The notes under the pieces: model-generated
What the model was told of the DNA's origin: nothing
The model's database searches: none
Seen by the model: the letters and a program-made list of their open reading frames with translations, nothing else
NCBI RefSeq assembly: GCF_007197755.1
Contig: NZ_CP041636.1
Span: forward strand, 3,632,001 to 3,696,000
Direction: 5' to 3'
Length of the DNA stretch: 64,000 nucleotides
Source of the DNA: Ferrovibrio terrae
Lineage (GTDB): Bacteria > Pseudomonadota > Alphaproteobacteria > Ferrovibrionales > Ferrovibrionaceae
Program-made: the position numbers and the translations under genes
Shown here: positions 1 to 64,000 of the stretch, one piece after another
Numbering within the stretch: the stretch's first letter is position 1
Layout of the letters: every line of letters begins with the position of its first letter

Positions 1-393
1 CTTCTGGCCAGCCGAGGTGCCGGAACGCACGATCGACCAGTTGCGCAGCACATATTCCTGGATCGACGAGCGAATCCACCAGGACGCATAGGTGGAAAAG
101 CGCACGCCGCGTTCGGGATCGAAGCGGTTCACTGCCAGCATCAGCCCGATATTGCCTTCCTGGATCAGGTCGGGCATCGGCAGGCCGTAATTGCGGAAAC
201 GGGTCGAGGTGGCGACCACGAGGCGCAGATAAGCCGTCACCAGCTTCTGCATCGCCTTTTGATCTCCATCAAGGCGCCAGGCGCGGGCGTAGCGTAATTC
301 TTCTTCCTCCGTCAGCATGGCCTTGGTCATGACGGTGGACAGGTAGCGCCGGTCGGCGCTGTCGAGAGTCCGGGGGGCGGAAGCGATGGCCAT
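1..393 (-). CDS. rpoH: RNA polymerase sigma-32 factor, N-terminal part (cut by window edge)
   Basis: This is the first 131 residues of a heat-shock-type sigma factor that directs RNA polymerase to stress promoters. Sigma region 2 is clear: residues about 50-125 carry LVVATSTRFRNYGLPMPDLI, then QEGNIGLMLAVNRFDPERG and FSTYASWWIRSSIQEYVLRN, covering the core-binding and -10 recognition helices. The ATG at 393-391 is preceded at 7 nt by GGAGGA; an in-frame ATG 15 nt upstream overlaps that ribosome site and is less likely. The C-terminal half and the RpoH box lie outside the window, so another RpoH paralogue or a related group-3/4 factor is not fully excluded, but the region-2 sequence fits RpoH well. 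Confidence 0.9.
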   Translation of the reverse strand, partial: MAIASAPRTLDSADRRYLSTVMTKAMLTEEEELRYARAWRLDGDQKAMQKLVTAYLRLVVATSTRFRNYGLPMPDLIQEGNIGLMLAVNRFDPERGVRFSTYASWWIRSSIQEYVLRNWSIVRSGTSAGQK

Positions 394-481
394 TTGTATG
401 TCCTCCATCGACTTTCACCCTTAGCTGCACTAGGTTGCTTGCACTGGAGCCAAGTACAGGGTCGGGCGAAGGGGCTAGTTG

Positions 482-496
482 GTATCGGGTCGATAC
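482..496. promoter_or_regulatory. Candidate MarR operator (inverted repeat)
   Basis: A perfect inverted repeat GTATCG-GGT-CGATAC lies in the divergent gap between rpoH and the marR gene, and another CGATAC half-site occurs at 504-509. MarR proteins usually bind short palindromes in their own promoter, so this is a natural candidate. The position is also a reason to place the marR start downstream of it. The assignment to this regulator is an inference. Confidence 0.45.
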
Positions 497-562
497 AAAA
501 CCACGATACGCCCGCCGATGTTCCTCCAGCAAGCGGTAATAGCGAGTCGAAACCAAACTGTG

Positions 563-1216
563 ATGCCGATCACCGACCTTAGCCATGCCGTAGCCGGCAG
601 CCCCCCCAGCGGAGCTGTGCAGAGCGATAAATCCGCGATAGCTCAAAGGGTTATCGTTTTGCTCGACCGCCTCGGCCGGCTCACCCGCGAATTGCAGTTC
701 GCCGACGGGCTGAACCCGGCCCAGTGGGAAGCCCTGCGCTTCCTCGCCAAGGCCAACAAGTATTCCCGCTCCCCCACCGCGCTGGCCGACTATCTCGGCG
801 CCACCAAGGGGACCGTCTCCCAGACCCTGATCGCGCTCGAGTCCAAGGGGCTGATCACCCGCTGCAAAAAGACCGAGGACCGCCGCCAGGTCGATCTCTG
901 CCTCACCGATGCCGGGCAAGCGATGCTGGGCAAGGATCCGATGCAGACCCTGGAACAGGCGACCCTCGAAATCGCCGATGAACTGGGCTCGGAAATGGTC
1001 AAAGGCCTGTCCCGCCTGCTGCATGATCTGCAGACCCGCAACCAGATCAATGAATTCGGCGTCTGCCAGGATTGCTCGCTGTTCTGCGTGAACAGCCAGG
1101 CCGCATTGGCCGCGCTGGAGGTCAAGCCGGAGGCCGGCACCTGCGGTAATACCGGCGAGACCATCGACATGGCCGAAAAGACCAAGATCTGCGTCAACTA
1201 CAAGACGACCAACTAG
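563..1216 (+). CDS. MarR-family regulator with C-terminal cysteine cluster
   Basis: A winged-helix DNA-binding regulator of about 217 residues. The core (residues 22-160) has the MarR pattern: a dimerisation helix, a recognition helix in YLGATKGTVSQTLIALESKG (78-97) and the wing KKTEDRRQVDLCLT. The unusual part is a tail after the normal MarR end with five cysteines: C168, C171 and C175 (CQDCSLFC), then C194 and C210. This arrangement could bind a metal or Fe-S cluster or sense oxidation; the ligand is unknown. It is divergent from rpoH. The start is uncertain: ATG 563 is chosen because the conserved domain begins 20 residues later and a candidate operator lies just upstream; ATG 518 is the alternative and neither has a strong ribosome site. 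Confidence 0.8.
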   Translation: MPITDLSHAVAGSPPSGAVQSDKSAIAQRVIVLLDRLGRLTRELQFADGLNPAQWEALRFLAKANKYSRSPTALADYLGATKGTVSQTLIALESKGLITRCKKTEDRRQVDLCLTDAGQAMLGKDPMQTLEQATLEIADELGSEMVKGLSRLLHDLQTRNQINEFGVCQDCSLFCVNSQAALAALEVKPEAGTCGNTGETIDMAEKTKICVNYKTTN

Positions 1217-1352
1217 GTCCTCCCCCCTTTCCCGCTGCGAATGTTGACGCTACGTCATGCCCTGGTGCTCCACCAAGATGGTTGCGCGCTGCCATGACGC
1301 GACCTAGCGTTCATCGACACATTCATTTCGCAGATTCCGGGAAAGCCGACAG

Positions 1353-2198
1353 ATGAAGTTCAAGGGTACCGAGTCCTACGTCGCCACCAACGACCTCAAG
1401 GTGGCGGTGAATGCCGCTATCACGCTGGAGCGGCCGCTGCTGGTGAAAGGCGAGCCGGGCACCGGCAAAACCGTGCTGGCCATCGAGATCGCCAAGGCGC
1501 TGAACGCCCCGCTGCTCACCTGGCATGTGAAGTCGACTACCAAGGCACAGCAGGGCCTGTACGAATACGACGCGGTCTCGCGCCTGCGCGACAGCCAGCT
1601 CGGCGACGAGCGCGTGAAGGACATCCGCAACTACATCAAGAAGGGCAAGCTGTGGGACGCCTTCACGGCACCGCAGCGCCCGGTTCTGCTGATCGACGAG
1701 ATCGACAAGGCCGATATCGAATTCCCCAACGATCTGCTGCTCGAACTCGATCGCATGGAATTTTTCGTCTACGAGACGAATGAGACGATCAAGGCGAGCC
1801 AGCGGCCGATCATCATCATCACCTCGAACAACGAGAAGGAACTGCCGGACGCCTTCCTGCGCCGCTGCTTCTTCCACTACATCCGCTTCCCAGAGCGCGA
1901 GACGATGGAAGAGATCGTCGATGTGCATTATCCGGGCGTGCAGAAGAACCTGCTGCGCGATGCGCTGAATGTCTTCTACGATATCCGCGAGACGCCGGGC
2001 CTGAAGAAGAAGCCCTCCACCTCCGAACTGCTCGACTGGCTCAAGCTGCTGATGGCCGAAGACCTGCCGGCCGATGCGCTGCGCACCAAGGACCAGGGCA
2101 AGCTGATTCCGCCGCTGGCCGGCGCGCTGCTGAAGAACGAGCAGGATGTGCATCTGTTCGAGCGGCTCGCTTTCATCGCTCGGCGTGAGCGCAATTAG
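1353..2198 (+). CDS. MoxR-family AAA+ ATPase
   Basis: A 281-residue AAA+ ATPase of the MoxR class, which with a VWA-domain partner remodels or inserts metal into client enzymes. Walker A is GEPGTGKT at residues 33-40, Walker B is VLLIDEIDK at 111-119, and sensor 1 is IIIITSNN at 153-160 followed by the arginine-rich LPDAFLRRC segment. Length is typical for the family. The next gene, 15 nt downstream, encodes a CoxE-like VWA protein, so the two are almost certainly co-transcribed and act together. In CO dehydrogenase clusters the comparable pair is CoxD/CoxE, but no molybdenum hydroxylase gene is nearby here, so the client is unknown. Confidence 0.88.
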   Translation: MKFKGTESYVATNDLKVAVNAAITLERPLLVKGEPGTGKTVLAIEIAKALNAPLLTWHVKSTTKAQQGLYEYDAVSRLRDSQLGDERVKDIRNYIKKGKLWDAFTAPQRPVLLIDEIDKADIEFPNDLLLELDRMEFFVYETNETIKASQRPIIIITSNNEKELPDAFLRRCFFHYIRFPERETMEEIVDVHYPGVQKNLLRDALNVFYDIRETPGLKKKPSTSELLDWLKLLMAEDLPADALRTKDQGKLIPPLAGALLKNEQDVHLFERLAFIARRERN

Positions 2199-2213
2199 GG
2201 CGAGCGCAACACG

Positions 2214-3398
2214 ATGTTCATCAACTTCTTCCTCGAACTGCGCAAGGCCAAGGTGCCCGCCACGCTGCGGGAATACCTCACGCTGATCGAGGCGATGGAC
2301 AAGAACGTGGCCGAGTATCGCGTTGAGGATTTCTATTATCTCTCGCGCACGACACTGGTGAAGGACGAGCGCAACCTCGACAAGTTTGACCGCGTCTTCA
2401 GCCAGTGCTTCAACGGCCTGCAGTTTGCCGGGGCCGGCGCCGAGATCACCGCAGAGATCCCCGAGGAATGGCTGCGCAAGCTGGCCGAGAAGGTGCTCAC
2501 GCCCGAGGAAATGGCGCAGATCGAGGCGCTGGGTGGCTGGGACAAGCTGATGGAGACGCTGAAGCAGCGCCTCGAAGAGCAGAAAGGCCGTCACCAGGGC
2601 GGCAACAAGTGGATCGGCACGGCGGGTACCTCACCCTTCGGTGCCTATGGCTACAATCCCGAAGGCGTGCGCATCGGCCAGGACAAGTCGCGCAACCGCC
2701 GCGCCGTGAAGGTGTGGGACAAGCGCGAATACAAGAACCTGGACGACAGCGTCGAGCTCGGCACGCGCAACATCAAGGTGGCGATGCGGCGTTTGCGCAA
2801 ATTTGCCCGCGACGGTGCCGATCTGGAACTCGACCTGCCCGACACCATCAAGTCGACCGCGGCCAATGCCGGTTATCTCGACATCAAGATGGTGCCCGAG
2901 CGGCATAACAAAGTGAAGGTGCTGCTGCTGTTCGATATCGGCGGCTCGATGGACGACCATATCCGAGTCACCGAGGAGCTGTTCTCGGCGGCGCGCGCCG
3001 AGTTCAAGCACATGGAATTCTTCTACTTCCACAACTGCGTCTACGAGAAGCTGTGGAAGGACAATCGCCGCCGGCACAGCGAATTCATGCCGACCTGGGA
3101 AATGCTGCGCACCTACCAGCAGGATTACAAGCTGGTCTTCGTCGGCGATGCCACGATGAGCCCGTATGAGATCGTGCAGCCGGGCGGCAGCGTGGAACAC
3201 TGGAACGAGGAAGCCGGCGCGGCCTGGATGCAGCGCCTGCTCGACACCTACCCGAAGGCGATCTGGCTCAACCCGGTGCAGGAAAAATACTGGGATTACA
3301 CGCCGTCTGTCGGCGTGATCCGCCAGCTCATGAACAACCGCATGTTCCCGCTCACGCTGGACGGGCTGGAACGCGGGATGCGGGAGTTGAATCGCTAG
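2214..3398 (+). CDS. CoxE-like VWA-domain protein
   Basis: A 394-residue partner of the preceding MoxR ATPase. The N-terminal 190 residues are the helical region common to CoxE-like proteins. A von Willebrand A domain follows, with the metal-site motif LLLFDIGGSMDDH (D241, S245), where a DxGGS form replaces the usual DxSxS, as is common in CoxE relatives. No signal peptide or membrane segment is visible, so it should be cytoplasmic. It ends convergent with tag, overlapping by 4 nt. Its role as an adaptor that presents a client protein to the MoxR ring is inferred from the family. Confidence 0.85.
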   Translation: MFINFFLELRKAKVPATLREYLTLIEAMDKNVAEYRVEDFYYLSRTTLVKDERNLDKFDRVFSQCFNGLQFAGAGAEITAEIPEEWLRKLAEKVLTPEEMAQIEALGGWDKLMETLKQRLEEQKGRHQGGNKWIGTAGTSPFGAYGYNPEGVRIGQDKSRNRRAVKVWDKREYKNLDDSVELGTRNIKVAMRRLRKFARDGADLELDLPDTIKSTAANAGYLDIKMVPERHNKVKVLLLFDIGGSMDDHIRVTEELFSAARAEFKHMEFFYFHNCVYEKLWKDNRRRHSEFMPTWEMLRTYQQDYKLVFVGDATMSPYEIVQPGGSVEHWNEEAGAAWMQRLLDTYPKAIWLNPVQEKYWDYTPSVGVIRQLMNNRMFPLTLDGLERGMRELNR

Positions 3399-4018
3399 GC
3401 TTGGCGTTTCGCCACGGGCCGCTTGAAAGCCTTGCGCGCCTTTTCGGCCTTCGCACGGATCACACACCCCTCGGCATGATCGTTGATCAGCCCCATCGCC
3501 TGCATAAAAGCGTAGACCGTAGTCGGGCCGACGAAAGCCCAGCCCAGCTTCTTCAGTTTTTTCGACAGCGCGATGGCCTCGGCCGAGGTCGAAGCCGTCT
3601 GCGGCTTGGCCAGTGACTTCACATCCGGTTCGTGACACCAGAAGAAAGCCGCCAGCGAGCCATGCTCGGTCACTGATTCCTGCGCGCAACGGGCATTGTT
3701 GATCACCGCCTCGATCTTGCCGCGGTGACGCACGATCCCCTCGTCTTTCAGCAAACGGGCCACGTCGCGCGGCGTGAAGCGCGCCACCGTGTTGAAATCG
3801 AAATTCTGGAAAGCGGCGCGGAAATTCTCGCGTTTGGCCAGAATGGTGCGCCAGCTCAGGCCCGACTGAAAACTTTCCAGACAGAGTTTTTCAAACAGGT
3901 GGTGGTCGTCGTCGACCGGAAAGCCCCATTCCGTGTCGTGATAGGCGGGGAATTCCGACGCGATGCTGCACCAGCGGCAGCGTGGCTTGCCGTCGGGGCC
4001 AGGAAGCGTGCCGGCCAT
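3395..4018 (-). CDS. tag: DNA-3-methyladenine glycosylase I
   Basis: A 207-residue base-excision repair glycosylase that removes 3-methyladenine from alkylated DNA. Family signatures are the N-terminal RCRWC and YHDTEWGFP segment, the LCLESFQSGLSWRTILAKRE helix and the C-terminal FVGPTTVYAFMQAMGLINDH followed by AEGC. The zinc ligands expected for Tag (an N-terminal Cys and His, and His-x3-Cys near the end) can be placed in these segments. It is the last gene of a tetR-yciI-tag run with gaps of 14 nt and 1 nt, so it may be co-expressed with a TetR-controlled transcript. The C-terminal 20 residues are a basic extension. Confidence 0.93.
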   Translation of the reverse strand: MAGTLPGPDGKPRCRWCSIASEFPAYHDTEWGFPVDDDHHLFEKLCLESFQSGLSWRTILAKRENFRAAFQNFDFNTVARFTPRDVARLLKDEGIVRHRGKIEAVINNARCAQESVTEHGSLAAFFWCHEPDVKSLAKPQTASTSAEAIALSKKLKKLGWAFVGPTTVYAFMQAMGLINDHAEGCVIRAKAEKARKAFKRPVAKRQA

Positions 4019-4019
4019 A

Positions 4020-4307
4020 TCACGCCACCATGAAATTCAGGCGCTCGTCGGCCCTGGAGGGTGCGATTTCGAGAATTTCTGCCCGCACCACATCCCCGGC
4101 CACGAAGGGGTCGGCGTTCACGCGCTGCTGCAAATCCTCTGCTGTTGCACCATGTGCGAGAATGGCACCGCCTTGACCTGGCTTGATGCTGCCGGCCAGC
4201 AGGAACACGCCATCGGCAAAACCCTGGCGGAGCCAGGCATTGTGGCCATCCATGAACTCACCGGCTTTCGCCTTGTTGGCGGAGAATTTCAGCAACACGA
4301 CAAACAT
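4020..4307 (-). CDS. YciI-family protein
   Basis: A 95-residue ferredoxin-like-fold protein of the YciI family, small dimeric proteins of uncertain function often found next to regulators. Typical features are the first strand FVVLLKFS, the HNAWLRQGFADGVFLLAGS segment with a conserved histidine, and the DPFVAGDVVRAEILEI segment. It lies between tetR (14 nt upstream) and tag (1 nt downstream). Some YciI relatives are catalytic, but no specific reaction can be assigned here. Confidence 0.85.
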   Translation of the reverse strand: MFVVLLKFSANKAKAGEFMDGHNAWLRQGFADGVFLLAGSIKPGQGGAILAHGATAEDLQQRVNADPFVAGDVVRAEILEIAPSRADERLNFMVA

Positions 4308-4321
4308 CCGGTGGCTCTCTT

Positions 4322-4918
4322 TCAGCGTTTCTTCGTTTTTGACGGCACGAGACAGGCATCGAGCCAGGCATGCATCTGATGCACTTCTTGACGCATGAAA
4401 GCCTCGTCATGGAAGGCTGTGGCCAATGTCGCCACGCCCTGACTGCGCATCAGCAGATGCATCGCCAGTACATCCGCATCGGCCTTCCGGCCGAGCAGTT
4501 CAAACTGCCGCCGCAACCAGACGCGGAACAGCGTGAACAGTGCTTTCGCATCGTCTTTGGCCACATGACCAAGTTTGGCCAGTTCGGTGCAGAGCGTGCC
4601 GACCGGGCAGCCATAACGTTTGATGTCGGTCCGGTTGACAATCAGCATGTCGATGAAGCTGCGCAGCCGCGCCACCGGTGTCGTGCCGGCGATCTCCCAC
4701 TGATCCAGCATGGCGCGGGTATTGACCAGGCGCCGCGCGATCACTGCATCCAGGATTTCATCCTTGGTTTTGAAATGGTAATAGAAATTGCCGCGCGAAA
4801 TACGCACAGCGGCGGCGATATCGGCGAAGGAAGTGTGGTCATAGCCACGCCGGTAGAACAGCCCGTCGGCCGCCTCCACGATCTCTGCGCGCGTTCCTTG
4901 CTCGCTCACTGCCTGCAT
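4322..4918 (-). CDS. TetR-family transcriptional regulator
   Basis: A 198-residue repressor with an N-terminal helix-turn-helix (residues about 10-55; SFADIAAAVRISRGNFYYHF is the recognition region) and a helical ligand-binding C-terminal part. It heads the tetR-yciI-tag run and probably controls its own operon through the near-perfect 23-bp palindrome just upstream of its start codon. The ligand cannot be deduced. A Cys pair in RYGCPVGTLCTEL lies in the ligand-domain region and resembles the TetR subgroup with a conserved YGCPxGxL motif. Confidence 0.87.
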   Translation of the reverse strand: MQAVSEQGTRAEIVEAADGLFYRRGYDHTSFADIAAAVRISRGNFYYHFKTKDEILDAVIARRLVNTRAMLDQWEIAGTTPVARLRSFIDMLIVNRTDIKRYGCPVGTLCTELAKLGHVAKDDAKALFTLFRVWLRRQFELLGRKADADVLAMHLLMRSQGVATLATAFHDEAFMRQEVHQMHAWLDACLVPSKTKKR

Positions 4919-4940
4919 TGCCCCACACTTGAATCAGACG

Positions 4941-4963
4941 ATCGCCCTAATTATTAGGACGAT
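4941..4963. promoter_or_regulatory. Candidate TetR operator (23-bp near-palindrome)
   Basis: The left arm ATCGCCCTAAT and right arm ATTAGGACGAT flank a single central T; only one base pair is mismatched. It starts 22 bp upstream of the tetR start codon, a normal place for an autoregulatory TetR operator. A second small palindrome GGAC-GATT-GTCC (4957-4968) overlaps its right end. The binding protein is inferred from position. Confidence 0.6.
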
Positions 4964-5038
4964 TGTCCAAATGACGTCAAGCCCGATCCTGAATGTACGA
5001 CCGGACAAATTTTCGGGGTTTATGTGAGGGAACGGGCC

Positions 5039-5623
5039 CTAGCCCACTTCCACCTGGTCGAGCGACATCGGAGCTTCGGCCGTGCTGCCGCGCGGCGGCG
5101 CCGGATCAACGGTGAAACCGTCGCGCAGCAGGAAGCGGCTCTGCATCGCCTGCACGGCGTATTCCATGTTGGGCGCCGGCACTTCGTAGTAGCGGCCCTC
5201 GATCCATTTATGCGCCGGATGGCTGAACGAACCGGCACTGCTGCCCAGATCGGCATTGCGCACCACTACGCGCCAGGTGCGATAGCGGCGGTCAACCACG
5301 TCGACGATGGTGGAGGTATAGCCGTAAGGCAGGTCGGTCTCCTTATGACGCGCCGCCAGCGAGTCCAGATCCTGCTCGGCGCGCACCACCTGGTTCTTCA
5401 GGTCGGCGATGCTTTCATGCAGCGCCCGCACCGCCTGTTCGGCATCGTTCACCTGCCGCTCGAAGTCTTCCTTCACCGCCGAGATCTCGTCGGCCTTCAG
5501 CCGCACCCGTGTCCAGGCGGCGTGGCTGCGCTCGCCCAGCAGGATGATGATCATCACCGCGATGCCGATATTGGCGCCAGCGGCGAGCACGCCGATGAAC
5601 TGGGTCATCGAGAAATCAGGCAT
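5039..5623 (-). CDS. Membrane-anchored coiled-coil protein, type B copy 1 (unknown function)
   Basis: A 194-residue protein not recognised as a named family. One membrane segment (about residues 9-31, FIGVLAAGANIGIAVMIIIL) is followed by a heptad-rich coiled coil (about 38-97) and a globular C-terminal domain. That domain matches the type-B protein at 6323-6868: both have YxYT, RxWR, a following R[NH]AxLG, W..GRxY, and M..R.L.R.GF.V in the same order. It overlaps the type-A gene upstream by 8 nt, indicating translational coupling. The domain likely faces either the periplasm or cytoplasm; topology is unclear. The duplicated A-B pair suggests that A and B act as a complex. Confidence 0.75.
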   Translation of the reverse strand: MPDFSMTQFIGVLAAGANIGIAVMIIILLGERSHAAWTRVRLKADEISAVKEDFERQVNDAEQAVRALHESIADLKNQVVRAEQDLDSLAARHKETDLPYGYTSTIVDVVDRRYRTWRVVVRNADLGSSAGSFSHPAHKWIEGRYYEVPAPNMEYAVQAMQSRFLLRDGFTVDPAPPRGSTAEAPMSLDQVEVG

Positions 5624-6173
5624 CGCCGAGCCTGATCTTGCCGTTGAACGGACGGATCAGCATGACTTCCGACAGCGCGCCGAAGATCTTCTTGCTGCGC
5701 AGCCGTACCGCCTGCTCATCAGGCAGGCCCCACATCACCACGCGTGCGGTGCGCCGGCCGGGGAAGGCCGCGACGCTGGAGCCCGGGCCGCTGAACATCT
5801 CGTGCATTTCCGGACCGATCAGCTTCACATACCAGCCGGTCTCGTGCGGCTTGGGCGAACCGACCTCGTAGATCACCATGTTGCGCGCATCGCTGAATTC
5901 GACTTCGCGCGCCATCATCGCGCCATAGGCATTCTGCTTCTCGGACAGGCGCAGTTCGAGCGTGGCCTTGTCTTCCTGCAGCTTGTCGTAATCGACCCGG
6001 ATGTCGGAGAGCCTGGTGCGCAGCTGGTCGGCCTCGCTGACCAGCCGGTCGAGCTGGAACCGGCCGCGGGCATAGTTGAACACATAGCGCTCGAGGTTGT
6101 TCGCGCCGAGCGAGACGGCGAAGAACATCAGCAGCGACGGCAGCAGTGCAGAAACGATGTCGACGACATCCAT
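5616..6173 (-). CDS. Membrane-anchored coiled-coil protein, type A copy 1 (unknown function)
   Basis: About 185 residues: an N-terminal membrane segment (about 5-25), a long coiled coil (about 40-92, QLDRLVSEADQLRTRLSDI and onward) and a C-terminal domain. The C-terminal domain matches the type-A protein at 6872-7423: GWYVKLIGP against GFYFRIEGP, then RRTARVVMW against RRRVRLVVW, and IRPFNGK against DQRPFDGK near the end. The start ATG at 6173 is chosen because GGAAGG lies about 8 nt upstream and the membrane segment follows directly; the frame stays open further upstream but without hydrophobic character. No function can be assigned. Confidence 0.75.
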   Translation of the reverse strand: MDVVDIVSALLPSLLMFFAVSLGANNLERYVFNYARGRFQLDRLVSEADQLRTRLSDIRVDYDKLQEDKATLELRLSEKQNAYGAMMAREVEFSDARNMVIYEVGSPKPHETGWYVKLIGPEMHEMFSGPGSSVAAFPGRRTARVVMWGLPDEQAVRLRSKKIFGALSEVMLIRPFNGKIRLGDA

Positions 6174-6322
6174 GCCGACCGGCCTTCCAGCTATTGCCCC
6201 TGAGGGTGTATTCCCTCCGGGTACTGTCGGCCAAAGGCGGGCCCAAATCAATCCGTGTTTTACCGCTGATTGTGCAGTTTGCCGGGCGAATCGCCCTTCG
6301 AATCCATTGGCCAATCCAGCAG

Positions 6323-6868
6323 TTATGCCGAAGGCATGGGCGAATCCGACGATGCCTCGCCGACGTTAACCACCACGAAACCGCGATGGCGCGGCAACAG
6401 GCGGTCCATCACCGACCGCGCCTCGGCCTGGTTCTCCGCGGCGATGACGTAGAGCCGCCCCTGCCCCCACTGCCCGGCCGGCTCGGTCTCGGGCAGGTCG
6501 GCACCAAGCGCGGCATGGCGTGCGGTGAACCGCCACGAGCGCGCATGCATGTCGCGGCTTTCCATCGGCACGACGGTATAGGCGAAGGGATATTCGGTGC
6601 TGTCGAGCCCGCGCTTCAGCGCGTCGCATTCCGCCACGGTCTCGATCAGCTGGCGTCGCACGGCGCCGATGGCGGGCTTCTGTTCGGCAATGGCACGTTC
6701 GACCTGCTCCAGCCGCTGGGTGAGCTCGTACTGGCCCTGGCGACGCATGGCCTTCTCGCTTTCGGCACGGCGATAGCCGAGCCGGGCACGGTCCACCACG
6801 ATCCCAAGCGCCAGGCCGAACAGCAACAGCGCGATCAGTGTCGACAGCACGGTGAGCAGATCGTCCAT
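6323..6868 (-). CDS. Membrane-anchored coiled-coil protein, type B copy 2 (unknown function)
   Basis: A 181-residue paralogue of the protein at 5039-5623 with the same layout: membrane segment (about 4-26, LLTVLSTLIALLLFGLALGI), basic coiled coil (about 32-88) and C-terminal domain with FAYT, RSWR, RHAALG, QWGQGRLYVIAAEN and MDRLLPRHRGFVVV. It starts 3 nt after the type-A copy 2 stop and is therefore co-transcribed with it. A 149-bp gap separates it from the downstream A-B pair. The two B copies are diverged, so the duplication is not recent. Confidence 0.75.
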   Translation of the reverse strand: MDDLLTVLSTLIALLLFGLALGIVVDRARLGYRRAESEKAMRRQGQYELTQRLEQVERAIAEQKPAIGAVRRQLIETVAECDALKRGLDSTEYPFAYTVVPMESRDMHARSWRFTARHAALGADLPETEPAGQWGQGRLYVIAAENQAEARSVMDRLLPRHRGFVVVNVGEASSDSPMPSA

Positions 6869-6871
6869 CGC

Positions 6872-7423
6872 TCAGGCCTCGTGCCAGAAAAGCTTGCCGT
6901 CGAACGGCCGCTGGTCGATCACCCTGGCGCCGTCACCACTGAAATTGAGCATCACCGCCTGCGCCGAATCGAAAGTTGCAGCCCAGACGACCAGCCGCAC
7001 GCGGCGCCGGCCGCCCATCGCGGTCGGCAGCGAGGCAAGACCGGCGAACGGCATCACCGCTGCCGGACCTTCAATGCGGAAATAGAAACCCGGCACGCCC
7101 GGCGCGGGAGCCCCGGCTTCGGCCACCATGTTGTTCTGGCGGTCGGCGAGACGGCGTTCCTGGTCCTGCAGGCTGGCGCGTTCCTTGATCTGCATGGCGA
7201 GATCGCCGTCGAGCTGCGCCTTCTCGTCGCGCAGGGACGCCAGCTCGCCGCGCTTGCGGCTGTAGTCGCTCTGCAGCTGTGCCTGCCTTGTCGCCTCGCC
7301 GGTACCGGAACCGCTGGCATTGAGCTGGTAGATGGCGGTTTCGATATAACCGGCCAGCCCGCCGGCGGCGAGCAGCACCAGCATTGCCGGTACGACAAGA
7401 AGCAGTACTGATTCGGCATCCAT
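6872..7423 (-). CDS. Membrane-anchored coiled-coil protein, type A copy 2 (unknown function)
   Basis: About 183 residues, first gene of the four-gene A-B-A-B set. The membrane segment is at about 5-30 (VLLLVVPAMLVLLAAGGLAG), followed by a coiled coil with regular heptads (about 45-105) and the type-A C-terminal domain (GFYFRIEGP, RRRVRLVVWAATFDSAQAVM, RPFDGKLFW). The ATG at 7423 has a GGAGGGG ribosome site just upstream; a longer in-frame version would add non-hydrophobic residues. It lies 54 nt downstream of the rpsI terminator and so is expected to have its own promoter. Function unknown. Confidence 0.75.
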   Translation of the reverse strand: MDAESVLLLVVPAMLVLLAAGGLAGYIETAIYQLNASGSGTGEATRQAQLQSDYSRKRGELASLRDEKAQLDGDLAMQIKERASLQDQERRLADRQNNMVAEAGAPAPGVPGFYFRIEGPAAVMPFAGLASLPTAMGGRRRVRLVVWAATFDSAQAVMLNFSGDGARVIDQRPFDGKLFWHEA

Positions 7424-7477
7424 GTCGCCCCTCCCCCCGCGCCGTAGATGATAGTGAACTGCACTGGTACTCAAACG

Positions 7478-7503
7478 AAAAAAGCCGGAGCTTGCGCTCC
7501 GGC
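7478..7503 (-). terminator. Intrinsic terminator of rplM-rpsI
   Basis: On the - strand GCCGGAGC-GCAA-GCTCCGGC forms a perfect 8-bp stem with a 4-nt loop, followed directly by TTTTTT. It lies 35 nt after the rpsI stop codon. Confidence 0.9.
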
Positions 7504-7538
7504 CTTTCTCTGAGGCTGCAACAGCAGCCGATCGGATA

Positions 7539-8021
7539 TTAGCGCTTCGAGAACTGGAAGCTGCGGCGAGCCTTCGGCTTACCGTACTTCTTACGCTCGA
7601 CCACGCGGCTGTCGCGGGTCAGGAAGCCCTGCGCCTTCAGCGCCGGACGCAGCGTCGGTTCGAAGTAGGTCAGCGCCTTCGAGATGCCGTGACGCAGCGC
7701 GCCGGCCTGGCCCGAAAGGCCGCCGCCGACGACGGTGGCGTAGATGTCGAACTGGCCGGCACGATTGGTCACGACCATCGGCTGGGCGAGCAGCATGCGC
7801 AGCACGGGACGAGCGAAGTAATCGTTGCTCTCCTTGCCGTTCACGGTGAACTTGCCGGTGCCCGGCTTGATCCAGACGCGCGCGATGGCGTTCTTGCGCT
7901 TGCCGGTGGCGTAGGCGCGGCCGAACTTGTCGAGCTTGCGCTCGCCCTCGACGGCAGTGGCGGCGACGGCGGCCTTGGCGTTGCCCAGGCTCAGATCGGC
8001 GAGTGTACGGGACTCAGCCAT
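7539..8021 (-). CDS. rpsI: 30S ribosomal protein S9
   Basis: A 160-residue S9 protein of the small ribosomal subunit. The conserved core starts at [20 protein letters not shown], continues with [20 protein letters not shown] and ends in the basic [17 protein letters not shown] tail that reaches the P-site tRNA; the terminal SKR is intact. About 30 N-terminal residues precede the core, as in other alphaproteobacteria. Its ATG shares one base with the rplM stop codon (TAATG), so it is translationally coupled to rplM. A strong intrinsic terminator follows. Confidence 0.98.
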
Positions 8022-8488
8022 TAGTCGTTCCTCTTGTTCTTCGGATTGAGCGCGGCGACATCCAGCTTCACGGGCTGCTGCGCCTCATGCGGATGCTCGG
8101 CACCCTTGTAGACCTTGAGCTTGCTGAGCTGGCGGCGAGCCAGCGGGCTCTCCTTCGGCAGCATGCGCTCGACGGCCTTCAGGATCACGCGCTCGGGGAA
8201 GCGGCCGGCAAGGCCCTCACCGATGGTACGGCCCTTGATGCCGCCCGGATGACCGGTATGCCAGTAGAAGACCTCGTTCGCGGCCTTGCGGCCGGTCACA
8301 CGGACCTTCTCGGCGTTGATGACAATGATGTTGTCGCCGGTATCGCAGTTCGGCGTGAAAATGGCCTTGTGCTTGCCGCGCAGACGCATGGCGATCAGGG
8401 AGGCGAGCCGCCCCAACACCAGGCCATCGGCGTCGATCAGCAGCCACTTCTTGTCCACTTCGGACTCTTTGGCGGTGAAGGTCTTCAT
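8021..8488 (-). CDS. rplM: 50S ribosomal protein L13
   Basis: A 155-residue L13 protein, an early assembly protein of the large subunit. Signatures include [20 protein letters not shown], the [19 protein letters not shown] segment, [18 protein letters not shown] and [18 protein letters not shown]. It is first in the rplM-rpsI operon, as in most bacteria. The short leader contains a GC-rich hairpin followed by a U-run, described separately, which may mediate control of this operon. Confidence 0.98.
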
Positions 8489-8508
8489 CTGACGTCCTGA
8501 CAGAGTAG

Positions 8509-8576
8509 TAAAAATCCCGCCGGACAGCCGGCGGGCGGATCGGGGCGCACTATGAGGATTTTTGCTGCGCTGTCAA
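8509..8576 (-). promoter_or_regulatory. rplM promoter and leader hairpin
   Basis: A perfect -35 box TTGACA lies at 8576-8571 on the - strand, with a weaker -10 (CATAGT, 8554-8549) 16 nt further on. Transcription would start near 8541. The first transcribed bases then include CCCGCCGG-CTGT-CCGGCGGG (8535-8516), a perfect 8-bp hairpin, followed by ATTTTT and, 20 nt later, the rplM start. This terminator-like leader is a candidate L13 autoregulatory or attenuation element; that role is an inference. Confidence 0.55.
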
Positions 8577-8668
8577 ACGGGTTCTGCCCTGTGAAATCAA
8601 TATGTTAGGTGGCGGTATTATTTTACCTACACACCACTTCATATAAATCAAGGACTTAAGCCTCTCAT

Positions 8669-8735
8669 CGTCATTCCCGCGAAAGCGGGAAGCCAACTTT
8701 TCTGCTGGATCCCCGCTTTCACCGTGGCGACGGGG
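8669..8735. repeat. Intergenic palindromic (REP-like) repeat
   Basis: The segment starts GTCATTCCCGCGAAAGCGGG and continues through CTGGATCCCCGCTTTC. This matches the widespread proteobacterial intergenic repeat whose two halves pair as GTCATTCCCGC...GCGGGGATGAC; the right end here is degraded. The core CCCGC-GAAA-GCGGG is a hairpin with a GNRA-type loop. Open frames across it translate to the familiar WLPAFAGMT-like peptide and are not genes. The flanking stretches 8577-8668 and 8861-8951 show nothing further recognisable. Confidence 0.7.
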
Positions 8736-8760
8736 ACTGAAAACGCTTCATTCCGGCTCG

Positions 8761-8860
8761 CGCGGGTTCGTGGCGCTTCGCCAGCGTTCGCGGCGGTTCG
8801 TGGGTGTTCGTAGCGCTTCGCCAGCGTTCGTAGCAGTTCGTGGGCGTTCGCAGCGGTTCG
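8761..8860. repeat. Ten-unit 10-bp phased TTCG repeat
   Basis: TTCG occurs at the end of ten consecutive decamers with exact 10-bp spacing. Within this, 8771-8810 and 8811-8850 are two copies of a 40-bp unit, identical at 35 of 40 positions, and all five differences are transitions. The period is not a codon multiple, and the open frames through it are repeats read out of context. It lies about 90 bp downstream of the response-regulator stop codon. Confidence 0.85.
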
Positions 8861-8951
8861 TTCTGCTCCTGCGGGTTTGGCAACCGGGTGGCACACGCCA
8901 ACAGAACGATATGGGAACGCCGCGTCCTGCCGTCAAGGCCCCACTCGCCCG

Positions 8952-9809
8952 CTACATCATCGGTTTACGCAGCGCCGCAAACAGTTTTGGCGTGGAACGG
9001 ATCGCATGCTCGATGCGCGACTTCAGATCCTTGGTCGTGGTCGGCTTGATCAGGTAGCCCGAGACCTTCAGCGCCTGCGCTTCCTTCACCGTATCCGCGT
9101 TGCTGTCGCCGGTGATCATGATGACCGGCGTATCCTCTATACCCTTCATATTGAGCTGACGCAGGCCCTCGAGGAATTTCAGGCCGCCCAACGGCTTCAT
9201 ATGCACGTCGCAGAGGATCAGGTTGGGCTTGAACTTGGCCACTTCCATCAGGCCTTTCATGCCATCCGTCGCTTCCGCCGTCGCGGTCACGCCGAACTGC
9301 CCCAGCATTTTCTTGACTGTCTGACGAACGATCTCCTCGTCATCGACGATCAATACGCGCATCTTGCCGAAATCGACCGGCAGGCCGTGATGCACCCGGG
9401 CAGCCAGCTCGGCGTCGTTAGCGATAATGCTGTCGATCTGCTCCCGGATCTGGTTGAGGCTGACCGGCTTCACCATATAGCCCGCGACCGAATGCCCCTG
9501 CGCTTTCAGTCGATTTTCATAACCGCCATCGGCCGTGAGCATGACAATCCAGGTACGATCAAGATCGTCGCTAGTGACGGTACGGAACTGCTCGATGAAC
9601 TGGAAGCCATCCATGAAACCCATATTGATGTCGCAGAAGATGATGTCGGGCCGCGCCCGCACGATCTCGCCCAGGCCCTCTACGCCATCCCGAGCCTCTG
9701 CCACATCGCGCACGCCGATCTGCGTCAGGATGCGCCGCGTGATCACGCGCGTGTAGGATTCATCCTCAATCAGCAGAATGTTCAGTCGCGAATAATCGAT
9801 CTTGGGCAT
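8952..9809 (-). CDS. Response regulator with two receiver domains
   Basis: A 285-residue protein made of two CheY-like receiver domains and no output domain. The phospho-acceptor aspartates are D60 (IIFCDINMGFMDG) and D201 (LILCDVHMKPLGG), each with an acidic pair near the domain start (ED at 15-16, DD at 156-157) and a KP motif near the end. The start ATG 9809 is preceded by GGGGAG at 5-10 nt. It lies 13 nt downstream of the large hybrid kinase, so the two form an operon and the kinase's Hpt domain is the probable phosphodonor. Output is presumably by protein-protein contact. Confidence 0.88.
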   Translation of the reverse strand: MPKIDYSRLNILLIEDESYTRVITRRILTQIGVRDVAEARDGVEGLGEIVRARPDIIFCDINMGFMDGFQFIEQFRTVTSDDLDRTWIVMLTADGGYENRLKAQGHSVAGYMVKPVSLNQIREQIDSIIANDAELAARVHHGLPVDFGKMRVLIVDDEEIVRQTVKKMLGQFGVTATAEATDGMKGLMEVAKFKPNLILCDVHMKPLGGLKFLEGLRQLNMKGIEDTPVIMITGDSNADTVKEAQALKVSGYLIKPTTTKDLKSRIEHAIRSTPKLFAALRKPMM

Positions 9810-9822
9810 CGGGCTCCCCGGT

Positions 9823-12800
9823 CTATGCGGCGGGCTTAAGGGCGGAGATGGCAGCCGAGAAACTGTCGGCCTGCTTCTGTAGTTCGGCGATACGCGCAGC
9901 AGCCGCTGGGACATTCCCGGCATCGAGATCGCTTTGCATCTCGGCGGCGCACTCGCCCAGTTGCACTGCCCCAATACTGCGGCCGGCACCTTTCAGCGCA
10001 TGCACCAGATCGCGCGCTTCGGCGGCGTTGCCCGCCCTGAGTGCGGCGTCGATGGCGGTAATGCGGTCTGGCAAATCACCCGCGAAGCCCTGAACCAGTT
10101 CGGCGGCATCCATCGTGTAGCCGCCGAAGATATCGGCGATCCGGGCAAGGTCGAAAACCGACGACTCGTTGACGGGCGCCGTCGGTACGGGTGTAGCGCT
10201 CGCCACCTCACCATTGCCATCGTGGCGCCGCAACGCTGTGCCTTGCGGCATCCATTTCTCGATCGTCGACCGCAGCAAGGCAGTGCTGATCGGCTTGGTC
10301 AGGAAACCGTCCATGCCGGCGGCGATGCAATGCTGTTCGGTTGCCGCCATGGCATCGGCGGTCAGGGCGATGATCGGCAGCCGCGTCCCGCTTCCCTCCT
10401 CGACTTCGCGGATGGCCGTCGTCATGGCGAAACCGTCCATCACCGGCATATGGTAGTCGGACAGGATCAGGCCATAGCCGCCCTGTTCGTACATCTTCAG
10501 CGCTTCTTCGCCATTCTCGGCGATTTCATGTGCGTAGCCCATGCGCGTGAGAATGCGGCGGATGATGTGCTGGTTGGTCTTGTTATCTTCCGCCACCAGG
10601 ATCAGCGCCCGATTGGCGCGCGCTTCGGCCACCGACGGCGGCAGCCACCCGGCTTCTACCGACGAACGGATATCATGTTCGCCCATATCGGGGACGCGAC
10701 CAGACGCGTAGGCAAGGCCGCGCCAGAATAGCTGTCGCGGCAGCGGCAACGGCAATACCGCGCTGGCGCCGTCTTCCTTGACGCGACCCATGGTGGAGAG
10801 CATCGCACGCTGCGTGGCCACCAGCACTTTCAGGTTGGACAGGCCAAGCTGACGAATGCGTTCCATCGCCTCAACCGCCAGGAAAGAGTCGCGCAGCAGC
10901 AGGAAAGCAACCGCGACTGGCACACGCCGCGCCATGGCTGTCAGGGCCTCCTCGAAATCGTGGTGCCCGGCAGTCTCGACCTGCGTGATCTTCGCCGCCG
11001 TCAGATAGCGCTGCACGATGGCGCCACCGGTGTCATCGAAACCGACCATCACGACGCCAAGATCGGATATATCCGCCGGCGGCGCATCCAGCACCGGATC
11101 GACCACCTGGAACGGCACTTCGAACCAGAAGGTGGAGCCTTCGCCGAAGATCGAATGGACGCCGATCTCGCCCCCCATCAGTTCGACGATGCGTTTCGAG
11201 ATGGTGAGACCCAGCCCGGTGCCGCCGAATTTGCGTGACGTCGATGCATCGGCCTGCTGGAAGGCCTGGAACAGCCGCCGCACCTGGTCATCGGACAGGC
11301 CAATACCGGTATCGCTGACATCGAAGCGGATCGTTTCGACGCTACCACGCGCGCGCGACGCCAGCCGCCGCGCCTTGAGCAGGACATGGCCCTTCTCAGT
11401 GAACTTGACCGCATTGCCCAGCAGATTGATCAACACTTGGCGCAGGCGGTTGGGATCGCCCAGCAACTTGACCGGAATATTCGGATCGACCTCGACCAGC
11501 AGTCGCACCGCCTTGTCATGCGCGTTTAGTGCCATCACCTCGGCGGCATTTTCAGAAACAGCGGCCAGATCGAACGGCACGGCTTCCAGATCGAACTTGC
11601 CAGCCTCGATCTTCGAGAAATCGAGAATATCATTGATGATGGTCAGCAGCGCTTCCGCCGACGAACGGATCACGCGCGAGATGTCGCGCTGATCGCTGTC
11701 GAGATCGGTAGAGTCGAGCATTTCCACCATGCTCATCACGCCGTTCATCGGCGTGCGGATTTCATGGCTCATCATCGCAAGGAAGGAGGATTTCGCCCGC
11801 GTCGCCTCTTCCGCCGTTTCCTTGGCTTGCAGCAGGGCCTGCTCGGCTTCCCTGCGCTGGGTGATGTCGCGCACTGCCGCTGAGACCAGCTTCTCGCCGG
11901 CAATCGGGCTGAGACTGACATCGATGGGGAATTCCGTACCATCGCTGCGCCGCGCCGCGAGCGGACGACCCGTGCCCATTGACCTTGCCGTCGCGTGATT
12001 GAGGAATTCATCCCGAATCTGCACATGCCCGCCGCGAAAGCGTTCCGGCATCAGCATCTCGACAGGCCTGCCGATCACATCGGTTCGCCGATACCCGAAC
12101 AGGCTTTCCGCCATGTGATTGAAATGAACGATGTTGCCTTCGGCGTCTACAATCACTGTCGCATCCGGCGCCCCCTCGAACAGCGCAGCGGAAAGGTTGC
12201 GTTCCTTTTCAAGCTGGCGCTCAGCGTCGCGCCTCTCGGTCACATCCTCGACGAAGCTGATCAGGCAGTCTTCATCGCCGAATTTGATGCGGCTGGCAGC
12301 AGCGGTGAGTATGCGCGACTGGTTCGAAGCTAAACGAAAATACTTGATATCCTTTGGTCCGTGGCCACCCGCAGTGAATGCACGTTTGAAGTATTCACCG
12401 ACCTGCGCCCAGTCGATGGCAGCGGTCACCTGCTCCAGATGATCCGGATCGGAAACGGAATGCGCCAACCCCAGAATGCCGAGTGCTCGTTCATTGATAA
12501 AGCGCACCTGCAGCCCCGGCGTCGCGACGAGCACGCCCAGAGGCGTACGGTTCAGCAGCTCAGCCAGCCGCTGCTCCTTCTGCGCCACGCTACGGGCGAG
12601 ATTGTCGTTACGCTCATAGGCCGCCTTGAACTCGCGCACGGCCTGCGCCATGGCGCCGATCTCGTCACTGCGTTCCACATACGGCACGCCGATCGCGAGA
12701 TTGCCCGACGACAGGCCGGTCATAACTTCCGAAAGCTTGCGGATCGGCCGCGTCAGCGTGCGCGCGAAGAAGAAACCGATCAGGCTCACGATCAGCACCG

Positions 12801-13839
12801 CCGCCAACGCACTGGTGATCGCCGTGCGATGGCCTTCTTCCAGTGCCGCGAAGAGTTCCCGCGTGCCGGCCTGCGTGATGAGCGCCCAGGTGACACCATC
12901 CAGATTCACCGGCTTGTACAGCGCTAGCACCGGCTGGCCACGGACATCCGTGGCCGTCTGTTGTGCTTCCTTGCCGGCCAGTGCGCCACGCACCGGCTCT
13001 CCGTCCATCCTTGCCATCAGGAATGCGTTGGAACTGAACCGGCTGTCGGACCGCATCAGATAGTCCGGCCCGACCAGCAATACTTCGCCGGTTTCGCCAA
13101 GGCCGGTCGGATCGAGCACAATCTGGCTGATGCGCTCGCTGGAGAACGAAAGCACGAGCGCGCCGATGGCGTGCTGCAGATCCACATTCAGTTTTGAGGC
13201 GACGAAGGCGAGGCCCTCGCCGCCGGCAGGGGCATATCTGGAAAAGTCTGCGAAGGCGGTATCGCCGAGCGGCACATGAGCGAGCGCCCGTGTATAGAGT
13301 TTGGCAAGCTCCGTATTGGCGTAGGGACCGTTCAAAACATTTGTGCCGAAATCGTCGTCCTTGCGCGTGGTATAGACGATGTCTCCGGCATCGTTGATCA
13401 GCTTCACATCCCGGATGCCCTTGATCTGAGCCAGACGCCGGATGTTGTTATGCACCTCGCGATGGATAGTGGAATACAGCGAGCCGTCATCGGCATCGTC
13501 CACGGCCTGACGGGCACCCACCGGAAAGCGTGACTCACTGCCATAGGCACGGCGCAGGTCTTCCACCTGCTCCGGTGTCATGCGCTTGAAGGCGTTTGAC
13601 AGGCGCCGCATGGCGTCCTGGATATCCTGCCGCCGGGCGGCGACGGCGACTTCTTCCCGGATATCGATGATCTCCCGGATGACGGCAGCCCGCCGGCTCT
13701 CTGCCGCCGAATTCAGCTTGTCGATGGCAGCGGTGCTCAGGCCGCGCTCCGTGGTTGGCCAGATCGATCCCACCACGGCCAGGCCAACCAGCAGCGCAAT
13801 CGCGCCGATCAGAACCGGAAGCTTGTATTCATAGCGCAT
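9823..13839 (-). CDS. Membrane hybrid sensor histidine kinase with Hpt domain
   Basis: A 1338-residue phosphorelay kinase. In order: membrane segment (8-27), a large extracytoplasmic sensor of Cache type (about 30-335), second membrane segment (340-360), HAMP (361-410), two PAS regions (about 420-540 and 550-660), HisKA with H692 in SHEIRTP, an ATPase domain (N-box NLLGNAVKF, DTGIGL, GGTGLGL), a receiver-like region (about 925-1045) that lacks a recognisable phospho-aspartate, an intact receiver with D1128 (LILSDYHMPVMDG), and an Hpt domain with H1280 (HALKGAGRSIG). It is followed at 13 nt by a two-receiver regulator. The signal sensed is unknown. Confidence 0.92.
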   Translation of the reverse strand: MRYEYKLPVLIGAIALLVGLAVVGSIWPTTERGLSTAAIDKLNSAAESRRAAVIREIIDIREEVAVAARRQDIQDAMRRLSNAFKRMTPEQVEDLRRAYGSESRFPVGARQAVDDADDGSLYSTIHREVHNNIRRLAQIKGIRDVKLINDAGDIVYTTRKDDDFGTNVLNGPYANTELAKLYTRALAHVPLGDTAFADFSRYAPAGGEGLAFVASKLNVDLQHAIGALVLSFSSERISQIVLDPTGLGETGEVLLVGPDYLMRSDSRFSSNAFLMARMDGEPVRGALAGKEAQQTATDVRGQPVLALYKPVNLDGVTWALITQAGTRELFAALEEGHRTAITSALAAVLIVSLIGFFFARTLTRPIRKLSEVMTGLSSGNLAIGVPYVERSDEIGAMAQAVREFKAAYERNDNLARSVAQKEQRLAELLNRTPLGVLVATPGLQVRFINERALGILGLAHSVSDPDHLEQVTAAIDWAQVGEYFKRAFTAGGHGPKDIKYFRLASNQSRILTAAASRIKFGDEDCLISFVEDVTERRDAERQLEKERNLSAALFEGAPDATVIVDAEGNIVHFNHMAESLFGYRRTDVIGRPVEMLMPERFRGGHVQIRDEFLNHATARSMGTGRPLAARRSDGTEFPIDVSLSPIAGEKLVSAAVRDITQRREAEQALLQAKETAEEATRAKSSFLAMMSHEIRTPMNGVMSMVEMLDSTDLDSDQRDISRVIRSSAEALLTIINDILDFSKIEAGKFDLEAVPFDLAAVSENAAEVMALNAHDKAVRLLVEVDPNIPVKLLGDPNRLRQVLINLLGNAVKFTEKGHVLLKARRLASRARGSVETIRFDVSDTGIGLSDDQVRRLFQAFQQADASTSRKFGGTGLGLTISKRIVELMGGEIGVHSIFGEGSTFWFEVPFQVVDPVLDAPPADISDLGVVMVGFDDTGGAIVQRYLTAAKITQVETAGHHDFEEALTAMARRVPVAVAFLLLRDSFLAVEAMERIRQLGLSNLKVLVATQRAMLSTMGRVKEDGASAVLPLPLPRQLFWRGLAYASGRVPDMGEHDIRSSVEAGWLPPSVAEARANRALILVAEDNKTNQHIIRRILTRMGYAHEIAENGEEALKMYEQGGYGLILSDYHMPVMDGFAMTTAIREVEEGSGTRLPIIALTADAMAATEQHCIAAGMDGFLTKPISTALLRSTIEKWMPQGTALRRHDGNGEVASATPVPTAPVNESSVFDLARIADIFGGYTMDAAELVQGFAGDLPDRITAIDAALRAGNAAEARDLVHALKGAGRSIGAVQLGECAAEMQSDLDAGNVPAAAARIAELQKQADSFSAAISALKPAA

Positions 13840-13995
13840 CCCACCCCCCGGCGCCGCTCGACCTAGACTAGAATATAGCAGGCAAATACGAGCTATGCCT
13901 GCAAAATCAGTAGGTTAGAGAATGCCGAGAAGAGGCGGAAGTGAAAATTCCTTTGCTTTCAATACTTTGCGCCCGGACGCCGGTTTTTCAACGAT

Positions 13996-14418
13996 TCAGG
14001 TGCGACGTGCAGGTGGAATGGCGTAAGTCAGCACCGAATGCGCCACGGGCTCATCCACCCCTGCCGAATACAGGCTGAGTTCGATGATGGCGAGCGTCTT
14101 GCCCAGTTTGAGCATGGTGGCCGCGGCACTGAGGTCGCCCAGGCCGGGCTTGCGCAGGAAGTTGATGTTGAGATTGGTGGTGACCGCCAGCGCCACCGGG
14201 CCAATAAGGCCGAGCAGCAGCATATAGGCGGCGCAATCGGCCAGCGTCATCATGGCGGGGCCGGAGACCGTGCCGCCCGGACGCAGATTCTGCTCGGTGA
14301 TCGGCATGGCAAGGCGCAGCGTGGCGCCGTCCCACTGTTCGATTCGGAGTTTGAGCGGCCGCATCTGCGGGAATTCGCTGTCGAGAAAGGCCGTCAGTTC
14401 AGCCTGGGTCATTTTCAT
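13996..14418 (-). CDS. PaaI-family hot-dog thioesterase
   Basis: About 141 residues with the hot-dog fold of acyl-CoA thioesterases. The motif RPGGTVSGPAMMTLADCAAY holds the glycine and aspartate positions expected at the active site, followed by the TTNLNINFLRKP strand and a C-terminal strand ending in AHSVLTYAIP. The ATG at 14418 is chosen because GAGGGA lies about 10 nt upstream; an in-frame start 17 codons earlier adds unrelated residues. It stands alone between the hybrid kinase and tRNA-Asn. The acyl substrate is unknown. Confidence 0.82.
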   Translation of the reverse strand: MKMTQAELTAFLDSEFPQMRPLKLRIEQWDGATLRLAMPITEQNLRPGGTVSGPAMMTLADCAAYMLLLGLIGPVALAVTTNLNINFLRKPGLGDLSAAATMLKLGKTLAIIELSLYSAGVDEPVAHSVLTYAIPPARRT

Positions 14419-14583
14419 AGTGATGGTTCCCTCACCCGCTTCAGCTTTCGGGCTTAGCATCTGGCGCACAAAGGGAAAAGCCGGTTTCGGAACGCGCGGA
14501 CGCGGCCGCGAAATTTTCGCCAGGGTGAGTTCCTGGGGGCTTGCGGTCGGGGGCCTAGGTGGCTAGGTTCCGCCCCGCACTGA

Positions 14584-14658
14584 TCCGAGGTAGCTCAGTG
14601 GTAGAGCAGGCGGCTGTTAACCGCCCGGTCGGGGGTTCGAATCCCTCCCTCGGAGCCA
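14584..14658 (+). tRNA. tRNA-Asn (GTT)
   Basis: A full cloverleaf is visible: acceptor TCCGAGG paired with CCTCGGA, the D-arm GCTC-AGTGGTA-GAGC, anticodon stem GGCGG/CCGCC with loop CTGTTAA (anticodon GTT), and the T-arm GGGGGTTCGAATCCCTC. The discriminator is G and CCA is encoded. Confidence 0.97.
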
Positions 14659-14913
14659 TTTTTCCATAAATTGAATCTGGCCCGCCGACTTTCGGCATCG
14701 CATCCGCATGCCTGCTGCGATGCGTGACGCCCCTCCCTTACACCTCCGGTTCACAGCAAAAGCAGGACACGGTCTGATCCGCGTCTCCGAGAGGTATTGC
14801 CGACTGAGTTATGAGTGTGTTCCGGCTGCAACAGCCGCGCCTTTCTGTCGCAGCCCGGGAATTTCAGAACGGCCGCACCGTTTTTTTGCAGTCCCTGTTT
14901 TTTGGAGCGACCA

Positions 14914-15558
14914 GTGCCCCGTCATATCTTTTTCGTATCCATCGCCGCCCTGCTCTCACTTGGTCTTGCCGGCGCCGCATCGGCGCAGGACGCGTCGTCC
15001 ACCATGTCGCAGTCGCGGAGCGGCTGGTACGGCACACTGTCGGGCAACTGGCTGGTGCCGCGCGACTACGACGGCGAAGGCCAGGAGTGGAAAACCTATA
15101 ACGGCTATGGCGTCTATGGCGCGCTCGGCCATCGGCTGAATGAGAGCTGGCGCGCGGAAGCCGAAATCGGCTATGGCACCGTCGAGAACGACCGCATCTC
15201 GGTCGGCAATTCCAGCACCAAGGTCGATGGCGATATCCATACCTACTCGGCGACGGGTGCGCTCTACTACGACACGCCCACGCTCTTCTCGCTGCAGCCC
15301 TATCTGGGCGCCGGCGCCGGCGTGGTGCGTCAGCGCAATGAGCGCAATGCCGTCACCGTCGGCGGCCGCAGCTTTCCTGAAGGCAGCACGCCCACCGACC
15401 TGACGGCCTTTGCCGAGGCCGGTCTGAGCTTTGATCTGGGCAATGCACTGGAGCTGGTGCCGTCCTATCGCTATCAGTGGATCGATGACGGCCGGGATGG
15501 CTTCGACGACAGCGGGATTCACGTTGCCCGCCTCGGCCTGCGCTACTGGTTCAACTGA
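14914..15558 (+). CDS. Outer-membrane beta-barrel protein
   Basis: A 214-residue secreted protein read from GTG 14914, which has GGAG 6 nt upstream; the resulting N-terminus is a clean signal peptide (IFFVSIAALLSLGLAGAASA, cleavage before QDA). The mature part alternates amphipathic strands and turns of an eight-stranded barrel: GWYGTLSGNWLVPRDY, VYGALGHRL, WRAEAEIGYG, YSATGALYYD, YLGAGAGVV, FAEAGLSFDLG, LELVPSYRYQW and a final strand HVARLGLRYWFN. This matches the general alphaproteobacterial OmpA-like/P44-type barrel domain. Possible roles are porin-like or adhesin-like; none can be chosen. Confidence 0.85.
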   Translation: MPRHIFFVSIAALLSLGLAGAASAQDASSTMSQSRSGWYGTLSGNWLVPRDYDGEGQEWKTYNGYGVYGALGHRLNESWRAEAEIGYGTVENDRISVGNSSTKVDGDIHTYSATGALYYDTPTLFSLQPYLGAGAGVVRQRNERNAVTVGGRSFPEGSTPTDLTAFAEAGLSFDLGNALELVPSYRYQWIDDGRDGFDDSGIHVARLGLRYWFN

Positions 15559-15580
15559 ACAGCGCGACCGCAGAATCCTG

Positions 15581-15964
15581 TCACTGGTACTGGGCGGCCT
15601 CGGCCGTTCGCGTCTGCCGCACCAGCTGCAGCAGATCTTCAGGCTGGAACGGCTTCTGCAGCGTGGCCATGGCGCCGAAAGCCTCGGCCATGCGCAGATA
15701 GTCCATGCCGCCGTCGCGGCCGCTGCCGGACACGGCGATGATTTTCACGCCCGGCTGCTCTTTTACGAGGGCGCGGATCGTCTCGATGCCTTCCTGATCC
15801 GGCATCAGGATGTCGGTGATGACGAGATCGAACCGCTGTTTCGCAAACAGCTCCATGCCGCTACGCCCGTTGGCGGCGCGTGTCACGCTGTGATCAGCCG
15901 CCACGAGGATCGTCTCGATGATCTTGGCCATCGGATCGTGGTCTTCGATTACCAAGATATGCAT
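15581..15964 (-). CDS. Single-domain response regulator
   Basis: A 127-residue stand-alone receiver domain. E7-D8 at the start, phospho-acceptor D51 (LVITDILMPDQEG), a Ser in VSGSG and the KP pair in LQKPFQPEDLL are all present, so it should be phosphorylated normally. GGAGG lies 5 nt before the ATG at 15964, deciding this start over an in-frame GTG two codons earlier. No kinase is adjacent; the hybrid kinase upstream and the HisKA_2 kinase downstream are candidate partners. Confidence 0.9.
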   Translation of the reverse strand: MHILVIEDHDPMAKIIETILVAADHSVTRAANGRSGMELFAKQRFDLVITDILMPDQEGIETIRALVKEQPGVKIIAVSGSGRDGGMDYLRMAEAFGAMATLQKPFQPEDLLQLVRQTRTAEAAQYQ

Positions 15965-16094
15965 CGTCACCTCCGGTAGATTGGATGTGCGGCACTGCGC
16001 CGATCAGCAGTAAGCAGACGATTATTTCTTTCGCATTACGCCTCGGAGTCAACCTCATATTCGCGTGAGCGCTGCAGAAAATACCTGCATACAC

Positions 16095-16123
16095 GCGTTG
16101 CAGTGCAAAAAATGCTGCAACGC
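16095..16123. repeat. 9-bp inverted repeat upstream of a response regulator
   Basis: GCGTTGCAG and CTGCAACGC pair perfectly across an 11-nt A-rich spacer. It sits after the DUF2798-gene stop and before the response-regulator start on the - strand. It could be a terminator without a U-run or an operator; the sequence does not decide. Confidence 0.5.
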
Positions 16124-16141
16124 ATGAGTTGCTTCAACGTC

Positions 16142-16378
16142 TCACTGTCTCACCATGCGTGACACTGCCTTGCGCGCCAGCGGCGCCACCACCAGTACGA
16201 CCGGGAAGGCCACCATCCAGGACGGCAGCCATGCGCCGAGCCAAAGGTTGATGAAGCCATCGGTCAGTACGATGCCCGGGCCTGCCGTGCGCAGGGTGGC
16301 GATACCGGAGACGATAAAAGACATCAGGGCGGACAGTACGAAACCGAAAATGACGGGAGCGAAACGCGCGGAGATCAT
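16142..16378 (-). CDS. DUF2798 small membrane protein
   Basis: A 78-residue protein with two membrane segments (about 5-27, FAPVIFGFVLSALMSFIVSG, and 45-68, WLGAWLPSWMVAFPVVLVVA) and the PxARK motif near the C-terminus typical of DUF2798. The ATG at 16378 has AGGAAA just upstream. It follows the DUF2938 gene by 34 nt and is probably in the same transcript, which starts from the MerR-type promoter at 16936-16966. Function unknown. Confidence 0.82.
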   Translation of the reverse strand: MISARFAPVIFGFVLSALMSFIVSGIATLRTAGPGIVLTDGFINLWLGAWLPSWMVAFPVVLVVAPLARKAVSRMVRQ

Positions 16379-16412
16379 GGAAGTTTCCTTTCGGGGAATG
16401 AGTGACAAAGAA

Positions 16413-16898
16413 TCAGGCCGCTGCGAGCAGACAGGCCGCGAGATAAAGTCCGCAACCAAACACCAGATGCGTGATCAGGCTGCGCAACCGAGTCGCCAGC
16501 GGATCGGGCGTCCGCGCACCGGCGACACCTGAGCCGAAGGCCGGCTGCATCACCAGGTACGGCAAAGCTACGCTGACCAGGCCGAAAACCAGGGCCGGCA
16601 TCGGCATGGGCGCCTGCAGCCAGCCCTGCCCTACGGCAGCGACCAGCACAGCGGCAAAAACAACGCCGATCGCGTAATGCGCGCCCCAGCCGATCAGGGC
16701 CTCGGCCGGCACCGGCGCGGCCCGTCCGATACCGTCATGGCGGAATTGCCCGTGCGCCATGTGGCCGACCCAGCGCCCGACCATGCGGTAGTCCAGACCG
16801 CTGACGCCATAGACGCGCCGCAGCAACCAGCCCCAGAGGTCCATCACCAGCGTCGCGCCGATGCCGACCAGAAGAATACGTAGTGCCGTCTCTGCCAT
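16413..16898 (-). CDS. DUF2938 membrane protein
   Basis: A 161-residue membrane protein with about four hydrophobic segments (near 5-25, 68-90, 98-120, 140-158). It carries the family features MDLWGWLLRRVYG near the first segment, the VGRWVGHMAHGQFRHDGI loop and GWGAHYAIGVVFA. It is the first gene downstream of a promoter with a 19-bp spacer controlled, by arrangement, by the divergent MerR protein. The two-gene unit with a DUF2798 protein suggests a stress-response membrane function, but no activity is known to me. Confidence 0.83.
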   Translation of the reverse strand: MAETALRILLVGIGATLVMDLWGWLLRRVYGVSGLDYRMVGRWVGHMAHGQFRHDGIGRAAPVPAEALIGWGAHYAIGVVFAAVLVAAVGQGWLQAPMPMPALVFGLVSVALPYLVMQPAFGSGVAGARTPDPLATRLRSLITHLVFGCGLYLAACLLAAA

Positions 16899-16935
16899 CC
16901 TGAAAACCTTTCTTGTCAGATGTGAGAATGACGCT

Positions 16936-16966
16936 ATCCTACAAATTCAAGTTCACTTGAGGTCAA
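16936..16966 (-). promoter_or_regulatory. MerR-type promoter with 19-bp spacer
   Basis: On the - strand TTGACC (16966-16961) and TAGGAT (16941-16936) are separated by 19 bp. The spacer contains the inverted repeat TCAAGT-tc-ACTTGA (16947-16960). An over-long spacer with a centred palindrome is the hallmark of MerR-activated promoters. It fires towards the DUF2938/DUF2798 genes, and the merR-like start codon lies only 8 nt from the repeat, so binding should also affect the regulator's own translation start region. Confidence 0.7.
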
Positions 16967-16968
16967 GC

Positions 16969-17403
16969 ATGAAATTGCTCGATATTGCCGAAGTCGCGGC
17001 ACAGGCCGGGGTGCCGGCCTCGGCGCTGCGTTTCTATGAGGAAAAAGGCCTGATCGCCTCGGTGGGCCGGCGCGGCTTACGCCGTCTGTTCACCGCCGAT
17101 GTGCTGGAGCGGCTGTCGCTGATCGCGCTGGGCCGGCTGGCCGGTTTCAGTCTGGAAGAAATTGCCGCGATGTTCTCGCCCGATGGCCGGCTGCGGATCC
17201 GGCGCGAGAAACTGGCCGACAAGGCCGACGACCTCGACCGCACCATCCGCCGGCTGGCGGCGATGCGCGACGGTCTGCGCCATGCCGCGGTGTGCAAGGC
17301 GCCCAGCCATCTGGAATGTCCGACCTTCCGCCGGTTGGTGAAGGCGGCCGGACGGCGCAGGACGCAGCCGGTGTCAAAAGCGGTGTCGAAGCGCGTCGCC
17401 TAG
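16969..17403 (+). CDS. MerR-family transcriptional regulator
   Basis: A 144-residue activator. The N-terminal winged helix has DIAEVAAQAGVPASALRFYE followed by EKGLIASVGRRGLRRLF, the standard MerR DNA-binding region; a coiled-coil dimer helix (about 80-108) follows. The C-terminal effector region has only two cysteines, in VCKAPSHLECPTF, not the four of SoxR, so a two-cysteine redox or metal signal is possible but unproven. GAGG 6 nt upstream of the ATG lies inside the candidate operator. It is divergent from the DUF2938/DUF2798 pair that it probably controls and ends with a 4-nt convergent overlap with the kinase gene. Confidence 0.88.
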   Translation: MKLLDIAEVAAQAGVPASALRFYEEKGLIASVGRRGLRRLFTADVLERLSLIALGRLAGFSLEEIAAMFSPDGRLRIRREKLADKADDLDRTIRRLAAMRDGLRHAAVCKAPSHLECPTFRRLVKAAGRRRTQPVSKAVSKRVA

Positions 17404-19034
17404 CTGGCGGCGTCCTGCTCCGGCATGGCCGCCATGCCCGGCGCGGCCAGCGGGAAATGCAGGCGCATTTCCACGCCGGCCTGGTTCAAATCATCCTGTG
17501 GCGCATCGCGCCAGGTGAAGCTGCCTTCGATCTGTTCGGCCAGGACGGCGGCGAGCTTGGTACCCGAGGCGCTGACGCCCTCGCTGGCCAGTCCGACACC
17601 GTTGTCGCGCACGATGATCTCGGCGGCATCGCCATCGCGGCGCAAGGTAATGGTGATCTCGCCGGACCGCCCGTCCGGAAAGGCATGCTTCAGCGCATTG
17701 GTCACGGCTTCCAGCACGATCAGCGCAACCGGCACGGCCTGGCGCACGTCGATCGTCACAGTTTCAAGGTCGCAGTGGACGGCAATACCGCGCTCGGGCG
17801 GCACGACGCCGGGATTCACCGCCAGCGCCCGAATGAAGGAACTGAGTTCCAGCGAACTGTATTCGGCACTGCGATACAGCAGGCTGTGAATTTCCGAGAT
17901 CGCCCAGATCCGCTTGCCGATTTCCTTCAGCATCACCGCCGGTTCAATCGGTTTGCGGCTCTGGATGCGGATCAGCGACTGGATGGTCTGCAGGTTGTTG
18001 TGAATGCGGTGATTGACTTCTTTCAGCATCGCTTCGCGGATCGCACTGGTGCGCCGCGCCTCATCGAGCAGGCGGCGGTCATGCTCGGCGGCAACGCGGA
18101 TGCGGTCCAGGTCGATCCGGCGCAGCATGCCGGTCAGCGCGAAATGGGCAAGAATGGCGCAGACGATCAGGATCAGGACATTGCCGACCATGGCGCGTAG
18201 CGTGTCGAACCAGACCACCTGCCTGGAGAAACCATGCACGGCAAACAACGGCAGATCGGGCACGCGGACGAAGGCATAGGTGCGCACGATGCCATCCATC
18301 CGCCCCGGCGCGTCGAAGTAGCCGGCGGCAGACTGCGCCATCGCGCGCATGCCGGCTCCGTCAGGCAACATCGTGGTCGGCGGCTCGCCCGGATCGGGGC
18401 GCGCCAGGATCTTGCCGTCGGTCCGCACCAGCACTGCGGCAGAGCCTTCGTCGAAGCCCATCTTCGACAGGAAGTCGGTGAATTTACTGATCTCGGTCGA
18501 GGCCGTGGCAATACCGCGGAACTCGTCACCGGGCAGCCGGCGCGCGATCGTCATGGTGTCGCGCTGCAGCGGCCGCAGCAACAGGCGGTCGATCACCAGC
18601 TTCTGGCTGCCGCCGCTGAGTGCGATGAAATAATCGCGATCGGCAAAATTGGCCTTCAACGGATAGGTGCGGCTGCCGGCGACGGCGTCGCCGTTTTCAT
18701 CGATCACGCCGAGGCTGGTGGTGTACTGAAAGCCCGCATCCATTGCCTGCAGCATCTGGTGCAGGCGGCGCGGTTCGATCCCGGGATTGTCCTGCATCAC
18801 GCGATCGATCTGATTGAGCAGCATGATCTTGCTCTGCAGCACGCGGCTGGCATATTCGCTCACCAGCGCAGCACCCTGACGCGACCGCTCCAGCGCGGCG
18901 GAATGCTTTTCCTGCCAGACCTGCCAGGTCCACAGCGATCCGATCGCCACCACGGCCACCAGCAGGATGGCGGCAATCAGTTGCGCGGAATATCGCGCGG
19001 CGCCAGCCTGTGTCTTTCCGCTTTTGACCTTCAT
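17400..19034 (-). CDS. Membrane sensor histidine kinase (HisKA_2 type)
   Basis: A 544-residue kinase. Two membrane segments (18-36 and 283-301) flank an extracytoplasmic Cache-type sensor with the ADRDYFIAL motif (131-139). The cytoplasmic part has the HisKA_2 box LKEVNHRIHNNLQTIQSLI with H342, then an ATPase domain with VTNALKHAFPDG (N-box) and RDNGVGL. This class is common in Alphaproteobacteria and often feeds general stress or light responses. It lies 13 nt downstream of a receiver-domain protein, the probable partner. The ATG at 19034 is preferred over an in-frame upstream start that would overlap the regulator gene. Confidence 0.9.
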   Translation of the reverse strand: MKVKSGKTQAGAARYSAQLIAAILLVAVVAIGSLWTWQVWQEKHSAALERSRQGAALVSEYASRVLQSKIMLLNQIDRVMQDNPGIEPRRLHQMLQAMDAGFQYTTSLGVIDENGDAVAGSRTYPLKANFADRDYFIALSGGSQKLVIDRLLLRPLQRDTMTIARRLPGDEFRGIATASTEISKFTDFLSKMGFDEGSAAVLVRTDGKILARPDPGEPPTTMLPDGAGMRAMAQSAAGYFDAPGRMDGIVRTYAFVRVPDLPLFAVHGFSRQVVWFDTLRAMVGNVLILIVCAILAHFALTGMLRRIDLDRIRVAAEHDRRLLDEARRTSAIREAMLKEVNHRIHNNLQTIQSLIRIQSRKPIEPAVMLKEIGKRIWAISEIHSLLYRSAEYSSLELSSFIRALAVNPGVVPPERGIAVHCDLETVTIDVRQAVPVALIVLEAVTNALKHAFPDGRSGEITITLRRDGDAAEIIVRDNGVGLASEGVSASGTKLAAVLAEQIEGSFTWRDAPQDDLNQAGVEMRLHFPLAAPGMAAMPEQDAAS

Positions 19035-19047
19035 GTCGATGGTGGCC

Positions 19048-19491
19048 TCAACCGGCCGCGCCGGCGAGCAGCGGCTCGATCCGGCGAACCACCTCGTCGA
19101 TGTCATAGGGCTTCAACAGCAACTCGCAGGTACCGCGCAGATCGGCCGGCACATCCTGCGTCGTGATCGCACCTGAGGTCAGCAGCACCGGCGTTTCCGG
19201 CCGGTGGTCGCGCAGCCAGCGCACCAGGCCAATGCCGTTCAGCGTTCCGGGCAGATTAACATCGGAAAACACGACATCGACGCGCAGGCCGTTTTCCATC
19301 AGCACAACCGCCTCGTCGGCGGAGCGGGTCTCGGCCACCTGGTAGCCGGTGTCGCGCAGATGGTCGGCTATCACCATGCGCACCAGAGCCTCGTCCTCGA
19401 CGACGAGGATCGCGGCCTTGCCGGCCGCCTGCCCCGCTGCCTGCCCTGGCGCAGAATGATTGTTGTCTGCCTCACCCATGCCATTTCCCAC
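19048..19491 (-). CDS. Receiver-domain response regulator
   Basis: A 147-residue single-receiver protein with a flexible, Ala/Gly/Gln-rich N-terminal 25 residues. VEDE (31-34) gives the acidic pocket, D77 in VVFSDVNLPG is the phosphorylation site and LKPYDIDEVV gives the conserved lysine. There is no output domain. It is first in an operon with the HisKA_2 kinase, which starts 13 nt downstream, so it is probably that kinase's receiver or part of a multi-step relay. Confidence 0.9.
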   Translation of the reverse strand: MGNGMGEADNNHSAPGQAAGQAAGKAAILVVEDEALVRMVIADHLRDTGYQVAETRSADEAVVLMENGLRVDVVFSDVNLPGTLNGIGLVRWLRDHRPETPVLLTSGAITTQDVPADLRGTCELLLKPYDIDEVVRRIEPLLAGAAG

Positions 19492-19677
19492 CCGAAAGAC
19501 TCGCCCTCAACTTTGTCTGAACCGTCTGGTTACGGCAAAGTTCCGTCTGACGGCACGGAAAAATGGGTTCCTGGGGATAACTCCGTTGATCCACCGCCGC
19601 CGGTCCGCCCCGGCAAGTCATTGTCAGGGTACATCTCTTTGCTTGTTTCGGCGGCCCGGCGGGGCAAAGCTGCCGCC

Positions 19678-20304
19678 ATGATCGACGACGTCAACCTCCC
19701 CCTCATCCTGCTCGCCGCCCTGCTCGCCACCGGCAGCCCCGGCCCCGCCACGCTCAACATCGCCGGCACGGCGATGACCTCGGGCCGCCGTCATGCGTTG
19801 GCGATGGCGTCCGGCGTCAGCACCGGATCGCTGATGTGGTCGACCGCTGCGGCCTTCGGTCTCGGCGCGGTGATGCTGGCCAATGCCTGGGTCTTCGAAC
19901 TGATGCGCTATTTCGGCGCCGGCTACCTGATCTTCCTGGCGGCGAAATCGGCCAGATCGGCCCTGACGCCGGGCGATCTCGCCACGCGCGCCGGCATATA
20001 CTCGTCCGCGCGGCGCGCCTATGCCGGCGGACTGGCGCTGCATCTGACAAACCCGAAGGCGATCCTGTTCTTCGGTTCGCTCTATGCCGTCGGCGTACCG
20101 GCCCAGGCCTCGCCGCTCACGCTGCTCACCATCATCGCCGCCATCGCGGTACAGAGCACACTGCTCTTCCATGGCTATGCGCTGCTGTTTTCCAGCGCGC
20201 CGGCGGTGCGCGTCTATCTGCGGCTGCGCCGTTGGTTCGAGGGCGTGTTCGCGCTCGCATTCGGCTATGCCGGCTTCAGGATTCTGACCGCCAGACTTCA
20301 GTAG
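19678..20304 (+). CDS. LysE/RhtB-family amino-acid exporter
   Basis: A 208-residue inner-membrane exporter with about six hydrophobic segments. The family signature near the N-terminus is present as LLATGSPGPATLNIAGTAMTSG, followed by the RHALAMASGVSTGSL loop and the LTNPKAILFFGSLYAV segment. ATG 19678 is the natural start before the first membrane segment; the frame stays open upstream but shows no coding character. It stands alone and no regulator is adjacent. The exported substrate (lysine, threonine, homoserine or another amine) cannot be deduced. Confidence 0.88.
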   Translation: MIDDVNLPLILLAALLATGSPGPATLNIAGTAMTSGRRHALAMASGVSTGSLMWSTAAAFGLGAVMLANAWVFELMRYFGAGYLIFLAAKSARSALTPGDLATRAGIYSSARRAYAGGLALHLTNPKAILFFGSLYAVGVPAQASPLTLLTIIAAIAVQSTLLFHGYALLFSSAPAVRVYLRLRRWFEGVFALAFGYAGFRILTARLQ

Positions 20305-20317
20305 GAAATTGTCGGAA

Positions 20318-20572
20318 TCAGTGGCTGGTGTTTTCGAGTGAATCCGCCTGCAGCGCCATCAGGCGCAGCGCGGCATCCACCACCTTGTCGAAGGATGGCT
20401 GCGTGGCGCCGATCAGGCGGCGGCAGATTTCTTCCTCACTGATACCCGTACGCTTCGCCAGTTCGGCGATCCTGTTGCGCTGCTCAAGCGTCAGCAGCGG
20501 CGTGGTCGAGCCCGGAAACTCGGTCCGGACTTCTCCCATCGCCACCACGCGCGGCTTTTTCGGCATCAGCAT
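20318..20572 (-). CDS. Small hypothetical protein with a helix-turn-helix-like segment
   Basis: An 84-residue soluble protein, not recognised. The central segment LTLEQRNRIAELAKRTGISE followed by EEICRRLIG resembles a helix-turn-helix or a ribbon-helix-helix DNA-binding segment; the N-terminus is basic. ATG at 20572 or two codons later. It is convergent with lysE (13 nt apart) and follows a strong hairpin after the SDR gene. Its reality rests on its compact composition and placement only. Confidence 0.5.
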   Translation of the reverse strand: MLMPKKPRVVAMGEVRTEFPGSTTPLLTLEQRNRIAELAKRTGISEEEICRRLIGATQPSFDKVVDAALRLMALQADSLENTSH

Positions 20573-20622
20573 GGAAGCCCATACGGCCGATCCGGGTAAA
20601 AGTTCCCGCCAAGCTGCGATTT

Positions 20623-20648
20623 CCGGGAGGGGGAATACCCCCTCCCGG
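20623..20648 (-). terminator. GC-rich hairpin after SDR gene
   Basis: CCGGGAGGGGG and CCCCCTCCCGG form a perfect 11-bp stem with an AATA loop (+ strand reading). It lies 6 nt after the SDR stop codon. There is no U-run, so it may be a Rho-associated or mRNA-stabilising hairpin rather than a classical terminator. Confidence 0.55.
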
Positions 20649-20654
20649 ACTCAA

Positions 20655-21428
20655 CTAGCCGCGGAAGACCGGACCGCCGAACGGCGCGCCATTGGTGCCG
20701 CCATCGACGAAGAGTTCGGCACCGTTGATATAGGCGGCCTCGTCCGAGGCGAGGAACAGCACGGTCTTCGCGATCTCGTTGGCCTCGCCCAGGCGACCAA
20801 GCGGGATGACGCCCGACAACCGCTTTTCCAGCTGTGCCTTCGCGTCCGGTGTTGGGGCAGAACTGTCCCAGATCGGCGTGCGGGTGGCGCCGGGCGACAC
20901 GACGTTGACGCGGATGCCGCGCGGCGCGAATTCCGAGGCCAGCACGCGGCTCATGCCACGCAGACCGGCCTTGCTGGCGGCATAGGCCGCGGACCCCGGC
21001 GAACCCATCTCAGACATCACCGAGCCGGTCAGGATGATCGCACCGCCGTCATTCAGGTATGGCGCGGCGGCCTGCACGGTGAAGAAGGCGCCGGTGATGT
21101 TGGTGCGCAGCACCTGCTCGAAAGCCTCCAGGGTGCTGGCGCCGACCGGCGTGCGGCCGGGGACGCCGGCATTGGCGAACACGATATCCAGCTTGCCGAA
21201 AGCCTCCGCCGCATCGGCCACCGCCTGCTCCGTGGCAGCGACATCGGTGGCGTCGGCCTGCAGGGCAATTGCGTTGGGGCCGAGTTCGGCCAGGGCGGCG
21301 TCCAGCGTGGCCCGGTTGCGGCCAGTGATCGCCACGCGGGCGCCTTCGGCGATGAAAAGCTTCGCGGTGGCCAGGCCGATACCGCTGTTGCCACCGGTGA
21401 TTAGCGCCGTCTTGTTCTTGAGCCTCAT
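20655..21428 (-). CDS. SDR-family oxidoreductase
   Basis: A 257-residue short-chain dehydrogenase. The cofactor motif TGGNSGIG is at 11-18, NAG at 86-88, N110, and the catalytic triad S136, Y149 and K153 (YAASK). The segment PGATRTPIWDS and the C-terminal FVDGG fit classical SDRs. An arginine in GRNR after strand 2 suggests NADP(H). A strong ribosome site (CAGGAGA) precedes the ATG. It is divergent from an HxlR regulator, and a long inverted repeat lies between them, so it is probably that regulator's target. Substrate unknown; quinone or aldehyde reduction is common for such pairs. Confidence 0.9.
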   Translation of the reverse strand: MRLKNKTALITGGNSGIGLATAKLFIAEGARVAITGRNRATLDAALAELGPNAIALQADATDVAATEQAVADAAEAFGKLDIVFANAGVPGRTPVGASTLEAFEQVLRTNITGAFFTVQAAAPYLNDGGAIILTGSVMSEMGSPGSAAYAASKAGLRGMSRVLASEFAPRGIRVNVVSPGATRTPIWDSSAPTPDAKAQLEKRLSGVIPLGRLGEANEIAKTVLFLASDEAAYINGAELFVDGGTNGAPFGGPVFRG

Positions 21429-21450
21429 GGAAGTCTCCTGTCCGTTTCTT

Positions 21451-21508
21451 TGGTTTCATCATAAAACCATGCTTGTGGTGTAATCTCGTCAGTTTTATGA
21501 TGCAACCA
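21451..21508. promoter_or_regulatory. Candidate HxlR operator
   Basis: TGGTTTCATCATAAAA (21451-21466) and TTTTATGATGCAACCA (21493-21508) are inverted copies with one mismatch, 26 bp apart, in the gap between the SDR gene and the hxlR-type gene. HxlR proteins typically bind inverted repeats in such divergent gaps. The assignment is inferred. Confidence 0.65.
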
Positions 21509-21550
21509 CATTGACCGGGCGGCGCGTGACGGCGCGCACAGGAGACACGG

Positions 21551-21994
21551 ATGAGACGGACCAGCCTGAACGATGCTGACTGCCCCGTGGCCCGGGCGCT
21601 GGATGCCGTGGGCGACTGGTGGTCGCTGCTGATCGTGCGCGACGCCATGTTTGGCCTGCGCCGCTTCGGCGAATTCCAGAAAAGCCTGGGGATGGCGAAA
21701 AACATCCTGACCACGCGGCTGCGTGACCTAGTAGCCGCCGGGATTCTGGACACCGTGCCTGCAACTGATGGCGGCGCTTACAAGGAGTATGTGCTGACCC
21801 AGAAGGGCCGCGACCTCTTCCCTGTGCTGGTCGCCCTGCGGCAATGGGGTGAGACACACCAGTTTCCCACTGGTGCCTGCCGGATCGAGCTGCTGGATCG
21901 CGAAAAAGCTGAGCCGGTGCGTCCGCTGGAACTGCGCGCCGCCGATGGCCGGCTGCTGAGCGACGCCGACACGATGATACGCCTGCGCAACTAA
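21551..21994 (+). CDS. HxlR-family transcriptional regulator
   Basis: A 147-residue winged-helix regulator. The HxlR signature is at the N-terminus: C11 in DADCPVARALDAVGDWWSLL, then RRFGEFQKSLGMAKNILTTR (recognition helix region) and the wing. In several HxlR proteins the single N-terminal cysteine senses electrophiles, which would fit control of the divergent SDR gene. AGGAG lies 7 nt before the ATG. The C-terminal tail (from about 105) is longer than the minimal family length. Confidence 0.88.
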   Translation: MRRTSLNDADCPVARALDAVGDWWSLLIVRDAMFGLRRFGEFQKSLGMAKNILTTRLRDLVAAGILDTVPATDGGAYKEYVLTQKGRDLFPVLVALRQWGETHQFPTGACRIELLDREKAEPVRPLELRAADGRLLSDADTMIRLRN

Positions 21995-22090
21995 ACGCAA
22001 AAAACGGTGAAGCCGGGCCGAAGACTCGACCAGCCTGCGTTTCTTTTGGTGGCCGATCGGCTACACTGCTCCCGCAACGGGAGACACCAC

Positions 22091-22948
22091 TTGGCAGACC
22101 CCTCGATCAACTTTCTGGACGATACGCGCCCGCCTGGCCCTCCAGGCGGCGGCGCGAGCGACAAACGTAACTGGAAAGTCCTGATCGTCGACGATGAGCC
22201 CGACGTTCATTCGCTCACCAAGCTGCTGCTGCGCAATTTCAACTATCGCAAGCGCGGTCTGAATTTCCTCAGCGCCTATTCCGCCACCGAAGCGCGCGAC
22301 GTGATGCGCGACAATACGGATATCGCGCTGGTGCTGCTGGACGTGGTGATGGAGACCGAACATGCCGGGCTGGCGCTGGTCGATTTCATCCGCACCGACC
22401 TGAACAACAAGTCGACACAGATCGTGATCCGCACCGGCCAGCCGGGCCAGGCGCCGCCGCTGACCGTGGTGTCGAACCACGGCATCAACGACTACAAGGA
22501 AAAGACCGAACTGACGCAGCAGACCATGATCCTCACCGTGGTGAAGGCGCTGCGGCTGTATGAGGAATTCCTGCCGAGCTACATCGCCGCCGCGAAATTC
22601 GCCAATCTGGCTGAACGCGCGAAAGCTGGCGCCGACGACCGCGAATTGCTGCGCAGCCTGCGCCACGAACTGGAAGGCAGCGACGATGGCGCCGCACGGC
22701 CCGCCGCGGTCGCCGAACCAGCCGATCCGCGCCTTGCCGCGCTGACCGATCGCGAACGCGAAGTGCTGAAATGGGTCAGCCAGGGCGATTCAAACAAGGC
22801 CATCGCGATCCGCCTGGGCGTGCAGGAAGTGACCGTGAAGGCGCATCTGCGCCAGATCTTCACCAAGATGCAGGTGTTCAACCGCACCCAGGCCGCCTCG
22901 CTGGCGCTGCGGCTGCTGGAACGCGACGTCGAGACGCCGATCCGCTGA
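22091..22948 (+). CDS. Response regulator with LuxR-type DNA-binding domain
   Basis: About 285 residues: a receiver domain (28-150) with DDEPD (34-38) and phospho-site D84 (VLLDVVMET), a linker, and a C-terminal LuxR/GerE helix-turn-helix (LTDREREVLKWVSQGDSNKA then IAIRLGVQEVTVKAHLRQIF). The receiver resembles those with an inserted GQPGQAPP loop and no classical KP motif except KEKTEL, so signalling may be atypical. Start TTG 22091 is chosen because GGGAG lies 7 nt upstream; a GTG at 22007 in frame is the alternative. No kinase is adjacent. Confidence 0.8.
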   Translation: MADPSINFLDDTRPPGPPGGGASDKRNWKVLIVDDEPDVHSLTKLLLRNFNYRKRGLNFLSAYSATEARDVMRDNTDIALVLLDVVMETEHAGLALVDFIRTDLNNKSTQIVIRTGQPGQAPPLTVVSNHGINDYKEKTELTQQTMILTVVKALRLYEEFLPSYIAAAKFANLAERAKAGADDRELLRSLRHELEGSDDGAARPAAVAEPADPRLAALTDREREVLKWVSQGDSNKAIAIRLGVQEVTVKAHLRQIFTKMQVFNRTQAASLALRLLERDVETPIR

Positions 22949-22967
22949 TTCAGCCGAACCACAAGGG

Positions 22968-22997
22968 TGATCCACCCTGTGCCGTCTTACGTATCAA
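22968..22997 (+). promoter_or_regulatory. ECF (ChrR-class) promoter for the phr operon
   Basis: TGATCC (22968-22973), an 18-bp spacer and TATCAA (22992-22997) precede the phr start by about 50 bp. TGATCC is the known -35 element of the RpoE/ChrR sigma system of Rhodobacter. The same TGATCC-N18 arrangement occurs before chrR in this window, which supports the call. Confidence 0.7.
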
Positions 22998-23047
22998 AAT
23001 GATGAATGCCGCCAGTTGCGCGCGGCAGCATCGCGATACGGTTTGGC

Positions 23048-24535
23048 ATGACGTCCCCTGTTTCTGCCTCCTCCTCTCCCCTCATTGTCTGGTTTCGCCA
23101 GGACCTGCGCCTGAACGACAATCCGGCGCTGGCTGCCGCGGCCGCCTCCGGCCGGCCGGTGATTGCGCTTTACATTCTTGAAACCGCGACGGGCGATTGG
23201 GCTTTGGGCAGCGCGGCACGCTGGTGGCTGCATCACAGCCTCGCAAAGCTCACCGCCGCTTTACGCAAGCAGTACGGTCTGCAGCTCGTCCTGCGCCGCG
23301 GCAATCCGGCGACGTTGCTGCCAGCGCTGCTGCGCGAGACCGACGCGGGCGCCGTATACTGGAGCCGCGTCTATGAACCGGCCGGGATTTCGCGCGACAC
23401 CACGATCAAGGCCGCGCTGCAAACCAGCAGCATCGAGGTCGAAACGCATAACGCCGCCCTACTGTTCGAACCCTGGACGGTGAAGACGCAGGCCGGTGGC
23501 TGGTTCAAGGTGTTTACGCCCTTCTGGCGCGCCTGTCTGGCGCAACCCTCGCCCGCGCCGCAGCGCGCGCCGAAGACCCTGACGCCCTACACCGGCGCAC
23601 TCGACAGCGATGCGCTCGACAGCTGGGGCCTGCTGCCGACCAGGCCCGACTGGGCCGGCGGCCTGCGCGACAGCTGGACACCGGGCGAAGCCGGCGCGAC
23701 GGAACGATTACAGGCGTTCATCGACAAGGACCTGTATCGCTATGCCGATGGCCGCGACCGGCCCGACCTGAACTGCACATCGCGCCTGTCGCCGCATCTG
23801 CATTTTGGTGAAATCAGCCCGCGTCAGGTCTGGCATGCCGTGCAGATGGCGGCCGATCAGGGCGGCGCCGGTATCGCACAGAATGCCGCGAAGTTCCTGT
23901 CCGAAATCGGCTGGCGCGAATTCTGCCACCATCTGCTGTTCCATTTCCCGACCCTGCCACAGCAGAATTTCCGCTCTGACTTCGACGCCTTTCCGTGGAA
24001 CCCCAATGCAGATCACGTGAAAGCGTGGCAGGCCGGCAGCACCGGCTATCCCATCGTCGACGCCGGCATGCGCCAGCTCTGGCATACAGGCTGGATGCAC
24101 AATCGCGTGCGCATGATCGCAGCCTCCTTCCTGATCAAGCATCTGCTGCAGGACTGGCGCGTGGGCGAAGCCTGGTTCTGGGATACGCTGGTCGATGCCA
24201 ACCTCGCCAACAATGCCGGCGGCTGGCAATGGGTGGCCGGCTCCGGCGCCGATGCCGCGCCGTATTTCCGCATTTTCAATCCGATCATGCAGGGCGAGAA
24301 ATTCGACCCTGAGGGTGACTATGTGCGGCGCTGGGTGCCGGAGTTGGCGCAACTACCCAACAAATACATTCACAAGCCCTGGGCCGCCCCCGACGGTGTG
24401 CTGAAACAGGCCGGACTTGTGCTCGGGCGCGACTACCCGCTGCCCGTGGTGGATCATGACACGGCGCGCAAGGCGGCACTGGCAGCCTTTGCGGCTTTGC
24501 GTAATGATGCTGGTCAGGCAGTGGGGGATGTATGA
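23048..24535 (+). CDS. phr: Deoxyribodipyrimidine photolyase
   Basis: A 495-residue light-dependent repair enzyme that splits UV-induced pyrimidine dimers using FAD and an antenna cofactor. The N-terminal domain opens with IVWFRQDLRLNDNPAL; the C-terminal FAD domain has LSPHLHFGEISPRQVW, the WREFCHHLLFHFP segment, STGYPIVDAGMRQLWHTGWM and the WFWDTLVDANLANNAGGWQW signature of class I enzymes. ATG 23048 is taken because homology starts 10 residues later. It is first in a four-gene run behind a TGATCC-type promoter, matching the known link of photolyase to the singlet-oxygen sigma response. Confidence 0.95.
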   Translation: MTSPVSASSSPLIVWFRQDLRLNDNPALAAAAASGRPVIALYILETATGDWALGSAARWWLHHSLAKLTAALRKQYGLQLVLRRGNPATLLPALLRETDAGAVYWSRVYEPAGISRDTTIKAALQTSSIEVETHNAALLFEPWTVKTQAGGWFKVFTPFWRACLAQPSPAPQRAPKTLTPYTGALDSDALDSWGLLPTRPDWAGGLRDSWTPGEAGATERLQAFIDKDLYRYADGRDRPDLNCTSRLSPHLHFGEISPRQVWHAVQMAADQGGAGIAQNAAKFLSEIGWREFCHHLLFHFPTLPQQNFRSDFDAFPWNPNADHVKAWQAGSTGYPIVDAGMRQLWHTGWMHNRVRMIAASFLIKHLLQDWRVGEAWFWDTLVDANLANNAGGWQWVAGSGADAAPYFRIFNPIMQGEKFDPEGDYVRRWVPELAQLPNKYIHKPWAAPDGVLKQAGLVLGRDYPLPVVDHDTARKAALAAFAALRNDAGQAVGDV

Positions 24536-25851
24536 CGGAAACTGCGGGGAGACGGCGACAACGTATCGCTGTGATCGGCGCCGGCATCAGCGGCCTGGGC
24601 GCAGCCTGGGCATTGGCGCGACACCATGATGTCACCGTATTCGAGGCCAATGCCACGCCCGGTGGCCACAGCAATACGGTCGATATTGATTACGACGGCG
24701 CATCCATTGCGGTCGATACCGGATTCATCGTTTTCAACGATTGGAATTACCCCAACCTGACCCGCCTGTTCGCGCATCTGGATGTGCCGGCGATCAAGAG
24801 CGACATGTCCTTTGCGGTCTCCGTCGGCGGCGGCACGCTGGAATGGAGCGGCAACAACCTCGCCACGCTGTTCGCGCAGAAGCGGAACCTGCTGCGTCCC
24901 AGTTTTCATCGCATGTGGCGCGACATCCTGCGCTTCAACAAAACTACCGTGACGGACCTCGTCGCCGGTCGCATGACGGGCCTCAGCCTCGGCGACTATC
25001 TGGCGCGTGGCAGATACAGCGACAGTTTCATGCTGGACTACCTGCTGCCGATGGGCGCCGCGATCTGGTCGGCGCCGCTGGCCGAGATGATGGCGTTCCC
25101 GGCCGAAACCTTTGCGAATTTCTTCCGCAATCACGGCCTGCTCAGCATCGACGACCGTCCGCAATGGTACACCGTGCAGGGCGGCAGCCGCGAATATGTG
25201 AAGCGTCTGCTGGCCGACAGCGATTTCGCGCTGCATCTGCACACGCCGGTGCATGCCGTGCATCGGGGTACTGACGGTGTCGGTGTCGTTACCGCGCGCG
25301 GCAGCAGCCATTTTGACCAGGTCGTGCTGGCCTGTCATGCCGATCAGGCGTTGCGCCTGCTGGACGATCAGGCGACACCGCAGGAACGCAGCCTGCTCGG
25401 CAGTTTCCGTTTCGAGCCCAACCGCGCGGTGCTGCATCGCGATCCTGCGCTGATGCCGCGGCGGCGCAATGTCTGGGCGAGCTGGAACTACCTGTCCGAG
25501 CCGCGCCGCGACCTGCAGCGCCGCGTCGGCCTCACCTACTGGATGAACCTGCTGCAATCCATCGACAGCAGCCGGCCATTGTTCGTCACCATGAACCCGG
25601 TGACCGAACCGCGTGACGATCTGGTTTTTGCTGAATTCGCCTACGAGCATCCGCTGTTCGACCGTGCCGCCATCGACGCGCAGGCGCGGATCGGCGACAT
25701 CCAGGGCAAGGACCGGCTGTGGTTCTGTGGCGCCTGGTGCAAATACGGCTTCCACGAGGACGGCTTCACGGCAGGACTGCGTGTGGCCGAGGCGCTGGGG
25801 GCGACGCCCTTTGCCGACACTGCGACTGCGCAGCAGGAGGCCGCCGCGTGA
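24532..25851 (+). CDS. FAD-dependent oxidoreductase (amine-oxidase-like), lipid-linked
   Basis: A 439-residue flavoprotein with the dinucleotide-binding motif GAGISGLGAAWALA from residue 16, then the NTPGGHSNTVD-like second loop (ATPGGHSNTVD) and a C-terminal FCGAWCKYGFHEDGF segment near the flavin. It overlaps phr by 4 nt and the DUF1365 gene by 1 nt. In Rhodobacter the homologous gene belongs to the RpoE/ChrR regulon, and a protein of this kind (UfaD) has been tied to desaturation of methylated fatty acids on the way to furan fatty acids. Assignment to that step is inferred from gene order. Confidence 0.82.
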   Translation: MTETAGRRRQRIAVIGAGISGLGAAWALARHHDVTVFEANATPGGHSNTVDIDYDGASIAVDTGFIVFNDWNYPNLTRLFAHLDVPAIKSDMSFAVSVGGGTLEWSGNNLATLFAQKRNLLRPSFHRMWRDILRFNKTTVTDLVAGRMTGLSLGDYLARGRYSDSFMLDYLLPMGAAIWSAPLAEMMAFPAETFANFFRNHGLLSIDDRPQWYTVQGGSREYVKRLLADSDFALHLHTPVHAVHRGTDGVGVVTARGSSHFDQVVLACHADQALRLLDDQATPQERSLLGSFRFEPNRAVLHRDPALMPRRRNVWASWNYLSEPRRDLQRRVGLTYWMNLLQSIDSSRPLFVTMNPVTEPRDDLVFAEFAYEHPLFDRAAIDAQARIGDIQGKDRLWFCGAWCKYGFHEDGFTAGLRVAEALGATPFADTATAQQEAAA

Positions 25852-26672
25852 TGGAACCTGCCGTCATGGCATTGCCTGCCGCCAGTCTCTACTGGTGCCG
25901 GGTGATGCATGAGCGACTGCTGCCCTTCCGGCACAAGTTCGATTACCGCGTCTTTTCCCTGCTGCTGGATATCGACCGGCTGCCCGAGATCACGGCAGCT
26001 TCTCGGCTGCTGCGCCATAATCGCTTCGGCCTGTTCAGTTTCCACGACCGCGATCACGGTCCGCGCGACGGCTCAGGCTTGCGGCCCTGGGTCGAGGCGG
26101 CACTCGCGCGCGACGGCCTGCAGGAGGCGGCAGCACGCATCCGCATCTTCTGCTTCCCGCGCCTGTTCGGTTATGTGTTCAATCCGCTCAGCGTCTTCTT
26201 CTGCTATGACACGGACGATCGCCTGCGCGCCGTGCTGTACGAAGTGAAGAACACCTTCGGCGACCAGCACGGCTACCTGATCGAGGTACCGCCGCAGAAC
26301 GCCGGCCTCACAATCGAGCAGAGCGCCACCAAGCAATTCCATGTCTCGCCCTTCCTGCCGCTGGAGGGCCAATACCGTTTCCGCCTGCTGCCGCCGGGCG
26401 AGAAAATCGGCATCACCATCACCCAGTTGTCGCCCAGCGGGGCCGTGCAACTGGTGGCAGCGCAGACCGGGCGGCGCGACGTGCTGAACGATCACAGTCT
26501 GTTGAAAGCCTTCATCCGCCACCCGCTGATGACCGTAAAAGTCATGGCCGGGATCCATTGGGAGGCGCTGCAGCTCTGGCGCAAGGGTGCAGCCTTCTTC
26601 CGCTGGACGGAACCGCCGCGTGAGGCGGTGTCGACCGGCCGACCGGCCAATGACAGGAACGCCGCGGAGTGA
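25851..26672 (+). CDS. DUF1365 protein
   Basis: A 273-residue protein of the DUF1365 family: YWCRVMHERLLPFRHKFDYR near the start, LFGYVFNPLSVFFCYDTDD in the middle and a KQFHVSPFLPLEGQYRFR segment, all hallmarks. It shares one base with the preceding FAD-oxidoreductase stop (TGATG) and is 3 nt before the Cfa-like gene; a GTG one codon earlier is an equally possible start with better ribosome-site spacing. The family is nearly always next to Cfa-like and FAD genes, so a role in fatty-acid or phospholipid modification is likely; the reaction is unknown. Confidence 0.88.
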   Translation: MEPAVMALPAASLYWCRVMHERLLPFRHKFDYRVFSLLLDIDRLPEITAASRLLRHNRFGLFSFHDRDHGPRDGSGLRPWVEAALARDGLQEAAARIRIFCFPRLFGYVFNPLSVFFCYDTDDRLRAVLYEVKNTFGDQHGYLIEVPPQNAGLTIEQSATKQFHVSPFLPLEGQYRFRLLPPGEKIGITITQLSPSGAVQLVAAQTGRRDVLNDHSLLKAFIRHPLMTVKVMAGIHWEALQLWRKGAAFFRWTEPPREAVSTGRPANDRNAAE

Positions 26673-26675
26673 TGC

Positions 26676-28013
26676 ATGAGTGACGTCTTTGCGGATCGCA
26701 AGTCAGCGCTGGGTCGCGCCGCCGAAACGATCAGTCCTGCCGGCGCAGCGCATCGCGCCGCAGCCAGTGCTGAACCGCTGCTGCTGAAGACCGCGCAGGA
26801 CGCACTGCGCCTTCGCAATGTGCCGCGCTGGACCCGGCTGATGCTGGCACTGGCCGCACGGGTTACGCATGGCAGCCTCACCGTCACCCTGCCCGATGGC
26901 CGCGCGTTGCAGGCCCGCGGCACGCAGCCCGGCCCCGATGCACGGCTCGACATCAATCGTCACCGGCTGGCCAAACGCCTGCTGCTGGGCGGCAACCTCG
27001 CGGTCGGCGAAGCCTATCTCGACGGCGATTTCGATAGCCCGGATCTGGCCGTGCTGACCGAATGGGCCTGTCGCAACGGCGAGCTCGACAACACGCTGAT
27101 GGGCAAACCATGGCTGCGGCTGCTGCGTCGCATCGGTTTCGCGCTGGCCGCCAACAGCCGGCGCGGCAGCCGCCGGAACATCGCTTACCACTACGACCTC
27201 GGCAACGACTTCTACGCCCGCTGGCTTGATCCGGGCATGACCTATTCGGCCGCATTGTGGCGTGACGAGCAGCAGACGCTGGAACAGGCACAGACCGAGA
27301 AATACCGCCGCCTCGCCGGCGAAGTGCTGCGCCTCAGGCCCGGTCAGCGCGTGCTGGAAATCGGCTGCGGCTGGGGTGGCTTTGCCAGTCTGGCCGCGCG
27401 CGAGTTCGGCGCGCAGGTGCATGCCGTCACGATCAGCCGCGAGCAGCATGATTACGCGCAGGCGCGTATTCAGCGGGAAGGTTTAAGCGAGCAGGTGCAG
27501 ATCGAACTGCGCGATTATCGAGATCTGACCCGTCGCTATGACGCGATCGCCTCCATCGAGATGATCGAGGCTGTGGGCGAGAAATACTGGCCGCGCTATT
27601 TCACCCAGTTGCGCGAGCGGCTACTGCCGCATGGCCGCGCCGGCATCCAGGCCATCGTGATTGCCGACCGTTATTTCGAGGACTACCGCAGCACGATGGA
27701 TTTCATCCAGGCGCATGTTTTCCCTGGTGGCATGCTGCTGTCACCACAGGCCGTGCAGCAGCAGGCCACGCTGGCCGGACTCAGAGTCGAGGATGCTTTC
27801 AGCTTCGGCCGCGATTACGCCCGCACGCTGCATCTGTGGCACAGGAGTTTCGAGGCGGCCTGGCCGCAGATTCGCGCACTGGACGCCCGCAACAAGCTGG
27901 CGTTCGACGAGCGCTTCCGTCGCATGTGGCGCTATTACCTGGCCTATTGCGAAGGCGGCTTCAACGCCGGCACCATCGACGTACTGCAATACGGCTTCAG
28001 CCGCAGCGCCTAA
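26676..28013 (+). CDS. Cyclopropane-fatty-acid-synthase-family methyltransferase
   Basis: A 445-residue SAM-dependent enzyme acting on unsaturated chains of membrane phospholipids. Features: an N-terminal domain with GNLAVGEAYLDGDFDSPD, the HYDLGNDFYARWLDPGMTYS lead-in, the SAM motif VLEIGCGWGGFASLA near residue 225, IEMIEAVGEKYW, and the C-terminal RMWRYYLAYCEGGF segment. Standard Cfa is about 380-400 residues; this longer form is the type found with DUF1365/FAD genes. In the Rhodobacter ChrR regulon a relative (cfaA, later called ufaM) methylates vaccenoyl chains without forming a cyclopropane ring, so this enzyme may do the same. Ends 4 nt inside the convergent SDR gene. Confidence 0.88.
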   Translation: MSDVFADRKSALGRAAETISPAGAAHRAAASAEPLLLKTAQDALRLRNVPRWTRLMLALAARVTHGSLTVTLPDGRALQARGTQPGPDARLDINRHRLAKRLLLGGNLAVGEAYLDGDFDSPDLAVLTEWACRNGELDNTLMGKPWLRLLRRIGFALAANSRRGSRRNIAYHYDLGNDFYARWLDPGMTYSAALWRDEQQTLEQAQTEKYRRLAGEVLRLRPGQRVLEIGCGWGGFASLAAREFGAQVHAVTISREQHDYAQARIQREGLSEQVQIELRDYRDLTRRYDAIASIEMIEAVGEKYWPRYFTQLRERLLPHGRAGIQAIVIADRYFEDYRSTMDFIQAHVFPGGMLLSPQAVQQQATLAGLRVEDAFSFGRDYARTLHLWHRSFEAAWPQIRALDARNKLAFDERFRRMWRYYLAYCEGGFNAGTIDVLQYGFSRSA

Positions 28014-28780
28014 CTTCGTGTCATCCGGCTGACGAGCGGGAAGTAGATGCGGTAAGGCAGCAACCGCAGCAGCTTGAGCAACCAGGCAAAGCGGCGCGGG
28101 AACACGATCTCGAACCCGCTGCCGCTTTCGAGCGCCTGCCATAACCGTTCGGCCGCCGCGTCCACCGGCATCAGGAATGGCATGGGAAACGGGTTTCGGT
28201 CGGTCAGCGGCGTCTTGACGAAACCAGGTGCGATCAGCCGTACACGGATGCCGCTATCTTGCAAATCCAGCTTCAGGGCCTCAGCCATGTTGATCAGCGC
28301 CGCCTTGCTGGCGCCGTAGCCCGCCGCCGACGGCAGGCCGCGATAGCCGGCCAGCGAGGCATTGATCGCCACCATGCCTGTGCGCCGCGCCAGCAGGACC
28401 GGCAGCACCGCGTCGAGTGCATTGGCCACCGTCATCACATTGGCATCCAGCAACTGCCGCACCGCCTCTGCCCGGAACGACCGCCCCGGTGTCGGCAAAT
28501 GGGTGCCGGCATTCAGCACCGCGAGCCGGATCGGGCCGAGCTCGGCCTCGATCCGCGCCACCGTCGCACGGGTGGCGGCGAGATCGATAAGGTCTGCTGG
28601 CAAGGCATTGAACTGGCTGCCGGCCTGCCCTGCTTCAGCCTTGAGGCTTTCCAGCGTGTCGATACGCCGCGCCGTGCCGGCCACAACCGCGCCGGCCCGC
28701 AGGTAGCGCAACGCCAGCGCACGGCCGATACCTGAACCGGCCCCGGTGATCCACACGACTCCGTTGCCGCCTGCCGTCAT
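28010..28780 (-). CDS. SDR-family oxidoreductase of the ChrR cluster
   Basis: A 256-residue short-chain dehydrogenase: TGAGSGIG at 12-19, NAG at 90-92, S142, Y155 and K159 (YGASK), and a hydrophobic, basic C-terminus (WLLKLLRLLPYRIYFPL) that suggests peripheral membrane attachment. ATG 28780 overlaps the stop of the DUF6134 gene by 4 nt. It is the last gene of chrR-DUF6134-SDR and converges on the Cfa-like gene. A lipid aldehyde or keto-lipid substrate would fit the context, but this is inference. Confidence 0.87.
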   Translation of the reverse strand: MTAGGNGVVWITGAGSGIGRALALRYLRAGAVVAGTARRIDTLESLKAEAGQAGSQFNALPADLIDLAATRATVARIEAELGPIRLAVLNAGTHLPTPGRSFRAEAVRQLLDANVMTVANALDAVLPVLLARRTGMVAINASLAGYRGLPSAAGYGASKAALINMAEALKLDLQDSGIRVRLIAPGFVKTPLTDRNPFPMPFLMPVDAAAERLWQALESGSGFEIVFPRRFAWLLKLLRLLPYRIYFPLVSRMTRS

Positions 28781-29424
28781 TGCAGCAGGTATTCGATCTG
28801 GGAGCCGTCGCGGGCGGTGAAAGCGGTTTTCACCCAGCGCCCGTCGCGGCCATACCACAGGGTCAGCTCGACGTCGCCGCTCAGGTGATAGCGTTGCGCC
28901 GGCACCTCGTTGTGCGCAGCACTGGCGAGTTCGTACTGCTGCGGACGGATGGCAAGATCGAGGCGACGGCCATTCTGGCTGTCCATGATCGTCGCGCGGC
29001 GCACGAAATCGGGCCGCCAGTAGCTCGTCGGCATGGTATCGGCCGGCAATAAACCGCTGTAGCCCGACCCGTTCACCCGCAGACCATCTGCACCAGCCTG
29101 TGCGTTCAGATATTCCTGACGGCCATCATTGTCGGTGGTCGACCGCAGGCTGACCAGGCGGTCGCCCTCCCAGATCTCGCGCGACTGGTGAAGATAGCGA
29201 AAGAGCGTGAGGAAGCCGGCGGCCCTGACCCGAAGTTCAATATCGACATCGACCTCGCTACGCTGCCCCTCGCTGCGTACGACCACGCGGTGATGTCCGA
29301 TCGGCGAACCGTTGCGCAACACCTGGAAATCATATCGCTCGCTCGACGCAGGCATCCCGGCCAGCACCGCCCATGGCAGCGCCAGCACCACCAGAAATGC
29401 GCTCAGGCGGAGAAACGCGCCCAT
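28777..29424 (-). CDS. DUF6134-type secreted protein
   Basis: A 215-residue exported protein. The signal peptide is at residues 1-22 (LRLSAFLVVLALPWAVLAG). The mature part is beta-rich with YDFQVLRNGSPIGHHRVVV near the start and repeated amphipathic strands, as in lipocalin-like or DUF3108/DUF6134 proteins. It overlaps chrR by 22 nt at its start and the SDR by 4 nt at its end, so the three genes are translationally linked. Periplasmic location and the lipid neighbours suggest binding or shuttling of a modified lipid, but no direct evidence is visible. Confidence 0.75.
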   Translation of the reverse strand: MGAFLRLSAFLVVLALPWAVLAGMPASSERYDFQVLRNGSPIGHHRVVVRSEGQRSEVDVDIELRVRAAGFLTLFRYLHQSREIWEGDRLVSLRSTTDNDGRQEYLNAQAGADGLRVNGSGYSGLLPADTMPTSYWRPDFVRRATIMDSQNGRRLDLAIRPQQYELASAAHNEVPAQRYHLSGDVELTLWYGRDGRWVKTAFTARDGSQIEYLLQ

Positions 29425-30116
29425 TGATTGAAGAACCAGCCAAGCGCTCCGCTGAAGCGCAGCGGCGCATCGGTGATCGCCAGACAGATGCAGGGCTGGT
29501 CCAGCATGGCGAGCGGACGGTGTTCAACGGCAGGATCGGCGATCTCGACATCGCCGCGGCGGAAGGCCGCATCGCCGGCAGTATAGCCGCCGCTGAGAAC
29601 CAGCGTGATTTCATCGCCCGTATGCGTGTGCCGCGGCAGGCCGGCGCCAGGCGCCACTTTCAGCAGGCTGACCATGCCGCCCGCCTTCCTCTGCCTGGTC
29701 ATGGGCAAAGCAAAGGACTGCAACCCGGCCCCGCTCCAGCGCCAGCGGACATCGGCCAGACCGCCACCGAGATACTGGCGCAAGGGCTGCGGCAGGCCAT
29801 CGGGGTCGGCGACGGGCCGTGCGTTGCGGGCCGATTCCTGCGGGCCAAGCCGCCCGGCGATGCCGGCAAACCCGGCCACGGCCCGGTCCTGATCGGCAAT
29901 GGGCTGCGGCACGATCTGCTCGACCATGCTGCCGGCCATGGCCTCGACGGCCTTCAGCTCATGGCGGCAATGCGGGCAAAGGGTGAGATGGCAGGCGGCC
30001 GCCAGCGACCAGGCCTCGGACAAGGTGCCTGTCGCGTAATCCAACAGCAACTCGGCCGGAATATGGTGGGTCGGGCCCAGAGGGGTCGAATCGGTATGTG
30101 CGGCCAAATCGGTCAC
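29403..30116 (-). CDS. chrR: ChrR anti-sigma factor (zinc, cupin type)
   Basis: A 237-residue anti-ECF-sigma factor that holds its sigma until singlet oxygen triggers release. All known zinc ligands are present. The anti-sigma domain has H18, H43, C47 and C50 (HLTLCPHC), spaced as H6/H31/C35/C38 of Rhodobacter ChrR. The cupin domain has H163, H165, E169 and H199 (RHTHTGDEI), spaced as H141/H143/E147/H177. The protein is therefore intact. It is first in the - strand operon behind a TGATCC-N18 promoter. The usual rpoE partner gene is absent from either side; upstream is a divergent, unrelated gene. Confidence 0.92.
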   Translation of the reverse strand: MTDLAAHTDSTPLGPTHHIPAELLLDYATGTLSEAWSLAAACHLTLCPHCRHELKAVEAMAGSMVEQIVPQPIADQDRAVAGFAGIAGRLGPQESARNARPVADPDGLPQPLRQYLGGGLADVRWRWSGAGLQSFALPMTRQRKAGGMVSLLKVAPGAGLPRHTHTGDEITLVLSGGYTAGDAAFRRGDVEIADPAVEHRPLAMLDQPCICLAITDAPLRFSGALGWFFNQWARFSA

Positions 30117-30158
30117 AGCCCTGATCTTTGCGAAGTTTCGCCTGCTGCTCTACACGGT

Positions 30159-30188
30159 ATTGTACGTTTCGAGATGTAATCTGGATCA
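30159..30188 (-). promoter_or_regulatory. ECF (ChrR-class) promoter for chrR operon
   Basis: On the - strand TGATCC (30188-30183), an 18-bp spacer and TACAAT (30164-30159) lie 42 bp upstream of the chrR start. The -35 and spacing equal those before phr. The -10 element TACAAT also resembles a housekeeping -10, so dual use is possible. Confidence 0.68.
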
Positions 30189-30216
30189 ATCCCCAGTCCG
30201 GTCAAGATTGCCCGCC

Positions 30217-30657
30217 ATGATGTATTTTTTCTACGGCACGCTGTGCGATGCGGATGTGCAGCGGCTGGTTCTTGGCTATCGGCCCGGTCCGCACCAGCTC
30301 CGCCCCGCTCGCCTGCCCGGCTACCGCCGCAAGCAGGCCCGCGGCCGCAGCTATCCGGTGCTGCTGCGGGCCGCTGGCAGTCAGGTGGCCGGCCTGCTGT
30401 TCCGCCCGGCCCGCGCCAGCGATGCACCGCGCCTGAGCGCTTATGAGGGTCCGGAATACGTCACCCGCGTCCTGCCGGTGCGCCGGTCCCGCACAGGTGG
30501 CGTCGCGCCGGGTCGCGCCCGGGTCTTCCTGCCGGCAGGCGCTTCGCTGCCAGCCGACTTCCACGACTGGGTCCTGCCGCGCTGGCAACAGCGTGACAAG
30601 GCCGCCTTCCTCCGTTCATTGCAAGACCAGGGTCCGATGCCATGCACAAGCCGCTAG
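30217..30657 (+). CDS. Gamma-glutamylcyclotransferase-like (AIG2-type) protein
   Basis: A 146-residue protein with the fold of gamma-glutamylcyclotransferases. The YFFYGTLCDADVQRLVLG start has the FxYGTL substrate loop, followed by ARLPGYRRK and YEGPEYVTRVLPVR, where the glutamate of YEG is the expected catalytic acid. ATG at 30217 or the next codon. It overlaps the Nudix gene by 16 nt, so the two are co-transcribed. It is divergent from chrR with about 100 bp between. Substrate (gamma-glutamyl peptide or amine) not determinable. Confidence 0.82.
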   Translation: MMYFFYGTLCDADVQRLVLGYRPGPHQLRPARLPGYRRKQARGRSYPVLLRAAGSQVAGLLFRPARASDAPRLSAYEGPEYVTRVLPVRRSRTGGVAPGRARVFLPAGASLPADFHDWVLPRWQQRDKAAFLRSLQDQGPMPCTSR

Positions 30658-31289
30658 ACACGTCCAAGCAGCCCTACCCGATCGAAATCGTCAGCCATGA
30701 GCGCGTCTACGACCGGCATCTGAAGGTGGATGAACTGCACCTGCGCCACGGCCTGTTCCGTGGCGGCATGACGCCGGTGATCAGCCGCGAGGTGGTGGGA
30801 CGCGGCGATGCCGTGAGCGTGGTCCCCTATGATCCCAGGCGCGATGAAGTGGTGCTGGCCGAACAGTTCCGCACCTCCGCCCTGGTCAATGGCGACCGCG
30901 CCTGGATGACCGAAGTGGTGGCCGGCCTGATCGAGGACGGCGAAAGCCTGGAAGAGGTTGCGCTGCGGGAAATGAAGGAGGAAAGCGGCCTCGACCCCAT
31001 CGGGCCGCTGATCTTCATCAACTCAATCTACGCGACACCCGGCTTCTGCACTGAGCGCTATCATATTTTCTGCGCGCCGGTGGATGCGACACAGGCTGAC
31101 GGTGTGCATGGGGTCGCCAGCGAGAATGAGGAAATCCGGGTTTTCACCCTGCCCTTTGCCAAGGCCTATGCCCTCTGGGAGGCTGGGAAAACCCCCAATC
31201 CGCTGGTGGCTTTCGGCCTGCTCTGGCTTGCCCTGCACCGGGACAAACTGCGCCAAACCTGGGCGGATCCACGCGGGTTGCAGCCCTAA
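30642..31289 (+). CDS. Nudix hydrolase, ADP-ribose pyrophosphatase-like
   Basis: A 215-residue Nudix protein. The Nudix box is complete as G-LIEDGESLEEVALREMKEE-SG (around residues 100-122), giving the metal-binding glutamates. The preceding VVLAEQFRTSALVNGD and EVVAGLIEDG segments and the FINSIYATPGFCTERYHIFC loop match the ADP-ribose pyrophosphatase (NudF) group, which hydrolyses ADP-ribose and related sugars. It overlaps the upstream gamma-glutamylcyclotransferase-like gene. Function as ADP-ribose hydrolase is a family-level call. Confidence 0.88.
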   Translation: MHKPLDTSKQPYPIEIVSHERVYDRHLKVDELHLRHGLFRGGMTPVISREVVGRGDAVSVVPYDPRRDEVVLAEQFRTSALVNGDRAWMTEVVAGLIEDGESLEEVALREMKEESGLDPIGPLIFINSIYATPGFCTERYHIFCAPVDATQADGVHGVASENEEIRVFTLPFAKAYALWEAGKTPNPLVAFGLLWLALHRDKLRQTWADPRGLQP

Positions 31290-31372
31290 CCCCCCCTCGG
31301 TATAGGATGGAGGCATGGATTGCCCGGGAAAGCGCATTATATGGCCGCGCTCCCCCCTGATTTGAGAGCGTT

Positions 31373-32374
31373 ATGGATACTCGCAAAGACTTCATCGACA
31401 GCATCGGCCGCACCCCTCTGATCCGCCTGCGCCGCGCGTCCGAACTGACCGGCTGCAATATCTACGGCAAGGCCGAATTCATGAATCCCGGCGGCTCGGT
31501 GAAGGACCGCGCCGCGCTGTACATCGTGCAGGATGCGCTCAAGCGCGGCACGCTGCGTCCGGGCGGCACCATTGTGGAGGGCACCGCCGGCAATACCGGT
31601 ATTGGTCTGGCGCTGGTCGGCAATGCGCTCGGTTTCAAGACCGTGATCGTGATGCCTGATACCCAGAGCCAGGAGAAGAAGGACTTCCTGCGCCTGTGCG
31701 GCGCCGATCTGCGGCTGGTGCCTGCCGTGCCCTACAAGGACCCGAACAACTACGTGAAGTATTCGGGCCGGCTGGCCGAGGAAATCGCCAAGACCGAGCC
31801 GAACGGCGCGATCTGGGCCAACCAGTTCGACAATGTCGCCAACCGCGACGCGCATCTGCACACCACCGGGCCGGAAATCTGGGAGCAGACCGATGGCAAG
31901 GTGGATGGCTTCACCTGCGCGGTCGGCTCCGGCGGGACTTTCGCAGGCGTGCTGATGGCGCTGAAAGAGCGCAATCCGAAAATCCAGGTGGCGCTGGCCG
32001 ACCCGATGGGCGCCGCGCTGTATCACTACTACAAGCACGGCGAACTGAAGGCCGAGGGCAGCTCGATCACCGAAGGCATCGGCCAGGGGCGCATCACCGC
32101 CAATCTGGAAGGCATCACGCCCGATGACGCGTTCCAGATCCCGGACGAGGAAGCCCTCCCGGTGGTGTTCGACCTGATCGAGCATGAGGGACTGGTGCTG
32201 GGCGGCTCGTCCGGCATCAACATCGCGGCGGCGATCCGTCTTGCCAAAAAGATGGGGCCGGGCCACACGATCGTTACCATCCTGTGCGATGGCGGTGCGC
32301 GCTATCAGAGCAAGATGTTCAATCCCGAATTCCTGCGCTCCAAGAATCTGCCCGTACCGCCCTGGATGAGCTAA
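31373..32374 (+). CDS. cysK: Cysteine synthase A
   Basis: A 333-residue PLP enzyme making cysteine from O-acetylserine and sulfide. PLP-lysine K44 sits in NPGGSVKDRAA, the substrate loop is EGTAGNTGIG, and GGSSGIN near residue 280 fits the phosphate-binding region. GSGGTFAGV is the glycine-rich loop. Next downstream (6 nt) is an alanyl-tRNA editing protein, then sseA and a GNAT gene, forming a sulfur-linked run with short gaps. The enzyme is slightly longer than E. coli CysK; cystathionine beta-synthase activity cannot be ruled out. Confidence 0.92.
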   Translation: MDTRKDFIDSIGRTPLIRLRRASELTGCNIYGKAEFMNPGGSVKDRAALYIVQDALKRGTLRPGGTIVEGTAGNTGIGLALVGNALGFKTVIVMPDTQSQEKKDFLRLCGADLRLVPAVPYKDPNNYVKYSGRLAEEIAKTEPNGAIWANQFDNVANRDAHLHTTGPEIWEQTDGKVDGFTCAVGSGGTFAGVLMALKERNPKIQVALADPMGAALYHYYKHGELKAEGSSITEGIGQGRITANLEGITPDDAFQIPDEEALPVVFDLIEHEGLVLGGSSGINIAAAIRLAKKMGPGHTIVTILCDGGARYQSKMFNPEFLRSKNLPVPPWMS

Positions 32375-32380
32375 AGCCAG

Positions 32381-33112
32381 ATGACCAGCTTCCTGTTTCG
32401 CGACGATGCCTATCTGAAATCCTGCGACGCCGTCGTCACGGCGATCGACGAACGCGGCTTCCAGACCGACACCACCATCTTCTACCCGATGGGCGGCGGC
32501 CAGCCTGGCGATACTGGCCGCTTCGTGCTGGAAAGCGGCGAGACGGTGGAAATATCCGACACGCGCAAGGGCGACGGCCCGGATGGCATCGTGCATGTGC
32601 CGGCCGCGGGTTCGGCTGCGCTGAAAGTCGGCGCGAAAGGCAGGCTGGACCTTGACTGGGACCGCCGCCATCGTCTGATGCGCATGCATACCTGCCTGCA
32701 TCTGCTGTCGGTGCTGGTGCCCTTCCCCGTCACGGGCGGCCAGGTCAGCGACGGCAAGGGCCGGCTGGATTTCGACATGGCCGACAGCATCCCGGACAAG
32801 GACACGCTGACCGCCAAGCTGAACGAACTGATCACCGGCGACCATGCCGTCACCGCGCGCTGGATCACCGATGATGAGCTGCTGAACAGTCCCGACCTGG
32901 TGAAGACCATGGCGGTGAAGCCGCCGATGGGCCTTGGCAAGGTGCGTCTGATCGAAGTGGCCGGGCTGGACAAACCACTCGACCTGCAGGCCTGCGGTGG
33001 AACCCACGTCGGCCGCACCGGCGAGATTGGTCCGGTCGCCGTCGTCAAGATCGAGAACAAGGGCAAACAGAACCGCCGCGTGAATATCGCTTTCGCGGCT
33101 CAAGTAGTCTGA
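32381..33112 (+). CDS. Alanyl-tRNA editing protein (AlaX type)
   Basis: A 243-residue stand-alone editing domain that removes wrongly attached serine or glycine from tRNA-Ala. Both zinc motifs are present: HxxxH in MRMHTCLHLLS and CxxxH in ACGGTHVGRTGEIG. The N-terminal strand FYPMGGGQPGDTG matches the AlaRS editing-domain lead-in. It lies 6 nt after cysK and 14 nt before sseA. Such genes sit beside cysteine or serine metabolism in several genomes, which fits a need to clear misacylated tRNA. Confidence 0.92.
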   Translation: MTSFLFRDDAYLKSCDAVVTAIDERGFQTDTTIFYPMGGGQPGDTGRFVLESGETVEISDTRKGDGPDGIVHVPAAGSAALKVGAKGRLDLDWDRRHRLMRMHTCLHLLSVLVPFPVTGGQVSDGKGRLDFDMADSIPDKDTLTAKLNELITGDHAVTARWITDDELLNSPDLVKTMAVKPPMGLGKVRLIEVAGLDKPLDLQACGGTHVGRTGEIGPVAVVKIENKGKQNRRVNIAFAAQVV

Positions 33113-33126
33113 TCAGGGAGCAAACG

Positions 33127-33987
33127 ATGTCGTCGTATGTCAATCCGGATGCACTGGTTTCGACCGAGTGGCTGGCCGAGCACCTGAAGGCGCCCGACTT
33201 GCGCATCGTCGATGCTTCCTGGTATCTGCCGACCATGAGCCGTAACGGCAAGGCCGAATACAACGACGCGCATATTCCCGGCGCAGTGTTTTTCGATATC
33301 GACGAGATTGCCGATCTCGACGTGCCGCTGCCGCACATGCTGCCTAACCCGGAAAAATTCGCCGCCCGCATGCGCCGGCTTGGCATCGGCGACGGCAACC
33401 GCATCGTGGTCTATGACGGCTCGGATGTGCATCTCTCCGCCCCGCGTGCCTGGTGGATGTTCCGCGTCTTCGGCCATACCGACGTGGCCGTGCTGAATGG
33501 CGGCTTCAAGAAGTGGAAGGCCGAGGGCCGCCCGGTGGAAGACCTGCCGCCACTGCCTCGCGAGCGGCATTTCACCGCGCGCCGCAACGATCTTCTGGTG
33601 CGCGACGTGGATCAGGTGCGCACGAATATCGGCAGCAAACGCGAACAGGTGGTGGATGCACGCAGCAAGGGGCGTTTCGACGGCACCGAGGCGGAGCCAC
33701 GCATCGGCCTGCGCGGCGGCCATATTCCAGGCTCGCTGAACGTGCCATCGTCGCTGATGACAGATCCCACGACCGGCCTGTTCCAGTCCGCCGAGGCGCT
33801 GAAGGACATTTTCGGCAAGGCCGGTGTCGACCTGAGCAAGCCGGTGGTGAATACCTGCGGCTCGGGCGTGTCGGCCTGCATCCTGACACTGGGCATGCAT
33901 CTGCTCGGCCATCGCCAGGTTGCGGTCTATGACGGGTCGTGGACCGAATGGGCCGGTCGCACCGACCTGCCGGCGGAAGTTGCCTGA
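33127..33987 (+). CDS. sseA: 3-mercaptopyruvate sulfurtransferase
   Basis: A 286-residue two-rhodanese-domain enzyme that moves sulfur from 3-mercaptopyruvate to acceptors. The inactive N-terminal domain has the DASWYLP, HIPGAVFFDID and YDGSD motifs; the C-terminal domain has GHIPGSLNVPSSL and the active-site loop NTCGSGVSACIL with catalytic C244. CGSG(V/T) is the 3-MST signature rather than the CRxGxR of thiosulfate sulfurtransferases. It is third in the cysK-AlaX-sseA-GNAT run. Confidence 0.94.
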   Translation: MSSYVNPDALVSTEWLAEHLKAPDLRIVDASWYLPTMSRNGKAEYNDAHIPGAVFFDIDEIADLDVPLPHMLPNPEKFAARMRRLGIGDGNRIVVYDGSDVHLSAPRAWWMFRVFGHTDVAVLNGGFKKWKAEGRPVEDLPPLPRERHFTARRNDLLVRDVDQVRTNIGSKREQVVDARSKGRFDGTEAEPRIGLRGGHIPGSLNVPSSLMTDPTTGLFQSAEALKDIFGKAGVDLSKPVVNTCGSGVSACILTLGMHLLGHRQVAVYDGSWTEWAGRTDLPAEVA

Positions 33988-33998
33988 GGAGATGACGC

Positions 33999-34613
33999 TT
34001 GGCCGAGGCGCGCGATATCCGCTCGTCTGAAACGGTTGCACCGGCGATCTTCCGTCTGCCGCCAGCCACCCTGCTGGACGATGGCCGCTACAATGTCACC
34101 GTCGTCTATCTGGAGATGACCAGAACGCCACCGGAGACGGCCAACCTGCCGCCGCTGGTGCCCAAGCTCGCGCTGTTGAAACTCGACAAGCCGACCACCG
34201 GATTCTACCGTTATCTCTACGATGTCGTCGGCCGTCCGTGGCACTGGGTCGACCGCCATCGCATGACCGATCTGGCGCTCGGCGGCATCATCACCGATCC
34301 GCATGTGGAAATCTGGGTGCCCTATGTCGGCGGCGTGCCGGCCGGCTATATCGAACTCGACCGCCGCAACACCGATGCCGATGACCGCAGGACCGTCAAC
34401 ATCGCCTATTTCGGGCTGACTCCGGAATTCTTCGGCCGCGGCATCGGGCCCTGGCTGTTGCGCGCCGGCATCCGACAGGCCTGGTCCTCCGGCATCGACC
34501 GGCTGACGGTGAATACCTGTAATCTCGACCACCCGGCTGCGCTGCCGCTGTATCAGAAATGCGGCTTCCGCCCCTTCCAGATGCGCGACGCGCTGTTCGA
34601 CCCGCGACGTTAG
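33999..34613 (+). CDS. GNAT-family N-acetyltransferase
   Basis: A 204-residue acyl-CoA-dependent acetyltransferase. The acetyl-CoA motif is in IAYFGLTPEFFGRGIGPWLL near residues 135-154, followed by the QAWSSGIDRLTVNTCNLDHP helix/strand and LYQKCGFRPF at the end. Translation appears to start at TTG 33999, with GAGGAG about 7 nt upstream; no suitable ATG exists in frame nearby. It is last in the cysK run and ends 4 nt into the convergent catalase gene. Substrate unknown. Confidence 0.83.
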   Translation: MAEARDIRSSETVAPAIFRLPPATLLDDGRYNVTVVYLEMTRTPPETANLPPLVPKLALLKLDKPTTGFYRYLYDVVGRPWHWVDRHRMTDLALGGIITDPHVEIWVPYVGGVPAGYIELDRRNTDADDRRTVNIAYFGLTPEFFGRGIGPWLLRAGIRQAWSSGIDRLTVNTCNLDHPAALPLYQKCGFRPFQMRDALFDPRR

Positions 34614-36715
34614 CCGGGACTTCTCAGCTTCGGTTCGCGATCCCAGATGCGATGCTGCTTGGCGGCAGCGATGAAGGCCTTGGTACCACCAGCCCCCTCC
34701 AGAGCGACAATCCCGTCATCGGGCTCGACCCCGGCCTTGTCCATCAGCGGCTTCGCGGCAGCAACATTGCCGATCACCTTGAGATGGCTGAAGGCGTCAT
34801 GCACCCAGGCTACCGCGCCAGCCTCGCGCACCAGTTTCTTCACGCCATCGGCTGACGGCAGCAGCACGACGGCATCGAACAGCACAGACGGCCCGCCTGA
34901 AATGGTGTGATTGGCCACCACCGTGCTGCCGTTGCCCAGTTTGGTGCCGCCGATCTTCGGCGCGACGATCTCCACCATCGCGCCTTCGCCATGCGCTGCA
35001 TCCTGCACGGCTTTCAGGAGTTTCGCATCCGCGCCATCGGTGACCAGCACACCGATCTTGCGGCCCTTGATGGTCGGTTGCGCCTTGGCAATCAGGCTGA
35101 GCGCCTTCGAGATTTTCATCGTCTTGGCCGCTACGGCAGGCTGCAGCGTCTCGGCTTCGCCTTCCATGCCCAGCGCGGCTTCCACGCCGTTGCACAGATC
35201 GGCATGCACCAGCTTCAGCCGGCCCAGCACGCGGCGGCGGATGGCGATGGTTTCCACCTTGGCCAGTTCAAAGGCGAAAGCACTGACGATATGCTGCTGC
35301 TCCGGCCTGGTCATCGAGAGCCAGAACAAACGCGCATGACTGTAATGGTCGGCGAAGCTTTCCGGCCGCTGGCGCAACTTTGGTCCGTCGGAGGGTTCGG
35401 GGAAACTGGCAAAGCCCGTTGGTGTCTCACGCGGGGTATCGGCGCCAAGACTGTTGGGCTCATAATTCACCCGCCCCTTGGCGACCGCCATGCGCATCAG
35501 GCCATCACGCTGGAAGTTGCGCATCGGGCAGACTGGCTTGTTGATCTCGATCTCGTGGAAGTTCGGCCCGCCCAGACGACTGAGCTGAGTGTCTATGTAG
35601 GAAAACAGCCGGCCCTGCAGCAGCGGATCATTGGTGAAATCGATGCCCGGCACGACATGCCCGGGATGGAAGGCCACCTGCTCGGTCTCGGCGAAGAAGT
35701 TGTCCGGATTGCGATCCAGCACCAGCTTGCCGATCATCTGCAGCGGAATGATTTCTTCCGGGATCACCTTGGTCGGGTCCAGCACGTCGAAGCCGAGCTT
35801 GTTGGCCGTCTTCTCGTCGAAGGCCTGGATGCCGAGTTCGAATTCCGGATAGTCGCCGGCCTCGATGGCATTCCACAGGTCACGGCGATGGAAGTCGTAA
35901 TCCGCGCCAGCAAGCTTTACGGCCTCGTCCCAGATCAGCGAGGTAGAACCGATCGTGGGCCGCCAGTGGAACTTCACGAAGGTGGAATTGCCCTTCTCAT
36001 TGACGAAACGGAAGGTGTGGACACCGAAGCCTTCCATCATGCGGTAGCTGCGCGGGATGCCGCGATCCGACATCGCCCACATCAGCATATGCGTGCTCTC
36101 CGGCACCAGCGACACGAAATCCCAGAAGGTGTCATGCGCCGAGGCTGCCTGCGGAAAGGCGCGGTCGGCTTCCATCTTCACCGAATGCACCAGGTCGGGG
36201 AATTTCATCGCATCCTGGATGAAGAAGACCGGGATGTTGTTGCCGACCAGATCGAAGTTGCCTTCCGAGGTATAGAACTTGACGGCAAAACCGCGCACAT
36301 CGCGCACCGTATCGGCCGAACCGGCGCCGCCGGCCACGGTTGAGAAGCGCACAAAAACGCGCGTCTTTTCGCGCGGGTTGCGCAGGAAGGCGGCGCGCGT
36401 GAGCGCACTCATATCCTTGTAGGGCCGGAAATAGCCATGCGCGCCCGAGCCGCGCGCATGCACGATACGCTCGGGGATGCGCTCGTGATCGAAATGCGTG
36501 ATCTTCTCGCGCAGGACGAAGTCTTCCAGCAGCGTGGGTCCCCGCGCGCCCGACTTGAGCGAGTTCTGGTTGTCGGAGATCGGAACGCCCTGGTTGGTCG
36601 TCAGGGCGCGGTCGTCGCTGTCGGTCTGCTGGTGTGTCTCACCGCCCTTGCCCGCGACGGTCTTGATCCTGGTCTTGCCTGCCGCAGGCTTCGCCGTGCG
36701 CGTCGTCTTCGCCAT
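34610..36715 (-). CDS. katE: Large-subunit catalase (clade II, HPII-like)
   Basis: A 701-residue haem catalase that breaks down hydrogen peroxide. The catalytic histidine H86 is in [14 protein letters not shown], the distal asparagine is in the [15 protein letters not shown] segment and the haem-ligand tyrosine is in [14 protein letters not shown]. The C-terminal 180 residues form the flavodoxin-like (DJ-1/PfpI-like) domain ([15 protein letters not shown]), diagnostic of large clade-II catalases. The first 45 residues are basic and probably disordered. It stands alone on the - strand; no OxyR gene is nearby. Confidence 0.96.
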
Positions 36716-36803
36716 GATGATTCATCCCTTGCTGGTCTTTTGGAGCCATTCCAAAAGAAACCGCAGAGATGAAAGTTCCGGCAGTGGAAGCTTGGCTGCG
36801 GGA

Positions 36804-37436
36804 TCAGTTCTTGTGTTTCTGATAGTGCCGGCGCGCTTTCGCGCGATTGCCGCAGCTTTCCATCGAGCACCAGCGGCGACGCTTGTTCGGGCTTGTATCG
36901 TGAAACAACCAGCCGCAACCCGGACCGGCGCAGCAGCGAATGCTGGCCGGCTCGGCGCTCACCAGCAACTCCGCCCCCAGCCGCGCCATCGCGCCAAGCG
37001 GAGAGCCTAGTTCCAGCCCGTCGCCATGCGCCTTCCAGCCAAGCCGCGCACCGTTCACCGCCGCGATCACGCGCCCCTCAGGGTAACGCAGCAGGCAGCG
37101 GTTCAGCACGTCGAGATCTGCAGGTTTCGCAGCCTTGCCCTGTCGTGCGGCCTGGGCCAGACGATGCAGCGCTTCGCGCAGGTCTATCGCCTCGGCCAGC
37201 ACGACAGCGGCCTGCGCCGGCTGGCGCACAGCGGCACGCTCCAGCCCTGCTTGTGCGGCGGCGCCAATGATGTCGAGCCGGCGCCAGCAGGCCAGCAGGG
37301 CGGCATAAGACACCAGCATCTCGTCGGGTCCGCCCTCGGCCGCGGGACGGTCGCGCCAATCCAGCGTGTTGACGAAATCCAGCGCCGGATGGCCGCCATG
37401 GAGTCCGGTGGATACGATACGGAGAGCCTCACCCAT
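36804..37436 (-). CDS. CGNR zinc-finger / ABATE-domain regulator
   Basis: A 210-residue protein with the N-terminal stress-related ABATE region (HPALDFVNTLDWR near the start) and a C-terminal CGNR zinc finger: CCAGPGCGWLFHD, then RRRWCSMESCGNRAKARRHY. The four cysteines and the CGNR signature bind zinc and contact DNA. ATG 37436 is used since the conserved GxHPALDFVNT motif follows within 15 residues. It is divergent from azlC with about 50 bp between, so it may regulate the azlCD pair or itself. Confidence 0.88.
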   Translation of the reverse strand: MGEALRIVSTGLHGGHPALDFVNTLDWRDRPAAEGGPDEMLVSYAALLACWRRLDIIGAAAQAGLERAAVRQPAQAAVVLAEAIDLREALHRLAQAARQGKAAKPADLDVLNRCLLRYPEGRVIAAVNGARLGWKAHGDGLELGSPLGAMARLGAELLVSAEPASIRCCAGPGCGWLFHDTSPNKRRRWCSMESCGNRAKARRHYQKHKN

Positions 37437-37489
37437 ATAACCATCATACCGGTTGACTGGCTGCCGGCCAATCCCTAACTTTCGCCTCC

Positions 37490-38218
37490 ATGGAATCGCT
37501 CCCCGACCAGCCGGAACCGGCAACCTTTACCCGCGCCGGCATCTTGCACGGCATGAAGCTGACTATGCCATACAGCATCAGCGCACTGCCCTTCGGCCTC
37601 GCTTTTGGCGCGGCTGCGCTGGGCGTCGGCATGACGCCAGGCGAAGCCATCCTGATGAGCGTGGCCGCCTTTGCCGGCAGCGCGCAGTTCGCCGTGCTGG
37701 CACTGTGGACCGCCATGCCGCTGCCGGTCGCGGCGATCATCCTGACCGCCTTTCTGGTCAATGCACGCCATATCGTGATGGGCGCCGCGCTGTATCCCTA
37801 TATCTCCAACCTGCCACTGCGCCAGGTGTTGCCGGTCTCGGCTGGAATGACGGACGCGGGCTGGGCCATTACCCTGCAGGCGATGATGAATGGCCGCCGC
37901 GATCTCGGCATCCTGCTCGGCACCATGATCATGCAATGGCCGGTCTGGGTCGGCGGCACTGCTGTTGGCGCATTGATTAGCAGTGGTGGCCTGGATGTGA
38001 AACGCTGGGGTCTGGATGTGCTGATCGCCGGCGTCTTCGCCACCTCTGTCGTCGGCCTCTATCGCGGTCGCGACGACATCTGGCCCTGGATCGCGGCCAC
38101 GGCCGGCACCGTGGGCGCGCTGCTGTGGCTGCCGGGCAACTGGTACATCCTGATCGGCGGCATCTGCGCCGGCCTTGCCGGACTCATCACCAGCCGCGAT
38201 GAGGAAAAAGCGGCATGA
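37490..38218 (+). CDS. azlC: AzlC-type branched-chain amino-acid exporter subunit
   Basis: A 242-residue inner-membrane protein with about seven to eight hydrophobic segments. AzlC features include ISALPFGLAFGAAALGVG, EAILMSVAAFAGSAQFAVLALW and LTAFLVNARHIVMGAALYPY. It pairs with AzlD downstream, overlapping by 4 nt; together they export branched-chain amino acids and analogues. An adjacent CGNR regulator faces it. Confidence 0.93.
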   Translation: MESLPDQPEPATFTRAGILHGMKLTMPYSISALPFGLAFGAAALGVGMTPGEAILMSVAAFAGSAQFAVLALWTAMPLPVAAIILTAFLVNARHIVMGAALYPYISNLPLRQVLPVSAGMTDAGWAITLQAMMNGRRDLGILLGTMIMQWPVWVGGTAVGALISSGGLDVKRWGLDVLIAGVFATSVVGLYRGRDDIWPWIAATAGTVGALLWLPGNWYILIGGICAGLAGLITSRDEEKAA

Positions 38219-38532
38219 TCGAGGGTCTGACCACATTCGACACGGCCGCCGTGATTGCCATTCTCGGCATGGGCATTGTTACTTACGCGACGCGCGCTGG
38301 CGGCTTCTGGCTGATGGGCTATGTCACCCTGTCGCCGAAGCTGGAGCGCTTCCTGCGCCAGACCGCCGGCGGCGTGCTGGTCGCCATCGTGGTAGCCGCT
38401 GTGGTGAAGGGCGATCCGGCCATGTGGGCCGGCCTGGCGGCAGCCATCGGTATCATGATCGCGATCCGGAAATCTATGACCGCCATCTCGATCGGCATGA
38501 TCGTGGCGGTTGCCATTCGCTACTTCGTCTGA
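38215..38532 (+). CDS. azlD: AzlD-type exporter subunit
   Basis: A 105-residue membrane protein with three to four hydrophobic segments, AVIAILGMGIVTYATRAGGF at the start and VLVAIVVAAVVKG in the middle, typical of AzlD. It needs AzlC for export. Its start overlaps the azlC stop (ATGA). Confidence 0.92.
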   Translation: MIEGLTTFDTAAVIAILGMGIVTYATRAGGFWLMGYVTLSPKLERFLRQTAGGVLVAIVVAAVVKGDPAMWAGLAAAIGIMIAIRKSMTAISIGMIVAVAIRYFV

Positions 38533-38533
38533 C

Positions 38534-39205
38534 TCAGTTGCTGGCGATCAGGTTGACCGTCAGCGCGATCACGGTGGTGTTGAAGAAAAACGAGACGATA
38601 CTGTGCACCAGCGTTAGCCGACGCATGCCGCGCGACTGGATGCTGATATCGGAGACCTGGCAGGTCATGCCGATGACGAAGGAATAGTAGAAGAAATCTG
38701 AGTAGTCAGGATCGCCCTTGCCGGGGAATTCGAGCCCCTTGCGATCGGCTTTCTTGCCATCGCCCTCTGCATCGCCGTAATACAGATGCGCGTAATGCAG
38801 CGCCAGCACGGTATGGATCAAAAACCACGACGCGATCAGGCTGGCGCCGCCAAAGCCCAGCCGCAATCCCAGCACAAGCCCGGTCGCCCCACCCTTGCCA
38901 TAGATTATCAGGCCAAGCCCTAACAGGCTGATCAGGGCCGCGATTACCACCAGCAGCGAGACGACCCAGGCGTTGTCATCCAGCTCGCGGGCACGTTTGC
39001 GCAACTGCGCGATGGAGATGCAATGGACGGCATAGGCGGTCCAGCCGAGGAACAGCAGCACGCCGGCCAGCCAGGCTGCACCGGCATGCACCATCGGATC
39101 GTCGGGCTCGAAGGGCCAGAGGAAAATCCCGCTGCCGATGCAGAGGCAGATCAGCAGCCGCCAGCCTGCCGAGAGATGGCGCAGAATATCGAACAGACGT
39201 GTCAT
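38534..39205 (-). CDS. DUF1345 membrane protein
   Basis: A 223-residue protein with five hydrophobic segments and the DUF1345 pattern: WLAGVLLFLGWTAYAVHCIS, a loop with ELDDNAW, and DPDYSDFFYYSFVIGMTCQV near the fourth segment, followed by SRGMRRLTLVHSIVSFFFNT. The SDFxYxSFxIGMTxQVSD segment is diagnostic. The family is widespread but uncharacterised. It converges on azlD with 1 nt between and is not obviously linked to a neighbour. Confidence 0.88.
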   Translation of the reverse strand: MTRLFDILRHLSAGWRLLICLCIGSGIFLWPFEPDDPMVHAGAAWLAGVLLFLGWTAYAVHCISIAQLRKRARELDDNAWVVSLLVVIAALISLLGLGLIIYGKGGATGLVLGLRLGFGGASLIASWFLIHTVLALHYAHLYYGDAEGDGKKADRKGLEFPGKGDPDYSDFFYYSFVIGMTCQVSDISIQSRGMRRLTLVHSIVSFFFNTTVIALTVNLIASN

Positions 39206-39257
39206 ACCTGATACAACGGTAACAGAATGGCCAAGTTCCGCTTTGCTGCCAGCGTGT

Positions 39258-39743
39258 TCAGTGCGCGGCCGGATGCTGTCCCGGCGGCGACTGCCAGTCG
39301 ACCACCTGCCAGCGGCCGTCGACCTGACGCAGCCGGTAGCTGGTCGGCGGCGCCGGCGTGGTGAAGCAGTCGGGCTCGGCAGTCTGCAGGCCGCACATGC
39401 GGCCCGCCACGGCGATCAGCGCCTCGCCGGCACCGGACAGCTCGGCCGCCGCAATACGATAGCTCCACCAGTAGCGCGAGCTCTGCAGCTTGGCCAGGAA
39501 GCCTGACACACCCTCGCCGCCCGACCAGACAATGCGGCACAGCTCGGCATCGCGGCGCGCGAAGCAGGCCAGCAGCGTTTCGACGGCGCAGAGCGGCGTC
39601 TCCGACTGACCGATGCAGCGGCTGTCGCTGCGGTCTGCAGGTCCGATCAGGCGATACTGGTTGGCGGGATCGACAGTCGGGAGCTGTGCCCTGGCTGACG
39701 GAATGAACAGGAGACTTAGAAGAATCGCGGCTGCAAAACGCAT
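39258..39743 (-). CDS. Secreted hypothetical protein
   Basis: A 161-residue exported protein, not recognised. The signal peptide covers residues 1-19 (FAAAILLSLLFIPSARA). The mature part has six cysteines (SRCIGQ, PLCAVETLLACFARRDAELC, MCGL, PDCF), which could form disulfides in the periplasm, and ends in a VDGRWQVVDWQSPP strand reminiscent of small NTF2-like domains. Its ribosome site lies within a perfect 13-bp hairpin, described separately. No functional neighbour. Confidence 0.75.
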   Translation of the reverse strand: MRFAAAILLSLLFIPSARAQLPTVDPANQYRLIGPADRSDSRCIGQSETPLCAVETLLACFARRDAELCRIVWSGGEGVSGFLAKLQSSRYWWSYRIAAAELSGAGEALIAVAGRMCGLQTAEPDCFTTPAPPTSYRLRQVDGRWQVVDWQSPPGQHPAAH

Positions 39744-39744
39744 G

Positions 39745-39775
39745 ACGCTCCTCCCATCTGTTATGGGAGGAGCGT
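39745..39775 (-). promoter_or_regulatory. Hairpin that hides a ribosome binding site
   Basis: On the - strand ACGCTCCTCCCAT and ATGGGAGGAGCGT form a perfect 13-bp stem with a 5-nt loop. The second arm carries GGGAGGAG, the ribosome site of the secreted hypothetical protein whose ATG follows after one base. If formed in the mRNA it would block initiation. It could alternatively be a terminator acting on + strand transcripts, since GGTTTTAAG follows on that side. Confidence 0.6.
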
Positions 39776-39821
39776 AGCACGGTTTTAAGATATGCCGATC
39801 TGCTTATTGCAGTATGGCTGC

Positions 39822-40562
39822 TTAATGCAGGATCTGGCTCAGGAACAACTGGGTGCGTTCATTCTGCGGGTTCGAGAAGAACTCGTCAGGCGTGTTCTGC
39901 TCGATGATCTCGCCGCGATCCATGAAGATCACCCGGTCGGCCACCTTGCGGGCGAAACCCATTTCATGGGTGACGCAGAGCATGGTCATGCCGCCTTCCT
40001 GGGCCAGGCCGATCATCACGTCCAGCACTTCCTTGACCATTTCGGGATCGAGCGCCGAGGTCGGCTCATCGAACAGCATGATCTTGGGGTTCATGCAGAG
40101 CGACCGCGCGATGGCGACGCGCTGCTGCTGGCCGCCCGAAAGCTGGCCGGGGAACTTGTTGGCCTGCTCCGGGATGCGCACGCGATTGAGATACTTCATC
40201 GCGGTTTCCTCAGCTTCCGCCTTCGGCTTCTTGAGCACCCAGATCGGGCCAAGCGTCAGGTTTTCCAGCACGGTAAGGTGCGGAAACAGGTTGAAGTGCT
40301 GGAACACCATGCCGACCTCGCGCCGGATGGCGTCGATATTCTTCAGGTCGTTGGTCAGTTCGGTGCCATCGACGATGATATGGCCCTTCTGATGTTCCTC
40401 CAGCCGGTTGATGCAGCGGATCATTGTCGATTTGCCGGACCCCGACGGTCCACATATGACGATACGCTCGCCCTTCTTCACGCTCAGATTGATATTCCGC
40501 AACACGTGGAATTCGCCATACCACTTGTTGACGCTCTGCAGATCGATAACTGACTCAGCCAT
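39822..40562 (-). CDS. aapP: Amino-acid ABC transporter ATPase
   Basis: A 246-residue ATPase of the polar amino-acid uptake class. Walker A is GPSGSGKST, the ABC signature [13 protein letters not shown] and Walker [15 protein letters not shown]; the H-loop is in VTHEMGF. It is last in aapJQMP, with 14 nt from aapM. ATG 40562 matches the family start ([12 protein letters not shown]). Energises uptake of a broad range of L-amino acids. Confidence 0.94.
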
Positions 40563-40576
40563 TTTGCCAGGCCCCC

Positions 40577-41665
40577 TTAGCGCTTGTGTCCGGTTGCCAG
40601 ACGAACTTCGAGATTCTGGCTGTATTTTGACATGCCGTAACAGAAGATGAAGTAGATCGCCGAAACGAAGACATAGGCCTCGATCGAGAAACCGCGCCAT
40701 GCGGAATCGGTGAGCGCCACCTTGGTCGACTGCATCAGGTCATAAATGCCGATGATGACGACCAGCGAGGTGTCCTTGAACACCGCGATGAACAGGCTGC
40801 AAAGCGGCGGGATCACGATCTTCAGTGCCTGCGGCAGAACGACAAAGCCCATCTTCTGCGCGTAGGACAGACCGAGAGAATCGGCGCCTTCGTATTGCCC
40901 CTTCGGAATCGCCTGCAGGCCGCCGCGTACTACTTCCGCCAGATAGGCGGCGGCGAACATGATGATGGCGATCTGGGCGCGCAGCAGCTTGTCGATGCTG
41001 AAGCCTTCCGGCAGGAACAGCGGCAGCATCACCGATGACATGAACAGCATCGAGATCAGCGGCACGCCGCGGATCAGTTCGATATAGAGCACGCAGAGCG
41101 TCTTGATCGCCGGCATTCTCGAACGCCGGCCCAGCGCCAGCAGCACACCGAACGGGAATGCCAGCGCGATGCCGAATGTGGATAAGATCAGCGTGAGCGG
41201 CAGGCCACCCCACTGCGTATCCTCGACATAGCGCAAGCCAAAAATCCCGCCCCACATCAGGACAGCGACGGCAATCAGGCCGCCAACCCAGATAATGGGC
41301 AGGCTCATATTCCAGAAGCGCTGCATGCCGCTGGCGATGATCATGCCGATCATGATGATGGCCGCGATCAGCGGCCGCCACTGCTCGTCATACGGATACA
41401 GGCCAAACAGCATCAGGCGGTATTTCTGCCCGATAAAGGCCCAGCAGGCCCCGCCGCCGGCGCGGCATTCCTGAGATGTATTGGCCGTGAAGTTGGCCTT
41501 GATCAGCGCCCATTCGATGAAGGGCGGCAGGCTCATCAGAACCAGCCACACTGCCAGGACGGTGAGGATGATGTTGAGCGGTGAGGAGAACAGCCGTTCC
41601 CGCATCCAGGCAATCGGCCCGGATGTGGCGGTCGGCGGCGGCAGAGATTCGGTCGCTGTCGTCAT
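40577..41665 (-). CDS. aapM: Amino-acid ABC transporter permease
   Basis: A 362-residue inner-membrane permease of the HisM/AapM type. Hydrophobic segments lie near 30-55, 95-120, 125-150 and a C-terminal core of five; the EAA loop that docks the ATPase is [20 protein letters not shown]. The long N-terminal region before the core is typical of AapM. Start ATG 41665, one base after the aapQ stop. Works with AapQ as heterodimer. Confidence 0.93.
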
Positions 41666-41666
41666 C

Positions 41667-42860
41667 TTACCGCTCCACCAGCGCAATATGCTTGTTGTAC
41701 CAGTTCATGAAGACGGAGATCGACAGGCTGATGCTGAGATACACCGCCATGATGATCATGATGCCTTCGATGGCCTGACCGGTCTGGTTCAGCGTCGTGT
41801 TGGCAATCGAGACGATATCGGGATAACCGATCGCCACCGCCAGCGAGCTGTTCTTGGTCAGGTTCAGGTACTGGCTGGTCATCGGCGGGATGATCACGCG
41901 CAGCGACTGCGGCAGCACGATCAGACGCAGCGTCTGGCTGCGGGACAGCCCAATCGCGCTCGCCGCTTCCCACTGGCCGTAATTCACCGCCTGGATGCCC
42001 GAACGCACCACCTCGGCGATGAAGCCCGCCGTGTAGAGCACCAGGCCAAAGAGCAAGGCGGCAAATTCCGGCGTCAGCGTCGCGCCGCCGACGAAGTTGA
42101 AGCCCTGCAGCTTCGGCACATCGAGTTCCCACGGCGCGCCGCCGATCAGCCAGCCGAGCAGCGGCATGCCGACCAGCAGCAGAATGCCGCCGCGATAGAC
42201 TGGGAAGGCCTTGCCGGTGGCGTCCTGCCGCTTCTTGGCCAGATTGACCATGATGAAGATCAGCACGAAGGCCAGCAGGAATCCGATGGCTGCGAGGTCG
42301 AAGGCGAAATGCTCGGTCGGCGCCGGCACCTTGATGCCGCGGTTCGACATGAACACGCCCGGCATCACGTTGAGGGCCTGGCGCGGGCCAGGGAGCATTT
42401 CGGTGATGATGGCGTACCAGAAGAATAGCTGCAGCAGCAGCGGCACGTTGCGGATCACCTCGACGTAGATCATCGAGAGCTTGGCGACGAGCCAGTTCTT
42501 CGACAGGCGCGCGATGCCGATGACAGTGCCGATGATGGTGGCGAGGATGACGCCGATCACCGCAATGCGGATGGTGTTGAGGATGCCGACCAGAATGGCG
42601 CGGGAGTATGTGTTTTCCGGCCCGTAGGCAATCGGCGATTCACCGATGGCGAATCCAGCCTCACGGCCCAGGAAATGGAAACCGGTTGAAATATTGCGGA
42701 TGGAAAGATTGTGCAGCGTGTTGCTGACGAGGAACCAACCGATGATGCCCACCAGCGCAACCGCGACAACCTGGTAGACGACAGAACGGACGTCCGGATC
42801 ATTCCAACTCAGACGTCGCGGCGGTGCGGATTGCCCGCCGTTTACTCTTGGATCTGCCAT
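41667..42860 (-). CDS. aapQ: Amino-acid ABC transporter permease
   Basis: A 397-residue permease, partner of AapM. The EAA loop is EVVRSGIQAVNYGQWEAASA near residue 290, and the long insertion between the first membrane segments is typical of AapQ. It begins 87 nt after the aapJ stop, across a strong 12-bp hairpin, and ends 1 nt before aapM. Confidence 0.93.
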   Translation of the reverse strand: MADPRVNGGQSAPPRRLSWNDPDVRSVVYQVVAVALVGIIGWFLVSNTLHNLSIRNISTGFHFLGREAGFAIGESPIAYGPENTYSRAILVGILNTIRIAVIGVILATIIGTVIGIARLSKNWLVAKLSMIYVEVIRNVPLLLQLFFWYAIITEMLPGPRQALNVMPGVFMSNRGIKVPAPTEHFAFDLAAIGFLLAFVLIFIMVNLAKKRQDATGKAFPVYRGGILLLVGMPLLGWLIGGAPWELDVPKLQGFNFVGGATLTPEFAALLFGLVLYTAGFIAEVVRSGIQAVNYGQWEAASAIGLSRSQTLRLIVLPQSLRVIIPPMTSQYLNLTKNSSLAVAIGYPDIVSIANTTLNQTGQAIEGIMIIMAVYLSISLSISVFMNWYNKHIALVER

Positions 42861-42906
42861 GTGCCCCCCATGGCTAAGAGAAACTGAATACGCGTAGAGA
42901 AGCGAT

Positions 42907-42937
42907 GGGCAGGCGGCGCCCTGTACGCCGCCTGCCC
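42907..42937 (-). terminator. Intercistronic hairpin between aapJ and aapQ
   Basis: GGGCAGGCGGCG and CGCCGCCTGCCC form a perfect 12-bp stem with a 7-nt loop, 11 nt after the aapJ stop. There is no U-run, so it more probably protects the aapJ part of the mRNA or causes partial termination. Confidence 0.7.
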
Positions 42938-42947
42938 TGCTTTACAC

Positions 42948-43967
42948 TTAGCGGATCGGCCAGGCGTACATCAGACCACCGGCATTCCACAGCGCGTTCA
43001 CGCCGCGATCCAGCTTGAGCGGGCTGCCCTTGCCGACGTTGCGGTCGAAGCTTTCGCCGTAGTTACCGACCTGCTTGATGATGTTGTAGGCCCACTTCTC
43101 GTCAAGGCCGAGCGCCTTGCCGCCGCCCGGGGTAACGCCCAGGATGCGCTTGACGTTCGGGTTGTCGCTCTTGAGCATCTCGTCGACGTTCGCCGAGGTG
43201 ATGCCGTATTCTTCGGCTTCGACCATGGCGTTCAGCGCCCAGCGGACCACGACCAGCCAGGTGTCGTCACCCTGGCGAACCAGCGGGCCGAGCGGCTCCT
43301 TCGAGATCACTTCCGGCAGGATGACATGGTCATCCGGGTTCGGCAGCTGGGTGGCGCGCGTTGAGGCGAGACCCGAGACGTCAGTGGTGTAGACGTCGCA
43401 ACGGCCGGAGGCATAAGCGCCCACGACTTCGTCGAGCTTCTCGATCACGACCGGCTTGAAGGTCAGCTTGTTGGCGCGGAAGTAGTCAGCGAGGTTCAAC
43501 TCGGTGGTGGTGCCGGGCTGGACGCAGACGGTAGCGCCGTTCAGTTCCTTGGCGCTCTTCACGCCGAGCTTCTTGGTCACGATGAAGCCCTGGCCGTCAT
43601 AGTAGTTCACGCCAGCGCCGATCAGGCCCAGCGATGCATCGCGGGTCAGGGTCTGCGTGGTGTTGCGGGCGAGCATATCGACTTCACCCGACTGCAGGGC
43701 GGTGAAACGCTGCTGCGCCGTCAGCGGGGTGTGCTTGACCTTGTTGGCATCGCCGAACATCGCCGCGGCGACAGCGCGGCAGAGATCAACATCGAGGCCC
43801 TTCATTTCGCCCTTGGCGTCCGGCGCGCCGAAACCACCGACGCTGCCATTCATGCCGCACTGAACAAAGCCCTTGGACTTCACGGCGTCGAAGGTGGCGC
43901 CAGCCTGAGCGCCCTGTGCGACGAACACGAGCGCCGCTGCGGCAGCGGCCGTTGCAAGAAGTTTCAT
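42948..43967 (-). CDS. aapJ: Amino-acid ABC transporter binding protein
   Basis: A 339-residue periplasmic binding protein. The signal peptide is residues 1-22 (LLATAAAAAALVFVAQGAQA). The mature protein has GFVQCGMNGSVGGFGAPDAK, the LDVDLCRAVAAAMFGD segment and the ARNTTQTLTRDASLG segment typical of AapJ/BztA. It is first in the operon and has its own promoter (44022-44049) that overlaps the end of the upstream yqaA-like gene. Captures a broad range of L-amino acids. Confidence 0.95.
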   Translation of the reverse strand: MKLLATAAAAAALVFVAQGAQAGATFDAVKSKGFVQCGMNGSVGGFGAPDAKGEMKGLDVDLCRAVAAAMFGDANKVKHTPLTAQQRFTALQSGEVDMLARNTTQTLTRDASLGLIGAGVNYYDGQGFIVTKKLGVKSAKELNGATVCVQPGTTTELNLADYFRANKLTFKPVVIEKLDEVVGAYASGRCDVYTTDVSGLASTRATQLPNPDDHVILPEVISKEPLGPLVRQGDDTWLVVVRWALNAMVEAEEYGITSANVDEMLKSDNPNVKRILGVTPGGGKALGLDEKWAYNIIKQVGNYGESFDRNVGKGSPLKLDRGVNALWNAGGLMYAWPIR

Positions 43968-44021
43968 TGGTATTACCCTTCCCTGTTGTGACTGGTTCCG
44001 CCTTGGGCAGAACTGACTAAA

Positions 44022-44049
44022 ATTATCACGACGCTGTAAAAATCGGCAA
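44022..44049 (-). promoter_or_regulatory. Predicted aap operon promoter
   Basis: On the - strand TTGCCG (44049-44044) and GATAAT (44027-44022) are separated by 16 bp, a good housekeeping promoter match. It overlaps the stop codon of the upstream membrane-protein gene and lies about 55 nt before the aapJ start. Confidence 0.5.
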
Positions 44050-44508
44050 GACAAGCTCAGTTATCCACAGGACGGCCGCATACCGGGCCGCCTTGCCGAT
44101 AGTAACCACTATCAAAAATCGGGCCAGTGGGTATCGCAGTGCCCCGGCTGCGAAGGTCAGAGGGTCGCCGACCAGCGGAATCCATGAGAAAAGCAGGATC
44201 CAGCCCCCCCACCGGGCGAAACGATCCCGGGCCTTCTGCATCTGCACGGGTGTGACCGGAAACCAGCGTCTGTGCTGAAAACGCAGGCACCAGACGCCCA
44301 GCAGCCAGTTCACGAGTGCACCGCACACATTGCCGCTTGTCGCGACCGCAAACAGAATTAGCGGGGGCGCCGCCGCCACGGCATGCGCCGCTGACAGCGC
44401 CACTTCGGACGAGATCGGCACCAGCGTGGAGGCGAGGAACGACCACAGGAACAGGCCACCGAGCGCACCCCAGAACTCACTGGCGTGTGTGAATGCCTGC
44501 TCTATCAC
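44026..44508 (-). CDS. YqaA-like DedA-superfamily membrane protein
   Basis: A 160-residue membrane protein with about four hydrophobic segments. The SNARE-associated/DedA pattern appears as FLASTLVPISSEVALSAAHA, the GNVCGALVNWLLG segment and ARWGGWILLFSWIPLVGDPLTFAAG with the G-x-P motif. Family members are linked to lipid carrier or phospholipid flipping. It lies 58 nt upstream of aapJ and on the same strand but probably is not in that operon since a promoter lies between. Confidence 0.85.
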   Translation of the reverse strand: MIEQAFTHASEFWGALGGLFLWSFLASTLVPISSEVALSAAHAVAAAPPLILFAVATSGNVCGALVNWLLGVWCLRFQHRRWFPVTPVQMQKARDRFARWGGWILLFSWIPLVGDPLTFAAGALRYPLARFLIVVTIGKAARYAAVLWITELVLPIFTAS

Positions 44509-44534
44509 GGCATCAAACTGTGAATGCGATTATC

Positions 44535-45935
44535 CTACGAGGGAAACACTGTGGCATTCGGTTCGCCGAGATCCCAGAGCAGACCGGCCATCATCGCCAG
44601 CCCCTCGCGCATCACTGGCAGCAGGATGTGTTCGTTTGGTGCATGCTGCGAACAGGCCGCGTAGGAATGCGGCATCCACACCGTGGGCAGGCCCAGCGTT
44701 TCGGCGAACACCTCATTGGGCAGCGAGCCGCCCAGATTGGGCAGCAGCGCCGGCTTGCGCCCCATGGTCTTCTCGACCGAGGCGAGCGCAAAGTTCACAT
44801 AGGGGTGATCGGGGTCGAGCCGCGTGGCGGTGAAAATCTCCGCCCGCGCCTGCTTCACCTCCACTTGCGGGAAACCGTGCCGGTCGAGATGGCGGCGCAG
44901 CGCCGGCAGGAACTGTGTTGAATCCGGCCCTACGACAAAACGTATCTGGCAATGCGCCGTGGCGATGCCCGGGATCGCGTTGACCGGGAATTCCGGATTA
45001 CCGGTCTTGAAAGCCAGCACGTCGAAACTGCACCAGCCATAGACGCGCTCGGCCGGGGTCAGGCCCGGTTCGCCCCACCAGGTGTCGATGCTGGGGCCGT
45101 CGCTGCCGCCACCGACTTCGCAATCGGCCAGTGCGCGTTTCACTCCGGCGGGCAGTTCCTTCGGCACCCATTCGGGAATACGTATCTGGCCGGTCGGGCC
45201 GGCGATGCTGGCAATGGCATGCGCGAGGATGATGCCGGGATCGGCCAGCAGACCACCCCAGTTGCCCGAATGATGCGCGCCTTCGCGCAGGTTGACGGTG
45301 AGATCGAAATTCAGCGCGCCGCGCGCACCGCAATAGAGCGTCGGCCGTTCCGGCGACAGGCGCGGACCATCGGAGGCCAGGAAGAGGTTTGCCTGCCAGG
45401 CGTCTTTCTGCGTCCTGCAAAACTCATCGAGACCCGGTGAGCCGACCTCCTCGCCGGTTTCGATCAGCAGCACCACATCGAAGCCGAGCTTGCCGTTGCG
45501 CGCCTTCAGGACAGCGGCCAGCGCCGCTATATTGACTGTGTGCTGGCCCTTGTTGTCTGCAGTGCCGCGGCCATAGAGCTTTTCGCCTTCCTGCACCACC
45601 TGCCACGGCGACAGGCCACTGCGCCATTGTGCTTCCTGGCCACGGATCACATCGCCATGGCCATAAGAAAATAGCGTCTTGGTCGCACCTGCCTCGCGAC
45701 GGATCGCCACCAGGAACGGCCCGCCCTTCGGCGAGGGATTGGGATGGACGCTGCACTGGAAGCCGAGTGCCTCCAGGCTGCCGCGCATTTCCTTTTCCAG
45801 ATAATCGCCCAGCGCGCCGGCGCGGTCAGGATTCTGGCTCTCGGTCGGGATGGCGACACGGCGGCTGAGATCGGCGAGGAAACCACCCTCGTCCAGATAG
45901 GCAGTGGCGGCATGAATGGCAGCGGCGCGGGTCAT
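44535..45935 (-). CDS. M20-family metallopeptidase
   Basis: A 466-residue two-zinc amidohydrolase/dipeptidase. Metal ligands are H in FSYGHGDVI, bridging D in GRGTADNKGQH and the catalytic/metal EE pair in LIETGEEVGSPG; GGSLPNEVF and the PHSYAACSQHAPNE ligand segment are near the end. A dimerisation domain lies in the middle. It probably hydrolyses small peptides or N-acyl amino acids. Divergent from metC with about 110 bp between. The precise substrate is unknown. Confidence 0.9.
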   Translation of the reverse strand: MTRAAAIHAATAYLDEGGFLADLSRRVAIPTESQNPDRAGALGDYLEKEMRGSLEALGFQCSVHPNPSPKGGPFLVAIRREAGATKTLFSYGHGDVIRGQEAQWRSGLSPWQVVQEGEKLYGRGTADNKGQHTVNIAALAAVLKARNGKLGFDVVLLIETGEEVGSPGLDEFCRTQKDAWQANLFLASDGPRLSPERPTLYCGARGALNFDLTVNLREGAHHSGNWGGLLADPGIILAHAIASIAGPTGQIRIPEWVPKELPAGVKRALADCEVGGGSDGPSIDTWWGEPGLTPAERVYGWCSFDVLAFKTGNPEFPVNAIPGIATAHCQIRFVVGPDSTQFLPALRRHLDRHGFPQVEVKQARAEIFTATRLDPDHPYVNFALASVEKTMGRKPALLPNLGGSLPNEVFAETLGLPTVWMPHSYAACSQHAPNEHILLPVMREGLAMMAGLLWDLGEPNATVFPS

Positions 45936-46047
45936 CTACAGGTCTCCGAAAACTCCCGCTGGCGCGGGAAACACACAACTCTCCTGGGCCAAGTCTTCTC
46001 TTTGACGGGGGGCTTTGCAATAGTCTGACTCCAGATTGGAGCCTGCC

Positions 46048-47232
46048 ATGAAAGACGAAACCAAGCTTGCCGTCCTGGGCCGCGACCCCGAAGGTCACCA
46101 CGGCGCCGTCAATATCCCGGTCTATCGCGCCTCGACCATTCTGCAGCCGAGTCTGAAGGCGCTGGCGGATGTCTATTCGGCGAAGATGAAGGACGAGCAG
46201 GTCACCACCTATGGCCGCGGTGGCACACCACTTACCTATGCCTTCGAGAATACGCTGGCTGAACTGGAAGGCGGCTATCGCGCCATGGCGTATCCGTCGG
46301 GCGCCGGCGCCTGCTCCGGTGCCATCCTGAGCGTGGTAAAATCGGGCGACCATATCCTGATCATCGACAACATCTACGGCCCGACCCGGCATTTCTGCGA
46401 CACCGTACTCAAGCGCATGGGCGTCGAGACCGAGTATTTCCCCACCGCCATCAGCATGGCCGATTTCGCCGCGCGATTCCGCCCCAACACCTCTCTGGTG
46501 TTCATTGAATCGCCGGGCTCGCTGACATTTGAGATGGTGGATGTCCCAGCGATCGCCGAGATCACGCACAAGCATGGCGCCAAGCTGGCGATGGACAACA
46601 CCTGGGGCACGTCGCTGTATTTCAAGAGCTTCAGTCATGGCGTTGATCTGTCGGTTCACGCCGCGACGAAATACATAGTCGGCCATTCCGACGCCATGCT
46701 GGGCATCGTGATCGCCAACAAGGAAACCTGGCCCAACCTGCGCGAAACCGCGCGCGCCATCGGCGCCAATGCCGGACCGGACGAGGTCTATCTCGGCCTG
46801 CGCGGCCTGCGCACCATGGCCGTGCGCCTTCCGCGCCATATGGAAAGCGGCATCAAGATTGCCGACTGGCTGCGCAGCCGCGACGAAGTCACCAGCGTGC
46901 GTCACCCTGCCCTGTCGCAGGATCCGGGCCACGCCTTGTGGAAACGCGACTTCCTCGGCGCCTGCGGACTTTTCGCCTTCGAGCTGCAGAAGAAATACTC
47001 CGATGCGGCGGTGGCCGAGTTCGTCGATCATCTCGAGCTTTTCGGCATCGGCTATTCCTGGGGCGGATACGAAAGCCTGATCTCGGTGCCGGCGATCAAG
47101 GGCGTGCGTACGGCCGAGCCCTGGCAGAATCATGGTTCGCTGATCCGTGTGCATATCGGCCTGGAAGATCCCGAGGATCTGATGGCGGACCTCACGGCCG
47201 GTTTCGATCGGCTGAACAGGGCGCAGGGGTAA
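46048..47232 (+). CDS. metC: Cystathionine beta-lyase
   Basis: A 394-residue PLP enzyme of the Cys/Met metabolism family; it cleaves cystathionine to homocysteine, or related substrates. PLP-lysine K208 is in SVHAATKYIVGHSD; YGRGGTPLTYAFENTLAELE and the DNTWGTSLYFKS segment are family marks, and the SxATKY context and VLKRMGVE match the beta-lyase rather than gamma-synthase group. GGAG lies 6 nt before ATG 46048. Its stop shares one base with the next gene's start (TAATG). Confidence 0.9.
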   Translation: MKDETKLAVLGRDPEGHHGAVNIPVYRASTILQPSLKALADVYSAKMKDEQVTTYGRGGTPLTYAFENTLAELEGGYRAMAYPSGAGACSGAILSVVKSGDHILIIDNIYGPTRHFCDTVLKRMGVETEYFPTAISMADFAARFRPNTSLVFIESPGSLTFEMVDVPAIAEITHKHGAKLAMDNTWGTSLYFKSFSHGVDLSVHAATKYIVGHSDAMLGIVIANKETWPNLRETARAIGANAGPDEVYLGLRGLRTMAVRLPRHMESGIKIADWLRSRDEVTSVRHPALSQDPGHALWKRDFLGACGLFAFELQKKYSDAAVAEFVDHLELFGIGYSWGGYESLISVPAIKGVRTAEPWQNHGSLIRVHIGLEDPEDLMADLTAGFDRLNRAQG

Positions 47233-48086
47233 TGGCCGACATCCGCCTCCTGTCGCCGGCCGATGCACCTGCGCTGCAGGCATTTCTGACTGCACACGTC
47301 GCGCAGACCATGCTGCTGCGCGGCAACCTGCTGCGCACCGGCATCGTGGACGGCACCCAGCCTTATCAGGGACGTTACGCGGCTGCCTTCGAGCAGGACC
47401 GTATCGTCGGCGTCGCGGCGTTTTACTGGAACGGCAATCTGATCCTGCATGCGCCAAGGCATGTCGCCGCAGTGGCCCGTGCCGCCGCCGGCGACCGCCG
47501 CGTTAACGGCATCCTCGGTCCATGGCAGCAGTCGCTTGATGCGCAGGATGCGCTGGACCTCGGCAGCCACCACCTGAAACTGCGGTCGCGCGAAATCCTG
47601 ATGTCGCTGACACTGGACGGCCTGCAGCAGCCCGAACCGCTGCCGACCCAGAAACTCTCGTGGCGCGTGGCGACATCTGACGATATCGACCTCCTGTGCG
47701 GCTGGCGCGACTCCATGATGCAGGAGACCCTGGGAGGCACGCCGTCGCAGGCCGCGTCGCGGGAAAGCCGCGGCGACGTTGAACGCTGGATAGCCGAAGG
47801 TAACCAGTTCCTGCTGCTGGACGATGGCCGGCCGGTATCAGGCTGCAGCTTCAATGCCCGCCTGCCCGATGCCGTACAGCTCGGCAATGTCTGGACACCC
47901 CCCGAGTGGCGCAGCCGTCGTTACGCAAGGGCAGTGGTCGCACGTGCACTGGAGCATGCCAGAAAGGCCGGTGCGGTGACGGCCGTTCTGTTCACTGACC
48001 GCGAGAATGCCGCAGCGCAAACGGCTTACGTTGCGTTAGGCTTCACGGTGGTCGGGGACTATGCCATTTTGCTCTTTGCTGACTAG
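47232..48086 (+). CDS. GNAT-family N-acetyltransferase
   Basis: A 284-residue protein with an N-terminal variable domain (about 1-130) and a C-terminal GNAT domain (about 140-284). The acetyl-CoA site is VWTPPEWRSRRYARAVVARAL, then TAVLFTDRENAAAQTAYVAL and GFTVVGDYAILLF. The N-terminal part resembles a degenerate second GNAT domain, as in the FR47-like group. Coupled to metC by TAATG. Substrate unknown. Confidence 0.83.
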   Translation: MADIRLLSPADAPALQAFLTAHVAQTMLLRGNLLRTGIVDGTQPYQGRYAAAFEQDRIVGVAAFYWNGNLILHAPRHVAAVARAAAGDRRVNGILGPWQQSLDAQDALDLGSHHLKLRSREILMSLTLDGLQQPEPLPTQKLSWRVATSDDIDLLCGWRDSMMQETLGGTPSQAASRESRGDVERWIAEGNQFLLLDDGRPVSGCSFNARLPDAVQLGNVWTPPEWRSRRYARAVVARALEHARKAGAVTAVLFTDRENAAAQTAYVALGFTVVGDYAILLFAD

Positions 48087-48098
48087 GGAGCAAACACC

Positions 48099-48854
48099 AT
48101 GAGCGACATCCTCACCGCGCAGGCCGATGGCGTCCTGACCATCACCTTCAACCGGCCCGACAAGAAGAATGCGCTGACATCGGCGATGTATGCCACGCTG
48201 GCCGATGCGCTGGAGGCTGCCGATACCGATCCGGCCGTGCGCGTGATCCTGTTCGCCGGCAATGGCGGCGCCTTCACCTCGGGCAACGACCTGCAGGATT
48301 TCCTCAACAATCCGCCGCAGGGCGACAACACGCCGGTCTTCCGTTTCCTGCGTGCAATCAGCACGGCCTCGAAGCCGATGATTGCGGCGGTCAGCGGCGT
48401 CGCCGTCGGTGTCGGCACCACGATGCTGCTGCATTGCGATCTGGTCTATGCTGGCGAGAGTGCGAAACTCTCCCTGCCCTTCGTCAACCTGGCACTGGTG
48501 CCCGAGGCAGCATCTTCGCTCCTGCTGCCCGCCATGGTCGGCCATCATCGTGCAGCCGAACTGTTCATGCTGGGCGAGGCTTTCACGCCGGCAACCGCCA
48601 AAGAGTACGGCATCGTCAATGCCATCTACCCGGACGACAGGCTGCTGGGCGAAGCCACTGCGGTGGCGCAGAAGCTTGCCGCCAAACCGCCGACCGCGAT
48701 GCGCCTGACCAAGCAGCTGCTGAAACGCACCAAGGGCGATGTGGCCGGCCAGATGGCGCAGGAAGGCGAGCATTTCCGCAGCCAGCTGAAATCAGCCGAG
48801 GCACGCGAGGCGATGACCGCCTTTTTCGAAAAACGTCCGCCCAAATTCAGCTAA
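48099..48854 (+). CDS. Enoyl-CoA hydratase/isomerase-family protein
   Basis: A 251-residue crotonase-fold enzyme. The oxyanion-hole segments are FAGNGGAFTSGNDLQDFLNN and the GVAVGVGTTMLLHCDLVYAG segment; VNLALVPEAASSLLLPAMVG fits the active-site loop, with E in VPEAAS at the usual catalytic position. The second catalytic glutamate seen in true hydratases is not evident, so isomerase or other crotonase chemistry is possible. It lies 12 nt after the GNAT gene, so it may be in the metC transcript. Confidence 0.87.
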   Translation: MSDILTAQADGVLTITFNRPDKKNALTSAMYATLADALEAADTDPAVRVILFAGNGGAFTSGNDLQDFLNNPPQGDNTPVFRFLRAISTASKPMIAAVSGVAVGVGTTMLLHCDLVYAGESAKLSLPFVNLALVPEAASSLLLPAMVGHHRAAELFMLGEAFTPATAKEYGIVNAIYPDDRLLGEATAVAQKLAAKPPTAMRLTKQLLKRTKGDVAGQMAQEGEHFRSQLKSAEAREAMTAFFEKRPPKFS

Positions 48855-48929
48855 GCTGCGCTTAAAACAACCGGAACATCGTCGCTTGCGGCGGGTTGAA
48901 TATGGCCCATCCCGAAAAGGAGGCCAGTA

Positions 48930-49193
48930 ATGCCCAACCGCAATCCGAGACAGGCCGACACGCAGAAGCAGCCGCCCATGCCTGGCCGCAGCAGTGACGT
49001 CGGCAAGGACACCGATGGTGATGGCCGGGTGGTTCAGCCGGGTCATCAGGCCGGAGACGTCGATGGCAATCGCCAGCGCAAAGCCCAGTCAGGCAGTTCT
49101 GTCGGCAAGGATACTGACGGCGACGGCCGTGTTGTGCAGCCAGGCCGCAAGCCGGGCGAGATCGACGGCGACCGCCAGAAACAGAAGCACTGA
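48930..49193 (+). CDS. Small acidic two-repeat protein with DTDGDG motifs
   Basis: An 87-residue soluble protein made of a short N-terminal leader and two 34-residue repeats: VGKDTDGDGRVVQPG starts at residues 24 and 58. Each repeat has DTDGDG and then a second acidic group (DVDGN, EIDGD), which resemble calcium-binding loops of EF-hand/dockerin type without the flanking helices. AAAAGGAGG-like ribosome site GGAGG precedes the ATG. A bidirectional terminator follows. Such proteins of alphaproteobacteria are uncharacterised; calcium or other metal binding is a guess. Confidence 0.72.
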   Translation: MPNRNPRQADTQKQPPMPGRSSDVGKDTDGDGRVVQPGHQAGDVDGNRQRKAQSGSSVGKDTDGDGRVVQPGRKPGEIDGDRQKQKH

Positions 49194-49216
49194 CGACACT
49201 TCAGTCGTAGCCGAAA

Positions 49217-49245
49217 AGGCCCGCCATTCAGGCGGGCCTTTTTTT
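49217..49245. terminator. Bidirectional intrinsic terminator
   Basis: AGGCCCGCC and GGCGGGCCT form a perfect 9-bp stem with an ATTCA loop. TTTTTTT follows on the + strand and TTTT on the - strand, so it ends both the two-repeat gene and ybaK. Confidence 0.93.
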
Positions 49246-49246
49246 G

Positions 49247-49717
49247 TTAATGCGCAACGCTGATCCGCGCATGCTTCGCCTCCGGCATCAGGCGGCGGAA
49301 ATCCTCGCCCTTCACGTGTACCAGCGTGCAATGATCGCCGCCCTCAAAGTACAGATCATCCATCGTATCGAGGCGGCGGTCGATCACCACTTCCACGCCA
49401 TAGGCATCGCCCAGCGGCGGCAAGGCGCCGCGCGCGCAATCGGTGAACAGCGTCATGATGTCGCTTTCACTGGCCAGACTGACCGGCCGCTTCACAGCTT
49501 TCGATAGTTTGGCCAGTTCAACATCGCAGGAGGCCGGCACGGCGGCCAGCATGAAGCCATCGTCGTCTTCAAGAAGAACCGCTTTCACCACGCAGGCTTC
49601 CGGCAGGCCGGCGCCGTGCGCCGCCTCGCGCATGGTGGCTGCGCCGGGATGTTCGACAAGTTTGTAGGGAACGGATTCCCGCTCCAGAAACTGCTGCAGG
49701 CTGCTTGCAAGTGCCAT
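49247..49717 (-). CDS. ybaK: YbaK/EbsC-type aminoacyl-tRNA deacylase
   Basis: A 156-residue trans-editing protein of the INS superfamily, which hydrolyses wrongly charged tRNA such as Cys-tRNA-Pro or Ala-tRNA-Pro. The YxLVEHPGAATMREAAHGAG start and VVKAVLLEDDDGFMLAAVPAS, with the conserved catalytic lysine in VVKAVL, are typical; ALPPLGDAYGVEVVID follows. GGAGGG lies 5 nt before ATG 49717. It stands alone before a Fur-family gene and stops at a shared terminator. Confidence 0.88.
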   Translation of the reverse strand: MALASSLQQFLERESVPYKLVEHPGAATMREAAHGAGLPEACVVKAVLLEDDDGFMLAAVPASCDVELAKLSKAVKRPVSLASESDIMTLFTDCARGALPPLGDAYGVEVVIDRRLDTMDDLYFEGGDHCTLVHVKGEDFRRLMPEAKHARISVAH

Positions 49718-49873
49718 CGACACCCTCCTCTGGCAAGGGTGACGGCCGCCGGATCAAAAACCGGATTGTTTCCCCCGGCGGTGCCGCCGATTGCGATCAG
49801 GTTAGCCCGTGACACCGGCGAGGCCTAATGACAATACAGAGACCGGGGATTTTGTTGAATTACAGCCCTAGCT

Positions 49874-50365
49874 TCAGAGGGCGCGGCAGTCGCGGCAGAC
49901 GCCGACGACTTCGATAGTCTGGCGTTCGACCTGGAAACCCAGCGCGCGTGCATCCTGCTGGATACGGGTGCCGAGTTCAGGATCGTTGATCTCAGTGGCC
50001 ACGCCGCACTGGCGGCAGATGAAGATTTCCTGCTGCACGGCATGGCCAGGCTCGATGCAGCCGATAAACGCATTCAGGCTTTCAACCCGATGCACGAGAC
50101 CCTGTTCCATCAGGAATTCCAGCGCGCGATACACGGTGGGCGGCGCCACCTTCTGGCCATCGCTGCCAAGCTGGGCCAGCAGATCATAGGCGCCGGCCGG
50201 CTTGTGGCTCTGCCAGATCAGTTCCAACACGCGGCGACGGATCGGCGTCAGCTTGGCGCCGGTGGCATGGCAATGGCTTTCGGCCGCCGCCAGCGCATCG
50301 GCGATGCAGACGGCGTGGTCGTGACCATGGCTATGAGAATGTGGCTGGTGGGCGTGGCGGGACAT
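49874..50365 (-). CDS. Fur-family metalloregulator (Zur-like)
   Basis: About 163 residues. The N-terminal tail is rich in histidine (HAHQPHSHSHGHDH) and probably binds metal. The winged helix is LTPIRRRVLELIWQSHKPAG plus APPTVYRALEFLMEQGLVHR; the dimer domain has two CxxC pairs, CRQC and CRDC, the structural zinc site. The histidine-rich tail and CxxC pairs fit Zur better than Fur. ATG 50365 is preferred because a predicted TATAAT -10 overlaps the upstream ATG 50374 and transcription would start at about 50365, giving a leaderless mRNA. Confidence 0.85.
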   Translation of the reverse strand: MSRHAHQPHSHSHGHDHAVCIADALAAAESHCHATGAKLTPIRRRVLELIWQSHKPAGAYDLLAQLGSDGQKVAPPTVYRALEFLMEQGLVHRVESLNAFIGCIEPGHAVQQEIFICRQCGVATEINDPELGTRIQQDARALGFQVERQTIEVVGVCRDCRAL

Positions 50366-50372
50366 GCCCGTC

Positions 50373-50401
50373 ATTATAGGGCGGTCGCCGCCGGCTTCCA
50401 A
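50373..50401 (-). promoter_or_regulatory. Promoter of the Fur-family gene (possible leaderless start)
   Basis: On the - strand TTGGAA (50401-50396), a 17-bp spacer and a perfect TATAAT (50378-50373) are present. The expected start site, about 7 nt after the -10, falls at about 50366-50365, exactly at an in-frame ATG. This would make a leaderless mRNA. No Fur/Zur box is recognised in it. Confidence 0.55.
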
Positions 50402-50407
50402 TGCCTG

Positions 50408-51250
50408 CTATTCCGCCAGAAACTGGGCGATCAGCGCGATCTGCTCAAGCGTATCCAGCGCCGGGGCATGGCCGACGCCCGAAATGTCGATCCGGCGCGC
50501 CTTCGGGCCACGGCGGGTCATCTCGGCGGCGGTGTTCTCGGCCAGCAGGTCGGAAACCGCGCCGCGCAGCAGCAGCGTCCTCGCCGCGATCTGGTCATAC
50601 AACGGCCAGGCGTCACCGGTGGCGGCGGCTGCCTGCCGGCCCAGCACGGCGGCGATCTGCGGATCGTAATGCGGAGTCAGCCGGCCGTCGGGCAGACGGC
50701 GAACTGATGTCTCGGCCAGCTTGCGCCAGCCGGCATCGCTGCTGATCCCGAACGGCGCATAGATGGTGCGGAAATACTGCTCGAGTTCCGGCAGGCTGGC
50801 AAACGATGGCGGCGAGCCGGCGTAGGTGAGGATGCGGCTGACGGCACCGGGTGCGATGGCCGGGCCGACATCGTTGAGCACCAGATGACTGATGCGGTCC
50901 TTCAGCGCCGTGGCAGCCACCACCATGCCGATCAGGCCGCCCATCGAGGTGCCGACCCAGCGCGCAGTTGTCAGCTCTAGCTGCGCGAACAGTTCGATGG
51001 CCTGGCGCGCATAGAACGGCACTGTGTATTCCGCGTCTGGTTCCGGGCTCCATTCGCTCAGGCCCCGGCCAATGGTATCGACCGCCAGCAGGCGATACTG
51101 CCCGGCCAAGGCCGCGGCCAGATTGTCAAAGTCATGCGCATTGCGGGCGAAGCCGTGCCACAGGATCACGGCGGGCGCCTCCGCCCTGCCCCAGTCGAGC
51201 AGATGGACGCTGCGGCCAGCCAGTGTGAGATAGCGTGAGACCGGGCTCAT
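50408..51250 (-). CDS. Alpha/beta hydrolase at end of the Liv-type operon
   Basis: A 280-residue hydrolase with the oxyanion-side HGFARN, the nucleophile elbow GTSMGG (catalytic Ser), an acid in the AVSDLLAENT segment and the GVGHAPALD histidine. ATG 51250 overlaps the preceding permease stop by 4 nt (ATGA), so it is the fifth gene of livGFHM plus hydrolase. It probably opens an ester, amide or lactone form of the compound imported by this transporter; that link is inferred from the operon. Confidence 0.86.
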   Translation of the reverse strand: MSPVSRYLTLAGRSVHLLDWGRAEAPAVILWHGFARNAHDFDNLAAALAGQYRLLAVDTIGRGLSEWSPEPDAEYTVPFYARQAIELFAQLELTTARWVGTSMGGLIGMVVAATALKDRISHLVLNDVGPAIAPGAVSRILTYAGSPPSFASLPELEQYFRTIYAPFGISSDAGWRKLAETSVRRLPDGRLTPHYDPQIAAVLGRQAAAATGDAWPLYDQIAARTLLLRGAVSDLLAENTAAEMTRRGPKARRIDISGVGHAPALDTLEQIALIAQFLAE

Positions 51251-52329
51251 CTGCGCATCTGCCGCAGTTTGCCGACGATGCCGACCGGGAAGAAATAGAC
51301 GCTGAGCACGAACAGGATGCCAAGCCAGAGCAGCCAGCGGTCGGCATGGAACAGGTTGGGCAGCAGCGGGATTCCTGCGCTTTCCAGCATGCCGCTGAAC
51401 TTGCCCATCAGAACCTGCAGGTAATTCTGCGCCAGAATGAAGATCGCAGCCCCCAGCACCGCGCCATAGAGCGTGCCCATTCCGCCGATCACCACCATCA
51501 GGAGGATGTCGATCATGATGGCGAAGCTGAGCGTAGTATCCGGTCCGGTATAGCGCAGCCACAGTGCCATCAGCACGCCGGCCAAAGTGGCCATGCCTGC
51601 CGACAGGCAGTTGGCGACCGAGCGGTAAACCACCACGCGATAGCCCAGCGCTTCGGCACGGAAGTCATTCTCGCGGATCGCCTGCAGCACGCGGCCGAAG
51701 GGTGAGTTGACCACGCGCAATGCCAGCAGGAACAGGAGCAGCGCCGACAGGAAGATCAGGTAATAGGTCAGGATTCGGCCATTGATCATCACACCCATGA
51801 CGGGCTCGTCGAACAGCCGGAAGGCCGGCCGCAGCATTTCCGGAATCCGGTAGCTGCGGCCGTCCTCTCCCCCCGTAATCTCATTGAGCTGCGAGGCCAG
51901 GATGGCGAAAGCGGAGGCCACCGCCAGCGTGATCATGGCGAAGAAGATCGCGCGGACACGAAGGCTGAACAGACCGATCAGAAGCGCCAGCAGGATCGCC
52001 AGCACCAGCGCAACGACAATGCCAATGCCAAGTGCCGGCCAGGTGGGGCTGAAATTGTACATGGCGATCGCCACGCCATAGCCGCCGATTCCGTAGAACA
52101 TCGTATGGGCAAACGACACGATGCCGGTATAGCCGAGCAGCAGGTCGTAGCTGGCAACCAGAATGACGAAGACGCAGATCTTGGCCGCGACATTCAGCGG
52201 CTGGCTACCCGGGAACAGGAAGGGCGCGAAAGCCAGGCAGACCAGCACGATGGACAGCACGGCGCCCAGCACGCGCGAGCGCGGATAGTCGCCGGAGAGC
52301 AGGCTGTGGATCGGGTTATTCGGCAGCAT
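51247..52329 (-). CDS. livM: Branched-chain-type ABC transporter permease
   Basis: A 360-residue LivM-class inner-membrane permease with about nine to ten membrane segments. The docking loop RENDFRAEALGYRVVVYRSVAN and the SYDLLLGYTGIVSFAHTMFYGIG segment are typical. It begins 14 nt after livH and overlaps the hydrolase by 4 nt. Liv-type importers also carry aromatic acids, urea or short amides, so the name reflects class, not substrate. Confidence 0.92.
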   Translation of the reverse strand: MLPNNPIHSLLSGDYPRSRVLGAVLSIVLVCLAFAPFLFPGSQPLNVAAKICVFVILVASYDLLLGYTGIVSFAHTMFYGIGGYGVAIAMYNFSPTWPALGIGIVVALVLAILLALLIGLFSLRVRAIFFAMITLAVASAFAILASQLNEITGGEDGRSYRIPEMLRPAFRLFDEPVMGVMINGRILTYYLIFLSALLLFLLALRVVNSPFGRVLQAIRENDFRAEALGYRVVVYRSVANCLSAGMATLAGVLMALWLRYTGPDTTLSFAIMIDILLMVVIGGMGTLYGAVLGAAIFILAQNYLQVLMGKFSGMLESAGIPLLPNLFHADRWLLWLGILFVLSVYFFPVGIVGKLRQMRR

Positions 52330-52343
52330 GCGCCTCGCCCCCC

Positions 52344-53363
52344 TTACCGCTTGGCCACGGGATAGAGGCCCTGCGGTCGCCACAGCAGGATCGCCACCAT
52401 CAGAAGAATGCTGCTGCCGAGCGCCAGCTTGGGCGCCAGGAAGCCGGTGTAGTTGGCGACCAGCGCGACCAGAATGGCGCCGATGAAGCAGCCGCCGACC
52501 GACCCCAGACCGCCAATGATGATGACGATGAAGATCAGCACGTTCACTTCCATGCCCATGCCGGCGGTCAGGGTCTGGCGATAAAACGCCCAGAGCACGC
52601 CGCCGAGGCCGGCCAGCGCCGAGCCGACAATGAACACACCAACGAACAGCCGGCGGATCTTGTAGCCCAAGGCCTCGACCATTTCGGGATTCTCGACACC
52701 GGCGCGGATCAGCAGCCCGATCTTGGTACGGTTCAGCACCAGATGCATGACTCCGAAAACGAGCAGGCCCAGCACCACGGCAATCACGCGATATTTTTCC
52801 ATCGCCGCGTCACCGATCACAATGGCGCCGCGCAGGCCTTCCGGCAGGCGCAGCGGGATCGGGCTGGCGCCCCAGATCACATGGATCATCTGTTCGGCCA
52901 CGATCATGCCGCCCATGGTGATCAGAATCTGCTTGAGATGCTGGCCATAGACCGGTCGGATCACCACGCGCTCGAAGGCATAACCCAGGGCACCAGTCAC
53001 CAGCATGGCAACGAGAATGCAGGCCAGCAACGCGCCGACATTGAGCCAGAGATTGGTGCTCTCGACCCAGCCGGCCAAAGGCCCGAGCGCGACCAGGCTG
53101 ACATAGGCACCAAAAGAGATGAACACGCCATGGCCGAAATTCAGCACGTCCATCAGACCGAAGACCAGCGTGAGGCCAGAGGCCATCAGGAAGATCATCA
53201 TGCCCATGGCGAGTGCGGCCACGGTGAGCGTGACCCAGGTGGAAAAGCTGCCGACCAGCGGCAGAGCTACCAGCATCAGGATCGGGACCAGCAGCACCGG
53301 CAGGTAATCGACGCGTACTTTCGGCAGCGTCACGGTAGAGGCGGTTTCAGCAGCAGTGCTCAT
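52344..53363 (-). CDS. livH: Branched-chain-type ABC transporter permease
   Basis: A 339-residue LivH-class permease. VFGLMDVLNFGHGVFISFGAYVSL near the start and the docking loop GVENPEMVEALGYKIRRLFV are family marks. It overlaps livF by 4 nt and is followed by livM. Forms the membrane pore with LivM. Confidence 0.93.
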   Translation of the reverse strand: MSTAAETASTVTLPKVRVDYLPVLLVPILMLVALPLVGSFSTWVTLTVAALAMGMMIFLMASGLTLVFGLMDVLNFGHGVFISFGAYVSLVALGPLAGWVESTNLWLNVGALLACILVAMLVTGALGYAFERVVIRPVYGQHLKQILITMGGMIVAEQMIHVIWGASPIPLRLPEGLRGAIVIGDAAMEKYRVIAVVLGLLVFGVMHLVLNRTKIGLLIRAGVENPEMVEALGYKIRRLFVGVFIVGSALAGLGGVLWAFYRQTLTAGMGMEVNVLIFIVIIIGGLGSVGGCFIGAILVALVANYTGFLAPKLALGSSILLMVAILLWRPQGLYPVAKR

Positions 53364-54085
53364 TGATGCGCATCCATGCTCAGGCCCAGCAGTTTCTGCT
53401 GCAAGGCGGCATCCTCGGCCAGTTCGGCCATCGCGCCGCGATGCACGACGCGGCCGTCATCCATCACCGCGACATGATCGCCCAGCAGTTTGGCGGCAAG
53501 GAAATTCTGTTCCACCAGCAGGATGGTCGCGCCGGTGGATTTCAACTCCTTGAAGGCCTGCACCATGTTCATGATGATGGCCGGCGCGAGACCTTTCGTG
53601 GGTTCGTCGATCAACAGCAGGTCGCGGGGCTCGACGATGGCGCGGGCAATCGCCAGCATCTGCTTCTGCCCGCCCGAGAGCACGCCGGCCGCCAGCGACC
53701 AGAATTTCTCCAGTGCCGGGAACAGGCCGAAAATCCATTTCAGCCTATGCGGATCGAGATCGCCGTTGCGCGCGGCGAGAACCAGGTTCTCGCGCACGGT
53801 CAGGTCGGCGAAGATCGCCATATTCTCGGGCACGTAGGCGATGCCTGCCTGTGCAATCTCAGGCGTCGGCAGTCTGGTGATGTCGCGACCATCGAAGGTG
53901 ATGCTGCCTTGGCTCGCCTGCCACAGGCCCATGATGGTGCGCAGCGTGGTGGTCTTGCCGGCACCGTTGCGGCCGAGCAGCATAGTGAGCTGCCCGCGCG
54001 GGATCGCCAGATCGACGCCATGCAGGATGTGATACTGGCCGATATGGGTATGCACGCCCTGGAGATTGAGCAGATTGTCGCTCAT
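53360..54085 (-). CDS. livF: Branched-chain-type ABC transporter ATPase
   Basis: A 241-residue ATPase of the LivF class. Walker A is GRNGAGKTT, the ABC signature LSGGQKQMLAIAR and Walker B LLLIDEPTKGLAP. Overlaps livG and livH by 4 nt each, so all are co-translated. Confidence 0.93.
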   Translation of the reverse strand: MSDNLLNLQGVHTHIGQYHILHGVDLAIPRGQLTMLLGRNGAGKTTTLRTIMGLWQASQGSITFDGRDITRLPTPEIAQAGIAYVPENMAIFADLTVRENLVLAARNGDLDPHRLKWIFGLFPALEKFWSLAAGVLSGGQKQMLAIARAIVEPRDLLLIDEPTKGLAPAIIMNMVQAFKELKSTGATILLVEQNFLAAKLLGDHVAVMDDGRVVHRGAMAELAEDAALQQKLLGLSMDAHQ

Positions 54086-54858
54086 GCGGCGGCACTCCCG
54101 TCGGCCGGCAGGCCGAGATAGGCCTGCTGCACCACCGGCGAGGCGATCACGGCGGCGGGTTCGCCATCGGCGACCAGGCTGCCGTTATGCAGCACGATGA
54201 TGCGGTCGGCCAGGCTGCGCACGACATCCATCTTGTGTTCGACCAGCAGTACGGTCTTGTCGCCACGCGCCTTGATGCTGTGGATGAGGTCGAGAATGGT
54301 CGGCACTTCGTCGACCGACATGCCGGCGGTCGGCTCGTCGAACATGAAGATATCGGGCTCCAGCGCCAGAAGCAGCGCGACTTCCAGCTTGCGCTGATCG
54401 CCATGCGGCAGCGCACCGGCCGTGGCATTGCGCTTGTCGAGTAAACGAACAGCGTCGAGCAGACTGTCAGCCTTCTCGATCAAATCGTGGCGATGACTCC
54501 ACAGCTGCAGCAACTGCAACCCCGCGCCCGCGCGGCTCTGCACGGCAAGCCGCACGTTTTCCATCACGGTCAGATTGGGAAACAGGTTGGTGAGCTGGAA
54601 GGCGCGGCCCATGCCCTGCTTGGTGCGGGCGGAGGCCGTCAGCCCCGTGACGTCCTGGCCACGCAGCAGCACCTGGCCGGAGGTGGCGCGCAGCTGGCCG
54701 GAGATCAGGTTGAAATAGGTGGTCTTGCCGGCACCGTTCGGGCCGACGATGGCGGTCAGTGTGCCGGGCTGGAAGGCGCAGCTCACGGCATTGACGGCGA
54801 CATGACCGCCGAAGCGGATCGTCAGGTCGCGGGTCTCTAATGTGGGTGTTGCTGGCAT
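54082..54858 (-). CDS. livG: Branched-chain-type ABC transporter ATPase
   Basis: A 258-residue ATPase of the LivG class. Walker A GPNGAGKTT and Walker B IFMFDEPTAGMSVDE are clear; the signature motif is degenerate (ALPHGDQRKLEVALLLA rather than LSGGQ), as in many LivG proteins. The gene starts only 10 nt after the A-run end of a strong terminator, so its expression depends on readthrough. Weak ribosome site. Confidence 0.92.
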   Translation of the reverse strand: MPATPTLETRDLTIRFGGHVAVNAVSCAFQPGTLTAIVGPNGAGKTTYFNLISGQLRATSGQVLLRGQDVTGLTASARTKQGMGRAFQLTNLFPNLTVMENVRLAVQSRAGAGLQLLQLWSHRHDLIEKADSLLDAVRLLDKRNATAGALPHGDQRKLEVALLLALEPDIFMFDEPTAGMSVDEVPTILDLIHSIKARGDKTVLLVEHKMDVVRSLADRIIVLHNGSLVADGEPAAVIASPVVQQAYLGLPADGSAAA

Positions 54859-54867
54859 TGTCCGGAT

Positions 54868-54904
54868 AAAAAAAAGACCGCCGGGACAGTATCGTCCCGG
54901 CGGT
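54868..54904 (-). terminator. Intrinsic terminator between livK and livG
   Basis: On the - strand ACCGCCGGGAC-GATACT-GTCCCGGCGGT forms a perfect 11-bp stem, followed by C then eight T residues. It lies 9 nt after the binding-protein stop codon. Since livG follows 10 nt later, this probably reduces transcription of livGFHM relative to the binding-protein gene. Confidence 0.92.
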
Positions 54905-54912
54905 GGCGTCAG

Positions 54913-56112
54913 TTAGCGCTTGTTGCGGATCGGCAGCGGCATGCCCGATTCCTGGATGGTCTGCACCAGTTCCAGAAGATCGTTGTCGTCCTTGCCGTCC
55001 TTCTTGACCTTGAAGTGGTACATCTGCTGCAGGGCCTGATGGTCTTCCTTGCGGAACAGCATGGTGCCCTTCGGCGTATCGAAGACCATGCCTTCCATGG
55101 CAGTGATCAGCTTCTCGGTATTGGTGCCACCCGCCTTCTGCACGGCGGTCAGCGCGGCCGAGGCGGCAGCGAAACCACCAGCGGTGAAGAAGTCCGGCGG
55201 ATTGCCGTTGTTGCGCTTCTTGTGCTCGGCAACGAACCAGTCGTTGATCGGGTTCTTCGGGAAGTCATGGTAGTAATAGACGGCGCCTTCCATGCCCGGA
55301 TAGGGCTTGTAGCCCTTCATCACCGGCAGGATGTTGCCGCCCGGCGCGATCTCGATGTTGAAGCGTTCCGGCTTCAGGTCGGCGATCTTGGGCAGCGGAT
55401 GCGGGCCGGCCCAGATCACAGCGATCACGCGCTTGCCCGGCTTGTCCTTCAGCGCGTCGAACATGCGCTGGGCAGACGCCGTGAAGTCAGTGGTCTGCTG
55501 CGGGGCATACTCTTCGAACACGATCTTGACGTTCGGACGGATCTGCGCGAGCGCATCCTTCATCGCCTTCACGCCATCACGACCGAAGGCATAGTCCTGC
55601 GCCAGCGTGGCGACGCTGACCTCGCCGCTCGCCGGGAAGGCGGCAGCGCCGGCAATCGCGTCTTGCGACGAGTTGCGGCCGGTACGGAAAATATAGCGGT
55701 TCCACTTCTCACCGGTGATCGCATCGGCCACGGCGGGCTCGACGATCAGGATTTTCTTGTGCTCTTCGGCAACCGGCAGCATGGCGAGCGCGCCGCCCGA
55801 ACCGGTCGTGCCCACGGCCAGGTCGACGTTGTCGTCGGCATAGGCCTGTTCCAGCATCGACTTGGCGAGGTCGGGCTTGAACTGGTCGTCCTTGGTGATG
55901 ACCACGATCTTGCGGCCCTGCCAGGTCATGGTGCCCTTGGTCATATACTCAAGGCCCATCATGAAACCGGTTTCGGTCTGCTTGGCATAGGCCTCAAGCG
56001 GACCGGTCTTGCTGGTGATCAAAGCGATCTTCAGGTCGGCGGCCTGCGCCGACAGCGCCAGACCGGCGCTCAGTACGGCGGCGAGGCCTGCCGTCTTCAT
56101 CACGCGCTGCAT
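54913..56112 (-). CDS. livK: Branched-chain-type ABC substrate-binding protein
   Basis: A 399-residue periplasmic binding protein. The signal peptide is TAGLAAVLSAGLALSAQA, cleaved before ADLKIALITSKTGPLEAYAK, the classical LivK-like start; GTTGSGGALAMLPVAEEHKK and NRYIFRTGRNSSQDA follow. GGGAGAG lies a few nt before ATG 56112. Substrate unknown; the neighbouring acyl-CoA genes point to a carboxylic or aromatic acid rather than leucine. It is first in the operon. Confidence 0.92.
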   Translation of the reverse strand: MQRVMKTAGLAAVLSAGLALSAQAADLKIALITSKTGPLEAYAKQTETGFMMGLEYMTKGTMTWQGRKIVVITKDDQFKPDLAKSMLEQAYADDNVDLAVGTTGSGGALAMLPVAEEHKKILIVEPAVADAITGEKWNRYIFRTGRNSSQDAIAGAAAFPASGEVSVATLAQDYAFGRDGVKAMKDALAQIRPNVKIVFEEYAPQQTTDFTASAQRMFDALKDKPGKRVIAVIWAGPHPLPKIADLKPERFNIEIAPGGNILPVMKGYKPYPGMEGAVYYYHDFPKNPINDWFVAEHKKRNNGNPPDFFTAGGFAAASAALTAVQKAGGTNTEKLITAMEGMVFDTPKGTMLFRKEDHQALQQMYHFKVKKDGKDDNDLLELVQTIQESGMPLPIRNKR

Positions 56113-56254
56113 GTAGTCTCTCCCTTGCGATGCGGGCATGGCGACGGAGACGAAACGAATGGCATGCGACATGCGCGACATTTTCCGCTCCTCCCTTTGC
56201 TTGGCCCGGGTTATCCCGGTGCCGATGGCGGACCGCGCCCGCTGGACGGTCCAC

Positions 56255-56278
56255 AAACATGACAGTTGATTCATGTTT
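56255..56278. promoter_or_regulatory. TetR operator O1 at the liv promoter
   Basis: AAACATGA and TCATGTTT form a perfect inverted repeat with an 8-nt spacer. It begins at the predicted transcription start of the liv operon. A similar site O2 lies over the tetR start codon. Binding by the adjacent TetR protein is inferred. Confidence 0.65.
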
Positions 56279-56284
56279 CATAGA

Positions 56285-56313
56285 TTTGTACTGTCCGGCC
56301 ACTGGGACGTCAA
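56285..56313 (-). promoter_or_regulatory. Predicted liv operon promoter
   Basis: TTGACG (56313-56308), a 17-bp spacer and TACAAA (56290-56285) on the - strand give a good housekeeping promoter. The predicted start site, about 56278, lies at the edge of operator O1, consistent with repression. Confidence 0.55.
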
Positions 56314-56379
56314 GCTGCATTCCGGTCATTCTGGACAAACCGCCAGAGCCTGACCGCATGCGGATCGTCCCGATGAACG

Positions 56380-56403
56380 GATTATGACAAGAGATTCATG
56401 GCT
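56380..56403. promoter_or_regulatory. TetR operator O2 over the tetR start codon
   Basis: The core ATGA-N8-TCAT matches O1; TATGACAAGAGATTCATG here and CATGACAGTTGATTCATG in O1 agree at 15 of 18 positions. The site includes the tetR ATG (56398), which suggests autorepression. The two centres are 125 bp apart. Confidence 0.6.
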
Positions 56404-57033
56404 TACATGAACCCGAGGAAACGCGTCCTGCCCCTGCCCAAGACTGGCCGGGGCGAGCAGACCCGCCGCAAGATTCTCGATGCCGCGCAGCGCGAGATCG
56501 GCCGGCGCGGCTTTGCCGAGGCTTCCATCGCCACGATCACGGCCGAAGCCGGCGTGGCGCAAGGCACCTTCTATATCTACTTCCGCAGCAAGGAAGACGT
56601 GATGCGCGAGCTGGTCCTGCATATGGGCCGCATGCTGCGCCACCATCTGACCGAAGCGACAACGGGCGCCAAGGACCGTATCGAAGCCGAACGGCTGGGT
56701 CTGCGCGCCTTCCTCGATTTCGTGCGGCGCAACCCCGACCTCTACAAGCTGGTGGAAGAATCGCAGTTCGTGGATGAGAAAGTCTATCGCCAATATTATA
56801 CCGACTTCGCCAAGTCTTATCGTATCGCGCTGGCAGCCGCCGAGAAGCGCGGTGAGATCACGCCGGGCAAAGGCGATCACGCCACCGAAGTGCGCGCCTG
56901 GATGCTGATGGGCATCTCGGTCTTCCTCGGTCAGCGCTATGGCCTGTGGGATCCCAAGGCACCGCTCGATCCCATTGTGGATGTGGCATCCGCCATGGTC
57001 GCTGGCGGCCTTGCCGCTAAAGCCGCACGCTGA
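56398..57033 (+). CDS. TetR-family transcriptional regulator
   Basis: A 211-residue repressor. The helix-turn-helix is at about 24-66 (ASIATITAEAGVAQGTFYIY as the recognition part), and a helical ligand domain follows. This subgroup often controls fatty-acid or CoA-dependent catabolism and binds acyl-CoA effectors. Its ATG lies inside O2, and it is coupled to the crotonase gene by TGATG. It probably represses both its own operon and the divergent liv operon until the substrate or its CoA ester appears. Confidence 0.88.
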   Translation: MAYMNPRKRVLPLPKTGRGEQTRRKILDAAQREIGRRGFAEASIATITAEAGVAQGTFYIYFRSKEDVMRELVLHMGRMLRHHLTEATTGAKDRIEAERLGLRAFLDFVRRNPDLYKLVEESQFVDEKVYRQYYTDFAKSYRIALAAAEKRGEITPGKGDHATEVRAWMLMGISVFLGQRYGLWDPKAPLDPIVDVASAMVAGGLAAKAAR

Positions 57034-57788
57034 TGCCTACGACGTTGCTGGATATCGCCGACGGCGTCGCGCGACTGACGCTGAACCGGCCGGAACGGCA
57101 TAACAGCCTCGTCCCTTCCCTGCTCGACAGCATGAATGCCGATCTCGACCGCATTGCCGGCCATCGCGAGATTCGTGCCGTGGTGCTGCAGGCGAGCGGT
57201 CGTAGCTTCAGCACGGGCGGCGATGTTGCCGGTTTCCATGCCGTGCCGCGCGGCCAGCGCCGTGCCTATGCCGAAGGCCTCGTCGGCAGCCTGAACCGCA
57301 CGATCCTGGCATTGCTGCGCTTGCCGGTGCCGGTGATCGGCCGTATTCAGGGGGCTGTTACAGGCGGTTCGCTCGGGCTACTGCTGGCCTGCGACCTTGC
57401 CGCGATCACGCCGCAGGCTTTCATCCAACCCTATTATGCACAGGTCGGCTTCAGCCCTGACGGCGGCTGGACCGCCATGTTGCCTGCCCGTATTGGCGCG
57501 CAGCGTGCCCGCGAAATCCAGCTGCTGAACCAGCGCGTCTCGGCGCAAGAAGCCCTGCAACTCGGTCTCGTCACCACGTGCATCGAAACAGACACACTGG
57601 ATGCCACCATCGAAGGTTGGCTGGAGAAGCTGAAAACCATGCAGCCGGCCAGCCTTGCCAGCACCAAGGCCTTGCTGGCCGCCGATTGTGCCGCCGGTCT
57701 TGAGGCCGAATTGCGCAGCTTCCTTGAGTTGATCGACAGCGACGAAGCCGAAGCCGGCATGACACGATTCCTGAACAGGGGCATCTGA
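57033..57788 (+). CDS. Enoyl-CoA hydratase/isomerase-family protein
   Basis: A 251-residue crotonase-fold enzyme with VVLQASGRSFSTGGDVAGFH as oxyanion-hole segment and the GAVTGGSLGLLLACDLAAIT helix. The active-site region YAQVGFSPDGGWTAMLPARI has D rather than the glutamate typical for hydratases, so isomerase, dehalogenase or ring-cleaving crotonase chemistry is possible. It starts on the tetR stop codon (TGATG) and precedes the acyl-CoA ligase by 6 nt. Confidence 0.86.
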   Translation: MPTTLLDIADGVARLTLNRPERHNSLVPSLLDSMNADLDRIAGHREIRAVVLQASGRSFSTGGDVAGFHAVPRGQRRAYAEGLVGSLNRTILALLRLPVPVIGRIQGAVTGGSLGLLLACDLAAITPQAFIQPYYAQVGFSPDGGWTAMLPARIGAQRAREIQLLNQRVSAQEALQLGLVTTCIETDTLDATIEGWLEKLKTMQPASLASTKALLAADCAAGLEAELRSFLELIDSDEAEAGMTRFLNRGI

Positions 57789-57794
57789 CCCACC

Positions 57795-59288
57795 ATGCAG
57801 ATCGTGTTCGACATTGCTGCCCGCCGCGCCGAACTGACGCCGGACAAGATCGCCTTCACCGAAGTCGAGACCGGCAAGCAACTGAGCTACGCCGAGCTGA
57901 ACGCGCGCGCCTGCCGCTTTGCATCCTGGCTGCAGGGCCAGGGCATCGGCAGCGGCGACCGCGTGGCTATTCTCTGCCTCAACACCACCAGTTTTTTCGA
58001 AATCCTATTCGCCTGCGGCAAACTTGGCGCCATTCTGGTGCCGCTGAACTGGCGCCAGCCGGCGCCGGAACTGCTGCCGGTAGTGCAGGATGCCGCGGCG
58101 AAACTGCTGATTCACGATGCCGAGAACGCAGCTGTCGCCGACGCGCTGAACCTGCCGCTGCTGTCGCTGGCCGGTTACGAGCAGGCCGTGGCGGCCAGCA
58201 CATCCGACAATTTCGACACGGCATGGCCGGCAGACCGTATCTGGTACATGCTCTATACCTCCGGAACCACCGGCAAGCCCAAGGCGGTGATCCAGACGCC
58301 GGGCATGGCTTATGCCAATGCCATCAATATCGGTCAGGCCATCGACCTGACCTCGGCAGACACCACGCTCAATTACCTGCCGCTGTTCCACACCGCCGGC
58401 ATCAACCTGCATACCCTGCCCGTGCTGATCTTCGGCGGCAGCGTACAGGTACTGAAGAAATTCGAGATCGATCCAGTGATGGCCGCACTGCAGAACGGTG
58501 ACTGCACCGCTTTCCTCGGCGTACCGGCAATCTATCAGGCGATCAGCCTGCATAAGGATTTCGCCACTGCCGATTTCTCGAAAGTGCGCAGCTGGAGCTG
58601 CGGTGGTGCGCCGCTGCCCATCACGCTGATCGAACTGTTCGCCAGACGCGATGTTCTGGTCTGCAACGGCATGGGCATGACCGAAACCGGGCCGACGGTA
58701 TTCCTGATGGACCGCGCGCATGCCAAGGCAAAGATCGGTTCAGTAGGCAAGCCGCAGATTCTGGCCGAGGTGCGCGTGGTGGATGACCACGACGCCCCCC
58801 TGCCCCACGACCATGCCGGCGAATTGCAGATTCGCGGTCCGGGTGTAACGCCGGGTTACTGGAACAACGAGAGCGCCACAAAATCCGCCTTCACCAGGGA
58901 CGGATGGCTACGCACCGGTGATGTCGCGCGCCGTGATGCGAATGGCTACTACTACATCGTCGACCGCATCAAGGACATGTTCATTTCCGGCGGCGAGAAC
59001 GTCTACCCCGCCGAAGTCGAGATCGTGATCTACCGCTTTCCCGGCGTGCTGGAATGCGCCGTGATCGGCGTGCCGGACGAGAAATGGGGCGAAGTCGGCT
59101 GCGCCTACGTGCTGCCACAGCCGGGCGGCAGCGTCGATGGCGAAGCGCTGCGTGTCTATTGCCGCGAGAATCTCGCAGCCTACAAGGTGCCCAAGCATAT
59201 CCGCATCATCGAGGATTTCCCGCGCACCGCTGCCGGCAAGGTCCAGAAGCATATCCTGCGCAGCCGATTTTCCGAGACCCCGTCATGA
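57795..59288 (+). CDS. Acyl-CoA synthetase (AMP-dependent)
   Basis: A 497-residue adenylate-forming ligase that activates a carboxylic acid to its CoA thioester. The P-loop motif YTSGTTGKPK is at 154-163, GMTETGP binds AMP, RTGDVARRDANGYYYIVDRI is the hinge motif and the C-terminal catalytic lysine is in RTAAGKVQKH. It sits between a crotonase and MaoC-like genes, overlapping the latter by 4 nt. The acid it uses is unknown; size and context suit aromatic, terpenoid or medium-chain acids. Confidence 0.9.
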   Translation: MQIVFDIAARRAELTPDKIAFTEVETGKQLSYAELNARACRFASWLQGQGIGSGDRVAILCLNTTSFFEILFACGKLGAILVPLNWRQPAPELLPVVQDAAAKLLIHDAENAAVADALNLPLLSLAGYEQAVAASTSDNFDTAWPADRIWYMLYTSGTTGKPKAVIQTPGMAYANAINIGQAIDLTSADTTLNYLPLFHTAGINLHTLPVLIFGGSVQVLKKFEIDPVMAALQNGDCTAFLGVPAIYQAISLHKDFATADFSKVRSWSCGGAPLPITLIELFARRDVLVCNGMGMTETGPTVFLMDRAHAKAKIGSVGKPQILAEVRVVDDHDAPLPHDHAGELQIRGPGVTPGYWNNESATKSAFTRDGWLRTGDVARRDANGYYYIVDRIKDMFISGGENVYPAEVEIVIYRFPGVLECAVIGVPDEKWGEVGCAYVLPQPGGSVDGEALRVYCRENLAAYKVPKHIRIIEDFPRTAAGKVQKHILRSRFSETPS

Positions 59289-59665
59289 GCCATCCCGGCA
59301 TGATCAGTATTGTCCGCAGCCTCAGCCAGGCGGATTTCAACGCCTTCGCCGCCGTCAGCGGCGACAACAACCCTATTCATGTCGACCCGGACTTCTCGGC
59401 CCGTACCCGTTTCGGCCGCACGGTCAGCCACGGCATGCTGCTCTACACCGTGCTATGGGGCCTGGTGCAGAAATATTATCCCGGCGCGCGGCAGGTCAAC
59501 CAGACACTGATGTTTCCTAACCCGACCTATGCCGACGATCCGCACCGTTTCACGTTGAACGAGATCGCAGCGACCGATGGCCGGATCGTGCTGTCGACCC
59601 AGGTGATGCGCGTCGCCGACGGCTCTCTGGTGCTGGACGGCCAGTCGGAGATCGCACTGTCATGA
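59285..59665 (+). CDS. MaoC-like hot-dog dehydratase
   Basis: A 126-residue (R)-specific enoyl-CoA hydratase-type protein. The hydratase-2 motif is FAAVSGDNNPIHVDPDFSAR, where D and H are the catalytic pair, then FGRTVSHGMLLYT. Overlaps the acyl-CoA ligase and the next hot-dog gene by 4 nt each. It should add water to the enoyl-CoA made from the activated acid. Confidence 0.88.
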   Translation: MSHPGMISIVRSLSQADFNAFAAVSGDNNPIHVDPDFSARTRFGRTVSHGMLLYTVLWGLVQKYYPGARQVNQTLMFPNPTYADDPHRFTLNEIAATDGRIVLSTQVMRVADGSLVLDGQSEIALS

Positions 59666-60051
59666 GCGAAGCCTGCATCCACAAGGGCATGCGCGTCGGC
59701 GATCATGCCGAAACCCGTCGCAGTTATGCGCCCGACGACATCGCCGCCTTCCACACTCTGGCCGGCGAACCGGACACCGCAAGAGACGCAGTACCCGAAC
59801 CGCTGGTCGGCGCACTGTTTTCCTACCTGCTCGGCGTCAAGCTGCCCGGCTTTGGTACCAACTACCTGAAACAGGAACTGCAATTCGAACAACCCGTCCC
59901 GGTCGGCGTGCCGCTGATCGCTCGCGTCGAGATCACGCGTCTGCGGCCCGACAAGCATCTGGTTGATCTGGCCACCACCTGCCGCGATGAAAACGGCACT
60001 GTCTATTGCCGTGGCCGCGCCCTGGTGCTGGCAAAGGATGTTGAGGCCTGA
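59662..60051 (+). CDS. Second hot-dog-fold protein
   Basis: A 129-residue protein with the strand order of a MaoC-like hot-dog (RVGDHAETRRSYAPDDIAAF, LVGALFSYLLGVKLPGFGTN, QELQFEQPVPVG) but lacking the D-x4-H catalytic motif of its neighbour. It may form a heterodimer with the catalytic subunit as in split MaoC pairs. Translationally coupled to the preceding gene (ATGA). Confidence 0.8.
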   Translation: MSEACIHKGMRVGDHAETRRSYAPDDIAAFHTLAGEPDTARDAVPEPLVGALFSYLLGVKLPGFGTNYLKQELQFEQPVPVGVPLIARVEITRLRPDKHLVDLATTCRDENGTVYCRGRALVLAKDVEA

Positions 60052-60055
60052 GCGT

Positions 60056-60844
60056 ATGATTCATGTGGCCGAAACAGGCAGCGGACGGCCGTTGATCTTC
60101 CTGCATGGCTGGTCGAGCCATGGCGACTACTTCGGCCCGCAGGTCGAAGCGCTGGCGCGCGATTACCGGCTGCTGATGCCAGATCTGCCGGGCCACCGCC
60201 GCAGCCCGGCGGCGCCCGAGGCGCTGAGCATCCCCGCCCTCGCCGCCGACCTGCACAAGCTGATCATGGCGCGCGGACTGGAGAAGCCGGTGCTGATCGG
60301 CTGGTCGATGGGCGCGATGGTGGCGCTCGACTACATCGCGCAGTTTGGCAGTGATCGCCTGGGTGGCCTGGTGATTGAGGACATGACCGTCAAGATCACT
60401 AATGAATCCGGCTGGCGCTTCGGCATCCGCAATGGCTTCGACGCCGCCCAAAGCACGGCAGCCGTTGCGGCGATGCGTGAAGACTGGGTGGGCTACAGCC
60501 AGAATGCCATGCCGCGGCTGTTCGCCCGCAGCTACACGCCTGCTGCTGAACTGGGTGACTGGATTTCGGCCGAGATCGCACTCAACGACGGCCATGCCAT
60601 GGCCGCACTCTGGCAGTCTATGGCCGCCCAGGATTACCGCGCGCTGCTTCCTACACTGGCGCTGCCCGTGCTGATCCTGCATGGCGGCGAGAGTCAGTTA
60701 TACGAGCCGGCGGTCAGCCAGTGGATGGCGGCCAACATCCCCGGGGCACACCGCTGCTGCTTCGACAATGCCGGACACAGCCCGCATCTCGAAGTGCCCG
60801 AAGCCTATAACCGGGCACTGGTCGATTTCGTCACGTCCCTGTGA
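60056..60844 (+). CDS. Alpha/beta hydrolase of the catabolic operon
   Basis: A 262-residue hydrolase: oxyanion HGWSSHGDYF, nucleophile elbow GWSMGAM (catalytic Ser), NAGHSPHLE with the catalytic His, and a probable acid in ILHGGESQLY, where E replaces the usual D. It starts 4 nt after the second hot-dog gene. With the hydrolase at the end of the liv operon this is the second such enzyme in the locus. A thioesterase, C-C hydrolase or lactonase role is possible. Confidence 0.86.
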   Translation: MIHVAETGSGRPLIFLHGWSSHGDYFGPQVEALARDYRLLMPDLPGHRRSPAAPEALSIPALAADLHKLIMARGLEKPVLIGWSMGAMVALDYIAQFGSDRLGGLVIEDMTVKITNESGWRFGIRNGFDAAQSTAAVAAMREDWVGYSQNAMPRLFARSYTPAAELGDWISAEIALNDGHAMAALWQSMAAQDYRALLPTLALPVLILHGGESQLYEPAVSQWMAANIPGAHRCCFDNAGHSPHLEVPEAYNRALVDFVTSL

Positions 60845-60941
60845 TCCGACCTGCTTCCCCCGAAAACTGTAACGGCCATCACTTGTCCTGACGCGTGCAA
60901 AGGCGGAAGGATCGCCACGGCCCTGCAGGGAGAGCGACACA

Positions 60942-61562
60942 ATGACCACCCACTGGTTTTATGGCTGGCGACTGACCGCCCTGATCGCGTTCCTGCTGTC
61001 ACTCATGACGCTGGGCATCATTGGGGCTCACGATTTCTCCGTAGACGGACTCCGCATGGCGATCCGCGCCACGGCACGCACCTCGCTGCTGCTGTTCCTG
61101 CCAGTTTTCGCCGCCTCCGCGTTGGTACGCCTGCAGCCCAACGATGGCACGCGCTGGCTGCAGCGCAACCGCCGCTATCTCGGCGTCTCTTTCGCCGCCT
61201 CGCATATCCTGCATGCTTTCGCGATCATCGCTTTTGCGGTCAGCGATCCGGTCCTGTTCGGCAGCATGACCAGCACGGGTACGCTGGTCACCGGCGGGCT
61301 GGCCTATCTGTTCATCCTCGCCATGGCCGCTACGTCGTTTGACGGCGCCGTGCGCTGGCTCGGCTTGCGGAACTGGCGTGCCCTGCACTGGAGCGGCAGC
61401 TGGTATATCGCGATCTCGTTCATCATCACCAACGCCAAGCGCACACCCGGCATGCCGCTCTACTGGCTGGCGGTGACGCTCACGCTCGCCGTGATCGTGC
61501 TGCGCCTGTTCGACTGGTGGCAGCGCCGCAAGGCCGCGCGGATCGTCAGTATACCGGCCTAG
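60942..61562 (+). CDS. Ferric-reductase-like transmembrane protein
   Basis: A 206-residue protein with about six membrane segments. It shares features of the MsrQ/YedZ haem-binding domain: a TSLLLFLPVFAASALVRL segment, LQRNRRYLGVSFAASHILHA (arginine-rich loop followed by the histidine-bearing helix), and HWSGSWYIAISFIITNAKRT. At least two helix histidines could ligate haem. No MsrP gene is adjacent. GGGAGAG precedes the ATG by about 7 nt. It overlaps tctA convergently by 17 nt. Confidence 0.78.
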   Translation: MTTHWFYGWRLTALIAFLLSLMTLGIIGAHDFSVDGLRMAIRATARTSLLLFLPVFAASALVRLQPNDGTRWLQRNRRYLGVSFAASHILHAFAIIAFAVSDPVLFGSMTSTGTLVTGGLAYLFILAMAATSFDGAVRWLGLRNWRALHWSGSWYIAISFIITNAKRTPGMPLYWLAVTLTLAVIVLRLFDWWQRRKAARIVSIPA

Positions 61563-63051
61563 CGCGCAGCCTGCGCACCAGCCAGGTAGCCAGCGGCCAG
61601 AACAGGATGATGATGGTCAGCACGCCCAGGCTGGCTGAGATCGGCCGCTCGAAAAATACCAGCGGATTGCCATTCGCCTTGATCATCGAGGTGACGAAAT
61701 TCTCTTCCAGCATGGTGCCCAGCACCACGCCAAGAATAGCCGGAGCCACGGGGAAGCCGTTCTCCTCCATCACATAGGCCAGCAGGCCAAAGGCCAGCGT
61801 GATGGTGACGCCGAAGACCGTATTGTTGATCGCGAATGCACCCACTGCGCAAAACAGCAGGATGATTGGCATCAGGATGTTGCCCGGCACGCGCAGGATG
61901 TTGGTGGACAGGCGGATCGCCAGCCAGCCGAGCGGTACCATAATGATGTTCGCAACGATGAAGACCAGGAAAATCGCGTAGACGTTTTCCGGGCTGTTCA
62001 GGAACAGCGTCGGGCCCGGATTGAGGCCCTTCAGATACAGCACGCCGATGGCGATGGCCGTGATGCTGTCACCGGGAATGCCGAAGACAAGCGCGGGAAT
62101 CCAGGCACCGCCCAGCGCGCTGTTGTTGGCCGCGCCGGATTCCACGATGCCCTCCACATGTCCGGTGCCGAATTTCTCAGGTTCTTTTGAGAGTTTCTTG
62201 CTGAGCGCATAAGACATCCAGGAGGCCATGTCGGCACCCGCCCCCGGCATAATCCCCACCGCGGTCCCCAGCACACTGCCACGCAGAATCTGGGTTGGAT
62301 ATTTTTTGGTCAACGCCCACATGCCGGCAAAGACATTACCCAGACGCTGAACGAGAACGCGCGCCGGCGGATCGGTATTCACGACGAAGCGTAAAATCTC
62401 CGAGATGGCGAACATGCCCACCATCATCGGGATCATGCTGATCCCGCCCATCAGTTCGGTATTACCGAAGGTGAAACGCGGATAGCCGCCGGGATTGTCG
62501 AGGCCGACACAGCCGACCAGCAGGCCGATCAGCAGTGCTATGATCGCCTTCAGCACGCTGTTGCTGCCAATGAAGACCGCTGCCGAAAGCCCGAGGATGA
62601 CGAGCCAGAAATATTCAAAGGACGAGAATTTCAGTGCGATCTCAGCCAGCGCCGGAGCGGCGGCGATCAGTACCGCCGTGCCAAACAGCCCGCCGATCGC
62701 TGAGAAAACCAAGCCGGCACCAAGTGCCTGTTCCGACTGCCCCTTCAGGGTCATCTGATAGGCTTCGTCGGTATAGGCGGCCGAGGCCGGTGTGCCGGGG
62801 ATACGCAACAGCGCCCCGGGAATGTCGCCGGAGAAGATCGCCATAGCGGTGGCCGTCACGATGGCGGCCACCGCGGGCACCGGCGGCATAAAGAAAGTGA
62901 TCGGCACCAGCAGCGCAGTCGCCATCGTTGCAGTCAGCCCCGGTATGGCACCGACGAAAAGCCCGAAGGCGGCCGCGCCGACCATGACCACCAGCACATA
63001 GGGATCGAAAACCAGTTTTGCGGCGGCAGCAGCGAGAGTCAGCAGGTCCAT
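61546..63051 (-). CDS. tctA: Tripartite tricarboxylate transporter large subunit
   Basis: A 501-residue TctA membrane protein with about eleven to twelve hydrophobic segments. GLFVGAIPGLTATMATALLV and LGTAVGIMPGAGADMASWMS are the two conserved GxxxGxxPG loops, and SALGGAWIPALVFGIPGDSITA follows. It lies 9 nt after tctB and is the pore for uptake of citrate or other di/tricarboxylates driven by ion gradient. Substrate unknown. Confidence 0.94.
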   Translation of the reverse strand: MDLLTLAAAAAKLVFDPYVLVVMVGAAAFGLFVGAIPGLTATMATALLVPITFFMPPVPAVAAIVTATAMAIFSGDIPGALLRIPGTPASAAYTDEAYQMTLKGQSEQALGAGLVFSAIGGLFGTAVLIAAAPALAEIALKFSSFEYFWLVILGLSAAVFIGSNSVLKAIIALLIGLLVGCVGLDNPGGYPRFTFGNTELMGGISMIPMMVGMFAISEILRFVVNTDPPARVLVQRLGNVFAGMWALTKKYPTQILRGSVLGTAVGIMPGAGADMASWMSYALSKKLSKEPEKFGTGHVEGIVESGAANNSALGGAWIPALVFGIPGDSITAIAIGVLYLKGLNPGPTLFLNSPENVYAIFLVFIVANIIMVPLGWLAIRLSTNILRVPGNILMPIILLFCAVGAFAINNTVFGVTITLAFGLLAYVMEENGFPVAPAILGVVLGTMLEENFVTSMIKANGNPLVFFERPISASLGVLTIIILFWPLATWLVRRLRARPVY

Positions 63052-63060
63052 GACCGTCCC

Positions 63061-63531
63061 CTACCAGTGCAGGCCCTGCAGCAGCCCCCAGGGCAGCGGC
63101 ACGCGCAGAAATTTGTAGAAGACGGTGTGGATCACCAGCGTGGCAATAATCGCGATCGGCAATACCAGGACTTGGCGCACGCCGAGCGCATAGAACAGCA
63201 CAGCCAGGATCAGCACACCGGTGATGATGAAGCCGAGGAAAGTCGAGCAGAAGATATAAAAAAGCAGCGACGCGATCACGAGCAGAAAGTTGATCAGATG
63301 CGGCGTCGACCGTGTCCATGCCCCCATCACGACCAGCGGCATGCGTTCGCCGCGCAAGCCGCGCCAGATCAGCAGCAGCGAACAGCCGAGCAAAAGCATC
63401 GCGACCAGGCCGGGGAAAGCCGAGGGGCCGACATTCTGTCCCGGGATCGGCGGATACTGGCTGACGGTGACAAGGATTGCGACCGCCAGCAGCGCAAGCA
63501 GCAGCCCGCTCAAAGCATCATGAATTCGCAT
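63061..63531 (-). CDS. tctB: Tripartite tricarboxylate transporter small subunit
   Basis: A 156-residue TctB membrane protein with four hydrophobic segments (near 8-26, 38-58, 78-110, 118-140) and the GPSAFPGLVAMLLLGCSLLL segment typical of TctB. It follows the binding-protein gene across a hairpin and precedes tctA by 9 nt. Confidence 0.9.
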   Translation of the reverse strand: MRIHDALSGLLLALLAVAILVTVSQYPPIPGQNVGPSAFPGLVAMLLLGCSLLLIWRGLRGERMPLVVMGAWTRSTPHLINFLLVIASLLFYIFCSTFLGFIITGVLILAVLFYALGVRQVLVLPIAIIATLVIHTVFYKFLRVPLPWGLLQGLHW

Positions 63532-63556
63532 GGCACCAACCTGCGGAAAAGAAAGA

Positions 63557-63583
63557 CCGGCGCAGCTTTGAGGGCTGCGCCGG
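63557..63583 (-). terminator. Hairpin between tctC and tctB
   Basis: CCGGCGCAGC and GCTGCGCCGG form a perfect 10-bp stem with a 7-nt loop, 20 nt after the tctC stop. TCTTTCTTTT follows on the - strand, so it may be a partial terminator. Confidence 0.7.
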
Positions 63584-63602
63584 CAGCACTGTGGGCGACG
63601 GC

Positions 63603-64000
63603 TTACTTGGCGATGCCGACGGCCTTCATGATGGTGCCCATGTCGGCATCCGACTTGGCCATGAACTTGGCGTAGTCCTCCGGACCGGCCCAGACGATGC
63701 CGAAGCCGCGCTGCGCCATGAAGTCCTGATAGTCCTTGCTGTCATAGACCTTCTTGACGGCGGCGGTCAGCTTGTCGGCGACATCCTTCGGCAGGCCCTT
63801 CGGTGCGGCAATGCCGCGCCAGGCGGCCATGGTCCAGTCGCTGCCGGTTTCCGACTTAAGCGTCGGCACTTTGGGGAACAGCGCCGAGGGCTTGGGGTCC
63901 ATGATGGCAAGGCTCTTCACCTTGCCCGCCTCGATCAGCGCACGTGCTTCCGGCAGCGAGACCGGCGCGATCTGCACGCCCCCGGCAATCATGTCCTGCA
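63603..64000 (-). CDS. tctC: Tripartite tricarboxylate transporter binding protein, C-terminal part (cut by window edge)
   Basis: The last 132 residues of a Bug/TctC periplasmic binding protein. GKVKSLAIMDPKPSALFPKV, then PTLKSETGSDWTMAAWRGIA and APKGLPKDVADKLTAAVKKV are characteristic of the C-terminal lobe. The N-terminus with its signal peptide lies beyond 64000. It is the first visible gene of a tctCBA operon. Confidence 0.9.
   Translation of the reverse strand, partial: QDMIAGGVQIAPVSLPEARALIEAGKVKSLAIMDPKPSALFPKVPTLKSETGSDWTMAAWRGIAAPKGLPKDVADKLTAAVKKVYDSKDYQDFMAQRGFGIVWAGPEDYAKFMAKSDADMGTIMKAVGIAK

Follow-up and report, generated by a model that had tools for sequence, protein, structure and literature searches.

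Which role could be played by two adjacent gene pairs that encode two alternating types of small membrane-anchored coiled-coil proteins? The question is raised by positions 5039-7423 of the window, the 64,000-nucleotide stretch of the Ferrovibrio terrae genome that was analyzed. A sequence-only reading had described four minus-strand genes in the order A-B-A-B, each coding for an N-terminal membrane segment, a coiled coil and a C-terminal domain. Pair 1 consists of A1 (6872..7423, 183 aa) and B1 (6323..6868, 181 aa), and pair 2 of A2 (5616..6173, 185 aa) and B2 (5039..5623, 194 aa). All four ORFs are encoded on the minus strand at exactly these positions and start with ATG. A spacer of 149 bases (6174..6322, minus strand) separates the pairs. 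The partners overlap or nearly touch, as had been noted: A2 and B2 share 8 bases, and the gap between the A1 stop and the B1 start is 3 bases. A1 orthologs are present in genomes G002, G005 and G008. Within the genus, dN/dS is low (0.09-0.39 in 18 comparisons), and thus the genes look functional. An antisense ORF (6146-7411, plus strand, 421 aa) was discarded as a real gene because third-position changes predominate in the A1 and B1 frames and dN/dS is low.

In Ferrovibrio, pairs 1 and 2 are located downstream of rplM-rpsI. A hairpin followed by TTTTTT (7484..7503, minus strand), 60 bases upstream of A1, resembles an intrinsic terminator for rpsI, and pair 1 may therefore have its own promoter. 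A promoter scan returned none directly upstream of A1 and reported the hairpin stem at 7484..7503 for the plus strand only.

Pairwise alignment relates A1 to A2 (49 of 182 columns identical, 27%, E 7e-18) and B1 to B2 (39 of 167 columns, 23%, E 2e-14), which supports the alternation of two types. BLAST gave no meaningful similarity between A and B. Profiles of the C-terminal domains, built for A and for B from sequences outside the genus, gave 96.6% (score 51.5) when compared with each other; the highest score among 40 column shuffles was 13.1. Because these domain-only profiles align far above the shuffles, A and B appear to be ancient, divergent paralogs that share one domain family, which refines the picture of two types. 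The A tree and the B tree contain four identical groups, each set off by one branch in both, and the branching order among the groups is resolved differently in the two trees. A third A-B pair occurs in the same genome (G000:C1:2994302-2995415). The matching groups and the third pair, together with the alignments, indicate that a two-gene unit was duplicated and then retained, as the sequence-only reading had it.

The A-B layout is not peculiar to this locus. What recurs is an A-type gene followed by a B-type gene, each coding for an anchor, a heptad stalk and a domain. Scripted detection in 46 loci placed an A-type ORF immediately upstream of 47 of the 52 B-type ORFs; one of the other five is at a contig end, and four are in adjacent pairs below the cut-offs of the script. 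With the pair present in 78 of 80 further regions, the recurrence in other genomes that had been proposed as a check is borne out. In 31 pairs, B starts between -8 and +9 bases from the A stop; four other pairs have wider gaps of 12-30 bases (L180, L184, L187 and L191).

The distribution of the family is patchy. All 10 Ferrovibrio genomes searched have at least one pair, and 15 of the 18 genomes from the window's taxonomic order match. Eight genomes of the same family belong to other genera, and G011 alone among them has pairs. G013 codes for the domain in soluble form, the match falls in the stalk region in G010, G015 and G017, and G012, G014 and G016 gave no match. Distant pairs are found in putative Azospirillaceae and a few other Alphaproteobacteria. 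The B profile matched in all 59 sampled genomes putatively assigned to Azospirillaceae, and several different pairs per genome are common in Azospirillum-type bacteria. The genus also includes a solo relative that has this layout, and soluble forms of the C-terminal domain are located near gatB- and gltX-like genes. When gene lists were inspected by eye, no neighboring gene was seen that is common to all loci and would indicate a ligand. In G000 and G002, pair 3 has flagellar hook-type genes (by eye) some 3 kb away.

An A profile from the Ferrovibrio alignment was searched against 289 genomes of the class. Beyond the genus, it matched five genomes, each time in the stalk region. Its reach was insufficient, since A-type genes later turned up beside B matches. 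With the first B profile, 27 of the 289 class genomes gave a match at E 0.01: two from the genus, five with true pairs, several in the domain only (including G013, G046, G052, G176, G196 and G277) and the remainder mostly in the stalk region. A broader B profile matched 74 of 398 phylum genomes at E 0.001. The matches listed outside the window's genome end by about model position 137 and thus cover anchor and stalk, except for G631 and G634, which match in the domain only. This search scored at most eight candidates per genome and is therefore no proof of absence elsewhere. The L178 B protein had no match among plasmids at E 0.001.

The membrane segments, assigned by hydrophobicity maximum, comprise residues 6-24 of A1 (7352..7408), 7-25 of B1 (6794..6850), 6-24 of A2 (6102..6158) and 10-28 of B2 (5540..5596), all on the minus strand. 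For topology, Lys/Arg residues were counted in the 20 residues after the segment and in all residues before it. An excess after the segment was found in 40 of 44 A proteins (4 equal) and in all 44 B proteins, and again in a second set of 76 pairs that partly overlaps the first (75 A proteins, with 1 equal, and all 76 B proteins). Before the segment, Lys/Arg is present in 12 A and 2 B proteins of the second set. A1 has no Lys/Arg before the segment or in the next 20 residues; B1 has none before and seven after. Acidic residues also occur there: no more than 7 of the 18 A proteins from Ferrovibrio, and 15 of the 18 B proteins, have a positive net charge over these 20 residues. Because Lys/Arg is mostly found after the segment, the stalk and the C-terminal domain are predicted to be cytoplasmic, with a tiny N-terminus outside. 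The earlier proposal of a hetero-oligomeric envelope scaffold thus loses its envelope (periplasmic) part on the basis of these counts, while pairing, co-divergence and charge matching (see below) speak for the hetero-oligomer.

The hydrophobic period of the stalk averages 3.50 residues in 31 A and 31 B proteins (power 0.68 for A and 1.19 for B; shuffle maxima 0.36). Both types peak at 3.50 again in the 76-pair set, where only 67% of individual A proteins and 76% of individual B proteins have their peak at 3.4-3.6 residues. ORFs, hydrophobicity and this heptad period agree with the domain organization described before. The single-protein models are of moderate quality (pLDDT 74.6 and 75.8) and have an uninterrupted helix at residues 3-94 of A2 and 6-95 of B2. 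Stalk lengths hardly vary and do not co-vary between partners (r 0.16, 1151/5000 permutations; 25 of the 44 pairs).

The divergence of A and that of B mirror each other (r = 0.98, 31 pairs), a value reached by none of 2000 permutations and none of 2000 within-genome swaps. Heptad registers were set with a simple rule. On this basis, the e-g charge match across 54 non-redundant pairs is 0.87 for cognate and -0.04 for non-cognate partners (sd 0.26); 2 of 5000 permutations were as high, as were 4 of 5000 within-genome swaps (42 pairs, 16 genomes). The 27 newest non-redundant pairs have a weaker signal (0.52 versus -0.06; 296/5000, and 180/5000 within genomes). The outer positions lack such an excess: c-f, b-f, f-f and c-b are near or below expectation, b-c is about 2.3 sd below, and f-b matching within genomes gave 75/1000. 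We infer that an A:B hetero-oligomer is the best reading of the close pairing, the mirrored divergence and the partner-specific charge matching.

The C-terminal domains were delimited by invariant alignment columns and the models. That of A2 (residues ~98-185; 5619..5882, minus strand) is modeled with strands and one short helix, and that of B2 (residues ~98-175; 5099..5332, minus strand) with a strand-helix-strand pattern and the invariant columns W117, W140, G143, R144 and A156. Foldseek returned no match for either model at E 0.001. Against PDB sequences, the best E values were 0.12 (A) and 0.0083 (B), mostly to coiled coils. The C-terminal parts of these moderate-pLDDT models weakly match ferredoxin-like domains (Z < 5). 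The weak fold matches include PaaB, PurS, RRM domains, ribosomal LX (2jxt) and certain ribosome chains, which we take to be eL20. The best Z is 4.7 for B and 3.7 for A, and such values are common without kinship.

No named family had been recognized from the sequence, and none was found in the libraries searched. Among the matches listed, which for the two A/B alignments are the top 25 Pfam families, the curated cut-offs of Pfam and NCBIfam were not attained by any of the tested proteins. Several weak matches extend beyond the stalk. NCBIfam GlcE matched L078 B (residues 19-144) at E 0.0035, far under its cut-off; DpnD/PcfM (E 0.002-0.005) and, in one case, an Icd-like family (E 0.003) matched soluble domains, also under cut-off. 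PHROG 18075 matched residues 98-125 of B2 (E 0.011), and PHROG 17944 the solo protein (E 0.066). In the sampled part of the Ferrovibrio literature, judged by titles and abstract openings, nothing on the A/B proteins was encountered, and the combined literature searches were likewise empty. The family is found in 59/59 putative Azospirillaceae (B profile) and 10/10 Ferrovibrio genomes (pairs), yet it is unnamed in these libraries.

We propose, with a probability of roughly 0.6, that A and B form a cytosol-facing, membrane-anchored coiled-coil heteromer that serves as a tether or receptor. The ancient paralogs, made from adjacent and mostly touching genes, would each sit in the inner membrane, leaving only a very short N-terminus outside. 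The partners would run parallel in a heteromeric heptad coiled coil that reaches into the cytoplasm and has a near-constant length (~70 helical residues, roughly 10 nm). This stalk would keep the two small related C-terminal domains off the membrane. If these bind a cytosolic protein or ligand, the pair would be a membrane tether or receptor, and a partner-sensing role, as suggested before, is possible. In cells with multiple pairs, the stalk charges may help cognate partners to find each other.

Alternatively, A and B may each be homo-oligomeric, the pair being kept together by operon function alone without direct contact. The solo relative would fit, and the lead of A:B charge matching over the A:A and B:B average is only modest (29 pairs higher and 16 lower, n=54, Wilcoxon p 0.019; 15 to 11 in a smaller set, n=29). 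As e-g matching is partner-specific, also within genomes, and outer positions lack such an excess, we regard this as rather improbable. An inner-membrane assembly platform resembling PilN/PilO of the type IV pilus or GspL/GspM, whose coiled coil and ferredoxin-like domain would be periplasmic, is unlikely. The pilN and pilO genes are adjacent, and GspL/GspM of type II secretion form a heterodimer with N-terminal anchor, coiled coil and small alpha/beta C-terminal domain. The A/B proteins share this layout and have the weak ferredoxin-like matches, and hook-type genes lie near pair 3. The Lys/Arg asymmetry, however, is opposite to the PilN/PilO orientation, and PilN, PilO, GspL and GspM do not occur among the Pfam matches with E up to 1 for 10 pair proteins (for L091 B, the best 25 of 38). 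Neither pilus nor type II secretion genes were recognized adjoining the pairs in gene lists inspected by eye. In PMC5805733, PilN/PilO are described as heterodimers with a short cytoplasmic N-terminus, a single N-terminal anchor, a periplasmic coiled coil and a ferredoxin-like domain.

Also improbable is a ribosome or RNA anchor, in which an RRM- or LX/eL20-like domain binds RNA and tethers translation to the membrane. The weak fold matches, the rplM-rpsI genes upstream of pairs 1 and 2 and the gatB-/gltX-like neighbors of soluble domains point that way, but Z values of this size are frequent without kinship, rpsI and A1 have a terminator-like hairpin between them, and pair 3 and the inspected pairs outside the genus are mostly away from translation genes (by eye). 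A phage, lysis (spanin-like) or defense gene pair is very unlikely. Rz/Rz1 are likewise an overlapping gene pair with anchor and coiled coil, and PHROG spanin was weakly matched by B2 (E 0.016) and solo L088 (E 0.031). However, a search of 50,697 phage records with one protein, B2, gave nothing at E 0.01. PADLOC gave no functional-domain match for eight proteins, its three weak matches (E 0.005-0.01) being within residues 15-98 (anchor and coiled coil), and conservation extends throughout one genus and one family.

The proposed heteromer recalls some known systems. ATP synthase b/b' is a paralogous pair with N-terminal anchor and cytoplasmic hetero-coiled coil; A/B differ by their heptad of 3.50 residues and by the strands in the C-terminal domain, and ATP-synt_B is absent from the Pfam matches of the 10 pair proteins (for L091 B, the best 25 of 38). 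DivIC/FtsB/FtsL share the single anchor and a leucine-zipper-like helix but have the topology opposite to that predicted for A/B and are not known to have a second domain. At E up to 1, six of the 19 B members weakly matched Pfam DivIC (lowest E 1.4e-4), and among the matches listed, L078 B (14.8 bits), solo L088 (11.2), B2 (10.6) and L078 A (9.9) stay below its cut-off of 28.9 bits. ZipA, EzrA and YhcB/ZapG are single-pass, N-out, C-in proteins with a cytosolic working part, the design predicted for A/B; to our knowledge, they are not paired paralogs, and only EzrA was weakly matched (B1 coiled coil, E 0.04).

It is tempting to speculate, with less confidence than for the heteromer itself, that this is a large family of insulated, orthogonal A:B receptors. 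Cognate pairs coexisting in an alphaproteobacterial cell would exclude each other by stalk charges, each holding its own version of the binding domain at a set distance from the inner membrane, and the cell would own a set of parallel cytosolic docking posts. A-B pairs are a ready system for studying how paralogous coiled-coil partners stay faithful within one cell. Family members occur in well-studied plant-associated bacteria, and all 11 Azospirillum plasmid records of the family are annotated as "hypothetical protein".

The four genes run in the order A1 (6872-7423), B1 (6323-6868), A2 (5616-6173) and B2 (5039-5623) on the - strand, downstream of rplM-rpsI and a hairpin-and-T stretch. A1 and A2 are homologous (E 7e-18), as are B1 and B2 (E 2e-14); BLAST detected no relationship between A and B. 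A third A-B pair of this genome (pair 3) lies outside the window (G000:C1:2994302-2995415, which is L042:8303-8857 and 8850-9416). Relatives of A2 at 76-91% identity are found in four named records, three from Ferrovibrio sp. and one from an "Alphaproteobacteria bacterium". A 421-aa open frame (6146-7411) on the strand opposite A1, B1 and part of A2 is an artefact of the high GC content of the coding sequence; a gene picker based on GC position ranked it above the true genes.

The pairing of A and B genes is close to a rule. In 31 measured pairs, the distance from the A stop to the B start ranges from -8 to +9 bases, and four later pairs (L180, L184, L187, L191) have larger gaps of 12-30 bases. 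Of 52 B-type ORFs, drawn from 46 loci, 47 have an A gene directly upstream by script; this count describes pairing rather than frequency because the loci were chosen as holding family members. The five exceptions are a contig end (L044), the 30-base gap (L180), one adjacent pair with both members typed as B (L139, two ORFs) and an extended overlapping frame (L190). A pair is also present in 78 of 80 further regions chosen by a B match, the lowest A-type score being 23.7 bits; of the other two, L196 is cut by the contig end and in L267 no A gene is seen. Two of the 78 (L261 and L266) have an A frame without a clear anchor. Together with L186:4218-4619, these are A genes lacking a recognisable anchor next to an intact B partner (L186 and L261 in genome G068, L266 in G688), perhaps because of a frameshift, a misassigned start or decay of the pair.

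Neighbouring A and B matches were found in 10/10 Ferrovibrio genomes searched, which yielded 18 complete pairs, several of the genomes being drafts. The rpsI site holds two pairs in five genomes (G000, G001, G002, G005, G008; the outer pair is cut by a contig end in G001) and one pair in the other five (G003, G004, G006, G007, G009). Pair 3 was detected in G000, G001, G002 and G005. The A tree and the B tree alike split pair 1, pair 2, pair 3 and the single pair into four groups, each set apart by a branch of its own (lowest support 91/92 in A and 86/98 in B). Because the same four groups separate in both trees, the A-B units were duplicated whole. The two trees do not resolve the joining order of the groups in the same way, and long branches meet there. 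Within the genus, dN/dS is 0.09-0.39 (18 comparisons). Upstream of rplM, G008 has a recombinase-like gene together with a toxin-antitoxin-like pair (L045:11349-14333, by eye), which suggests an insertion there.

The Ferrovibrio B profile matches 27 of 289 genomes of the class at E 0.01. Among these, five genomes outside the genus have true relatives (G068, G115, G191, G286, G292), and the remaining matches outside the genus are mostly domain-only or in the stalk region. Every examined B gene of these five genomes has an A-type gene beside it, giving ten pairs (five in G115, two in G286, one each in G068, G191 and G292). Within the family of the window's genome but outside the genus, G011 has two pairs, and none were found in the other 7 genomes. 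A broader B profile (E 0.001) matches 59/59 sampled genomes of another family, f52. The number of matches per genome is 1 to 15 (three or more in 51/59), and some of the matches are A-type genes; best E-values span 2.2e-49 to 4.6e-14. We take this family to be Azospirillaceae because the A protein of its member G068 shares 79-80% identity with genes on plasmids of Azospirillum ramasamyi, A. lipoferum and A. oryzae. The plasmid records matching this protein are all from Azospirillum (11/11), and all are annotated only as "hypothetical protein" (11/11). In two annotated examples, from A. argentinense Az39 and Azospirillum sp. B510, the A and B genes overlap by 4 bases.

As judged from domain-only profile comparisons, A and B belong to one family. 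B inside the genus matches B outside (98.4%, score 74.8) and A outside (93.4%, 39.0); A outside matches B outside (96.6%, 51.5); and A inside matches A outside (71.0%, 29.2) and B outside (66.3%, 28.5). Shuffled-column controls (40 per comparison) reach 13 to 18, and A versus B, both inside the genus, gives nothing (0.4%, 12.2). The family includes a solo form, which comprises an anchor, a stalk and a domain (L140:5108-5608, G000:C1 about 2919100-2919600; relatives L088, L141, L144, L145) and matches both A and B profiles. In each of five Ferrovibrio genomes (G000, G003, G006, G007, G008) it was seen, by eye, beside hydantoinase-like genes, and it is possibly close to an ancestral single form. 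Short soluble forms, present elsewhere, consist of the C-terminal domain alone (77-109 aa; L087:5431-5745, L089:5214-5534, L090:5655-5906, L142:4515-4844, L143:4316-4549) and have only weak matches to known families (DpnD/PcfM or Icd-like). By eye, a gltX-like gene is two genes off in two genomes and a gatB-like gene is directly upstream in one.

The stalk and domain of both proteins are predicted to be cytoplasmic, since Lys/Arg are asymmetrically distributed around the anchor and the positive-inside rule is established (PMC5525207). In a first set of 44 pairs, the 20 residues that follow the anchor contain more Lys/Arg than the whole stretch preceding it in 40/44 A (4 equal) and 44/44 B. Any Lys/Arg before the anchor occurs in one A and one B. 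In a second set of 76 pairs, which overlaps the first (some pairs are identical), the excess is seen in 75/76 A (1 equal) and 76/76 B, with preceding Lys/Arg in 12 A and 2 B; mean counts before and after are 0.16 and 3.96 for A and 0.03 and 6.13 for B. As counter-evidence, however, the net charge of the 20 residues after the anchor is positive in only 7/18 Ferrovibrio A and 15/18 B because acidic residues are also present there; A1 from the window is among the neutral cases. In addition, few residues precede the anchor, so low counts on that side are easier to obtain.

Several observations bear on whether A and B coil together. The mean hydrophobic period of the stalk is 3.50 residues for A and B alike, with single-protein peaks between 3.4 and 3.6 in 67% of A and 76% of B (54 non-redundant pairs). 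Stalk and anchor are modelled as one helix, and stalk length is near-constant (72-82 residues from anchor end to a conserved domain column, 44 A). The correlation between the A and B distance matrices is 0.98 (31 pairs), a value reached by 0/2000 permutations and 0/2000 within-genome swaps (maximum 0.91). In a parallel A:B coiled coil, g and e' charges are expected to be complementary between true partners. The e-g score is 1.14 for cognate versus 0.09 for non-cognate combinations (0/300 as high; 29 of 44 pairs) and 1.33 versus 0.21 upon within-genome swaps (33/5000; 18 pairs, 7 genomes), where outer positions have no comparable charge excess. For 54 non-redundant pairs it is 0.87 versus -0.04 (sd 0.26; 2/5000), and 1.05 versus 0.19 within genomes (4/5000; 42 pairs, 16 genomes). 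The 27 newer non-redundant pairs alone give 0.52 versus -0.06 (296/5000), and 0.70 versus 0.07 within genomes (180/5000). Among control positions in the 54 pairs (1000 permutations), b-c is about 2.3 sd and c-f 1.4 sd below expectation, while b-f, f-b, f-f and c-b are near it (f-b within genomes, 75/1000). The alternative e-g spacing also has an excess (3/1000), as expected because it involves the same helix faces. In the 54 pairs, A:B scores above the mean of A:A and B:B in 29 and below it in 16 (Wilcoxon p 0.019); for the first 29 pairs, the numbers are 15 and 11. This is moderate evidence that A and B form cognate heteromers.

We propose that two anchored chains would coil together into a self-contained, cytosol-facing membrane post, which would hold a pair of sister domains at a distance of about 10 nm from the membrane. 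The presence of multiple pairs per genome with charge-matched stalks suggests parallel, insulated versions. Closest in working mode are PilN/PilO and ATP synthase b/b', each like A-B a paired anchored coiled coil. The topology of PilN/PilO (outlined in PMC5805733) is, however, opposite to that predicted for A-B. For this reason, and because no sequence signatures of PilN/PilO or b/b' were seen in A-B proteins among the Pfam matches listed, A-B is filed under neither.

Among the Pfam and NCBIfam matches listed with scores, none reaches the curated cut-off, and the weak ones are mostly within the stalk, with some exceptions. Models of A2 and B2 are moderate (pLDDT 74.6 and 75.8). The C-terminal part of B weakly matches PaaB (Z 4.7, with rmsd 3.5 across 55 residues), a ribosome chain (4.4) and PurS (4.2), and that of A weakly matches other such ribosome chains (3.7) and the named LX 2jxt (3.3). 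These ribosome chains we take to be eL20. These weak resemblances suggest small ferredoxin-like or LX-like domains; Z values at the level of 3.3-4.7 prove nothing about domain function.

By eye, neighbour genes vary among pair types and lineages, so that the binding partner of A-B is probably not encoded nearby. Elsewhere in the window, a 1338-aa open frame (9823-13839), by eye an ordinary hybrid sensor kinase, adjoins a gene for a double response-regulator protein (8952-9989).
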